38,287 bases of DNA from Nitrososphaerota archaeon. GTDB taxonomy: Archaea > Thermoproteota > Nitrososphaeria > Conexivisphaerales > DTJL01. Shown one piece after another: positions 1 through 38,287 of this stretch (position 1 is its first letter; every line of letters begins with the position of its first letter). The stretch covers positions 1 through 38,287 of the forward strand of contig JAJPJS010000023.1 in the NCBI GenBank assembly GCA_021324115.1, read 5' to 3'. A program made the translations under genes and the position numbers. A model generated the notes under the pieces. The model was not told the DNA's origin and searched no databases. It saw only the letters and a list, made by a program, of their open reading frames with translations.

Positions 1-99
1 AATAAAATCTCTAACAATATTCCTGAACCTATTCATGCTGTACTATAATCATCTGAGGTGGCATCAGGGGATAATGTCTGTTCCAGGAGGTGAGGTTAT

Positions 100-189
100 T
101 TGAACAGCATCCTCATTATAATCAGCAACATCTTTAAACCACTGGTCCGAAAGATGATAGCGTATGCCAATAGCTTTCGTCCTGCTTAA
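100..189 (+). CDS. possible 29-residue micro-ORF upstream of the RAM-domain gene
   Basis: A TTG codon at 100 follows a strong Shine-Dalgarno-like AGGAGGTGAGG (85-95) at a suitable distance and opens a 29-codon frame ending at TAA 187-189. The peptide has a hydrophobic N-terminal half (NSILIIISNIF) and a basic tail. It overlaps the start of the next gene by 26 nt in another frame, and the presumed TATA box of that gene lies inside it. I know no family for it. It may be a leader peptide or chance; the main support is the ribosome-binding site. Confidence 0.25.
   Translation: MNSILIIISNIFKPLVRKMIAYANSFRPA
132..139 (+). promoter_or_regulatory. TATA box of the RAM-domain gene
   Basis: CTTTAAAC centred about 28 bp upstream of the ATG at 164. 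The spacing fits an archaeal TATA box serving a leaderless mRNA that begins at or next to the start codon. Confidence 0.5.
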
Positions 190-394
190 CGTCGAACCGG
201 GTGGAGAGGAGGAGGTTTTACAATCCCTGAGGTCGATTCCTGAGGTGAAAGAAGCCTACAGGGTGTACGGTGTATACGACACCGTGATAAAGCTGGAGGC
301 CCAGTCGGCTGAAAAGCTGAAGGAGCTGATTACCTGGAAGGTCAGACGGCTGAGCAAGGTAAAGTCTACCCTGACAATGCTCGCTGTCCAGTAA
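164..394 (+). CDS. Lrp/AsnC ligand-binding (RAM) domain protein
   Basis: This 76-residue protein is only the effector-binding half of an Lrp/AsnC regulator. It has the beta-alpha-beta pattern AFVLLNVEPGGEEEVLQSL followed by VKEAYRVYGVYDTVIKLEA, and a C-terminal strand that matches the RAM domain. There is no helix-turn-helix, and the region upstream does not encode one, so it is unlikely to bind DNA alone. Stand-alone RAM proteins of this size are common in archaea and probably sense amino acids or modulate full-length Lrp partners by forming mixed oligomers. The ATG is preceded by a TATA box at leaderless spacing. Pyruvate phosphate dikinase follows after 93 nt with its own TATA box, so the two are probably separate transcripts. 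Confidence 0.85.
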   Translation: MPIAFVLLNVEPGGEEEVLQSLRSIPEVKEAYRVYGVYDTVIKLEAQSAEKLKELITWKVRRLSKVKSTLTMLAVQ

Positions 395-458
395 TAGATT
401 ATTTCAGCTACGTCGTCAGCCTGAAACTCCGTACAAAATCGCGAACCCTGGGCAACAC

Positions 459-466
459 ATATAAAT
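459..466 (+). promoter_or_regulatory. TATA box of ppdK
   Basis: ATATAAAT centred about 25 bp upstream of the ATG at 488, again at leaderless-transcript spacing. Confidence 0.55.
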
Positions 467-487
467 TGTCATAGATATTCCCAGGTC

Positions 488-3163
488 ATGTCGAACTCTG
501 ACCTTCAGGTTTATACTTTCGAGGAGGCCGGCACCAGGAACCTGGGCAAATATGAACTCGGTGGCAAAGGATTCGGACTGGTTGAGATGGTCAAACTCGG
601 CCTGCCCGTCCCTTCTGGTATCGTCATCACGACAGAAATGTGCAGGCGGTTTTTCGCCAACTCCAAATCCTTTCTTCCTGGCTTCGAGGATGTAGTGAAG
701 AGCAAGATAAGGACCATCGAAGCCAAGACAGGGAAGAAATTCGGTGACCCGTCCAACCCCCTGCTCGTTTCAGTAAGGTCAGGTGCGCCGTTTTCCATGC
801 CCGGGATGATGGATACCGTGCTCAATTTAGGAATAAACGACAGGGTCGCGGAGGGGCTTGCCAGGATTTCAGGGGACAAGAGGTTTGCCCAGGATACCTA
901 CCGCAGATTTCTTCAGCTGTTCGGCAAGATCGTGCTGAAGGTACCTGGCGAGGAATTTGAGAGGATCATCTCCGAAATCAAGGCGAAGTCAGGGGCCAGC
1001 CTTGACATCGAGGTTACGGCTGAAGGATGGGCCGAGGTGGTTGCAAGGTTCAAGGAACTGATACAGAGTTCGTCCGGCACATCTGTACCCGACGACCCGT
1101 ACAGGCAGCTTTTCATGGCGATATCTGCAGTTTTCGATTCATGGTACAACCCGAGGGCCCGGGAGTACAGGAAGATTTACAGGATTTCTGAGGAGCTTGG
1201 GACAGCAGTAAATGTCGTGGAGATGGTTTATGGTAACATCGATGACAACTCGGCAACCGGCGTCGCGTTCACAAGGAACCCGTCCACCGGTGAGAAGAAG
1301 ATCTACGGAGAGTACCTGGTGAAGGCCCAGGGGGAGGATGTTGTTGCAGGAATCAGGACCCCGCTCCCGATCGAAAGGCTATCCGAGAAGATGCCCCAGG
1401 CTTATGCCCAGCTCCTTGAAACGTCCGCCAAACTGGAAAGATACTTCAGGGATATGCAGGACATTGAGTTCACGATCGAAAGAGGAAGATTGTACATGCT
1501 CCAGACGAGGACCGGGAAGAGGACTGCCCAGGCCGCGGTCACGATCGCGACTGATATGGTTTCTGAGGGCCTGATTACGCAGGCCGAAGCCGTATCAAGG
1601 GTGGAGCCTGAACAGCTGGACCAGTTGCTGCACAGGCAGGTGGACCCCTCCGCGAATCTCAAACCGATTGCAGTAGGGCTGGCGGCATCACCAGGAGCGG
1701 CCTCCGGCCGGGTCGTGTTCACTGATGACGATTCTATTCATGCCAGGGAGGAAGGGAAACCGGCGATACTGGTCAGGCCAGAAACGGCGCCCGAGGACAT
1801 AGCGGGGATCGCGGCTTCTGAAGGGGTACTTACAAGCCGGGGAGGGAAAACAAGTCATGCAGCCGTCGTCACCAGGGGTATGGGCAAGCCATGCATAGTC
1901 GGGGCCGAGCAGCTGAGGGTGGACCTTGTAAGGGAGGTGTTCGAAGTGGACGGCCTTACAGTAAGGAAGGGAGACATAATAACGATCGATGGAACGTCGG
2001 GCAGGGTGTTTCTGGGTCCTGTTCCGATGGTTGACCCCGAGCTTTCTGGCAGCGTCAACAGACTCCTGTCCTGGGCCGATGGCATAAGAAGACTGAAGGT
2101 AAGGGCGAACGCGGACACACCTTCAGCCGCAAGCAGGGCAAGAAGTTTCGGTGCTGAAGGAATCGGACTTACCAGAACGGAGCGAATGTTCGGCTCTGAG
2201 GACAGGCTGTCGGTCGTCCAGTCCATGATCCTTGCCAATACTAGCGAGGAGAGAATGAAATATCTGGAAAAGCTGAAACCCCTTCAGAAGGGTGACTTCA
2301 AGGAGATACTAAAGGTGATGAACGGGCTGCCCGTGACAATCAGATTGCTGGATGCTCCCTTACACGAGTTCCTCCCCAAACCTGAGCAGCTGATATCCGA
2401 GGTTGCAAAGCTGGAGGAGAGGAAACCGGATTCCGACGAGTACCGGGAAAAGAAGGCACTGCTGAAGAGGGTGCTTGAGCTGTCGGAGCACAACCCCATG
2501 ATGGGACACAGGGGGGTCAGGGTTGCGATGAGCTTCCCTGAAATCTATGAAGTACAGGCAGAGGCGATCTTCGAGGCAGCCACGGAGCTGATTGCGGAAG
2601 GGGTCGATGTCGACCTGGAGATAATGATTCCTCAGGTCGCAGAGGCAGAGGAGCTCAGGAACGCCAGGGAAATCGTCGAAGGAGTGGCCAGGAGAATCAT
2701 TCAGCAAACCGGCAGGGACATCAAATACAAGGTCGGAACGATGGTAGAGACGCCCAGGGCAGCCCTGACAGCGGGGGAGGTGGCGAAGTATGCAGACTTC
2801 TTTTCATTCGGCACGAACGACCTGACCCAGGCTACATTCGCGTTCAGCAGGGACGATGCCGAAGGAAAGTTCATGCCCCTTTACCTTACGAAGAAGATAC
2901 TGGCGGACAACCCATTTGAAAAACTGGACCCGCACGGCGTGGCGCGACTGATGGAAATAGCGGTCAAGGATGGAAGAAGAACCAGACCGGACCTGAAGGT
3001 CGGGATATGTGGCGAACATGGAGGGGAGCCGAGCTCGATTGAAATATGTGAAGAGATCGGGCTGGACTATGTCAGCTGTTCGGCTTATCGGGTGCCCGTG
3101 GCGAGATTGTCGGCGGCGCAGGCATCTCTGAAGTCCTCTTCACAGTCAAGGGCCTCTGTGTGA
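488..3163 (+). CDS. ppdK: pyruvate, phosphate dikinase
   Basis: This cytoplasmic enzyme interconverts pyruvate + ATP + phosphate and PEP + AMP + pyrophosphate, linking glycolysis and gluconeogenesis. At 891 residues it has the usual full length. The N-terminal nucleotide-binding domain (about 1-350) starts with the loop GGKGFGLVEM. The central swivelling domain carries the phosphorylated histidine H457 in GGKTSHAAVVTRGMG. The C-terminal PEP/pyruvate TIM barrel (about 520-880) has FGTNDLTQ and the catalytic cysteine C841 in GICGEHGGEP. All key residues of the family are present. The length, the GGKTSH motif and the domain order favour PPDK over PEP synthase. No PPDK regulatory kinase gene is nearby. 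A TATA box sits 25 bp upstream of the ATG. Confidence 0.97.
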   Translation: MSNSDLQVYTFEEAGTRNLGKYELGGKGFGLVEMVKLGLPVPSGIVITTEMCRRFFANSKSFLPGFEDVVKSKIRTIEAKTGKKFGDPSNPLLVSVRSGAPFSMPGMMDTVLNLGINDRVAEGLARISGDKRFAQDTYRRFLQLFGKIVLKVPGEEFERIISEIKAKSGASLDIEVTAEGWAEVVARFKELIQSSSGTSVPDDPYRQLFMAISAVFDSWYNPRAREYRKIYRISEELGTAVNVVEMVYGNIDDNSATGVAFTRNPSTGEKKIYGEYLVKAQGEDVVAGIRTPLPIERLSEKMPQAYAQLLETSAKLERYFRDMQDIEFTIERGRLYMLQTRTGKRTAQAAVTIATDMVSEGLITQAEAVSRVEPEQLDQLLHRQVDPSANLKPIAVGLAASPGAASGRVVFTDDDSIHAREEGKPAILVRPETAPEDIAGIAASEGVLTSRGGKTSHAAVVTRGMGKPCIVGAEQLRVDLVREVFEVDGLTVRKGDIITIDGTSGRVFLGPVPMVDPELSGSVNRLLSWADGIRRLKVRANADTPSAASRARSFGAEGIGLTRTERMFGSEDRLSVVQSMILANTSEERMKYLEKLKPLQKGDFKEILKVMNGLPVTIRLLDAPLHEFLPKPEQLISEVAKLEERKPDSDEYREKKALLKRVLELSEHNPMMGHRGVRVAMSFPEIYEVQAEAIFEAATELIAEGVDVDLEIMIPQVAEAEELRNAREIVEGVARRIIQQTGRDIKYKVGTMVETPRAALTAGEVAKYADFFSFGTNDLTQATFAFSRDDAEGKFMPLYLTKKILADNPFEKLDPHGVARLMEIAVKDGRRTRPDLKVGICGEHGGEPSSIEICEEIGLDYVSCSAYRVPVARLSAAQASLKSSSQSRASV

Positions 3164-3263
3164 CCGAACCGCAGGGCTCCTAATATTTGGATTATTCTAA
3201 TATACCGGCCAGCCAAGGACACGCGGCAAGGCCTCCGGCCCAAAAGCGATGTTGACAGGTTAG

Positions 3264-4124
3264 ATGATACGCGACTATATTCAGTTGATGAAGCCTCGCA
3301 TCATACCCTTACTGTTGCTGGTAGCCGTCGCCTCGGCCTTCATAGCGGCCAGGTCCGTGCCCCCTGTCATAACACTCGTGGGACTGCTGGTGTCGGGAAC
3401 GCTGGTTTCCGGTGGCGCTCTGGCCCTCAACAGCTACCTCGAGGTCGATTCTGATTCGAAGATGCGCAGAACTTCCCACAGGCCTCTTCCATCGAAGAGG
3501 ATCATACCACCCAGAAAGGCTCTTGTGTTTGGTCTCCTGCTGGTGGCTCTTGGCCTGGCCGTGGCCTCCCTCACGCTTGACAGGCTCGCACTTCTATTCA
3601 TAGCCCTTGGCGCATTCGTCTACGTCCAGATCTACACGATCTGGCTCAAGCCGAGGACGATCTGGAACATCGTCCTCGGGGGGTTCGCAGGTAGCTGTGC
3701 TTCCCTGGCGGGATGGTACTCGGTAACCACAAGCTGGTCTCTGGTTGCCTGGGCGCTTGCAGCACTCGTCTTCGTCTGGACCCCCAGTCACTTCTGGAGT
3801 CTGGCTGTGCTCACAGAGGAAGATTACTCGAGAGCTGGCGTACCCATGCTCCCTTCGATAGTTGGCGTCACAAAGGCCTCGCGTGCGATCGTTGTGAATA
3901 CATTGCTCCTGATTCCGGTCAGCCTTGCGATATTTCCTTATTTCTCTGGGGCGGGTTCATGGCTCTACATCTCTGTGGCGAGCGGGCTGGGGATTCTCCT
4001 TCTGATCACCAACCTGAAACTTCTGTATTCGCCGACCAAGGCAAATGCCTGGCTGGCATTCAAATTCTCGAGCCCCTACCTAGCTATAGTCTTCATTCTC
4101 GCAGTCGCCGGCGCATTGCTCTGA
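3264..4124 (+). CDS. ctaB: protoheme IX farnesyltransferase (heme O synthase)
   Basis: A polytopic UbiA-family prenyltransferase of 286 residues that adds a farnesyl group to heme B to make heme O, the precursor of heme A. The first prenyl-diphosphate-binding motif is N56..E60..D64..M67RRT followed by RPLPS. The second region is WTPSHFWSLAV then EEDYSRAGVPMLP, both hallmarks of CtaB/COX10. About eight to nine hydrophobic helices are visible. The gene precedes the cytochrome oxidase cluster, and a short heme A synthase lies downstream, so the whole heme A pathway is next to its user. It ends 244 nt before subunit II, and I see no coding sequence in that gap. The exact start is likely but lacks a clear TATA box at leaderless spacing. 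Confidence 0.95.
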   Translation: MIRDYIQLMKPRIIPLLLLVAVASAFIAARSVPPVITLVGLLVSGTLVSGGALALNSYLEVDSDSKMRRTSHRPLPSKRIIPPRKALVFGLLLVALGLAVASLTLDRLALLFIALGAFVYVQIYTIWLKPRTIWNIVLGGFAGSCASLAGWYSVTTSWSLVAWALAALVFVWTPSHFWSLAVLTEEDYSRAGVPMLPSIVGVTKASRAIVVNTLLLIPVSLAIFPYFSGAGSWLYISVASGLGILLLITNLKLLYSPTKANAWLAFKFSSPYLAIVFILAVAGALL

Positions 4125-4335
4125 TGGTTGAGCCGCGGACTGAAATAACATGAATCATTCATTTCGTCAGCTACAGTAGTCATCTTATAACCGATTCTTC
4201 GCTGTGAGCAACCATTCCCTGCAGGTGGGTCTTTTCTGCCTTTTACCGAACCGTCAAGGGGGGCAGTTTCCTTGCTCGCTCTCAAACAGCGTTGGGTGAC
4301 CCGACTACGAATTGCACAGGCACCCCTCCAGCAAG

Positions 4336-4343
4336 ATTTAAAT
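4336..4343 (+). promoter_or_regulatory. TATA box of the cytochrome oxidase operon
   Basis: ATTTAAAT centred about 29 bp upstream of the TTG start at 4369. It supports both the TTG start and a leaderless mRNA for the oxidase cluster. Confidence 0.55.
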
Positions 4344-4368
4344 CGGATATGCATCCGGAGTCCATAGT

Positions 4369-5019
4369 TTGCAGGCTGCGAACCTGGTTCAGTTTGAGAC
4401 ACCTACTCAGGCGTGGTACTCCCTGTGGGACCTGTTTGTCTTCCTTGGAGTCGCGGTGGGAGTCGTTGTAATATCCTATCTGGTGTATAACGTCATCCGT
4501 TACAGGTCAAAGACAGACTATGTCCCGTCATACGAAACGAAGGAAAACCCGCACGACCTCAGATTCGTCCTGATGAGCAGCACACTCTCCATAATCGTGC
4601 TCATCATAATAGGTGTCGCAACCATGAATGCCGCTGCTGTTACATTCAACCCGCCCCAGTCAAACAACGTGGTTCACATCAACGTCGAGGGGCATCAGTT
4701 CTACTGGCAGTTCATATATCCAGATGGCCATTCCGAGACCAACAATCTGGTCGTGCCAGCCGGATATGAGGTCATTCTGAACGTAACTTCAGGCGACGTG
4801 TTTCACTCATTCGGTATATCCATGCTGGCAATAAAGATAGACGCCATACCGGGAAGGGCAAACACGGTGTGGTTTGTTGCGCCTCAGCCGAACGTGTACG
4901 TCGACGCCATCAGATGCTACGAACTCTGCGGTGTTGGGCATGCGTTGATGGTTGCGAACCTAACGGTGATGACACCGAACGCTTATCAACAGTGGTATAA
5001 TTCTAACGGGGGCGGCTAA
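4369..5019 (+). CDS. coxB: cytochrome c oxidase subunit II (CuA)
   Basis: A 216-residue subunit II of a heme-copper oxidase. It has two N-terminal transmembrane helices (about 20-45 and 64-86) and an extracytoplasmic cupredoxin domain. The binuclear CuA site is intact: H146 in VFHSFGI, and C183, E185, C187, H191 and M194 in CYELCGVGHALM. The subunit should therefore accept electrons from a soluble or anchored one-electron carrier and not directly from quinol. The likely donor is the blue-copper protein of the same cluster, since no cytochrome c gene is visible. The start is TTG, chosen because a TATA box lies about 29 bp upstream and because the next upstream in-frame options would extend past it. 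The oxidase core gene follows after 2 nt. Confidence 0.95.
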   Translation: MQAANLVQFETPTQAWYSLWDLFVFLGVAVGVVVISYLVYNVIRYRSKTDYVPSYETKENPHDLRFVLMSSTLSIIVLIIIGVATMNAAAVTFNPPQSNNVVHINVEGHQFYWQFIYPDGHSETNNLVVPAGYEVILNVTSGDVFHSFGISMLAIKIDAIPGRANTVWFVAPQPNVYVDAIRCYELCGVGHALMVANLTVMTPNAYQQWYNSNGGG

Positions 5020-5021
5020 AC

Positions 5022-7469
5022 TTGTCCGAACCCATCCCTACAGGTAACGTCCCAACCACCGGGGCCAGCTGGGTCAAAAGGTGGCTTTTCACAACCAATC
5101 ACAAGGATATCGGGATACTTTATTTCGTCACCTCCTTTTATTTCGCCTTCGTTGCGGGGCTTCTCGCGAGTCTGATCAGGGGCCAGCTCGCGTACCCACT
5201 GAATGATTTCCTTCAGCCTGCAGAATACAACGCCGCCGTGACCGCCCACGGTCTTCTGATGATCCTCTGGTTCCTTTCCCCGCTCGGGGTCGCGTTCGCC
5301 AACTACATCGTACCCCTGCAGATAGGCGCAGACGACCTGGCGTTCCCGAGATTGAACGCGCTGAGTTACTGGCTTTATCTCGTTTCTGGACTTCTGCTTA
5401 CATTGAGCTTCTTCATGCCGGGAGGTGGCTTCGGGGGAGGATGGACGTCTTATGCGCCGCTGAACTCGAGCCAGTACAGTCCTGGCCCGGGGCCCACGAT
5501 GGCGTTTATGGGATTCATACTTCTCTGCGTTTCAATCACGGTGGGCAGTGTAAACTTCATCACCACAATACTGTACAAACGTGCCCCCGGAATGGGCTTC
5601 AGACAGATACCCATGTTCACCTGGTTCACCTTCTTCACCCAGGTGTTGATGCTGACGGCCTTCCCTTCGTTGCTTGCCGCTCTGATAATACTCCAGTCTG
5701 ACAGAATATTGGGAACGCTGTTTTTCTCAGCGCAGGCAGGGGGTGCACTATTGTGGGACAACCTGTTCTGGTTCTTTGGGCATCCAGAGGTTTACGTGGT
5801 TCTGCTTCCTGCTTTTGGCGCTGTCCTGGAGATCCTGCCTACGTTTACAGGCAGACCTCTTGCGGCCAGGACGGCAATTCTTGTAGCGGCAGGTTTCCTT
5901 GTCGTGCCTTTGAGCGTCTACGTTTTTGCCCATCACGAATTTGTTACCGGGATACCAATTTCTCTGAGGGAGGGATTCACGATAACCACATTCGCGATAT
6001 CGGTTCCGTTCGACGTGATGGTTCTTTCCATGATTCACAGCCTCACCGGCGGAAGGATTCGTTTGAAAACGCCAATGCTGTTTGCAATAGCGGCGGTCGT
6101 GATATTTATCGTCGGGGGGATATCGGGCGTTTTTCTGGCCTCATTTGTCCTTGACATAAACCTCAGGGGAACATACTTTGTTGTCGCCCACTTTCACTAC
6201 GTGATGGCGGGGGCGACCATATTCGGGCTGTTCGCCGCGACTTACTACTGGCTTCCAAAGATGACGAACCACATGTACAGCGAATTCTGGGGCAAGGTGC
6301 ACTTTGTTACTTCTTTCGTAAGTTTCAACATACTCTACTTCCCGATGTTCTTCCTTTACGAAATGCCCCGCCGTATCTACACTTATTCCCCTGATACAGG
6401 GTGGGGTACGCTGAATCTCATAGCTAGTATAGGCGGCTTCATATTCGTCGCAAGTCAGGTGTTCTTCCTTCTCAACCTGGTAGTAACGGTGAGGGGTAAG
6501 CATGCCACAACTGCCAATCCCTGGCACGCGATTACACCAGAGTGGGTCCCTGGCGTCTTCGCACCGGCCGGACTGCTGCCCAGTGGGGCGGTTGCGGACG
6601 GACCTGTGGGGATGGAGTCTGACCATTCAGGAGCTCATCATTCGGAACACCTCAGCCAGAGACCCCTGACCCTCGCGGCTGGGGCTGGCCTCGCGCTTGT
6701 GGGGCTCTCCATGGCCAACCTGAATGTGGGTCTGCCCTTTGTCGGGGTCGGTCTCCCGTTTCTGCTCGCAGGAATAGTGGTGGTTGGCTGGTCGCTGGTC
6801 GGCTGGGCCTACGACGACCTTAAGGGCAAGTTCAGGGTTCCAGAGGACGGCGCAGGAGAAAAGTGGCCGTCGGCAAGGATGCCGAAGGTCAAGCTTGGAG
6901 TCTGGACATTTCTCGCGTCTGAGGTGCTTGTCTTTGGCTCACTTCTGAGTAGCTACATGTACATCAGGGCGGAGGAGGGAGCCCTCTGGCCCGCCCCCGG
7001 CTCGATTCATTCCATAGCAATAGGCACGCTCAACACGATTGTACTTCTGTCAAGCAGTCTGACTGCACTCCTTGCTCTGCGCTACGCCCGTTCCGGCCAA
7101 AACAGGAAGGTGGTACTCTGGATGCTCGTCACATTTGCACTTGGCGCGACGTTCCTTATCGTGAAGGGTTTTGAGTGGTCAGACCTGATATTCCAGACAG
7201 GCTTCCTCTCCTTCCTTGCTGGTCCGAGCACGCTCTCCGCGCCCTTTACTCCGCAGAGCGGCCTTCCCGGAAGTACATACTTCCTGATAGTTGGACTTCA
7301 CGGAGCGCACGTTTTCGCAGGTCTCATGGCGATGCTGTACATAATACGGAAGGCCTGGAAGGGTGGATTCTCGAAGGAGAACCACAGGGCGGTCGAACTC
7401 TTTGGCCTGTACTGGTCCTTCGTCGACATCGTGTGGATATTCATATTCCCGCTGTTCTACCTGATGTGA
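5022..7469 (+). CDS. fused cytochrome c oxidase subunit I+III
   Basis: An 815-residue fusion of the oxidase core (about 1-510) and subunit III (about 620-815). Low-spin heme ligands are H76 and H392; the high-spin heme ligand is H390 (VAHFHYVMAG). CuB ligands are H254, H304 and H305, and Y258 in GHPEVY is the His-crosslinked tyrosine expected in A-type oxidases. The subunit III part begins near KLGVWTFLASEVLVFGS and ends with the typical GLYWSFVDIVWIFIFPLFY. Between them are about 100 residues with a His-rich cytoplasmic or loop stretch and two extra helices. I+III fusions of this type occur in SoxM and in some bacterial caa3/ba-type oxidases. It starts with TTG 2 nt after subunit II, so it is co-transcribed with it. 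Confidence 0.95.
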   Translation: MSEPIPTGNVPTTGASWVKRWLFTTNHKDIGILYFVTSFYFAFVAGLLASLIRGQLAYPLNDFLQPAEYNAAVTAHGLLMILWFLSPLGVAFANYIVPLQIGADDLAFPRLNALSYWLYLVSGLLLTLSFFMPGGGFGGGWTSYAPLNSSQYSPGPGPTMAFMGFILLCVSITVGSVNFITTILYKRAPGMGFRQIPMFTWFTFFTQVLMLTAFPSLLAALIILQSDRILGTLFFSAQAGGALLWDNLFWFFGHPEVYVVLLPAFGAVLEILPTFTGRPLAARTAILVAAGFLVVPLSVYVFAHHEFVTGIPISLREGFTITTFAISVPFDVMVLSMIHSLTGGRIRLKTPMLFAIAAVVIFIVGGISGVFLASFVLDINLRGTYFVVAHFHYVMAGATIFGLFAATYYWLPKMTNHMYSEFWGKVHFVTSFVSFNILYFPMFFLYEMPRRIYTYSPDTGWGTLNLIASIGGFIFVASQVFFLLNLVVTVRGKHATTANPWHAITPEWVPGVFAPAGLLPSGAVADGPVGMESDHSGAHHSEHLSQRPLTLAAGAGLALVGLSMANLNVGLPFVGVGLPFLLAGIVVVGWSLVGWAYDDLKGKFRVPEDGAGEKWPSARMPKVKLGVWTFLASEVLVFGSLLSSYMYIRAEEGALWPAPGSIHSIAIGTLNTIVLLSSSLTALLALRYARSGQNRKVVLWMLVTFALGATFLIVKGFEWSDLIFQTGFLSFLAGPSTLSAPFTPQSGLPGSTYFLIVGLHGAHVFAGLMAMLYIIRKAWKGGFSKENHRAVELFGLYWSFVDIVWIFIFPLFYLM

Positions 7470-7474
7470 TCAAA

Positions 7475-7750
7475 ATGAGCGAAAGAATGGGACGGTGGAC
7501 GCCCTTCGGGGTGTGGGGATTTCTCGTGGTCTCCACTATCATAGAGGCATTTCTCTCCACCAGGTACTGGCTGACCGATGCCACCCTGGCAGATTCACTT
7601 ATAGTTGCACTAATATGGGCCCAGGTTGTGACGGTCGCGTTATTCTACATGCATCTGAAGTATGAGGAACGTGGCGTGAAGATCTTCGCTATTGTGCCTG
7701 TCGTGTTCCTGCTAGCCCTCATAGTGGCCCTACTCGGGTCGATTCCCTAG
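7475..7750 (+). CDS. prokaryotic cytochrome c oxidase subunit IV
   Basis: A small three-helix membrane protein of 91 residues starting MSERMGRWTPFGVWGF. The motif FYMHLKYEERG is the signature of the prokaryotic subunit IV family (usually FFMHLKxE). It probably stabilises the oxidase at the interface with subunits I and III. The reading frame is open for 300 nt further upstream, but that part lies inside the fused subunit I+III gene. The ATG at 7475, five bases after that gene's stop and preceded by GTGATC, is the sensible start. The blue-copper gene follows after 14 nt. Confidence 0.88.
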   Translation: MSERMGRWTPFGVWGFLVVSTIIEAFLSTRYWLTDATLADSLIVALIWAQVVTVALFYMHLKYEERGVKIFAIVPVVFLLALIVALLGSIP

Positions 7751-7764
7751 CTTGGTGAGTATAT

Positions 7765-8544
7765 TTGGCAAACAAACCATACGCTCCGTCCGTCGCGGTG
7801 ATATTCATAGCGGGGGGGCTTGCCCTCGCGCTTGCGGTTGGTGTGGTTCTCGTTCTTGCCCTTCCAATCGAGATCCACCTTCCTGTCATCTGCACCACCT
7901 GCAACACGTCTTCGAACATTACGATAGTTCATGTCAGCATAGTTCCCGGTGCGTCAAGCCCTACATCGACCAACTGGTATTCGCCTGATAACATAACGGT
8001 AATAATAGGGGTCAACAACACGGTCGAGTGGACGAACAACGACCAGGCCACCCATACGGTGACGGAGGTTAACGGGACATTCGATTCTGGAGACATCGCA
8101 CCTGGCCAGACATTCACGTACAACTTCACCACCCCCGGCGTCTTTCCATACTACTGTACGATCCATCCATGGATGCATGGCACAGTGACAGTCAAGCAGG
8201 GGGTACCATCGGTGAGGATCGAAATACCCGTGGGAGCAAGCAACCCTCCGACCCCCTGGAATCAGAGCCACCTCGTTTCCAACCTGTACTATGACCCGGC
8301 CGAGGTGGTGGTGGTAATTGGGGTCAACAACACCATCACCTGGGTGAACACGGACTCCGTCGCCCACACGGTCACAGAGGACAACGGGAGCTTCGACTCG
8401 GGCAATCTGGCACCCGGAGCCACCTGGACTCACACTTTCACCACACCTGGTACCTATTACTACTACTGTACGTATCACCTGTGGATGGGTGGCGAGGTTG
8501 TGGTGCTCCCAGCCGTTTCATCCAATTCCACATCACAGGGCTGA
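7765..8544 (+). CDS. membrane-anchored tandem cupredoxin (plastocyanin-like)
   Basis: A 259-residue blue-copper protein with one N-terminal transmembrane anchor (about 9-34) and two consecutive plastocyanin-like domains facing outside. Domain 1 has type 1 copper ligands H97, C131, H134 and M137 (YYCTIHPWMHG). Domain 2 has H201, C235, H238 and M241 (YYCTYHLWMGG). The domains are clearly related (GVNNTVEWTN / GVNNTITWVN; FDSGDIAPG / FDSGNLAPG), so an internal duplication produced them. Being last in the oxidase operon, it is the probable electron donor to CuA, comparable in role to halocyanin or sulfocyanin. It starts with TTG after GGTGA at 7754-7758. Many N-x-S/T sites suggest surface glycosylation. 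Confidence 0.9.
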   Translation: MANKPYAPSVAVIFIAGGLALALAVGVVLVLALPIEIHLPVICTTCNTSSNITIVHVSIVPGASSPTSTNWYSPDNITVIIGVNNTVEWTNNDQATHTVTEVNGTFDSGDIAPGQTFTYNFTTPGVFPYYCTIHPWMHGTVTVKQGVPSVRIEIPVGASNPPTPWNQSHLVSNLYYDPAEVVVVIGVNNTITWVNTDSVAHTVTEDNGSFDSGNLAPGATWTHTFTTPGTYYYYCTYHLWMGGEVVVLPAVSSNSTSQG

Positions 8545-8621
8545 CTTTAGAAACTCCCCCAACGAGTCGGCATACGAAAATAGATATCATTTAGACGCTG
8601 AATGACCCAAGAACAAAAAAG

Positions 8622-8631
8622 ATTCATAAAC
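8622..8631 (+). promoter_or_regulatory. TATA box of ctaA
   Basis: ATTCATAAAC centred about 23 bp upstream of the ATG at 8649, consistent with a separate promoter for the heme A synthase gene. Confidence 0.4.
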
Positions 8632-8648
8632 CCAACAGATGCGGGTCG

Positions 8649-9134
8649 ATGACAATGCAGTATCAGAAGTATCTTGTTCTTGTTACTATAATCGTGACCT
8701 ACGCCCTCATCGTATGGGGGGCTTACCTTACTGCAGGTAACTGGGGGGGCGCATGTGGGACCGGCACCTCGTCTGACTGGCCCCAATGCAACGGAAGCTT
8801 CGCGATTCCGATAAACGACTACGGTGCACTTGTAGAATACATACACCGAACACTCAGCGTCCTTACGGGCGTCCTGCTGATAGCATCGATCCTTTCTGTT
8901 TGGAGGATGAAACCCCGGGTTGACTCGGCTTTCAGGCTGCTGGTGCTGACGGGCATCCTCCTGCTGGTACAGATAGCGCTTGGAGATGTGGTTGTAAACT
9001 CGGACCTGAATTCTGCATTTACTGCGCTTCACCAGGCAAATGCGGTTGCCCTCCTCAGCGTAATGGTTGTGGCGGGTGTTTTACTTTTCACCAAATCTCC
9101 CGCCGGAACCTCTCGAGAGGCCAGCCCCATCTGA
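8649..9134 (+). CDS. ctaA: half-size heme A synthase (CtaA/COX15 family)
   Basis: A 161-residue protein with four transmembrane helices, half the size of bacterial CtaA. Such single-repeat heme A synthases are known from archaea (for example Aeropyrum) and are thought to act as oligomers. The conserved heme-ligand histidines are in VEYIHRTLSV and ALHQANA. The extracellular cysteine pair C36 and C47 (in GACG and PQCNG) corresponds to the functional pair in loop 1 of CtaA. The protein converts heme O to heme A for the oxidase encoded just upstream. It is on the same strand as the oxidase operon but 104 nt away and has its own TATA box. ATG 8655 is an alternative start two codons in. Confidence 0.9.
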   Translation: MTMQYQKYLVLVTIIVTYALIVWGAYLTAGNWGGACGTGTSSDWPQCNGSFAIPINDYGALVEYIHRTLSVLTGVLLIASILSVWRMKPRVDSAFRLLVLTGILLLVQIALGDVVVNSDLNSAFTALHQANAVALLSVMVVAGVLLFTKSPAGTSREASPI

Positions 9135-9152
9135 AATTGGTTTGATTCAGCC

Positions 9153-10190
9153 TCAGATTCTGAGCGCTCTGATCACATCATCATCGAGCGGAATGGACTC
9201 CAGCTCACCCAATGTCTTTCCCTGCTTGGTATAGAACCTTACCGTAACTCTCTCGCCCTTTGGTGCATCACTGTATCTGACACATATACCGGCTGCCCTA
9301 TCCTTCTGTTCGTCAAAGTCTCCCTGAATAAGGCAGACAGGTCCCACGTAATCTCTCACGGAAAGCAACCGGTCTTCATCGTTCGCAAGGAGGATTATTT
9401 CGTTATTCTCGACCATGTTCCTTCCGACGACAAGTTTGCTGTTTTGAGAGAGTCTGAAATGCCTTCCAACCTTCAACAAGTCCACGTCTTTCTTTGTAAC
9501 TTTCTCCGAGTGTTCAAAGAGGTCCCTGAGCCTGTTCGAATAGGCCCGCTCGGTAAGTATACACCCGCCGGCCGCGTTGGGGTATCTGCCTATTCCCAGC
9601 TCCTTTGCCAGGGCCATCTGCACCTTTCTTGACCTGCCGCTTATGTCCAGCAATCTGTTTCTGTCAACTACGCCGTTCTGTTCGGCTTCTGTCGGCTTCA
9701 ACAGTTTTGCTGACAGTGGCCTAAGTATCTTGCCCTCCAGCCCTGATTCTCTTTCGATTATCTCCATCGCACGCAGGTTTTGAGACATCGGCCTCTGGCC
9801 AAGGACTTCGCCGGTCACAATGAAGTCTGCGCCTATTTCGTCCATATACTTCTTGCCTACTTTGTACATCATGACTCTGCAGTCGATGCACGGATTCATT
9901 CCCTTTCCCCTGCCATGCCTGGGGTTCCTCACCATCTCGATGTATTCTTCCCCCAGTTCTTCGGCCACCCATTGTACCCCCTGCCTTCTCGCAACATCGG
10001 ATACGTCACCGGCACAGGCACCTCCTCCGCAGTCAAAATTGCAAAATGGGGTTTTCAGACTAAGCGCGATAGGTTCGAAACCGAGCTTCTTTGTTATGGC
10101 CAGTGCAAGCGTGCTGTCGAGCCCACCTGAAAGCATCACCACCGCTTTGCGTTTGCCGTCCGTGGTATTAGGAGCAGCTGCAGAAGTCAT
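9153..10190 (-). CDS. PP-loop ATPase with NFACT-R-type C-terminal domain, probable tRNA thiolation enzyme
   Basis: A MnmA/ThiI-like enzyme of 345 residues. The ATP-pyrophosphatase P-loop is SGGLDST (about 21-27). Five cysteines sit in two clusters, C50/C54/C59 in TPFCNFDCGGGAC and C101/C104 in NPCIDCR, with another in GGCILTE. The motif TGEVLGQRPMSQN is typical of this archaeal family. The last about 100 residues (from KVGRHFRLSQNSKLVVGRN) look like the NFACT-R_2 RNA-binding domain. The protein probably adenylates and thiolates a tRNA uridine; the exact target is not known to me, and the Cys clusters could hold an iron-sulfur cluster. A TTG five codons upstream (10205) is also open, but the TATA box GTTATAAC at 10214-10221 fits the ATG at 10190. 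It converges with ctaA. Confidence 0.8.
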   Translation of the reverse strand: MTSAAAPNTTDGKRKAVVMLSGGLDSTLALAITKKLGFEPIALSLKTPFCNFDCGGGACAGDVSDVARRQGVQWVAEELGEEYIEMVRNPRHGRGKGMNPCIDCRVMMYKVGKKYMDEIGADFIVTGEVLGQRPMSQNLRAMEIIERESGLEGKILRPLSAKLLKPTEAEQNGVVDRNRLLDISGRSRKVQMALAKELGIGRYPNAAGGCILTERAYSNRLRDLFEHSEKVTKKDVDLLKVGRHFRLSQNSKLVVGRNMVENNEIILLANDEDRLLSVRDYVGPVCLIQGDFDEQKDRAAGICVRYSDAPKGERVTVRFYTKQGKTLGELESIPLDDDVIRALRI

Positions 10191-10213
10191 GTCCTTCCGC
10201 ACCAATTTATTTC

Positions 10214-10221
10214 GTTATAAC
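10214..10221 (-). promoter_or_regulatory. TATA box of the PP-loop gene
   Basis: The palindromic GTTATAAC is centred about 27 bp upstream of the ATG at 10190 on the minus strand and decides for that start over the TTG at 10205. Confidence 0.5.
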
Positions 10222-10338
10222 TTTTTGTGTGTATGCGCGCCGCTGTCATTAATTCTGCCTAATTTGCTTGCTGACTTACTCTATCAAGACTTTTCCTCAA
10301 ATAATCAATGTCTTCATATGATCAACTTCAGTTTTGTG

Positions 10339-10482
10339 TTATTGTACATCACTTGCAACCAAGATGTCTCTTTCATCATAGCCAATGTATGAAGTCTCAG
10401 GTTCAAAATCGATGCGGTCGAACAGCCCACGAGATACGTCAATGACGGATGACTGTTTAAGATCAGTTGCCAGCGTATTCAT
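10339..10482 (-). CDS. possible 47-residue acidic protein
   Basis: In the 370-nt space between the PP-loop gene and the sedolisin gene, the minus strand holds an ATG-initiated frame of 47 codons that contains DVSRGLFDRIDFEPE and ends with DERDILVASDVQ. It is acidic and has no membrane segment. Its amino-acid composition looks like that of a folded small protein. I recognise no family, and there is no clear TATA box or Shine-Dalgarno sequence. The rest of the intergenic space shows nothing beyond promoter elements. Confidence 0.35.
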   Translation of the reverse strand: MNTLATDLKQSSVIDVSRGLFDRIDFEPETSYIGYDERDILVASDVQ

Positions 10483-10579
10483 TAATCTAATGCTGACCAA
10501 AGATCATCCAAGATAGAGATTCGGTAACGAAGCAAAAAATACGAATTTGAGTGTGTTCAACACCATCTATTCTTTAAGG

Positions 10580-11926
10580 CTAGGGAGGACTAATGAGATC
10601 CGGTATTAAATTGGCAACGTTCGGTGTTCCCCAACCAGAGGCCGCATCCCACCCCGTTACAGCCTCGAAGCCCGTGGGCGTGCCCACCAATTGGTTGTCA
10701 CCTACCGTGATGTCATGGAAGTCTGTGGAATAGCGGCCACTGCTTCCAATCTTGTAAATTGTTGGATTGAGAAATCCGAGTGACTTTCCCGCAGCTTGGT
10801 CCGCTAGTGCTGCAATTGCTGCCCATTGCGGAGACCCCGCGCTTGTACCGCCTACGATGAAGAAGACAGGACCGGTCGCACCGATGCAGGCAGGGCAAGC
10901 GCTCCAAACAACCAGTACGCCTCCATCAACTGCTGCATTGTAGGATACATCTGGGGTCGTTCTCATTTTAAGGCCAATGGCTTCTTGATAAGAGGGGGCA
11001 CTGAAGATGAGGCTTGGGGCACCTCCTCCTGCGGCAATGAACTCTGGCTCATTCCACACCTGTTCTCCACCGTAACCAGACGGAGCACAGCTGCCCGAAG
11101 CAGGACAAGATTCTGCTGCAAGCCCGGCCGGATAGGGATTGCCCATCGTTCCTCCCACCGCTGTAACTAGCGGGTCAGATGCTGGGAAATTCGCATTTGG
11201 TGTGGATATTCCGTTCGTTGCGCCGGAATCACCAGCCGAGGCAAACACAGTCCATCCCAATGACATAGCTTCTTCGTAGTTCTTTTCAGCCTGTAATAAT
11301 TGTACATTGTTGTTGTGAATCAGGTATTCTGGTACTCCGAAGCTTTGGGACATTATTGCGCCCGGGAACATGGGAATTACCATGCTCTCGGCGACGTTAA
11401 TTGCATTGCCACTTGATGAGGCGGCCACATCAAGGACTATGTTTGCTCCAGGTGCCATTGCATGAGCATATTCCACATCAAGGCTTGTTTCTATCGACCA
11501 ACCAAGTGCTCCATGAATATTCCTAGGGTTGTATGTGATACTGGGGCAGCCACCCGGTGGGCAGATGATCGTGAAAGATGGAGGGGGAGGTATGCCGAAA
11601 ACCAGGTCAAACAAAGCGAGGTCATTTGAGATCGTGGGGCTACCGTATGCGTCTACAATAACTATGGTCTGGCCTGTCCCTGTCAATGAAGAGGGGAAGT
11701 CATACGCACTCCGAATGAATTGTGGGGTGTAACATACCAATCCCGCCCGTGCACAAAAGGTCAGTGGGTTAAAGGACGGGCCCAGGGTTACAGCATGGGT
11801 GCTTAATAGTTGATACTCAACGAAAGGTGTATAGTTGAAATCAGTGTTCGAATTCGCCAACGCGAGGGGAGTGGATCCGAAGATCAGTATTATCGCTGAA
11901 ATCATCAATGCTATTGTTCTTTTCAT
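10580..11926 (-). CDS. secreted sedolisin (peptidase family S53)
   Basis: A serine-carboxyl peptidase active at acid pH, exported by the signal peptide MKRTIALMISAIILIFGS. Counted from that Met, the catalytic residues are E146 and D150 in WSIETSLDVEYAHAM, the oxyanion Asp D233 in SAGDSGA, and the nucleophile S362 in GGTSAGSPQW. The C-terminal calcium-site region is near DFHDITVGDN and GWDAASGWGTPN. Only about 70 residues separate the signal peptide from the start of the catalytic domain (TPQFIRSAYDF), so the usual pro-kumamolisin propeptide of about 150-190 residues is missing or reduced. A longer frame reaches 11977, but the Met at 11926 begins the signal peptide. It probably degrades external protein, as in Thermoplasma relatives. 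Confidence 0.9.
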   Translation of the reverse strand: MKRTIALMISAIILIFGSTPLALANSNTDFNYTPFVEYQLLSTHAVTLGPSFNPLTFCARAGLVCYTPQFIRSAYDFPSSLTGTGQTIVIVDAYGSPTISNDLALFDLVFGIPPPPSFTIICPPGGCPSITYNPRNIHGALGWSIETSLDVEYAHAMAPGANIVLDVAASSSGNAINVAESMVIPMFPGAIMSQSFGVPEYLIHNNNVQLLQAEKNYEEAMSLGWTVFASAGDSGATNGISTPNANFPASDPLVTAVGGTMGNPYPAGLAAESCPASGSCAPSGYGGEQVWNEPEFIAAGGGAPSLIFSAPSYQEAIGLKMRTTPDVSYNAAVDGGVLVVWSACPACIGATGPVFFIVGGTSAGSPQWAAIAALADQAAGKSLGFLNPTIYKIGSSGRYSTDFHDITVGDNQLVGTPTGFEAVTGWDAASGWGTPNVANLIPDLISPP

Positions 11927-12381
11927 GTCCGTGCAAGATATATTGAATGCCCGGAATATTAAATTATCGAATGGCAAAATTCATGATAAATCTGGATGTT
12001 AGCAGGAACAAAACCCTGCATCGTCCATTTAATCAATGGAGTTTTTCCTGAAACGGCGAAGCATCGAATGCAGACGCCGCACAAAGATGGCCAGTGAAAT
12101 GCGTACAATCGGCCAATCTTCCCAAGTCATGGACATTTATGTCGCCATGGAAACTCTCAGGGTAACGCTGAATTTGTGGGCAAAAGGGCCTCTGAATCCA
12201 CTTCGATTCCATTAATCTAGGACCAACGCTATCAGTCGTCCAAAGTAAAAACGAAGGGATAACCCCAACTATTTCTAACAATACGGGTTCCTTTCAAACC
12301 ACCTTAAAAAGCACAGGTTTCTCTGAAACAAACAAAAGACGAAGTCCTTAGCCTCGGTCACGGAATCGTACAACCGAAGCA
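11927..12381. other. intergenic region without a supported gene
   Basis: About 455 bp between the sedolisin promoter side and the 3' end of phoU. AT-rich elements near 11955-11967 (AATTTAATA on the minus strand) probably form the sedolisin promoter. Short open frames exist on both strands at 12030-12281 (82 codons minus, about 42 codons plus), but neither shows recognisable motifs, a promoter or a ribosome-binding site. It could contain decayed coding sequence. Confidence 0.4.
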
Positions 12382-13041
12382 TTACTTTCTCGGCTTGTGG
12401 TTTCCTGTAGCGACGTACACGATGGAATCGCCGATATAGGATGCGTGGTCTGCTATCCTTTCAAGATATTTCAGCACCAGGGCTGTAGAAGCCGCACATT
12501 TAGCAGATATATGCACGTCAGATGAAAGATTCTTCATGAACATTCTGTAATTACGGTCCACCTCATCATCCAGGGCGGGTATGCTTGAAGCAAGTTCTGT
12601 GTCTCGGGAGAGCAGTGCCTGAACACTCATAGAAATCATCTTCTTCGCCAGTTCAGCGGTTTTCAGAACAAGGTCGTGGTCGCAGTTCGAAACGTCTCCC
12701 AAGCTTTGTATCGTCTCGGCTATGTCGTATGCATACCTTCCGAGCCGGCTGAAACCATACGATATTTCGACACAGGACTTTGTGAATCTCAGGTCGGACG
12801 CCATGGGTTGATACTTCGCTATTATGTCTGTGGAGAGGTCGCTCACCTCATCCTCGAGTGTCCTGAGTTCTTCCGACATCCTTTTGATATTCTCGACCTC
12901 GTCTTTGCCACCGATGTACGCCTCTATTGCACTGCTCACCGTTTGTTCGGAAAGTCTTCCCATCTCTATGAGCAGGTTCATGAGTTCCTTGAGCCCCAGA
13001 TCCATCAGTCTTGATGTCGGCTCGCCCTCTTCCTTCGACAT
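12382..13041 (-). CDS. phoU: phosphate uptake regulator PhoU
   Basis: A 219-residue all-helical protein with two PhoU domains. Each has the acidic metal-binding pattern, seen as LEDEVSDLSTDI in the first half and ERIADHASYIGDS in the second. PhoU sits on the cytoplasmic side of the Pst transporter and represses it or signals phosphate status; it also affects polyphosphate and persistence in bacteria. The ATG shares one base with the stop of pstB (TGATG), so translation is coupled. It is the last gene of pstSCAB-phoU. No PhoR/PhoB two-component genes are in the window, so regulation in this organism must use another route. Confidence 0.93.
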   Translation of the reverse strand: MSKEEGEPTSRLMDLGLKELMNLLIEMGRLSEQTVSSAIEAYIGGKDEVENIKRMSEELRTLEDEVSDLSTDIIAKYQPMASDLRFTKSCVEISYGFSRLGRYAYDIAETIQSLGDVSNCDHDLVLKTAELAKKMISMSVQALLSRDTELASSIPALDDEVDRNYRMFMKNLSSDVHISAKCAASTALVLKYLERIADHASYIGDSIVYVATGNHKPRK

Positions 13042-13904
13042 CAGGTCAGCCTCCCACTTACATACTCCTCAGTCAGCTGGTTTCTTGGATTCTCAAATAT
13101 CCCCGGCGATTCACCGAACTCTATCAGTCTACCCTTGTAGAGAAAGGCGACTTCGTTGCCCACCCTAGCGGCCTGCTGCATGTTGTGGGTGACCAGCACG
13201 ACTGTGCACTCATTTGCAAGCTCCACGATAAGCTCCTCTATCTTCGAGGTGGACCCCGGGTCCAGTGCGGATGCGGGTTCATCCATGAGGATGACCTCCG
13301 GCTGAACCGCCAGCGCCCTCGCGATGCATAGTCTCTGTTGCTGACCACCCGAAAGACTCATCGCGTTGGCCTGCAGTCGATCCTTCACCTCATCCCAAAG
13401 AGCCGCCCGCTTGAGGCTATTTTCGACTATCCTGTCAAGCTCTTCTTTCTTCCTGAACATCTTGTGTATGCGCGGCCCGAAGGCAACATTCTCATATATC
13501 GAAATAGGGAACGGATTCGGCTTCTGGAATACCATTCCAACCCTTATCTTCAGAAGTATAGGGTCGACATCCTTGGAATAGATATCCTTGCCATCAAGCT
13601 CGATCCTTCCGTTGTGAGAAAAGCCAGGAACCAAATCATTCATCCTGTTCAGTGTTCTGATAAGCGTGCTCTTGCCACACCCGGAAGGTCCCATTATGAC
13701 TGTAACACTTTTTCTCTTGATATCAAGGCTGATATCGTATAGTACCTGCAGCTGACCATAGAACGCATTCAGGCCGCTGATCCTTATGAGGACCTCGGAT
13801 GCCGGATAACTCCCTTCCATATCTAGGCCGACCTTCGACAGACCCGCGGATGAACTATCTGGAGCTTTCTCAAAGAGTTCCACCTTCTTCAACCACAACA
13901 CCAT
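13041..13904 (-). CDS. pstB: phosphate ABC transporter ATP-binding protein PstB
   Basis: The ATPase of the high-affinity phosphate importer. It has Walker [10 protein letters not shown], signature LSGGQQQRL, Walker [14 protein letters not shown] and the switch histidine in [25 protein letters not shown] followed by [11 protein letters not shown] is the PstB form of the ABC core. The ATG at 13904 lies five nt after the pstA stop and gives an N-terminal extension of about 35 residues compared with typical PstB; an ATG at 13817 (MEGSYPASE) would give the usual length. Operon coupling favours 13904, but the start is uncertain. Stop and phoU start overlap by one base. Confidence 0.95.
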
Positions 13905-13908
13905 CCTT

Positions 13909-14832
13909 CTAAATCTTCATGAACCTTCTCATTCCGACCCTCGCCACCAGGTTGATCAGCACAACAATCAGCATCAGGAGGAATGCAGCCAGATATGCCA
14001 GATCATTCGCCTGCGCAAATGGCAGCTGGGAATAGGTCCAAACTACATAGGTCAGATAGCCGACGGGTGAATGAAACAGCGCAGATGGAAGGTAGTTGGA
14101 AAAACTCGCCGTGTAAAGAAGAGGAGCAGTTTCTCCCACCGAAATACTTATGGAAAGCAAAATGCCGGTAACTATTCCGGGCAATGCTATTCTCAGGTTG
14201 AGCCTGTTGATCATGTCTGTTTTGGAGCTCCCCAGTGCATACGCCCCCTCCCTGATCGAGTCGGGCACCTTCCTCAGCGCAACATCCGTGGTCCTGAGGA
14301 TGTATGGCAGCATCAAAATGGCGAGCGTAAGTGACGCTGCCACGGCTGAGAACCCCCAGCCAAAGTAAAGCACGAAAACGAAGAAACCCGCATACCCGAG
14401 TATTATGGAGGGAACGCCCGCCAGCACATCCGAAACGAACCTGACCATTCCCGCATATCTATCCCTCTCTCCGGCGAATTCAGCGAGATAGATCCCTGAG
14501 AGCACGCCAAGGGGCACGGCGAAAAGTGAAGACATTCCGATTATCAGGGCGCTTCCCGCTATAGCGTTGGCCAGCCCCGCATTCCCCACACCCGTTCCAC
14601 CTGTCGTGGTCTGGGTCAACCTAGCCAGGGATATCAGTGTTAGACCCTTGTACGCAAAAAGGTACAGCATGTCCAGCAGTGGGTAAAGGACAACGATCAC
14701 ACTGAGCACAGCAAGGAACGCAATTATTCGCCATTTCAGCTTCCTTATCCTGTTGTTCCTTGCGATTCGCTTGTCCCTCCACGGGAATGGGGCCCTTGTT
14801 TGCTGGACAGTTTCTGTCTCTTCTGGCATCAT
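13909..14832 (-). CDS. pstA: phosphate ABC transporter permease PstA
   Basis: A 307-residue inner permease subunit with about six transmembrane helices. The coupling loop that contacts PstB is [20 protein letters not shown], the EAA-type motif typical of PstA. Its partner PstC ends 7 nt upstream and pstB begins 5 nt downstream. The N-terminus ([13 protein letters not shown]) is hydrophilic and cytoplasmic. With PstC it forms the phosphate channel. Confidence 0.94.
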
Positions 14833-14839
14833 TGCACAC

Positions 14840-15820
14840 CTACACCTTTATCACTGTCTCTGCCTTCGAAACGAAGCCCTGCTTTATCAGCAGTCTCGCA
14901 ATGAAGTTTACCGCTAGTGTTATGACAAGCAGGAGAAGCCCGAGTTCGAAGAGTGCAGACACGTACATCCCGCTGGGGTCGGTAAAAGCGCTGTCAAGTG
15001 ATTCGGCCATGAACGCGGCTATCGTGTTTATCGGGGAATACAGAGAGTTGGGCAAGGCATTCAAGGCAGACCCCGACACAAGTGCCACGGCCATCACCTC
15101 GCCGAGCGCCCTTCCGAGGCCCAGGATCACTGCCCCTATCACTCCCGTCTTTGCATAAGGCAGTATTATTTTCCTCGTAATCTCCCACTTTGTAAGTCCC
15201 AGAGCGGCTCCACCTTCTATCAATTCCAGGGGTGTCTGGAGCATCACATCACGGCTAATCGATGCAACGATGGGAACTATCATCAGTGAAAGTATGATTC
15301 CTGAACCGAGAAGCCCGGCGCCGTAAGGCTGGCCGTTCAATCCTGGGACCCAGAAGAACAGCGAGGCCATGGCGGGTTCTATCACCTGCAGGAGGAGTGG
15401 GAGTAGAACCACTAGGCCCCAGAACCCGTACACCACGCTCGGTATGCCCGCCAGCAGCTCCACAAGAAACGAAACCATTCTCGACACCCTTTGGGGCGCG
15501 ACCTGTGTAAGGAACAGGGCTATTCCGATACCCGCAGGTACACCGAGCAGCATCGCAATAGCAGATGAAACCAGTGTCCCGAAAAGGAACACACCGGCTC
15601 CGTAAGTCGCCCCCTGCAAGGTGGGAACGCCGTTGACCCTGATCAGTTCCCCGTTCAGTGATGGATTCCAGGTGATACCGGTAAAGAACTTCAGGCCGTT
15701 GACAACGATGGATGGATACGACTTCACAGCAAGCACAATGACTATCATCAAAAGAAACAGCAGGGCGCTTCCGCTCGCAACTGTCGTCACGTACCTGTAC
15801 GCCCTGTCGGCGTGCCTCAA
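14840..15820 (-). CDS. pstC: phosphate ABC transporter permease PstC
   Basis: A 326-residue permease with six transmembrane helices and a larger extracellular loop after helix 1 (about 42-70), as is usual in PstC. The EAA-like coupling region is TPLELIEGGAALGLTKWEIT. The stretch VPAGIGIALFLTQVAP is conserved in the family. It follows pstS by 17 nt and precedes pstA by 7 nt, all in one operon. Confidence 0.94.
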   Translation of the reverse strand: MRHADRAYRYVTTVASGSALLFLLMIVIVLAVKSYPSIVVNGLKFFTGITWNPSLNGELIRVNGVPTLQGATYGAGVFLFGTLVSSAIAMLLGVPAGIGIALFLTQVAPQRVSRMVSFLVELLAGIPSVVYGFWGLVVLLPLLLQVIEPAMASLFFWVPGLNGQPYGAGLLGSGIILSLMIVPIVASISRDVMLQTPLELIEGGAALGLTKWEITRKIILPYAKTGVIGAVILGLGRALGEVMAVALVSGSALNALPNSLYSPINTIAAFMAESLDSAFTDPSGMYVSALFELGLLLLVITLAVNFIARLLIKQGFVSKAETVIKV

Positions 15821-15837
15821 ACGGGATTCACCAAGGC

Positions 15838-16974
15838 TTAAGGTCCCTGTATCTGATTGATCTGCGCCTGGCTCAGCTGAACGACCGAGCTTGGAAGCGG
15901 TATAAATCCTACCTGGTTCAGGTAGGTCGGAGAATTTCCGCCGTTCGGTGATATTGCCCAGCTGAGGAAGGTCCTGATGAGCAGTGCGGTGTTGGCATCA
16001 GGCTGACTCTTTGACACTATTGCATATTCATAGTTGATTATCGGGTATGAATTAGCACCTGGTGCATAAATGAGGGAGATCCTCTCATCAGGGGGTGTCT
16101 GGGAGACGAGCGAGTTAGCTGCGGCCTGTATGTTCTGCTGTGTGATGTTCACATAATTTCCCGCCTGATTGAGCAGGTACGCGTACCCCAGCCCTTCATT
16201 CACCGTCTGAAGCAGGTAGCTCACGCCTATGTAGGCTATTCCATATTTGTCCTTGGCAAGCGCATTCACCATTCCGCCATTGCCGTTTCCTGTATCCTGA
16301 ACCTGAAGCGCCGGCCAGCTGACAGAAGTTCCAAAGCCAACGGAGCTGTTCCATGCCGGATATGTCTTGGAGAGGTACTGCGTGAAGATGAACGTGTCTC
16401 CGCTTCCGTCAGACCTGTGAATCGGTATGATGTGCTGGTGAGTAAGATACTGTGTGGCGCCAGGGTTTGCGGCAACAATGGCCGGATCATCCCAGTAAAG
16501 TATCTTCCCCATGTAAATCTGGGCTAGCACTGGACCGGACATGTTCAGGTGAATCGAAGCAGGAAGCCCCGGAATATTGTAGTTGATCTGCTGTGCAGAT
16601 ATCGCCAGAGGAATGTTGAGAATGTTTGGGTACTGGGAAATCTGTGCATTCGACATGTACGCATCGGACGCACCAATCTGAACAACGCCCGTCTCGGCAC
16701 TTGATATTCCGGTTCCGCTGCCTGTCGAAGCGGTGTTTAGCTGAACTCCTGGGTAAAGTGCCTTGAAGCCCGGCACCCACAAATTGAAGAGTGGATATAG
16801 CAGAGAAGAACCTGTTTCAGAAAGCGTCCCGCTCAACTGATTGGTAGGCGGAGCCTTGTGGCCAGAAAGGAACGCAAAATATGCGATCCCCACGGCTGCA
16901 AGCACGACCACGACAATTATCAGACCGGCTGCGATTTTACCAATAGATCTTCTGTATCTTTGTTTCATATACAT
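15838..16974 (-). CDS. pstS: phosphate-binding protein PstS
   Basis: An extracytoplasmic phosphate-binding protein of the PstS family. Phosphate contacts lie in GTLSETGSSLLYPL, ASTGSGTGISS, IGASDAYMS and HRSDGSGDTFIF. The N-terminus has a basic stretch (KQRYRR) and one hydrophobic helix (about residues 13-35) that probably anchors it to the membrane; there is no lipobox cysteine. The frame is open to 17037, but the TATA box TATATATGC at 17000-17010 points to the ATG at 16974, giving about 378 residues. This is the first gene of the pst operon, and the promoter is expected to respond to phosphate starvation. Confidence 0.93.
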   Translation of the reverse strand: MYMKQRYRRSIGKIAAGLIIVVVVLAAVGIAYFAFLSGHKAPPTNQLSGTLSETGSSLLYPLFNLWVPGFKALYPGVQLNTASTGSGTGISSAETGVVQIGASDAYMSNAQISQYPNILNIPLAISAQQINYNIPGLPASIHLNMSGPVLAQIYMGKILYWDDPAIVAANPGATQYLTHQHIIPIHRSDGSGDTFIFTQYLSKTYPAWNSSVGFGTSVSWPALQVQDTGNGNGGMVNALAKDKYGIAYIGVSYLLQTVNEGLGYAYLLNQAGNYVNITQQNIQAAANSLVSQTPPDERISLIYAPGANSYPIINYEYAIVSKSQPDANTALLIRTFLSWAISPNGGNSPTYLNQVGFIPLPSSVVQLSQAQINQIQGP

Positions 16975-16999
16975 GCATCTGTGACTGCCGTATCTAATA

Positions 17000-17010
17000 G
17001 CATATATATA
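17000..17010 (-). promoter_or_regulatory. TATA box of the pst operon
   Basis: TATATATGC on the minus strand, centred about 31 bp upstream of the ATG at 16974. The surrounding 60 bp are unusually AT-rich (repeated TATA/ATAT), so the exact element is uncertain. Confidence 0.45.
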
Positions 17011-17126
17011 GATTATGTAAAAGAAATACATATTCAATACTTACAATATATTCTATATAGTTTATCCTTCATTCAAAGAAGCCGGCATCCTTGTTTCGGA
17101 TGTTCATTTCATTTAACATCAGGTTC

Positions 17127-17136
17127 AATTTATTTG
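17127..17136 (+). promoter_or_regulatory. TATA box of the DUF72 gene
   Basis: AATTTATTTG centred about 28 bp upstream of the ATG at 17159. Confidence 0.4.
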
Positions 17137-17158
17137 ATGGTGTAGGGCCCAATTATGC

Positions 17159-17986
17159 ATGGAAATCCTAACAGGATGTTCAGGATGGAGTTATGCCCCC
17201 TGGGTGGGCCCGTTTTACCCTTCCAACTCGAAGCAGGCGGACTTCTTGAAGTTGTATTCTTCGGCATACGATACCGTCGAGATAGACTCCAGTTTCTACC
17301 ACATACCCAGCGGTATGACGATGCACAGGTGGTATAACATGACCCCCCCATCTTTTGTGTTTACTGCAAAGATGCCAAAGCAGATCACTCACGACAGCGG
17401 CTTTCGGGATTACGAGGAGATCCTGGGTTACTTTCTGAGATCGTATGAGCTGCTAAAGGAGAAGCAAGGTCCGGTACTTATTCAGCTTCCGCCTTCGTTA
17501 AATCACGAAAGTGGTTGGAGACCTCTCAGGTCGTTTCTTGATTCTCTTCCTTCAAAACCTAGGTTTGCGGTGGAGTTCAGAAACACATCCTTCTTCAATG
17601 GCGATGTGTACTCTTATCTGGAATCCCGGGGTATCACACTCGCCTGGTCTGAGGTTCCATACGTCAAATCTGAACCAATTCTTACCACGGAAACCGTATA
17701 CCTCAGACTGGTGGGCGATCGTTCGATCAAAGAAACGGAATTCGGCAATGTAGTTAAAGACAGGACAGAATCGGTTCGAAAATGGGCGGCCAACATAAGG
17801 TCGGTAGAAGGTAGCGCAGAACGTGTTTTCATATTTTCCAACAACCATTTTCAGGGGTTTGGGCCTGCAACGGTAAACCTTGTGAGGCGCGAGCTGGGCC
17901 TGGATGAAATAGACTGGCGTGAGAAGATGAACAGTTCAAGACCCGAGGGCCAGCTTACACTCTTCGACACAAAGGATCAGAACTAG
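17159..17986 (+). CDS. DUF72 (YecE) family protein
   Basis: A 275-residue cytoplasmic TIM-barrel protein. It matches DUF72 by GCSGWSYAPWVGPFYPSN, VEIDSSFYHIPS, FVFTAKMPKQITH, GPVLIQLPPS, FAVEFRNTSFF and FIFSNNHFQGFGPATV. Biochemical function is not established; the conserved acidic residues and barrel fold suggest a hydrolase or a nucleic-acid-linked role. The ATG at 17159 was chosen over the out-of-frame ATG at 17155 because it begins the conserved beta strand (EILTGCSGW). It is divergent from the pst operon with about 185 bp between the starts. Confidence 0.9.
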   Translation: MEILTGCSGWSYAPWVGPFYPSNSKQADFLKLYSSAYDTVEIDSSFYHIPSGMTMHRWYNMTPPSFVFTAKMPKQITHDSGFRDYEEILGYFLRSYELLKEKQGPVLIQLPPSLNHESGWRPLRSFLDSLPSKPRFAVEFRNTSFFNGDVYSYLESRGITLAWSEVPYVKSEPILTTETVYLRLVGDRSIKETEFGNVVKDRTESVRKWAANIRSVEGSAERVFIFSNNHFQGFGPATVNLVRRELGLDEIDWREKMNSSRPEGQLTLFDTKDQN

Positions 17987-18080
17987 ATGATTTCTATACG
18001 ACTTGCATAGAACTGGCGTTTTGTGACCCCCTATTCCTGAGACAAATTCATCGGCCAAAACATTCGACAAATGTCGGAAA

Positions 18081-18088
18081 ATTTAAAT
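18081..18088 (+). promoter_or_regulatory. TATA box upstream of the gltA leader ORF
   Basis: ATTTAAAT lies about 34 bp upstream of the ATG at 18119 and about 90 bp upstream of the citrate synthase ATG. The mRNA thus probably includes the leader ORF. Confidence 0.5.
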
Positions 18089-18118
18089 CGCTCTGCGAGT
18101 GATTCAAACCGACCTAGA

Positions 18119-18178
18119 ATGCTTTTGGTGATCCGGTTGTTTTCGAACAAGAAGGTACTGGGGCGTAGATTGGAATGA
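18119..18178 (+). CDS. possible 19-residue leader peptide of citrate synthase
   Basis: The frame encodes MLLVIRLFSNKKVLGRRLE and stops at TGA 18176-18178, overlapping the citrate synthase ATG by four bases (ATGA). The TATA box places transcription start close to its ATG, so ribosomes entering the leaderless mRNA would translate this peptide first and reach gltA by coupling. I see no codon run or hairpin that reveals a specific attenuation signal. Confidence 0.4.
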   Translation: MLLVIRLFSNKKVLGRRLE

Positions 18179-19443
18179 AGAACACGCTTACCGTTACGGA
18201 TAACAGGACGGGAAAAACCTACGAAATTGGAATCGATGACGGGGCAATAAAGGCCACCGACCTGAAGCAGATCAAGATTTCGGATGATGACCAGGGACTG
18301 TTGACCTATGACCCGGGATTTGTGAACACGGCATCCTGCAAGAGTTCGATCACTTTCATAGATGGCGAGAAGGGAATCCTGAGATACAGGGGGTACCCCA
18401 TCGAACAGCTGGCGGAAAAATCGACATTTCTCGAAGTTGCTTACTTGCTGATACATGGGGAGATTCCTTCCAAATCCGAGCTGCAGGAGTGGGTGGATGG
18501 TATTACATTGCACACCATGGTGCACGAAAACATAAAGAAGTTCATGGACGGGTTTCACCATGACGCTCACCCCATGGGTATGATAGTAGGAACCCTCGGT
18601 GCCCTTTCGACGTTCTATCCTGATGCCAAAGACATTTTCAACCCAGAGTCAAGGAAGAAACAGATCTTCCGGCTGATAGGTAAGATGCCCACGCTCGCGG
18701 CCCTGTCGTACAAGCATTCACTCGGAATGCCTTACATCTATCCCGACAATGAACTCTCGTACACCGCAAATTTCCTCAACATGCTGTTCAAGCCCTCCCC
18801 TTCGACAAGATATTCTCCCGACCCAGTGCTCGCCAAGGCTCTTGACGTTCTGTTCATTCTGCATGCGGACCATGAACAGAACTGCAGCACGAATGCCATG
18901 AGAAGTGTGGGAAGTTCTCAGGCTGACCCATTCAGCGCAGCCGCTGCAGCCGCAGCAGCCCTCTACGGCCCCCTTCATGGAGGGGCCAACGAAGCTGTAG
19001 TAAGGATGCTTGAAGAGATAGGTACGAAGGACAGAATACCTGAATACCTGGAGCAGGTGCACACTCACAAGAAACTACTGTATGGTTTCGGTCACAGAAT
19101 ATACAAGAACTACGACCCCAGGGCAAAGATCATAAAGGAAATGGCGTACAAGGTGTTCGAGGTCACAGGCAAGAACCCGCTGCTGGACGTTGCCCTCGAA
19201 CTCGAAAGGATCGCACTATCTGATGATTACTTCATAAGCAGAAAGCTTTACCCCAACGTGGATTTCTACTCCGGCCTGATATACCAGTCGATGGGCTTTC
19301 CAACTTCGATGTTCACCGTCCTCTTTTCCGTCGCGAGGATGGCTGGCTGGCTCGCCCAATGGCAGGAGGAGATACTGGACAAGGAGCAGGGCATTGCAAG
19401 GCCAAGGCAATTGTACACCGGCATCCCATTGAGAAATTTATAA
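18175..19443 (+). CDS. gltA: citrate synthase
   Basis: Condenses acetyl-CoA and oxaloacetate to citrate, the entry step of the oxidative TCA cycle. At 422 residues it is of the longer, bacterial GltA type with an N-terminal beta domain (about 1-60), and not the about 380-residue form usual in Thermoplasma and Sulfolobus. Catalytic residues are H233 in LHADHEQNCST, H268 in YGPLHGGANEA and D363 in NVDFYSG; H307 and R308 in GFGHRIYKNYDPRA bind oxaloacetate. The ATG overlaps the stop of a 19-residue leader ORF. It was possibly acquired from bacteria; a phylogeny would decide. Confidence 0.95.
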   Translation: MKNTLTVTDNRTGKTYEIGIDDGAIKATDLKQIKISDDDQGLLTYDPGFVNTASCKSSITFIDGEKGILRYRGYPIEQLAEKSTFLEVAYLLIHGEIPSKSELQEWVDGITLHTMVHENIKKFMDGFHHDAHPMGMIVGTLGALSTFYPDAKDIFNPESRKKQIFRLIGKMPTLAALSYKHSLGMPYIYPDNELSYTANFLNMLFKPSPSTRYSPDPVLAKALDVLFILHADHEQNCSTNAMRSVGSSQADPFSAAAAAAAALYGPLHGGANEAVVRMLEEIGTKDRIPEYLEQVHTHKKLLYGFGHRIYKNYDPRAKIIKEMAYKVFEVTGKNPLLDVALELERIALSDDYFISRKLYPNVDFYSGLIYQSMGFPTSMFTVLFSVARMAGWLAQWQEEILDKEQGIARPRQLYTGIPLRNL

Positions 19444-19613
19444 GAAGTGGATACAGTATTCAGCCGTAATCAAGCTAAGAGAAGATTTGATTTCCGCTTC
19501 CGGATATTACCAATTAAATGGGAATTAAAACACAAATTTTGCTCCAAAATTTTAGTCCTTAAGATTAACGGCCAAATTCAATCAGCTTGCCATGTATGGT
19601 AATTTTCTGTCAA

Positions 19614-19624
19614 CTTATTAAATC
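19614..19624 (+). promoter_or_regulatory. TATA box of the tRNA-Arg gene
   Basis: CTTATTAAATC centred about 25 bp upstream of the first tRNA base at 19644. Confidence 0.5.
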
Positions 19625-19643
19625 AGAGTTGGATGGAGGTTAC

Positions 19644-19738
19644 GGGCCCGTCGTCTAGTATGGATCAGGACGCTGAAGCATATGGGCTGCGTATGCCTTC
19701 GGAGCCGGAGATCCGGGGTTCAAATCCTCGCGGGCCCG
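19644..19738 (+). tRNA. tRNA-Arg (anticodon UCG) with a 19-nt intron between positions 29 and 30
   Basis: The acceptor arm pairs GGGCCCG (19644-19650) with CGGGCCC (19731-19737), followed by G73; CCA is not encoded. The D stem is GTCT/GGAC, the T arm CGGGG-TTCAAAT-CCTCG (19714-19730), and the variable loop AGATC. Read straight through, the anticodon arm does not fold; removing 19676-19694 gives stem CTGGC/GCCGG and loop CTTCGGA with anticodon TCG at 19699-19701. The intron borders form a complete bulge-helix-bulge: outer helix AGG/CCT, central 4-bp helix ACGC/GCGT, two 3-nt bulges TGA and ATG cut after their second base, and an inner stem AGC/GCT with a 6-nt loop. Confidence 0.9.
19676..19694 (+). 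other. non-canonical tRNA intron (position 29/30)
   Basis: A 19-nt archaeal intron inside the anticodon stem, not at the usual 37/38 site. The splice sites are TG^A and AT^G in the two BHB bulges. It is the only exon junction I could find that restores five anticodon-stem pairs. Confidence 0.85.
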
Positions 19739-19759
19739 CTATCATTTGATACTGCGTCC

Positions 19760-19767
19760 TTTTTTTT
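19760..19767 (+). terminator. oligo-T terminator of the tRNA gene
   Basis: A run of eight T residues 22 nt after the tRNA, fitting the T-tract terminators of archaeal RNA polymerase. Confidence 0.5.
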
Positions 19768-19833
19768 GAACTGTCTTTGGAAAGGCTGAACCTCTAATTA
19801 TCCATAAAAGGATAAGCAAGTTCAGTCAAGAAA

Positions 19834-19870
19834 GTGAGAAGCCCACGACATTCAGGCGTGGGTAATTCAC
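19834..19870 (-). mobile_element. hairpin resembling an IS200/IS605-family right end
   Basis: An imperfect palindrome with GTGA/TCAC at the outside, an internal mismatch, then CCCACG (19842-19847) paired with CGTGGG (19857-19862) around a 9-nt loop. Hairpins with the wording ATTACCCACG...CGTGGGCTTCTC recur at the right ends of IS605-type elements. That orientation puts the lost tnpB on the minus strand above 19870, where a frame ends exactly at the hairpin (stop TGA in GTGAATTA). I could not recognise TnpB motifs there, so this is a remnant at most. Confidence 0.35.
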
Positions 19871-20011
19871 TCGCTGTTCCACACCAGCGCGGTCCGAACT
19901 CCTTCTCTGTACCCCTGAAAGTTGAGAACAAGGGTTTTTGGATCGGTGAGGATATTCACCCCGGTTATCAGTTTCACTGTGGTCTTCCGTGCGTTAGAGC
20001 CGATATCAATT

Positions 20012-20224
20012 TCAGCGTGGGGTCGACCTGATCAAGATCGACATATGCCCACTGACCCCCTGCGGATCGGTCTCGATCCAGACATGCGCGCGAATCAGTC
20101 TCTCCTTCCTAGGGCTAGTGAAGGTATAGAGCGTACAGTTCGGAGCGGCGGGCGCATCTGAACGTGCCTTATAGAATCTCTGGGCTATAAGATAGTTTGT
20201 CGCTTGCCGGCGCGTCAACTTCAT
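20012..20224 (-). CDS. hypothetical 70-residue protein, perhaps a fragment
   Basis: A minus-strand frame starting MKLTRRQATNYLIAQRFYKA, with GC-rich third positions and normal amino-acid composition (basic N-terminus, then beta-like RLIRAHVWIETDP and SGHMSILIR). After its stop, a second minus-strand frame continues with coding-like sequence (KTTVKLITGVNILTDP) to the hairpin near 19870, so the two may be one gene broken by a frameshift. The family is unknown to me. It lies in the accessory tract between the tRNA and DUF389. Confidence 0.35.
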   Translation of the reverse strand: MKLTRRQATNYLIAQRFYKARSDAPAAPNCTLYTFTSPRKERLIRAHVWIETDPQGVSGHMSILIRSTPR

Positions 20225-20335
20225 CGTCAGATGGAGCAGGCTCTTCTTGTAAACTTTCTTTGGTCACTACTGTTCGGATGGTCTTCCTCCTTTGCCAGAA
20301 TGCAGGATCGGCGACCAGCGCAAAAGTCAACAACC

Positions 20336-20674
20336 CTAGATCACGATGATGGTAATGGAGGTCGCATGCGTGAAGACGTGGGCACAGTAGTTGACCTTCA
20401 GACCCTCGGGTCCAACCATGCTGAAGAAAGTAACATGGTCGAAGATTGAATAAAGGACGAGAACAAGGCCGAAGATCAGGTTCGCAAGAGAGAAAAAGGA
20501 GCGGAGACGGGACTTCCTGAAGTTCTCCCTCACTCCACCACAGAACAGCTGAAACCCGTTGACAAGTAAGAACCTCACGATAATTCCAATCCGAGAGTAC
20601 TGGACCCTCGACAGGCCAATTGAAAGGAGGTCAAAATTGAAAATCAGTTGGCGATGAAAATAAACGCTTTGCAA
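20336..20674 (-). CDS. hypothetical membrane-associated protein
   Basis: A 112-residue minus-strand frame beginning with TTG 38 nt after the DUF389 stop, on the same strand. Third positions favour G/C in its last two thirds, which supports coding. It has at least one hydrophobic segment (SLANLIFGLVLVLYSIFDHV) and a second weaker one near IGIIVRFLLVNGFQLF. No family is recognised. The start is poorly defined: no ribosome-binding site or TATA box is clear, and the N-terminus could be truncated. It may be co-transcribed with the DUF389 gene. Confidence 0.4.
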   Translation of the reverse strand: MQSVYFHRQLIFNFDLLSIGLSRVQYSRIGIIVRFLLVNGFQLFCGGVRENFRKSRLRSFFSLANLIFGLVLVLYSIFDHVTFFSMVGPEGLKVNYCAHVFTHATSITIIVI

Positions 20675-20711
20675 TAGGTTAAAAACTCAATATTTTGTAA
20701 TATGAGCCACT

Positions 20712-21731
20712 TTAAGGGACTGTAGTGGAAGGAGCTACAAACACAATTACAAGAAGGAGTATAAGAACCACAACAGAAAAGAACATGAGAAATCTGATGC
20801 GGTATTTTCTTGCCTTTGACGCCTCCCAGTAATTCCTCGGGGAGAAGCCAGTTATTTGGAGAGTTAACATCCCCCCGGCCTTAAGTCCGAACAGATATTC
20901 TACAGCGAGAATAAATGACTGCCCAGCCAGATGAAAGTTACCCAAGGCTGCAAAAATCCCAGTCACCGCCAGTGGTGGAACAAGAGCAGCGGCTACTGCA
21001 ACTCCTACTAATGTTCCAGGCAGCTTCGCCAGTAACCCCAAGGCAGACGCAATTCCGAGGACCAAAGCAACTATAACATCAAATGTTGTAACCGAACTTC
21101 TCGTGAGTATTGCTGCAGTGATTGTTAGCCTAGTTAGATTCCTCAAAACCTCAGTGAGAAGATAAGCAGAAAGCAGTGAAATACCCAAAAGAAGGAAAAC
21201 ATTGGCTTCCGCATAAGCCACTTTCCTTATTCTTCCAAGACTTGCGTTTGCAACGACAGCATTTATAGGCCCAAGCATTGGTGAAAGGATCATTGAACCG
21301 ACTACGATCGCCTCGTTGTTAAGAAATAAACCTGCTAGAGCTACTACTATAGATATGATTATCAGAACTACAGAATCGAGATTAGGTCTAATGAACTGTT
21401 CAAGAGGCTGTATAACAAGTTCAAGAGGATTTTTACTTTTTGTTGACTGATACTTTTCCTGCAACTTGTCCAGCTTCGTTGAAATGTAGGCAAGTACGTC
21501 TGTTACTACTATCTGGTTGTCAGTCTTTCTCAGATCAAGTACCTCACTTATCTTGCCCATGGCATCATTGAGTATTTCGTCAGGCAACACCGCTGAGTAG
21601 ACACAAATGGGTTCACTGTCCGCCTCGGTTGATACCTCTAGGTATGAATAATAGCCAACTCCGAAATCTGAGAGAATTTTTGCCACAGATTCACTTGAAT
21701 CTTTAAAGCATCTGATTTCCAGTTTCTTCAA
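20712..21731 (-). CDS. DUF389 (TIGR00341 family) membrane protein
   Basis: A 339-residue protein with a cytoplasmic N-terminal domain (about 1-115) of alternating beta strands and helices, followed by six or seven transmembrane helices. Family signatures are GSMILSPMLGPI and GVAVAAALVPPLAVTG. The function is not established; members are proposed to be transporters or sensors. It starts with TTG at 21731, with AATTTTAAAGC at about 21757-21767 as a probable TATA element. An IS6-like element begins only 15 bp beyond that promoter, so insertion may have reshaped regulation. Confidence 0.85.
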   Translation of the reverse strand: MKKLEIRCFKDSSESVAKILSDFGVGYYSYLEVSTEADSEPICVYSAVLPDEILNDAMGKISEVLDLRKTDNQIVVTDVLAYISTKLDKLQEKYQSTKSKNPLELVIQPLEQFIRPNLDSVVLIIISIVVALAGLFLNNEAIVVGSMILSPMLGPINAVVANASLGRIRKVAYAEANVFLLLGISLLSAYLLTEVLRNLTRLTITAAILTRSSVTTFDVIVALVLGIASALGLLAKLPGTLVGVAVAAALVPPLAVTGIFAALGNFHLAGQSFILAVEYLFGLKAGGMLTLQITGFSPRNYWEASKARKYRIRFLMFFSVVVLILLLVIVFVAPSTTVP

Positions 21732-21781
21732 CTGTAGTGTATGACATTCAGCCCTGCTTTAAAATTTCCTCAGGTCTACAA

Positions 21782-22583
21782 GGCGCTGTTAACTCAAGCC
21801 CTCTTTGGGTAGATCGTCTATCTGATTTCGCTCAATGAGAAACATTGACGGGACGCATCCAATCCCCTACTCATGCTTGCATTCAAAAGGAAAAAGGACG
21901 AATCCCGAGGCCGTACTGTATGACGGCCTGTATCTGTACTGTCCGAGCCTGAGTTTAAGGCAAGGCATGTGGTGGCATATGCCCTCGATAGACCCGATTG
22001 TGAAGAGGAGTCATGTAGCCGTATGGAAGTGGATAGATACAGATGTTCGATAAGAACACTGTATTTCACGGGAGAAGGGTAACTGCATTCCTCGTTGAGG
22101 AGACGTACGTCAGGATAAATAGGTACAAACGAGGCACGGGTGTGGGTTGCCATAGAGCCCATCCGCAGACATATACTAGGAGCGTACCTGTCTGTCTGTC
22201 TGTCAAGGTTCAGGAACATCATGGTTGCTGAGTTATTTCTATCTAAGAACTCTTGTCAGGATGTATGTACAGAAGGCACATGGTGTACACGGATGAAGGT
22301 ATAGTATGGTATCCTGATGCATGTAGTAATTCACTCGGACTGGAACACAGGATACATTCTTCCTATTAGCAGAGCTTGATAGAAAGGGTAAACCAATCAA
22401 AACCTGAAGGACAGGGCGGAAGGATTCGACGATCACTATCCCTGCAGGAAGCAAGGGTGCAACCTGTCACATGTCAAAGGATGGTTGAATCTGTTCTGTT
22501 TCATGTACAACGACGGGAGGAAGAAGATCGAGTTCAACGGACTACTGAACTTAATGGAGGTGAGACCCAAAGTTAACAGAGCC
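21782..22583 (+). mobile_element. decayed IS6-like insertion sequence
   Basis: An 802-bp element bounded by near-identical terminal inverted repeats: GGCGCTGTTAACTCAAG at the left and, reversed, GGCTCTGTTAACTTTGG at the right. Its length, layout and transposase fit the IS6 type. The 8-bp flanks (GTCTACAA and GAACCTAC) are not identical, so no target duplication survives. The first about 100 bp are closely repeated at the right edge of the window (38181 onward), showing that the element is multi-copy in this genome. Confidence 0.8.
21835..22563 (+). pseudogene. inactivated IS6-like DDE transposase
   Basis: Transposase homology runs through several frames. The first part has the HTH-like YLYCPSLSLRQGM and KRSHVAVWKWI; then, after a frame change, TAFLVEETYVRINRYK, where the first catalytic Asp of VDET has become Glu. 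After a further shift comes RFRNIMVAELFLSKN and CTEGTWC (catalytic TDGGTWY region), interrupted by TAG near 22301. Finally LIERVNQ, and in another frame DRAEGFDDHYPCRKQGC and HVKGWLNLFCFMYND. At least three frameshifts and two stops make it non-functional. Confidence 0.8.
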
Positions 22584-22602
22584 GAACCTACATTCGAAAA
22601 CT

Positions 22603-22797
22603 TTGTCGGCATCGAGTTACTCGAATCTCCTTGGAAGATACTTAGCTCTGTTTATGCTCGGAGTCAGCGCAGTATTGTTCATGATCGCGCTCGTGTGTCT
22701 CATCTTTGTGTATCAAAAAGGAATCTACTGCATAGTGAAAGCTTTCGATACTATCACGATCTGCTACTCTTACTGCGGCAAGCCAGTATCTCTTTAG
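22603..22797 (+). CDS. possible small membrane protein
   Basis: A 64-codon frame starting with TTG 20 bp after the IS right end. It encodes one strong transmembrane segment (LALFMLGVSAVLFMIALVCLIFVYQ) and a Cys-containing tail (ITICYSYCGK). No promoter is evident. It may be a real small protein, or the remainder of a gene cut by the insertion. Confidence 0.3.
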   Translation: MSASSYSNLLGRYLALFMLGVSAVLFMIALVCLIFVYQKGIYCIVKAFDTITICYSYCGKPVSL

Positions 22798-23227
22798 CGA
22801 ATGCATAGACAGCTTTGCCCGAGTCTTTCAATCCTCTTTATTCATTCTTGAATCCGAGGTAATCCAAGTGGTGGATCGGTATCCGATTTCCTTCCTTCTT
22901 TTAGTGGTAAGCCATTAGACATTCAACGCCCTTTTCATGGAGCCGTCATGAAGACGATATGTTAAAGCAGACGAATTATATGGATACAATCAAGATATGG
23001 CGATTTCTGCGCATTCACTCATCGTGATGATTTTGGTGTTTTTCGACGAATTCCACGGTTTTACAGACCCGGGATATTATGAATGAGGCTGTGGCGATAT
23101 CGGGTAGCAGTCAATGTAGTCATTGGTAAAGCGCACAAGATAGAAAGAATAGATCGGACCTTGCGTACCTAATCGGGAATAATGCGCCTTAAGAAACGGA
23201 AGGCGACCATATCATCTTTTTCGACAG
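22798..23227. other. intergenic region without a supported gene
   Basis: About 430 bp between the IS-flanking micro-ORF and the permease promoter. A 29-codon frame from ATG 22998 (MAISAHSLIVMILVFFDEF) is preceded by TTATAT, but the spacing is short and no family fits. Nothing else is supported. Confidence 0.35.
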
Positions 23228-23238
23228 CTATATTTAAC
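23228..23238 (+). promoter_or_regulatory. TATA box of the ABC-2-like permease gene
   Basis: CTATATTTAAC. Transcription would start near 23260, which favours the TTG at 23273 over the TTG at 23246. Confidence 0.45.
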
Positions 23239-23272
23239 GCCGTATTTGATTATCCTCGAGAGTGGGCTCTTG

Positions 23273-24778
23273 AACATATGGAGGACTTTGAGTCGTTCCA
23301 TAGGCCTACCTGTTCTGGTTCTGGCTCTAGTGATTCAGATAATGGCTGTGACCGTTTCGGTCTTGGGCTACTATTTCCCTGTGGGCTACCTTCCTATGAA
23401 TTGCAACGAGCCGTCAGCGGTTGGCGATTTCTATTACAATTCCAGCGGCTATCATTCGATTGTAGCGGTATTCGATGCTAACGGGAATCCGGTGAGTGAC
23501 GCAAGCGTCAGGCTAAACGTTACAACGGCGTCAGAAAGCTATATTGCCACCGGGAGAACCAACGGTGAGGGACTCGCGATCTTAACTGTAGATCAACCCA
23601 TAGCGGCAAAATTTCTGTACGAGGTCTCTGTTAGTACAGGAACCCTGTTCCAGACCTTTGACAGCGGTGTGCAAGCGGTTGTTACACCAGCGTCCAATCA
23701 GACCTTCGGTGCGTTGAAAGACGGTGAAGCGAAGCCGTTGAGCTTGAACGTTTTTCCGCTGTGGTGCCAGAAGGGGGACTATAACAATCTCACAGTAGCA
23801 ACATTTTTTGCTGGTCCAAACGGGCCCAAAGAGCTGCATTATTTCTACTACGAAGAAGCAAACAACAGCCTCATTGGGATTCCCACAAATACTTCGGGAA
23901 TGAAGTTGGGAGGAAGCACAGCCGCATATTTCGTCACATTTACGATTCCATTTAGCAATCAGCAAAATTGTGTGTCAAACTCTATCAACATCAATCCCAA
24001 ATGTTACGTTTTTGCGGTGTTCGGGCTCTTTTCCTCAAACTTCACCCTGTCAAGTTGGTATGATGCTGGGCTTCCGTACAAAAGCCGGCTGACGGTGATC
24101 AATGTTGGGCACTTCATGGGCGAACAACACATTTTCAACATTTACCTCGGAGCCCTTGCCCCTGTTTTAGGGGTGTTTGCTCCAGCCCTTGTTTCCTCAG
24201 GATTCCGAACGTATTCCGAGGGTCGGTTTAGGCGAAGCTGGTCACACCTGGGTTGCTTAGGGTTGCTGTGCGGGTCGGCGGCGGCCTCGATCGGAACTTT
24301 GTCCCTGACCAACCTAGCCACTACGGGCCTCGTTCAGAATCTGCAGGATACTCTGCAAACGGAGAAGGCCTACCTTTTCCTTCTTGTAACCCTTCTAAGT
24401 GTTTCTATGCTGCTGTCTACTTTTATGAGATCCGGCAAGCAGGTCGCCGCTTCGATCTGTCTGATACTTTTCTGGGTGTTGGCCTGGATTCCTTTGGTCG
24501 AAATCGTGGCCGCATTCACAGGGCATTACCCGTTCGATTTGGGATACGTCGACCTTCTAAGGGAATCCTATCTCCTGGACCCATTTACTGTAGCCAATAC
24601 ATTGGCGTACGGGGCCACGTTCGTCTTGGCTCCGAATGCAGTAAACTATACGCCCACCAATCAGCTGGCTCTCATATCAAGCGCAGTTTTGTGGCTTGTT
24701 GTACCCATTCTGGTTCTCGTATTCAGAATCAAATGGACTGCAAGCAAAAACTCGCCTTTACAGAAAATGACATCATGA
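23273..24778 (+). CDS. ABC-2-like permease with a large extracytoplasmic domain
   Basis: About 501 residues. One N-terminal transmembrane helix (about 9-33) is followed by an extracytoplasmic domain of about 240 residues. That domain contains an Ig-like/carboxypeptidase-regulatory-like unit (VAVFDANGNPVSDASVRLNVT, then TGRTNGEGLAILTV) and several cysteines. It is followed by about six helices in the last 210 residues. The arrangement TM1-ectodomain-TM2-6 resembles ABC-2-type exporters of the NosY/CcmB kind. No ATP-binding subunit is encoded near it, so it would need an unlinked partner, or it is an orphan. TTG 23246 is an alternative start. Function is an inference from topology only. Confidence 0.6.
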   Translation, partial: NIWRTLSRSIGLPVLVLALVIQIMAVTVSVLGYYFPVGYLPMNCNEPSAVGDFYYNSSGYHSIVAVFDANGNPVSDASVRLNVTTASESYIATGRTNGEGLAILTVDQPIAAKFLYEVSVSTGTLFQTFDSGVQAVVTPASNQTFGALKDGEAKPLSLNVFPLWCQKGDYNNLTVATFFAGPNGPKELHYFYYEEANNSLIGIPTNTSGMKLGGSTAAYFVTFTIPFSNQQNCVSNSININPKCYVFAVFGLFSSNFTLSSWYDAGLPYKSRLTVINVGHFMGEQHIFNIYLGALAPVLGVFAPALVSSGFRTYSEGRFRRSWSHLGCLGLLCGSAAASIGTLSLTNLATTGLVQNLQDTLQTEKAYLFLLVTLLSVSMLLSTFMRSGKQVAASICLILFWVLAWIPLVEIVAAFTGHYPFDLGYVDLLRESYLLDPFTVANTLAYGATFVLAPNAVNYTPTNQLALISSAVLWLVVPILVLVFRIKWTASKNSPLQKMTS

Positions 24779-24978
24779 CAACTACGGCGGCACACACCGA
24801 ACGCCAATTTCTCTCTTCCTTGTTAGAGGGACGCCTGCTGCCAAGTCACCTACAGGGAGACGCTGCACTGCCGGGCATGGGTGCACCAGGAATCAACCAA
24901 GTCCCTGACGAACGGCATTGCCCCGAGCTACTGTGGATGAACTGGGAACACCAGCTGCTTACAATGGGGTCGCTTTAA
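24775..24978 (+). CDS. possible 67-residue ORF overlapping the permease stop
   Basis: An ATG at 24775 overlaps the permease stop as ATGA and opens 67 codons (MTTTAAHTERQFLSSLLEG...). Coupling geometry is the main support. Downstream to about 25200, several frames stay open with fragments such as ELGTPAAYNGVALMQIAQG that remind me of the tails of IS605-type TnpB proteins, so the region may instead be decayed mobile DNA. I cannot decide between the two. Confidence 0.25.
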   Translation: MTTTAAHTERQFLSSLLEGRLLPSHLQGDAALPGMGAPGINQVPDERHCPELLWMNWEHQLLTMGSL

Positions 24979-25209
24979 TGCAAATCGCCCAGGGGACTCC
25001 AAGTACTTCTGCAAAGGAAAGAAAAGATACGGAAGGCAACGAGCTCGTTGGAGGATGTCACGCAGTCGACTCTCAAAGACCTCTCCGGGAGCCGTATCAT
25101 GGTGATGGAAGCGCGAGATGAGGCTCCTGAAAGCTTGGCTGGCAGCGGGAAGCAGACGAGAATATCAATCTATGAGGCCGTTTTAATCTGCCTCTTTGCC
25201 CCTACCGAC

Positions 25210-25494
25210 TCACTGCCTGAAGATCCTGTGTCTGGGTTGTCCCTCGATAATAGACCTGCCCAATTCCACGGTCTGGGTGTAAGCTTTGCTGTTCGTGAAT
25301 TTCCTGAACGAGTCTATGTCTTCCCACTCGGTGTACAGTAGGTACTCCCGGGAGCAGTTAGTGTCCCTGTACAGCTTCCCATCTAGAAACCCGAAGTTAC
25401 CCTCCTTCAGTATCAACAGCGTGCCTTTGAACACCCGCTCGAATTCTTCTTCGTGCCCTTCCTTGACCCTGTAGTAAAGCCCGATGTTTATCAT
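25210..25494 (-). CDS. antibiotic biosynthesis monooxygenase (ABM) family protein
   Basis: A 94-residue dimeric alpha-beta ferredoxin-like barrel protein. It has MINIGLYYRVKEGHEEEFERVF, then FLDGKLYRD, and YLLYTEWEDIDSFRKFTNSKAY, where W-E-D..FRKF..S is the ABM/HmoA signature. Members include quinol monooxygenases, heme-degrading enzymes and proteins of unknown role; the substrate cannot be told here. GAGGAG about 8 nt upstream supports the ATG. That ATG shares a base with the stop of an upstream micro-ORF (TAATG), so the gene is probably translated by coupling within a three-ORF unit. Confidence 0.85.
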   Translation of the reverse strand: MINIGLYYRVKEGHEEEFERVFKGTLLILKEGNFGFLDGKLYRDTNCSREYLLYTEWEDIDSFRKFTNSKAYTQTVELGRSIIEGQPRHRIFRQ

Positions 25495-25646
25495 TACGTC
25501 TCCTCTTCTGACATATGCAACTTTGGCAGCATCTTTCCTTCGAACTCTGCGAATTCTCCTCTTACAGACTGAATCTGCATCGCCAAAGATTGCGTCTGCG
25601 ATGAAATACAGCCCTGTGTGGAATCTGGTTTATCTTTCAGATGCAT
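25494..25646 (-). CDS. possible 50-residue ORF coupled to the ABM gene
   Basis: A minus-strand frame starting MHLKDKPDSTQGCISSQTQ and ending PKLHMSEEET. Its stop overlaps the ABM start (TAATG) and its start overlaps the end of the preceding micro-ORF. It is hydrophilic and unrecognised. The ABM Shine-Dalgarno sequence lies within its last codons. The double overlap is the only evidence. Confidence 0.3.
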   Translation of the reverse strand: MHLKDKPDSTQGCISSQTQSLAMQIQSVRGEFAEFEGKMLPKLHMSEEET

Positions 25647-25758
25647 TCTCAGCCCGTCCTCCGATCACTTTCTGTGAAGAGATATATAAGCAGACAAATG
25701 CCATAAGTAAAACTACGAGAGCGATGAAGAGAGTAGTATATGAAATGAAGTTTATCAT
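25630..25758 (-). CDS. possible 42-residue single-span membrane peptide
   Basis: A minus-strand frame from ATG 25758 encoding one clear transmembrane helix (TTLFIALVVLLMAFVCLYIS) followed by a short polar tail (SQKVIGGRAENASER). It overlaps the next micro-ORF by 17 nt. This looks like a genuine single-span micro-protein, but promoter spacing is not ideal (TATATC only about 17 bp upstream). Confidence 0.4.
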   Translation of the reverse strand: MINFISYTTLFIALVVLLMAFVCLYISSQKVIGGRAENASER

Positions 25759-25993
25759 ATACGGGAATTTCAGATATAGAATCGCGCACACAAAACAGGT
25801 CTGGCCACATCATGTTGCAAGGAAAACTTCTCAGGAAAAATATTCACCAATTTGTCCGGCATATCCATTCACGTTGCTGAGGAGTCTGGTTTCACGCCTG
25901 CTGGACTAACGAAGCGATCTCAAAAAGTGGGCGCCTGAAGATGCCTCTGGATAATCGATTATGAGCCATTAATGCTGGAGTTGGAGGAGAGAT

Positions 25994-26599
25994 TTACGAT
26001 GCCTGATTAGAAGAAGAAAGTGAAGCTCCGAATACGGTACCCCAAATGAGAACAGGGTACACTATCAATCGTTCCATGCCACCGATACCCAGGCCAGCAT
26101 AGATGCCGACTGAAAACAGTATAGTCGCAAGCAAAGAGGCAGCGCCAAGCACAACTGATATAATCGAAAGATACTTGCTCAGGACACTGTATGACAGAAC
26201 AGCCGATATGCCCGCCGCAACAAAAGTTACAAGAGAGACAAGGCTGTGCAGAAGAGGTGACGAATGTAATGCGAGGGTTAAACCGACACCTATAGCCCCC
26301 AGTCCTGTAATTATCACAGAGACCTGGATTGCTCTTTTTTCCTTCAGGCCTAGAAGAGAGGCGACAAGAATAAGCAGCCCCAGTAGGATAACCGAACTGT
26401 TGAAGATATCGGCAGAAGGCTGTTGAAAATGACAAACGCCTGCAGAGCAGACAATTGACCCGAGGTGGCTTATTGTGTCCGATGAAATGCTGTACCCAGG
26501 ATAAAGTGCTTCCGAAAACAACATACCAAAGAAAAACTCGGCCGCAGCTGCGACAAACAAACCCCCTGCAACCTGTCTTGATGCCAATACAAGGTTCAT
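25994..26599 (-). CDS. DUF998 family membrane protein
   Basis: About 201 residues with six transmembrane helices. DUF998 features are ALYPGYSISSDTISHLG after helix 1, IFNSSVILLG, HSLVSLVTFVAAG and the terminal GGMERLIVYPVLIW. The function of the family is unknown. The frame is open six codons further to ATG 26617, but the AT-rich element GATAATATTTTTATG about 26 bp upstream favours ATG 26599 (MNLVLASRQ). It stands alone on the minus strand. Confidence 0.85.
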   Translation of the reverse strand: MNLVLASRQVAGGLFVAAAAEFFFGMLFSEALYPGYSISSDTISHLGSIVCSAGVCHFQQPSADIFNSSVILLGLLILVASLLGLKEKRAIQVSVIITGLGAIGVGLTLALHSSPLLHSLVSLVTFVAAGISAVLSYSVLSKYLSIISVVLGAASLLATILFSVGIYAGLGIGGMERLIVYPVLIWGTVFGASLSSSNQAS

Positions 26600-26617
26600 T
26601 TGATAAATTGTTGGCAT

Positions 26618-26975
26618 AAAAATATTATCAAATAGCTGGCGAAATTATTCTGTCGAGAAAATGTATAGCAATGGCGGGCAGAACTTTGACGGGTTTTGTG
26701 GCATATACCATGATACCATTGGGTCATGGGAAGTGATGATCAGAGTTGCCCAGTGACACCACAGTCAGTTAGAGATTAACTAAATCGTGAGAGGGCGCAT
26801 TTCTCTGCTCCGCACAGATGGTTAATCAGCTATGCATATTGTTAGATCTTTCTTTATGATATTCGTTTACCACTTCTACCAGGCTACTTAATGGGCTATG
26901 GATTTTATGCCTCAATTCTGAGTAATTGCGAACTCTGTACAATCCAATCAACGGAAAAGCTAACTATCAACGGTT
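26618..26975. other. intergenic region without a supported gene
   Basis: About 360 bp between two divergent genes (DUF998 and DUF1801). It contains their promoters at the edges; short frames inside show nothing recognisable. Confidence 0.4.
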
Positions 26976-26987
26976 CATTTAAGTATG
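26976..26987 (+). promoter_or_regulatory. TATA box of the DUF1801 gene
   Basis: CATTTAAGTATG centred about 33 bp before the TTG at 27014; it excludes the much longer open frame that begins at 26891. Confidence 0.4.
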
Positions 26988-27013
26988 CACGTTGTAACCA
27001 GACTTCGATAGGA

Positions 27014-27490
27014 TTGGTGCAAAAGAAGAAAGGGTCAGTGAGCGCCGACCCCTCAGGCAGTAGTTACAAGGGATTCACCAAAGAAGAACTTGCAGCCATG
27101 AAGGAGCGGGTGCAGGAGTTGAGGGAGGGTGCGCACAATGGTCCAAAGGCAGGAAAAACGACGGGCGAAGCCGCGGTACTGGCGAAGATTGAAACCATGG
27201 AGGAACCTGATCGAATGATGGGAAGGAGGCTTCATACAATAATCAGGGCTAGTGCGCCGCATCTTTTGCCGAGGCTCTGGTATGGTATGCCTGCATATGC
27301 TGATAACGAGAAGATCGTTTGCTTCTTTCAACCAGCCGGGAAATTCAAAACCAGATATGCAACCCTGGGATTTACTGATAATGCCAGGCTCGACGAAGGG
27401 TCCATGTGGCCCACCACTTTTGCGCTCAAGAAGCTGACCTCCGTCGAAGAAGCAAAAATTGCTACACTTGTAAAGCGCGCCGTGAGTTAG
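27014..27490 (+). CDS. DUF1801 (YdhG-like) family protein
   Basis: A 158-residue cytoplasmic protein. The C-terminal half is the DUF1801 fold: RRLHTIIRASAPHLLPRLWYGMPAYA, then KIVCFFQPAGKFKTRYATLGF. The N-terminal half is lysine/glutamate-rich and helical (KGFTKEELAAMKERVQELRE), a composition seen in many actinobacterial and archaeal members. Function is unknown, though the fold resembles frataxin-like/iron-handling proteins. The start TTG GTG at 27014/27017 is chosen from the TATA box; upstream codons do not look like the family. Confidence 0.75.
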   Translation: MVQKKKGSVSADPSGSSYKGFTKEELAAMKERVQELREGAHNGPKAGKTTGEAAVLAKIETMEEPDRMMGRRLHTIIRASAPHLLPRLWYGMPAYADNEKIVCFFQPAGKFKTRYATLGFTDNARLDEGSMWPTTFALKKLTSVEEAKIATLVKRAVS

Positions 27491-27612
27491 ACCTTTTTCG
27501 TCAACATCTCACAGATATCAATTGTATGAGATCACCTCTGCTACGCGACGCTGTAACGATGGCAAATGCTGCCCTATCGGTCAACCTAAATAATTCTTGA
27601 AGAGTAGGGATA

Positions 27613-28584
27613 TCACAGGCCGGAGGAGCTGATAACGCCCCCTGAACTGCCATCCAACACCAGAAGAATATCTTTTCCTTCATGGTTGAACTTCATTCTC
27701 CAGATGGGGACGTGAAGTAGCTCTCCTTCACCTACGTCAACCTTCGTTTCAATTTTACTTATTGTGTGGTGTTTGTGGCGTTCATGTGCCTTCTGGTACT
27801 GAAGCTTATCAACGAGCGCTTTCGCATGGTTTTCGGCTTCTTCTTCCCCAACATCTCCGTTTAAAACCTTGATCGACTTGGAAAACTTCGACGCATCGAA
27901 AAGTGTTCTCTGATCGAGCGAAAATTGGAACTCGATTGGCTGGCAATCCTTCATTGCCCTCACAGCCACCACCGGAAAATCATAAACTTCGTCAACAACC
28001 TCTGTCTTGTACTCGGGACGGCCCCCTCCGGAGGGAATGAATGTGGGTCCCCCCTGTCCTCCGCCAATCACAGTCGTTCCGCTCGAAGTCTCTCCCCACA
28101 GATATGTCACGGTGGTTGACGCACTCGAGGGAATCAACCAGTAGGGCACCACATCGAGCGTCATATCAACAAGCTTCGACTTCTCGAATCTGTGATGATG
28201 CAAGAATCCGCTGTCCAATATATTCTTGGACTTTGAAAGCAACTGTTCTTTGTCGACCAGAAGGAGTGGAAGCATTGTATGTTTCTGCACATTCTTCCAG
28301 CCTCCCGCTCCCATAAAGACGCTCGTCCCGCAATATTCACAGGTTATTACCATCTCTCCGAACTTAGGGTTGATTGGCGCACCGCATCCTGGGCATTTCA
28401 GCTGCGCGACCCCCTGTCCTGTTTGTTGCACAGGGGAAGGGGGAGATGCAGCTATACCAGAGACTGGGGAACCCTGTGCTGGCGGTGCCTGGGATGTTGT
28501 TGAAGTGACGCCAAGGGGAGCACCGCACTTGGCGCAGAACTTGGAATTATCAGGAAGCTGAAAACCACACTGCGTGCAAAACAT
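27613..28584 (-). CDS. double zinc-ribbon protein of unknown function
   Basis: 323 residues. An N-terminal zinc ribbon (CTQCGFQLPDNSKFCAKCG) is followed by a Pro/Ser/Gln-rich linker (about 25-60), then a second ribbon (CPGCGAPINPKFGE with TCEYCG). The remaining about 210 residues form a globular domain rich in beta strands (VDMTLDVVPYWLIPSS, EVYDFPVVAVRAM, LLHVPIWRMKFNHEG). The layout resembles archaeal zinc-ribbon proteins of unknown role, possibly acting in protein or nucleic-acid assemblies. CTTAAATC at 28609-28616 sits about 28 bp upstream, and GAGGAG lies 9 nt before the ATG, so both a TATA box and a Shine-Dalgarno sequence support the start. Confidence 0.75.
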   Translation of the reverse strand: MFCTQCGFQLPDNSKFCAKCGAPLGVTSTTSQAPPAQGSPVSGIAASPPSPVQQTGQGVAQLKCPGCGAPINPKFGEMVITCEYCGTSVFMGAGGWKNVQKHTMLPLLLVDKEQLLSKSKNILDSGFLHHHRFEKSKLVDMTLDVVPYWLIPSSASTTVTYLWGETSSGTTVIGGGQGGPTFIPSGGGRPEYKTEVVDEVYDFPVVAVRAMKDCQPIEFQFSLDQRTLFDASKFSKSIKVLNGDVGEEEAENHAKALVDKLQYQKAHERHKHHTISKIETKVDVGEGELLHVPIWRMKFNHEGKDILLVLDGSSGGVISSSGL

Positions 28585-28608
28585 AAACAGAACTCCTCTT
28601 TTAAAAAA

Positions 28609-28616
28609 GATTTAAG
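28609..28616 (-). promoter_or_regulatory. TATA box of the zinc-ribbon gene
   Basis: CTTAAATC on the minus strand, about 28 bp upstream of the ATG at 28584. Confidence 0.45.
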
Positions 28617-28992
28617 CATTTCCATCTGAATCTGCAGAAGAACCAAACAAGACGTCTAACTTGAGGAATAACCTCGCAAACAGGGCAAATCGAGGCTTCG
28701 AAAGTGGAAAAATTTGTATCGCTGGTTGAATAGACAGCAATATGAAAACCTCTTTTGAGATTCTTGATAAACAGACACACATTGTGGCTGAGGGAATTTA
28801 AAGCAGATTCAAGGCAATGTCACCACCTGAACCGTCGGAGAATGGGATCTGAACCATCGGAATCAAGCAGAAATATTTCGGCTGTTGGCTCAATACGTTC
28901 TTCTACGCAACCAGGACTGACATTAGCTTATCGCGTCGTTCAACAGTTTCTGCTAAAAGGATAATAGCCGTATAAGCGGGGAAGTCGGTCAT
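28617..28992. other. intergenic region without a supported gene
   Basis: About 375 bp between the divergent zinc-ribbon and NnrS-like genes. A 69-codon plus frame at 28755-28964 has no motif or promoter. GTATAAGC near 28969 may be the promoter element of the next gene. Confidence 0.35.
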
Positions 28993-30738
28993 TTGTCCCT
29001 GAAACCCGAAGTCAAAAGTTCGGTCCGGCCTCGTAACCATGCCAGAAACATAGCCCTCCTATTCATAGCTACAGGAGCAATTTTTGCACTATACGGAACC
29101 GGATTGGGTACAGTGATGCTTGCATTGCTCGCCGGCATACACCTTCCTTTTTCGGCTTCTGGTTTTGCCCCACACCCCTACGCGCAAATTTACGGTTTCA
29201 TATTCGAGTTTATCATGGGGGTTGCCTACATTCTGGTCCCAAGGTTCAAGGGCGAAAAACCTGGTGCAGGCTGGGTTTCTTTGGCATACCTCAGCTACCT
29301 TCTCCTGACTGCTTCCGATGTAATTCTTCTGATCACTTCATTTTACCCTTCAATGTTCTTGCTTGGGCTGGCGTCGGCATCGTTTCTCATCGGGGTGTGC
29401 ATCTTCTCGTTTCAAACTTGGCGGTTGGCCTTTGAGCAGAAAGGTGGATTCCCTGAAACCAATCCCCTGATAGCAGAATCAGCGGTCGCTGCTCTTCTCT
29501 CCGCAATCGTTCTTGTTCTGGCAAACTATCCGTCGATACACGTTCAGGTAGATATCTTTTCAGAAGCTTCGATCTATCTAAATTTACTAGGATTCGCATC
29601 TTCAATGATATATGCGGTTGAAATCCGGTCGGTCAGCTTCAGACAAAGTGATTACAGAAGCATCCCTGCGAAGCTGACGTGGATTGCTCAGGGAGCCGCT
29701 ATTCTGACGTGCTTCGTTTCGATTCTATTCCCGTCTATGTATCTGCTCTTGCTATCAGGTTGTCTATTCCTGCTTTCGGCCGTGTTTGCTGTATTATCCC
29801 TCAAACTGTTTGGAGTGAGTCATCCCCTGATGTACAGACCCTCGATGACCCCTACTCATTACAGAATAATGACATACAACGATATGGCCATGATTCCCGC
29901 TTTCCTTTGGCTTTATCTTGCATTGATACTTAGCATCCTGATGATAATTTTTCCAAGCGAAGCGAGTTCGACTCTATCATCTTCATCGCTAACTTCATTC
30001 CTGCTTGAAGTGGGCTCATCGATCTATGTAAGAGACCTCTTCATTCACGCAGTAGCTATAGGATTCATCGGCTCCACAGTGGTGTGCTTTGCCCCCATGC
30101 TCCTTCCTGGCTTGCTGGGAAGGAGGGGTCCGACCACAGGGCTTTCCTACTATCCGATCATACTACTCAATGCTGGCATGTTTATCAGAGCCGCAGGTGA
30201 CGTCATCGCAATCAAGGAGCTTTACATACCCAGCTGGACGGCTTTATCCGGACCACTCATCCTTCTGGCGATGCTCTGGTTTCTCTTTATGATCCACAAT
30301 ATCGGGAGAGCAAAGATTGAAGCCAGGGCAACTACAACAGAGGAACCTGTGCTTGATGAGAAATATCTTAGATCTGTCGCAGAGATCAGGATCAAGCCAG
30401 AGCAGGGCTGGCATCTTCAAGGAAAAGAGGACACGATCGCCCTTTGGTTCGTATACCATGGTTCCAGGTTTTACCTTCTCCCCAGGCAACTCGAATCGTT
30501 TGACGAGATAGCGCCTACCCTAGGCCGATCGGGAGGGCTGAGTTTTGAACTGAAGGGTAGGGACTTCAGGGCGACCTACGTTCTTTCTACAGACACGAAG
30601 ACCGTGAAAATCGTGAGCAAGCTGTTCAAGGACAAGTATGGTCAAAGAAATTTCCGGAATTTCTTTGGCAATGGCAAGGATGGGCTGGTTCTTGTATTGG
30701 AGCTGATTCAGGATCAAAATAGGAATCTAACCATGTGA
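28993..30738 (+). CDS. NnrS-like polytopic heme/copper protein with a soluble C-terminal domain
   Basis: 581 residues. About 12 transmembrane helices occupy residues 18-440. Histidines in APHPYAQIYGFIFEFIMG and LFIHAVAIGFIGSTVVCFAPM, with the following LLGRRGPTTG, match the heme- and copper-binding positions of NnrS-type proteins, distant relatives of heme-copper oxidase subunit I. A linker leads to a cytoplasmic domain (about 455-575) with alternating strands and a helix KIVSKLFKDKYGQRNF that resembles PNPOx/DUF2255-like split-barrel proteins. NnrS proteins are linked to nitric oxide stress. The start is TTG at 28993. It precedes the UspA gene and the cytochrome b block, so a respiratory or NO-related role is likely. 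Confidence 0.65.
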   Translation: MSLKPEVKSSVRPRNHARNIALLFIATGAIFALYGTGLGTVMLALLAGIHLPFSASGFAPHPYAQIYGFIFEFIMGVAYILVPRFKGEKPGAGWVSLAYLSYLLLTASDVILLITSFYPSMFLLGLASASFLIGVCIFSFQTWRLAFEQKGGFPETNPLIAESAVAALLSAIVLVLANYPSIHVQVDIFSEASIYLNLLGFASSMIYAVEIRSVSFRQSDYRSIPAKLTWIAQGAAILTCFVSILFPSMYLLLLSGCLFLLSAVFAVLSLKLFGVSHPLMYRPSMTPTHYRIMTYNDMAMIPAFLWLYLALILSILMIIFPSEASSTLSSSSLTSFLLEVGSSIYVRDLFIHAVAIGFIGSTVVCFAPMLLPGLLGRRGPTTGLSYYPIILLNAGMFIRAAGDVIAIKELYIPSWTALSGPLILLAMLWFLFMIHNIGRAKIEARATTTEEPVLDEKYLRSVAEIRIKPEQGWHLQGKEDTIALWFVYHGSRFYLLPRQLESFDEIAPTLGRSGGLSFELKGRDFRATYVLSTDTKTVKIVSKLFKDKYGQRNFRNFFGNGKDGLVLVLELIQDQNRNLTM

Positions 30739-30940
30739 GTCTGAGAAGTAGCATAAGAACTCATTTTGACAGGCATCGTTTGTGACCCGGGATACTCTTC
30801 ATCGGTTCGACACCTCTGACCTTCCAAGACTTTCAGGGAAGTTAGAAACTGGTCCGGTAAGTACCACGATCACAGTGCAGCTCACTTTGATAATACTAAT
30901 GAACATGTTTGACGAGGATCTGATGGGATAGATTTCCAGA

Positions 30941-31396
30941 TTGAGCTCTCAGAATACGATCCCAGAAATTAAACGCATATTGGTGGCCATCGACGGTTCG
31001 GACAACGCGCTCAGAGCAGTTGGCCTGGCTTCACGGATAGCCAGGAACAACAACGCAGAACTTCTGATACTGCATGTCATGGTTGTTCCAAGTTCGATTT
31101 CAGGAAACATCTACGTGCCTTTTGAGAAAATTGAGGAGAAAATGAGAGCTTCCGGGGAGCAGTTCCTCGCAGTCGCGGCAGGTGTCGCCAAAAACGAGGG
31201 AATTGAACCCAGAACGCAGCTGGTCGAAGGTTTTGAATCGCCGGCATCGAGTATTGCGGAATACTCGCAGGAAAACAATGTAGACTTGATAGTTGTGGGT
31301 ACAAGGGGCCTGGGTGGGTTCAAACGATTGCTGCTTGGCAGCGTCGCAAGCGCCGTAGTCCACTATGCCCACTGCTCTGTTCTGGTTGTCAGATAA
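30941..31396 (+). CDS. universal stress protein (UspA family)
   Basis: A 151-residue Rossmann-like protein. It starts with KRILVAIDGSDNALRAV and has the ATP-binding motif GTRGLGGFKRLLLGSVAS (G-x2-G-x9-G-S type), so it belongs to the nucleotide-binding USP class. Archaeal members often sit beside membrane or respiratory genes and sense energy status. Start TTG at 30941 (MSSQNTIPE). It lies between the NnrS-like gene and the CbsA-like gene with about 200 and 500 nt of space. Confidence 0.9.
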   Translation: MSSQNTIPEIKRILVAIDGSDNALRAVGLASRIARNNNAELLILHVMVVPSSISGNIYVPFEKIEEKMRASGEQFLAVAAGVAKNEGIEPRTQLVEGFESPASSIAEYSQENNVDLIVVGTRGLGGFKRLLLGSVASAVVHYAHCSVLVVR

Positions 31397-31897
31397 CAGG
31401 GTAACAGTACCTCGATGTAATCATGGCTCTGGATTCCGACTATTCGTTCAAATCAGTTTTTTCTCAAAGTTTGTTGGTTACGTCTCATGCTTCTTCTTTT
31501 GAGCGCCTACCACCATCTCACCATGCTGCAGCAACGGAGAGTCAACATCAATTTCGATTCCAACCAAATCCAGAGGAACCACGACAAACCAAAAATGCAT
31601 TGAAGAATTGACTTGGTTACAGAGCTTGAGGCATAATAATGTTCTGCGTTTCTACTGCAGAATTTTCATATTATGATGCGAATGTGAAATGTGTGTCAGA
31701 GAATCGATTCCTGAACGGTTCGAAATTACTTGTTTGTGTCACCGGGTCGGACTCGTCTGATTAACTTTGTAAGCGCTTGACTGTTTCTGTGTCCCTCTTC
31801 ACAGGAAACTCTCTAACGAAGACAGTTCATGAGCCTCCGGTAACCGAAACGTATCTACATTTGTTTGCAAGTGTTTACAAACCTTTTTTAGCACAGA
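31397..31897. other. intergenic region without a supported gene
   Basis: About 500 bp. A minus-strand 40-codon frame (31478-31600, MHFWFVVVPLDLVGIEIDVD) and plus-strand frames at 31423 and 31777 show no motif, promoter or ribosome-binding site. The last 60 bp are T-rich, and TTTACAAACC near 31873 may be the promoter of the CbsA-like gene. Confidence 0.35.
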
Positions 31898-33103
31898 ATG
31901 AGCAAACCCCACAATTTGAAAAAGTGGAAAGCGCTTCTATCTACTTTCCTCATTTTGACATTTTTATTCAGCTTGACCGCCGTCACATTGGGGGTTGGGG
32001 TCGCGGCTGACCCCTCTGCATCTTTAATTGCATACAAGGTCAGCGGTAACGTCAACCTTTCCAATCCCGGTTCCGAATCGTTCTGGAGCAGTATACCATG
32101 GACGAGCGTTCCTCTCTCTGCAAATGTGCCAAATGGCGGTCACACCCCTCTGATAAATGTGAAGGCTGCATGGAACGGTACCAATATGTTCATACTCCTG
32201 AGCTGGAACGCCACTCAACCCAGCAACAGAATGTCGAGCGTCTTCTCTCTTGGCGGTGGTCCCTATGGATTCCCACCGCTCTGGCTGAATTCGAGCTCCG
32301 GCCAGTACGTAGCTGCCCCTCCAAGGGATGTTGAGGATTCGATAGTGAAATCATACTACACCAACTCAACCTATTACTCCCAGGATAGGGTGGCCATGAT
32401 GTGGTATCTGGGGGGCCAAACAGGAACACCTGATGACTGCATGGTAGTAGGTCAATCAAACGGGGGAGCCCTCCAGTACGGCGGGGCGGCCAACATTTGG
32501 GACTTCATGACAGGAGCAACCTGGAACACCACAACCCCATTCCTGCCGCAGATCGGCATGAATGAGATTCCTCTCAGCAGCTATTACTCATGGTGGAACA
32601 GAAATGTGAGCTTTACAGGTGTTAATTACACGGCACCCCCGACGGGATTCGCATTGAATCTTTACACGAATGCATCAAACCTATACGAGGTAGGCCTGGG
32701 AACCGGACTCTTCTATGATGACGTCGCGACTAATACAACCGACCCGTACTCTGTTCAGGCCGGAGCCGGAATGGGCACGGGTTCCTGGACGGTAGAAATG
32801 ACCAGGTCACTGCAAACACCTCAGGGTGGATCACCATATCTGGTTAACATTCAGCCAGGTTCCACCTACGATGTGGCCTTCGCTGTTTGGCAGGGATACC
32901 TTGGCGAAAATGCATTCATAAAATCTATATCCACATTCCAGACCATTTATCTATCTACCCAGGCTCCACCCAGCATCGTCATCCCCGGGCAGGGAATTGC
33001 GGGTCCTCTGACACCGTACGAGCTTGTCACGCTGATAGGTTTGGTACTTGCCCTGATTGTTCTCATATCTCTGGCCGTTCTCACCAGGAGGCACGAAGTC
33101 TGA
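31898..33103 (+). CDS. CbsA-like extracytoplasmic heme-binding protein (ethylbenzene dehydrogenase-type domain)
   Basis: 401 residues. An N-terminal signal/anchor helix (about 10-35), a large beta-rich extracytoplasmic domain with many N-x-S/T sites, and a C-terminal transmembrane helix (about 374-396) ending RRHEV. The domain runs from the N-terminal SFWSSIPWTSVPLSA and VKAAWNGTNMFILLSWNAT through RVAMMWYLGG to the final SWTVEMTRSLQTPQ, matching the cytochrome b-type heme domain of ethylbenzene dehydrogenase gamma subunits and of Sulfolobus CbsA. It overlaps the Rieske gene (TGATG) and so likely belongs to the same complex, handing electrons from Rieske to an outside acceptor. No CbsB homologue is evident between them. 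Confidence 0.75.
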   Translation: MSKPHNLKKWKALLSTFLILTFLFSLTAVTLGVGVAADPSASLIAYKVSGNVNLSNPGSESFWSSIPWTSVPLSANVPNGGHTPLINVKAAWNGTNMFILLSWNATQPSNRMSSVFSLGGGPYGFPPLWLNSSSGQYVAAPPRDVEDSIVKSYYTNSTYYSQDRVAMMWYLGGQTGTPDDCMVVGQSNGGALQYGGAANIWDFMTGATWNTTTPFLPQIGMNEIPLSSYYSWWNRNVSFTGVNYTAPPTGFALNLYTNASNLYEVGLGTGLFYDDVATNTTDPYSVQAGAGMGTGSWTVEMTRSLQTPQGGSPYLVNIQPGSTYDVAFAVWQGYLGENAFIKSISTFQTIYLSTQAPPSIVIPGQGIAGPLTPYELVTLIGLVLALIVLISLAVLTRRHEV

Positions 33104-33843
33104 TGCCCGATGAAGAAGGCTCGCACGGTCCGAAGGTGGACAATCAGAGAAGGAACTTCCTCAAGCTGCTGGTATTCCTGGGTGGTGCTGCTGCGGTTGG
33201 AGGGGCGATACCCATTGTAAAGTACCTGAACCCACCATCGGTTGGACTTTCAGGCTATCCTGAGCTACTTCTTGTAGATTCCTCAGGGAATCCAATAAAG
33301 GCATCCTCGCTACCTGTGAACTCGCCTCAGTCATTTCAGTTTAACTATCCGCTGCAGAATGAACCAAACTTCCTGATAAATCTGGGAGACGAAAACAACA
33401 ATCCTGTATCGATAAATTCCCAACAGGTACAGGTGCCTGCGGACAACTCAACCTACCAGTTTCCTGGAGGGGTCGGTCCGCATAATTCCATCGTAGCATA
33501 CAGTGCGATCTGTGAGCATCTCGGGTGCAAATATCCTGAGCTTCACTTCTATCCTCCGGGTTATCCTCCCGCCGATACCTTCAATGGTCCCATGACCAAG
33601 GTGATACACTGCAACTGTCACGGCAGTACTTATGATCCTTACAAGGGTGCGGCTGTAGTTACCGGTCCAACTGTATACCCACTCCCCGCAGTGGTCCTCA
33701 AGTGGGATCCCTCGACCGACCAGCTGTACGCAGTCAAGATGGTAGGCTCAGTGATTTATGGTCATTCCACCGACCTGCAGGGTGGCTCACCTCCCGCCAC
33801 AAGCTCAACAGAGGTCCAAAACGCAGGGAACCCGTTCGGTTAA
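33103..33843 (+). CDS. Rieske iron-sulfur protein
   Basis: 246 residues with a Tat-type N-terminus (QRRNFLKLLVFLGG) that also anchors it. The [2Fe-2S] boxes are C137-x-H139-L-G-C142 and C170-x-C172-H173-G-S175; both disulfide cysteines and the serine next to box II are kept, which suggests a high redox potential. The C-terminal tail is rich in Ser/Thr/Pro. Its ATG is within the stop of the CbsA-like gene (TGATG); the frame is open 216 nt further upstream, but that part lies inside the CbsA-like gene. The cytochrome b gene follows 20 nt after. Confidence 0.93.
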   Translation: MPDEEGSHGPKVDNQRRNFLKLLVFLGGAAAVGGAIPIVKYLNPPSVGLSGYPELLLVDSSGNPIKASSLPVNSPQSFQFNYPLQNEPNFLINLGDENNNPVSINSQQVQVPADNSTYQFPGGVGPHNSIVAYSAICEHLGCKYPELHFYPPGYPPADTFNGPMTKVIHCNCHGSTYDPYKGAAVVTGPTVYPLPAVVLKWDPSTDQLYAVKMVGSVIYGHSTDLQGGSPPATSSTEVQNAGNPFG

Positions 33844-33863
33844 ACAAGTTTCAGGTGATTACC

Positions 33864-35513
33864 TTGAGTTTGAAAGAGAGATTTGTTGGCTGGTGGGATG
33901 ATAGACTGCACCTGAAGGATGCTCCTCTTGCCCGGGTGCCGGACTATATGTACTCCTTCAATTACTGGACCGGTTCTTTCGTGGCTGCTGCACTTGTCTG
34001 GCAGATTGTTACCGGACTCTTTCTCATACTTTACTATGTTCCCAGCGATCCTTACAATCAGACTATGGCGTTGATACAGCAGGTCCCCTACGGATCGCTT
34101 CTGCTCGCGACCCATCTGTACGGCGCATATGCAATGATATTCTTGGCATACGTTCACATGTTCAGGAATTACTTTGTAAAGGCATACAAAAAACCCAGAG
34201 AGCTGCAATGGATGATTGGCGTGCTGCTTCTGGTCATTGTGCAGGGAGCGTCGTTCCTTGGCTATGCGATGACAGGTGACATACTGGCCACCGATGCGGT
34301 CGATGTGGGAAAGGGAATAATGTCCAACTTCCCCGGGGGTAATCTACTTGAACCGCTTTTCTTCGGCAATGGGACGTCGCTCAGTCTTTTCACGAGGTTG
34401 CTCGGTTACCATATAATTCTTGTGGCCCTCATCGGCCTGCTTTTCGGATACCACTTCTATCTGGCTGAAATGAGTGGCTTTATGCCTTCGAGAAAGAAGG
34501 TGAATTTCAAGGCTCCAGCAAAGCTGGATGAAAAGGACCCATCACTCAATCCCTGGTATCCAAGAAATCTTCTCTACATGGTCGAATTGTCTCTGTTCGT
34601 CTTCGGATTCATACTGATAATACCATCCGTTCTGAGCATACTTCACAATGTTCCTCTTCTTTTCTCCCCGTACCCAACCGTCTCACCGTCCAGCCCCTTG
34701 GCGACCACGATTCCTGCCTATCCACCCTGGTTCTTCCTTTTCCTCTACAAGGTACTGGACTTCCAGCCTCTCAGTCCATTTGTTGTTGCTGTCATAGCTG
34801 CAATAATACCCGTGCTGTACTTCCTTTCTGTCCCAATCCTTGACAGGGGTAGCGACCTGCACTTCCTTAAGGGGTGGGTCTTTCAGGCGATAGGTGTCAT
34901 TGCAATTATCAATTTCATTCAGACGAGCGTCTGGGCCGCGATAGCGCCGGGCGTTCCTGTAGGACCCGGGGTGTATGTGCCGGTGATCGCCGAGCCTGCC
35001 GTGCTGATATTCGTCGGATTCTACCTACTGTCGAGACGTTCATACCCCTCGGTAACACATGCGTCTGATTCGAACAGGAACACCAAGTTTGCATTCATCG
35101 CTCTTGTGCTTACCGCTGCCGTGCTGTCGGTCGTGGCCACTCTATCAATCAACAACCTGTTCAGCACTGGAAGCATTGCACTTCTTCCACCCGCGCTCAC
35201 GGGCTCGCTCGTGACAGGGGTGCTGGGCGTGGTGGTCATCGGGTACAGAGACGGCGGAAAAAGAACGGCCACCCTCGAAGTGAATACAGAAAAGGTCGCA
35301 CCCGTGACTGGAATCAGCAGAAGACCAAAACTTGGAGTAATCTATGGCATCTTCACATTTCTCATCGTGCTCTCTGCGATACTTGCAGTCATAATGTGGT
35401 CGTTCAATCCCATTACTCAGGCAGCCTTCTTCGGCATCGGGCTCGGCACACTCCTAATACTACTTGCAGAAATGATAGCCATTTACCATTACGTGTCGTA
35501 CTCTAGAGGGTGA
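33864..35513 (+). CDS. cytochrome b (bc1/SoxN-type)
   Basis: 549 residues, a membrane quinol-oxidising subunit. The two b-heme histidine pairs are H84/H98 (HLYGAYAMIFLAYVHMFR) and H183/H197 (YHIILVALIGLLFGYH), each 14 apart. The Qo loop motif, normally PEWY, here reads PPWF at 287-290, so the Qo glutamate is replaced by proline. The protein is longer than b6-type plus subunit IV, with extra C-terminal helices, as in archaeal SoxC/SoxN. The TTG start at 33864 is 20 nt after the Rieske stop and preceded by AGGTGA; GTG 33855 is an alternative. Confidence 0.9.
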   Translation: MSLKERFVGWWDDRLHLKDAPLARVPDYMYSFNYWTGSFVAAALVWQIVTGLFLILYYVPSDPYNQTMALIQQVPYGSLLLATHLYGAYAMIFLAYVHMFRNYFVKAYKKPRELQWMIGVLLLVIVQGASFLGYAMTGDILATDAVDVGKGIMSNFPGGNLLEPLFFGNGTSLSLFTRLLGYHIILVALIGLLFGYHFYLAEMSGFMPSRKKVNFKAPAKLDEKDPSLNPWYPRNLLYMVELSLFVFGFILIIPSVLSILHNVPLLFSPYPTVSPSSPLATTIPAYPPWFFLFLYKVLDFQPLSPFVVAVIAAIIPVLYFLSVPILDRGSDLHFLKGWVFQAIGVIAIINFIQTSVWAAIAPGVPVGPGVYVPVIAEPAVLIFVGFYLLSRRSYPSVTHASDSNRNTKFAFIALVLTAAVLSVVATLSINNLFSTGSIALLPPALTGSLVTGVLGVVVIGYRDGGKRTATLEVNTEKVAPVTGISRRPKLGVIYGIFTFLIVLSAILAVIMWSFNPITQAAFFGIGLGTLLILLAEMIAIYHYVSYSRG

Positions 35514-35576
35514 GTAGCCGCGAAAGATAGCGCCCTCAGCAAAGTACAGCTATGGCGTGAAGGTGGTCTGGGGATC

Positions 35577-36317
35577 GTGGCGATTGATAACGGAGATTCC
35601 AACCTGCTGACACCCGACGTTGTTGACCAGCTATCCACGGCCATCGCCCTGGCCGAATCGGATGATGAAGTGAAGGTTTTCTGCCTGACCGGAGCCGGTC
35701 CTTCATTCTTCTCTGCTGGAGTTTCCTGGGAGCACATCGGTAGTTCCAAGGGGTTTCTTGAGAAAAGCCACGCTCTCGCGTCTCTTCTGCTTGCTACAAG
35801 AAAGCCGACTGTATCCATGATTCAGGGCGCCTCCCTGGGGGCTGGGGTCGAGCTCTCACTTTTGACAGACTACAGAGTGGCATCGAGCAAGGCAATCATT
35901 TCGTTCCCTGAAGCCGGCTTCGGGTATCCCACTGTTTTCTCGGGTCCGTATATGTGCGCGAAAATTTGCAACCCGGCGATTTCGAGAAAGGTGTTCATGC
36001 TGGGGGAAACCTTTACGGCAGAGGCGGCCTTGAATGTTGGGCTTGTGGACGAAGTGTTTGATAGCTCCACATTCTACGAGGATGCTGCAAGGTTCGCCCG
36101 CAATACAATCCATAGGACAGCTACTTCGGAATTGGCAAGACATTCCTTGATCGAACCTGATGTTCTACGGCTGACATTCCTTGAGGAGCGATCTAGCGCG
36201 GCGGCGCTAGATGCTAGTCCGGACCGTCTTCGCGAGCTTAATGGTGAACGGGCCAGATACCTGAAAGCATCTGGGCGTACAAGGCACAGGGCTGCCGGTT
36301 CGGGTGGTGCAAAGTGA
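35577..36317 (+). CDS. enoyl-CoA hydratase/isomerase (crotonase) family protein
   Basis: Crotonase fold of about 246 residues. Oxyanion-hole elements are PSFFSAGVSWEHIG and GASLGAGVELSLLTDYRVAS, and FPEAGFGYPTVFSGPY follows. The C-terminal 40 residues are Arg/Ala-rich and unlike typical members. The in-frame codons before the first standard start (GTG 35577) read KVQLWREGGLGIVAIDNG, the usual crotonase N-terminus, yet between the cytochrome b stop and 35577 there is no ATG, GTG or TTG in frame (CTG at 35568 only). The true start is therefore uncertain. It overlaps the next gene by 4 nt. Substrate unknown; crotonase genes beside cytochrome b are unexpected. Confidence 0.75.
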   Translation: MAIDNGDSNLLTPDVVDQLSTAIALAESDDEVKVFCLTGAGPSFFSAGVSWEHIGSSKGFLEKSHALASLLLATRKPTVSMIQGASLGAGVELSLLTDYRVASSKAIISFPEAGFGYPTVFSGPYMCAKICNPAISRKVFMLGETFTAEAALNVGLVDEVFDSSTFYEDAARFARNTIHRTATSELARHSLIEPDVLRLTFLEERSSAAALDASPDRLRELNGERARYLKASGRTRHRAAGSGGAK

Positions 36318-37363
36318 ACTCGCTCAGGAAACCTTCACGGCATCCTTCGTTCTCACCCACACCCGAATTTAGTGCAATGGCTGTCTCATTCATGTTCGTT
36401 TTCTTTATGCAGATCGTGACACAACAGTTCTTCGTAAGGCTTGCCCCCTACCTCTTTGGGGCTGGAATCGGGGTTTCCACTATTTCCGGAGCCACCTACG
36501 TTGGGGCGCTCTTCACCGACCTTTCGGCTATAACCGGGATCGGACTGCTCATCGTTTCAGTCCATTACTTCCTGAAACGGAGAGGTATCCTGACAAGTTT
36601 GCTCGCACTAGACATGGCCGGCATGGCCGTCATTTTAGGAATAATGGATGGCGTCCGTGTGGCTTTGCCTGGCTACATGTTTTCGAATCTGTACGGCAAT
36701 GCAATATGGACCGCCCTGAGCTTGGGGTTACTAATGCTCGTGGTTCTATCTTCTCCGCTGGTAGCGCTTTTCATACATAACGGAAGCCAAAATTTAGAAA
36801 ATCCAAGACACGCAAACAAACTTGCACCCTTGCCGGCTTATTTGGCTGGAGGCGCACTTTTGCTCCTTTCCTTTTATTCGCTGTACGTTACCATGGCAAA
36901 GCAGGTTTCCCCTGCCTTACTCAGCATGGCATATAATGGAGGGATAAATCTTCTGGGCATCTCGATAATGGCATCATACCTTCTTATCCTCAGGAAGACC
37001 GGGATCGTCGTGAAGCTTTCTTCGTTGATAGGAGGAGGGCTGGTTGCTACCATCGTCGGTTTCATAGTTTTTGGTAACTACTTCTCTCTCAAAATATTTG
37101 AACTGACATGGCAAACATCTTTTGGAGCACCACTGCCAGCCTATTCCGCACTGATTTACTCCTTCTTTCTTGGAGCTCTTTTTGTTGCTGCGCTCGAGCT
37201 GTCTGTAAAAAGAAGGTCGATTTACATTTTGATGATTCCGGTTGGGCTGGTGGCGCTATCATCCTCGCTATTTTTACTCGGATCATTGAGCATCTATATC
37301 GAAGGAGCGGTTTTAGGTTATCTCATTTTTTCCTTTTCTTCTAATATTTCAGTGTCAGAATGA
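36314..37363 (+). CDS. polytopic membrane protein of unknown function
   Basis: 349 residues, about ten transmembrane helices, start GTG overlapping the crotonase stop (GTGA). Not recognised. The region AMAVSFMFVFFMQIVTQQFFVR followed by FGAGIGVSTISGATYVG is the best-defined N-terminal part. Conserved-looking polar residues are few (VHYFLKRRG, GYMFSNLYGNAIWT). Context at the end of the CbsA-Rieske-cytochrome b-crotonase run suggests a role linked to that respiratory complex or to transport of its products. Its 3' end overlaps the convergent methyltransferase by 46 nt. Confidence 0.6.
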   Translation: MNSLRKPSRHPSFSPTPEFSAMAVSFMFVFFMQIVTQQFFVRLAPYLFGAGIGVSTISGATYVGALFTDLSAITGIGLLIVSVHYFLKRRGILTSLLALDMAGMAVILGIMDGVRVALPGYMFSNLYGNAIWTALSLGLLMLVVLSSPLVALFIHNGSQNLENPRHANKLAPLPAYLAGGALLLLSFYSLYVTMAKQVSPALLSMAYNGGINLLGISIMASYLLILRKTGIVVKLSSLIGGGLVATIVGFIVFGNYFSLKIFELTWQTSFGAPLPAYSALIYSFFLGALFVAALELSVKRRSIYILMIPVGLVALSSSLFLLGSLSIYIEGAVLGYLIFSFSSNISVSE

Positions 37364-38043
37364 ATCACACCAAATCCATCCAAAGGACTAACTACTGCCC
37401 ATCTGTTTGAGATGCCGTTATTCCTTTCGAGTACCCTGAATCCGCTCAGTATTTCTTCCCACTCTTTGGAATCAACTGAAAGCGGATCCCTTTTACGGAC
37501 CAACTTCTCTACACTCAGGTAGGTCGATCCAGAAGGCTTGAGTATTCTTTTCATCTGAGATATTGCGCCTTTGTGATCAGCCATGCAACAAAGCAGGCCG
37601 TTTGAAAACACAAAGTCAACGGAATGGTCTGGTATAAAATCGATCTTTGCGGCGGAGGTGGCTTCTGCCCTTATAATCGTGTCCAGTCCCTCCTTTTTTG
37701 CTCGTTTCATCAGTTTTGAGATAGCTTTCGAATCAAAATCAATCGCATACACAATCCCTGATTCACCCACAATCCTCGCAAATGGTATTGTGTAGAAACC
37801 CGGTCCGGAGCCCAGGTCTGCTACGATGTCACCCTGCTTGACAAACTTCTTGATCTTTCTATCGGGCGAGAGAAAAAACCGCCGCAGTGGATTATCGAAC
37901 AGAAACGAAGGAAATCTGCGATCTTTAGTTTGAAACTGGGAACAACACTCTCTGTTATCGTTTTTTTGGTATTGCGTCATAACTGACCTTTCATCCGGAC
38001 CGCTGCTGAATTGCGCACTGTAGCCGCTGGCCGTATTCTGCAT
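37318..38043 (-). CDS. class I SAM-dependent methyltransferase
   Basis: 241 residues. Motif I is VADLGSGPGFYTIPFA, followed by VYAIDFDSKAISKL (motif II acidic residue) and VDFVFSNGLLCC (motif IV region). The N-terminal about 50 residues are hydrophilic with FPSFLFDNPLRRFFLSPDRKI, typical of archaeal methyltransferases with a type 11 core. The substrate is unknown. Met at 37980 (MTQYQKND) is an alternative start. The last 15 codons overlap the 3' end of the convergent membrane-protein gene. Confidence 0.8.
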   Translation of the reverse strand: MQNTASGYSAQFSSGPDERSVMTQYQKNDNRECCSQFQTKDRRFPSFLFDNPLRRFFLSPDRKIKKFVKQGDIVADLGSGPGFYTIPFARIVGESGIVYAIDFDSKAISKLMKRAKKEGLDTIIRAEATSAAKIDFIPDHSVDFVFSNGLLCCMADHKGAISQMKRILKPSGSTYLSVEKLVRKRDPLSVDSKEWEEILSGFRVLERNNGISNRWAVVSPLDGFGVIHSDTEILEEKEKMR

Positions 38044-38180
38044 ATAACTTTTATTACCATTATTTCAATTTGCTCAAGAAACACTTCTCCTTGAATCTCA
38101 GGTGAGATGAAACCAAATTTTTGGAGACCATACTTCCTGTGCGTTACTCAGCATCATGTTTTCTCTTTAGAGCTCCAGAT

Positions 38181-38287
38181 GGCCCTGTTAACCCAAGTCC
38201 TCTTTGAGCGGATTGTCTATCTGATTTCGCTCAATGTGAATCATTGATTGAGCGTGCCCAATACCTCATGCTTTTGATCCAGAGAAG
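38181..38287 (+). mobile_element. left end of a second IS6-like element (cut by the window edge)
   Basis: Starts GGCCCTGTTAACCCAAG, the same terminal inverted repeat as at 21782, and continues for about 100 bp with clear similarity to that copy (for example GTCTATCTGATTTCGCTCAA shared exactly). Only the leader before the transposase is inside the window. Confidence 0.8.

What the first reader, a model, noticed from the sequence alone, without database searches (positions are those of the whole stretch)
19644..19738. tRNA-Arg(UCG) with a complete BHB intron inside the anticodon stem (29/30)
Seen directly: without removing 19676-19694 no anticodon arm forms. Removing it yields a five-pair stem, loop CTTCGGA and a normal class I tRNA. 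The junctions fit a strict bulge-helix-bulge: helices AGG/CCT, ACGC/GCGT and AGC/GCT, with 3-nt bulges TGA and ATG. Known: archaeal introns mostly lie at 37/38; stem positions such as 29/30 are best known from Thermoproteales and, as I recall, rare in Euryarchaeota-related lineages. If the host is a Thermoplasmatota, this is notable and has consequences for which splicing endonuclease type it carries.
Basis: partly seen in the sequence, partly recalled or inferred. Interest (0 to 1): 0.7.

Follow-up and report, generated by a model that had tools for sequence, protein, structure and literature searches.

The report
Short intron in archaeal arginine tRNA
This is an ordinary archaeal tRNA gene for arginine whose stem is interrupted by a 19-base spliceable intron, of a kind already known from this group of archaea; its main practical interest is that standard gene finders miss it or give it the wrong anticodon.

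Summary
Window 19644-19738 encodes a tRNA-Arg(UCG) interrupted by a 19-nt insert (19676-19694) between positions 29 and 30. Of the 18 possible 19-nt excisions in the arm, only this one gives a five-pair anticodon stem. The junctions form a strict bulge-helix-bulge. Spliced, ARAGORN calls tRNA-Arg(tcg); unspliced, tRNA-???(tatg). Rfam misses the gene. The same intron site, with different intron sequences, occurs in three related genomes and is absent from other relatives. It is the only tRNA-Arg(UCG) found in a 95%-complete genome.

The speculative part fails. The host is not a Thermoplasmatota but a Nitrososphaeria archaeon, probably of order Conexivisphaerales. Its genome has two separate EndA genes: a catalytic alpha subunit with the crenarchaeal-type loop, and a non-catalytic beta subunit. 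That fits the broad-specificity (alpha-beta)2 enzyme reported for Thaumarchaeota (PMC4090602). The genome has other non-canonical tRNA introns, and 29/30 is a listed archaeal intron position (PMC4090602). This is a new member of a known kind.

The parts
19615..19622 (+). TATA-like promoter element (TTATTAAA)
   Evidence: Sequence; position fits an archaeal TATA box for a transcript starting near 19644. Inference, not tested.
19644..19675 (+). 5' exon of tRNA-Arg(UCG), positions 1-29
   Evidence: Cloverleaf after splicing; ARAGORN on the spliced sequence gives tRNA-Arg(tcg), score 116.1
19676..19694 (+). 19-nt BHB intron AAGCATATGGGCTGCGTAT at 29/30
   Evidence: Unique 5/5-stem excision; BHB 3/4/3 pairs; site conserved in G001, G002, G007
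19695..19738 (+). 3' exon of tRNA-Arg(UCG), positions 30-73; anticodon TCG at 19699-19701
   Evidence: the only TCG-Arg gene found in the genome by pattern
19667..19698 (+). BHB motif: outer 19667-19669/19696-19698, central 19670-19673/19689-19692, bulges 19674-19676 and 19693-19695, inner 19677-19679/19686-19688
   Evidence: Sequence; scored; shuffle test
19760..19767 (+). T8 run, likely transcription terminator
   Evidence: Sequence; inference

Best explanation
A functional and probably essential tRNA-Arg(UCG) gene with a non-canonical BHB intron at 29/30. Steps: (1) the 95-nt precursor is transcribed from its own promoter; (2) it folds so that exon nucleotides 19670-19673 pair with the intron, presenting two 3-nt bulges; (3) the host (alpha-beta)2 splicing endonuclease cuts between the second and third nucleotide of each bulge (19675|19676 and 19694|19695); (4) the ligase joins the exons, closing the five-pair anticodon stem and giving a tRNA that reads CGA (and CGG by wobble). 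Shown here: sequence, structure, conservation, and the EndA gene complement. Inferred: transcription, cleavage, ligation and essentiality.
For: Single cloverleaf-compatible excision that coincides with a strict BHB; chance 0.07% for the intron-dependent helices. ARAGORN recognises the spliced but not the unspliced sequence as tRNA-Arg(tcg) in four genomes. G001, G002 and G007 have introns of 16, 16 and 14 nt at the same site with different sequences but BHB pairing (outer/central/inner) of 3/4/3, 3/4/2 and 3/3/3; the exons of G000, G001 and G002 differ at one D-loop base. Intron-free orthologs in G004, G006, G012, G015 and other relatives have the same arm uninterrupted. EndA alpha (180 aa) matches Aeropyrum pernix alpha 3p1z_B at E=3.4e-47 and keeps the catalytic His (Ala in the H133A entry 3ajv) and the K44 / basic-46 loop residues; EndA beta (192 aa) lacks the loop and the His. 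Other tRNAs of the genome carry introns at 37/38, 30/31 and 22/23. CGA codons are used (13 of 9239 codons in window genes), and no other tRNA-Arg(UCG) was found.
Against: ViennaRNA prefers a rival fold over the BHB form by 3-9 kcal/mol in the four precursors, though it also fails to give a cloverleaf for the spliced tRNA, so this is a weak objection. In G007 one central pair is an A-C mismatch. No RNA data were available. The genome is 95% complete in 27 contigs, so a second copy cannot be excluded.
Confidence: 0.95

Rival explanations
1. Pseudogene: a tRNA-Arg gene disrupted by a random insertion, the apparent BHB being chance.
For: Generic scanners do not recognise the gene; the precursor MFE is not a cloverleaf.
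Against: All stems of the exons are intact; site and BHB are conserved in three other genomes with different intron sequences; it is the only TCG-Arg gene found; strict BHB at 0.07% by chance.
Confidence: 0.02
2. A different tRNA read without splicing, with an odd anticodon arm (ARAGORN: tatg in G000, cca in the G001 ortholog).
For: ARAGORN calls on the unspliced sequences.
Against: The unspliced calls have broken anticodon stems and lower scores and change identity between orthologs (??? / Trp / none / ???), while the spliced forms are all Arg(tcg).
Confidence: 0.01
3. The precursor folds into a rival intron-anticodon hairpin and splicing is slowed or regulated, so the intron acts as a switch on decoding of CGA.
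For: In G000, G001 and G002 the intron begins AAG, so CUGAAG can pair with CUUCGG across the anticodon (sequences; predicted fold for G000 and G002).
Against: The pairing is not kept in G007 and is not the predicted MFE in G001; AAG may only reflect the bulge A plus the inner helix; no expression data.
Confidence: 0.02

Closest known systems
Non-canonical archaeal tRNA BHB introns (Marck and Grosjean 2003; Sugahara et al. 2008, as reviewed in PMC4090602)
   Same: Short intron outside 37/38 with BHB junctions, in an archaeon with a two-subunit EndA; 29/30 is a listed position.
   Different: The host lineage is a Conexivisphaerales-like branch of Nitrososphaeria, not Thermoproteales; here the motif is strict rather than relaxed.
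Split tRNA-Ala genes of Caldivirga maquilingensis, divided at 29/30 (PMC4090602)
   Same: Same junction position and same type of endonuclease substrate.
   Different: Here the exons are contiguous in one gene (cis intron), not trans-spliced.
Aeropyrum pernix (alpha-beta)2 splicing endonuclease (3p1z, 3ajv)
   Same: The host alpha subunit aligns over 174 residues at E=3.4e-47 with the catalytic His and the specific loop conserved.
   Different: Among solved chains the host beta subunit is closest to M. jannaschii EndA (1a79, E=1e-25), not to the A. pernix beta (E=3.5e-5).

Membership tests
Archaeal tRNA BHB intron | Excision yields a standard tRNA | tested here: met
Archaeal tRNA BHB intron | Two 3-nt bulges separated by a 4-bp helix at the exon-intron junctions | tested here: met
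   (4/4 central, 3/3 outer, 3/3 inner)
Archaeal tRNA BHB intron | Host encodes EndA | tested here: met
Archaeal tRNA BHB intron | Cleavage and ligation at the predicted sites | not testable with these tools
   Needs RNA reads or an enzyme assay
Non-canonical (not 37/38) tRNA intron | Insertion position other than 37/38 | tested here: met
   29/30
(alpha-beta)2 EndA | Separate catalytic alpha and structural beta genes | tested here: met
   Two genes on different contigs; alpha keeps Tyr, His and Lys; beta lacks the His and the specific loop
(alpha-beta)2 EndA | Heterotetramer assembly | not testable with these tools
   No structure or biochemistry; inferred from homology
Split or permuted tRNA | Halves at separate loci or in inverted order | tested here: not met
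   Both exons contiguous and in order

The most novel reading that the evidence does not exclude
The intron's AAG start, which can pair with the anticodon loop in the three same-family genomes, makes splicing of the only CGA-reading tRNA conditional, so the intron regulates decoding of a rare arginine codon.
Probability: 0.02. Interest if true: 0.6.

Novelty: new member of a known kind. Interest (0 to 1): 0.2.

Why it matters
It adds a lineage-restricted case of an anticodon-stem intron in Nitrososphaeria, present in four genomes of two families and absent in close relatives. It also shows that generic annotation misses such genes or gives them a wrong identity (tRNA-Trp for the G001 ortholog), which would make a genome appear to lack an essential tRNA. 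It does not change the picture of which endonuclease goes with which intron.

Tried and rejected
Thermoplasmatota host: rejected. Rfam scan of the window: no hit, presumably because the intron breaks the tRNA model. Named-genome pattern scan: 81 matches; of the archaeal ones, L094 and L154 are the true gene, while L105 (an intron-free tRNA-Arg(UCG) next to a chance match) and L107 (apparently coding sequence) are not; the bacterial matches were treated as chance without inspection. Class-wide pattern scan in 400 genomes: 14 genomes matched, only G000, G001, G002 and G007 are the intron-bearing tRNA; the pattern fixes part of the sequence, so divergent cases could be missed. Intron mobility within the genome: the other introns recovered show no evident likeness to this one by eye. 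G009 lone 3' half considered as a split tRNA: no 5' half recognised; left open, an integration remnant seems more likely. Two-intron tRNAs in the host were not resolved.

Full report
What is there. Window 19644-19738 reads GGGCCCG TC GTCT AGTATGGATCA GGAC G CTG [AAGCATATGGGCTGCGTAT] GC CTTCGGA GCCGG AGATC CGGGG TTCAAAT CCTCG CGGGCCC G. With the bracketed 19 nt removed, every stem of a class I tRNA closes and the anticodon is TCG. Of all 19-nt excisions that leave a 17-nt arm, only 19676-19694 gives five pairs with U33 and R37. A scorer that also varies intron length and loop sizes chooses the same excision with a clear margin. ARAGORN gives tRNA-Arg(tcg) at 116.1 for the spliced form and an uninterpretable tRNA-???(tatg) for the unspliced form. 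Rfam's tRNA model reports nothing at this site, either in the window or in the whole-genome search.

The junctions. Exon and intron form a strict bulge-helix-bulge: outer AGG/CCT, central ACGC/GCGT, inner AGC/GCT, bulges TGA and ATG, with predicted cuts after the second nucleotide of each bulge. Shuffled introns of the same letters give the central and inner helices in 0.07% of trials. A TATA-like box and a T8 run flank the gene at fitting distances (inference). ViennaRNA prefers a different hairpin in the precursor, but it also misfolds the spliced tRNA, so this says little.

Relatives. Two genomes of the same family (G001, G002) and one of another family of the order (G007) carry tRNA-Arg(UCG) with an intron at the same 29/30 site: AAGTCCAACTGCGTAG, AAGCAAAACTGCGTAT and AATGTCGTGCGCAA, with BHB pairs (outer/central/inner) of 3/4/3, 3/4/2 and 3/3/3. 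The third inner pair is C-G in G000 and T-A in G001, a small covariation (read from the sequences). G004, in the same family as G007, and G006, G008, G012-G019 have intron-free orthologs. A pattern scan of 400 Nitrososphaeria genomes found the intron form only in G000, G001, G002 and G007. Either the intron is ancestral to the two families and was lost in the G004 genus, or it was gained twice; the data do not decide.

Host. The order-level relatives include records titled Thaumarchaeota archaeon isolate S016_59_esom (contig of 58,529 bases, same length as G007:C1) and Nitrososphaeria archaeon isolate DRTY1_bin.15 (89,598 bases, same length as G002:C52). DRTY1_bin.15 is a MAG discussed in PMC10833072, a study of Nitrososphaeria; there the aerobic family DTJL01 of Conexivisphaerales is marked by coxAB, and the window encodes proteins that read as cytochrome oxidase subunits (4369-7469, by eye). 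Family DTJL01 is therefore a likely but unproven placement. NCBI taxonomy puts Conexivisphaerales in Nitrososphaerota.

Endonuclease. The genome has two PF01974 genes on different contigs; all 61 genomes searched (the host and 60 relatives) have at least one and most have two. The alpha protein matches the A. pernix alpha chain nearly end to end and keeps its catalytic His and the loop with K44 and a basic residue at 46, described as the Crenarchaea-specific loop. The beta protein lacks the loop and the His. This fits an (alpha-beta)2 enzyme, the type reported for Thaumarchaeota and Crenarchaeota (PMC4090602). Since strict BHB motifs are cut by all EndA types (PMC6379350), this intron by itself says nothing about the enzyme.

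Essentiality. A pattern scan with two mismatches found only this TCG-Arg gene in the genome; Arg genes with GCG, CCG, TCT and CCT anticodons were also recovered. CGA occurs 13 times in 9239 codons of window genes. From standard decoding rules this tRNA would be the only reader of CGA (inference).

Verdict. The finding is real and well described, but ordinary in its lineage: non-canonical introns, position 29/30 and the two-subunit enzyme are all known (PMC4090602 and PMC3218864). The genome has further non-canonical introns (Leu-CAG and Leu-TAG at 30/31, Ile-GAT at 22/23, and less certain D-arm cases in Arg-CCT and Glu-CTC).

Noticed in passing
L228 (G009:C88) 577-623: A lone 3' half of tRNA-Arg(UCG), from position 27 to the discriminator, next to an inverted repeat (ATTACGCGTG...CACGCGTAAT); no 5' half recognised. 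Probably an integration-site remnant, possibly a split tRNA half.
   Followed up: partly
G000 loci L043, L049, L046, L047, L050: Other non-canonical tRNA introns in the host: Leu-CAG and Leu-TAG at 30/31 (similar to each other), Ile-GAT at 22/23, and probable D-arm introns in Arg-CCT and Glu-CTC.
   Followed up: partly
window 19838-19866: GAAGCCCACGACATTCAGGCGTGGGTAATTCA resembles the right end of an IS200/IS605-type element (recalled resemblance, not tested), next to a short minus-strand open frame (19867-20031).
   Followed up: no
L265 (G003:C2 near 14343-14380): A roughly 20-nt tRNA 3'-end fragment followed by the same downstream flank (CTATCATTTGATACTG) as the window gene, without the rest of the tRNA.
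   Followed up: no
L242 (G009:C107:97): A tRNA gene with a G+C-rich insert in its middle, apparently another intron-bearing tRNA.
   Followed up: no
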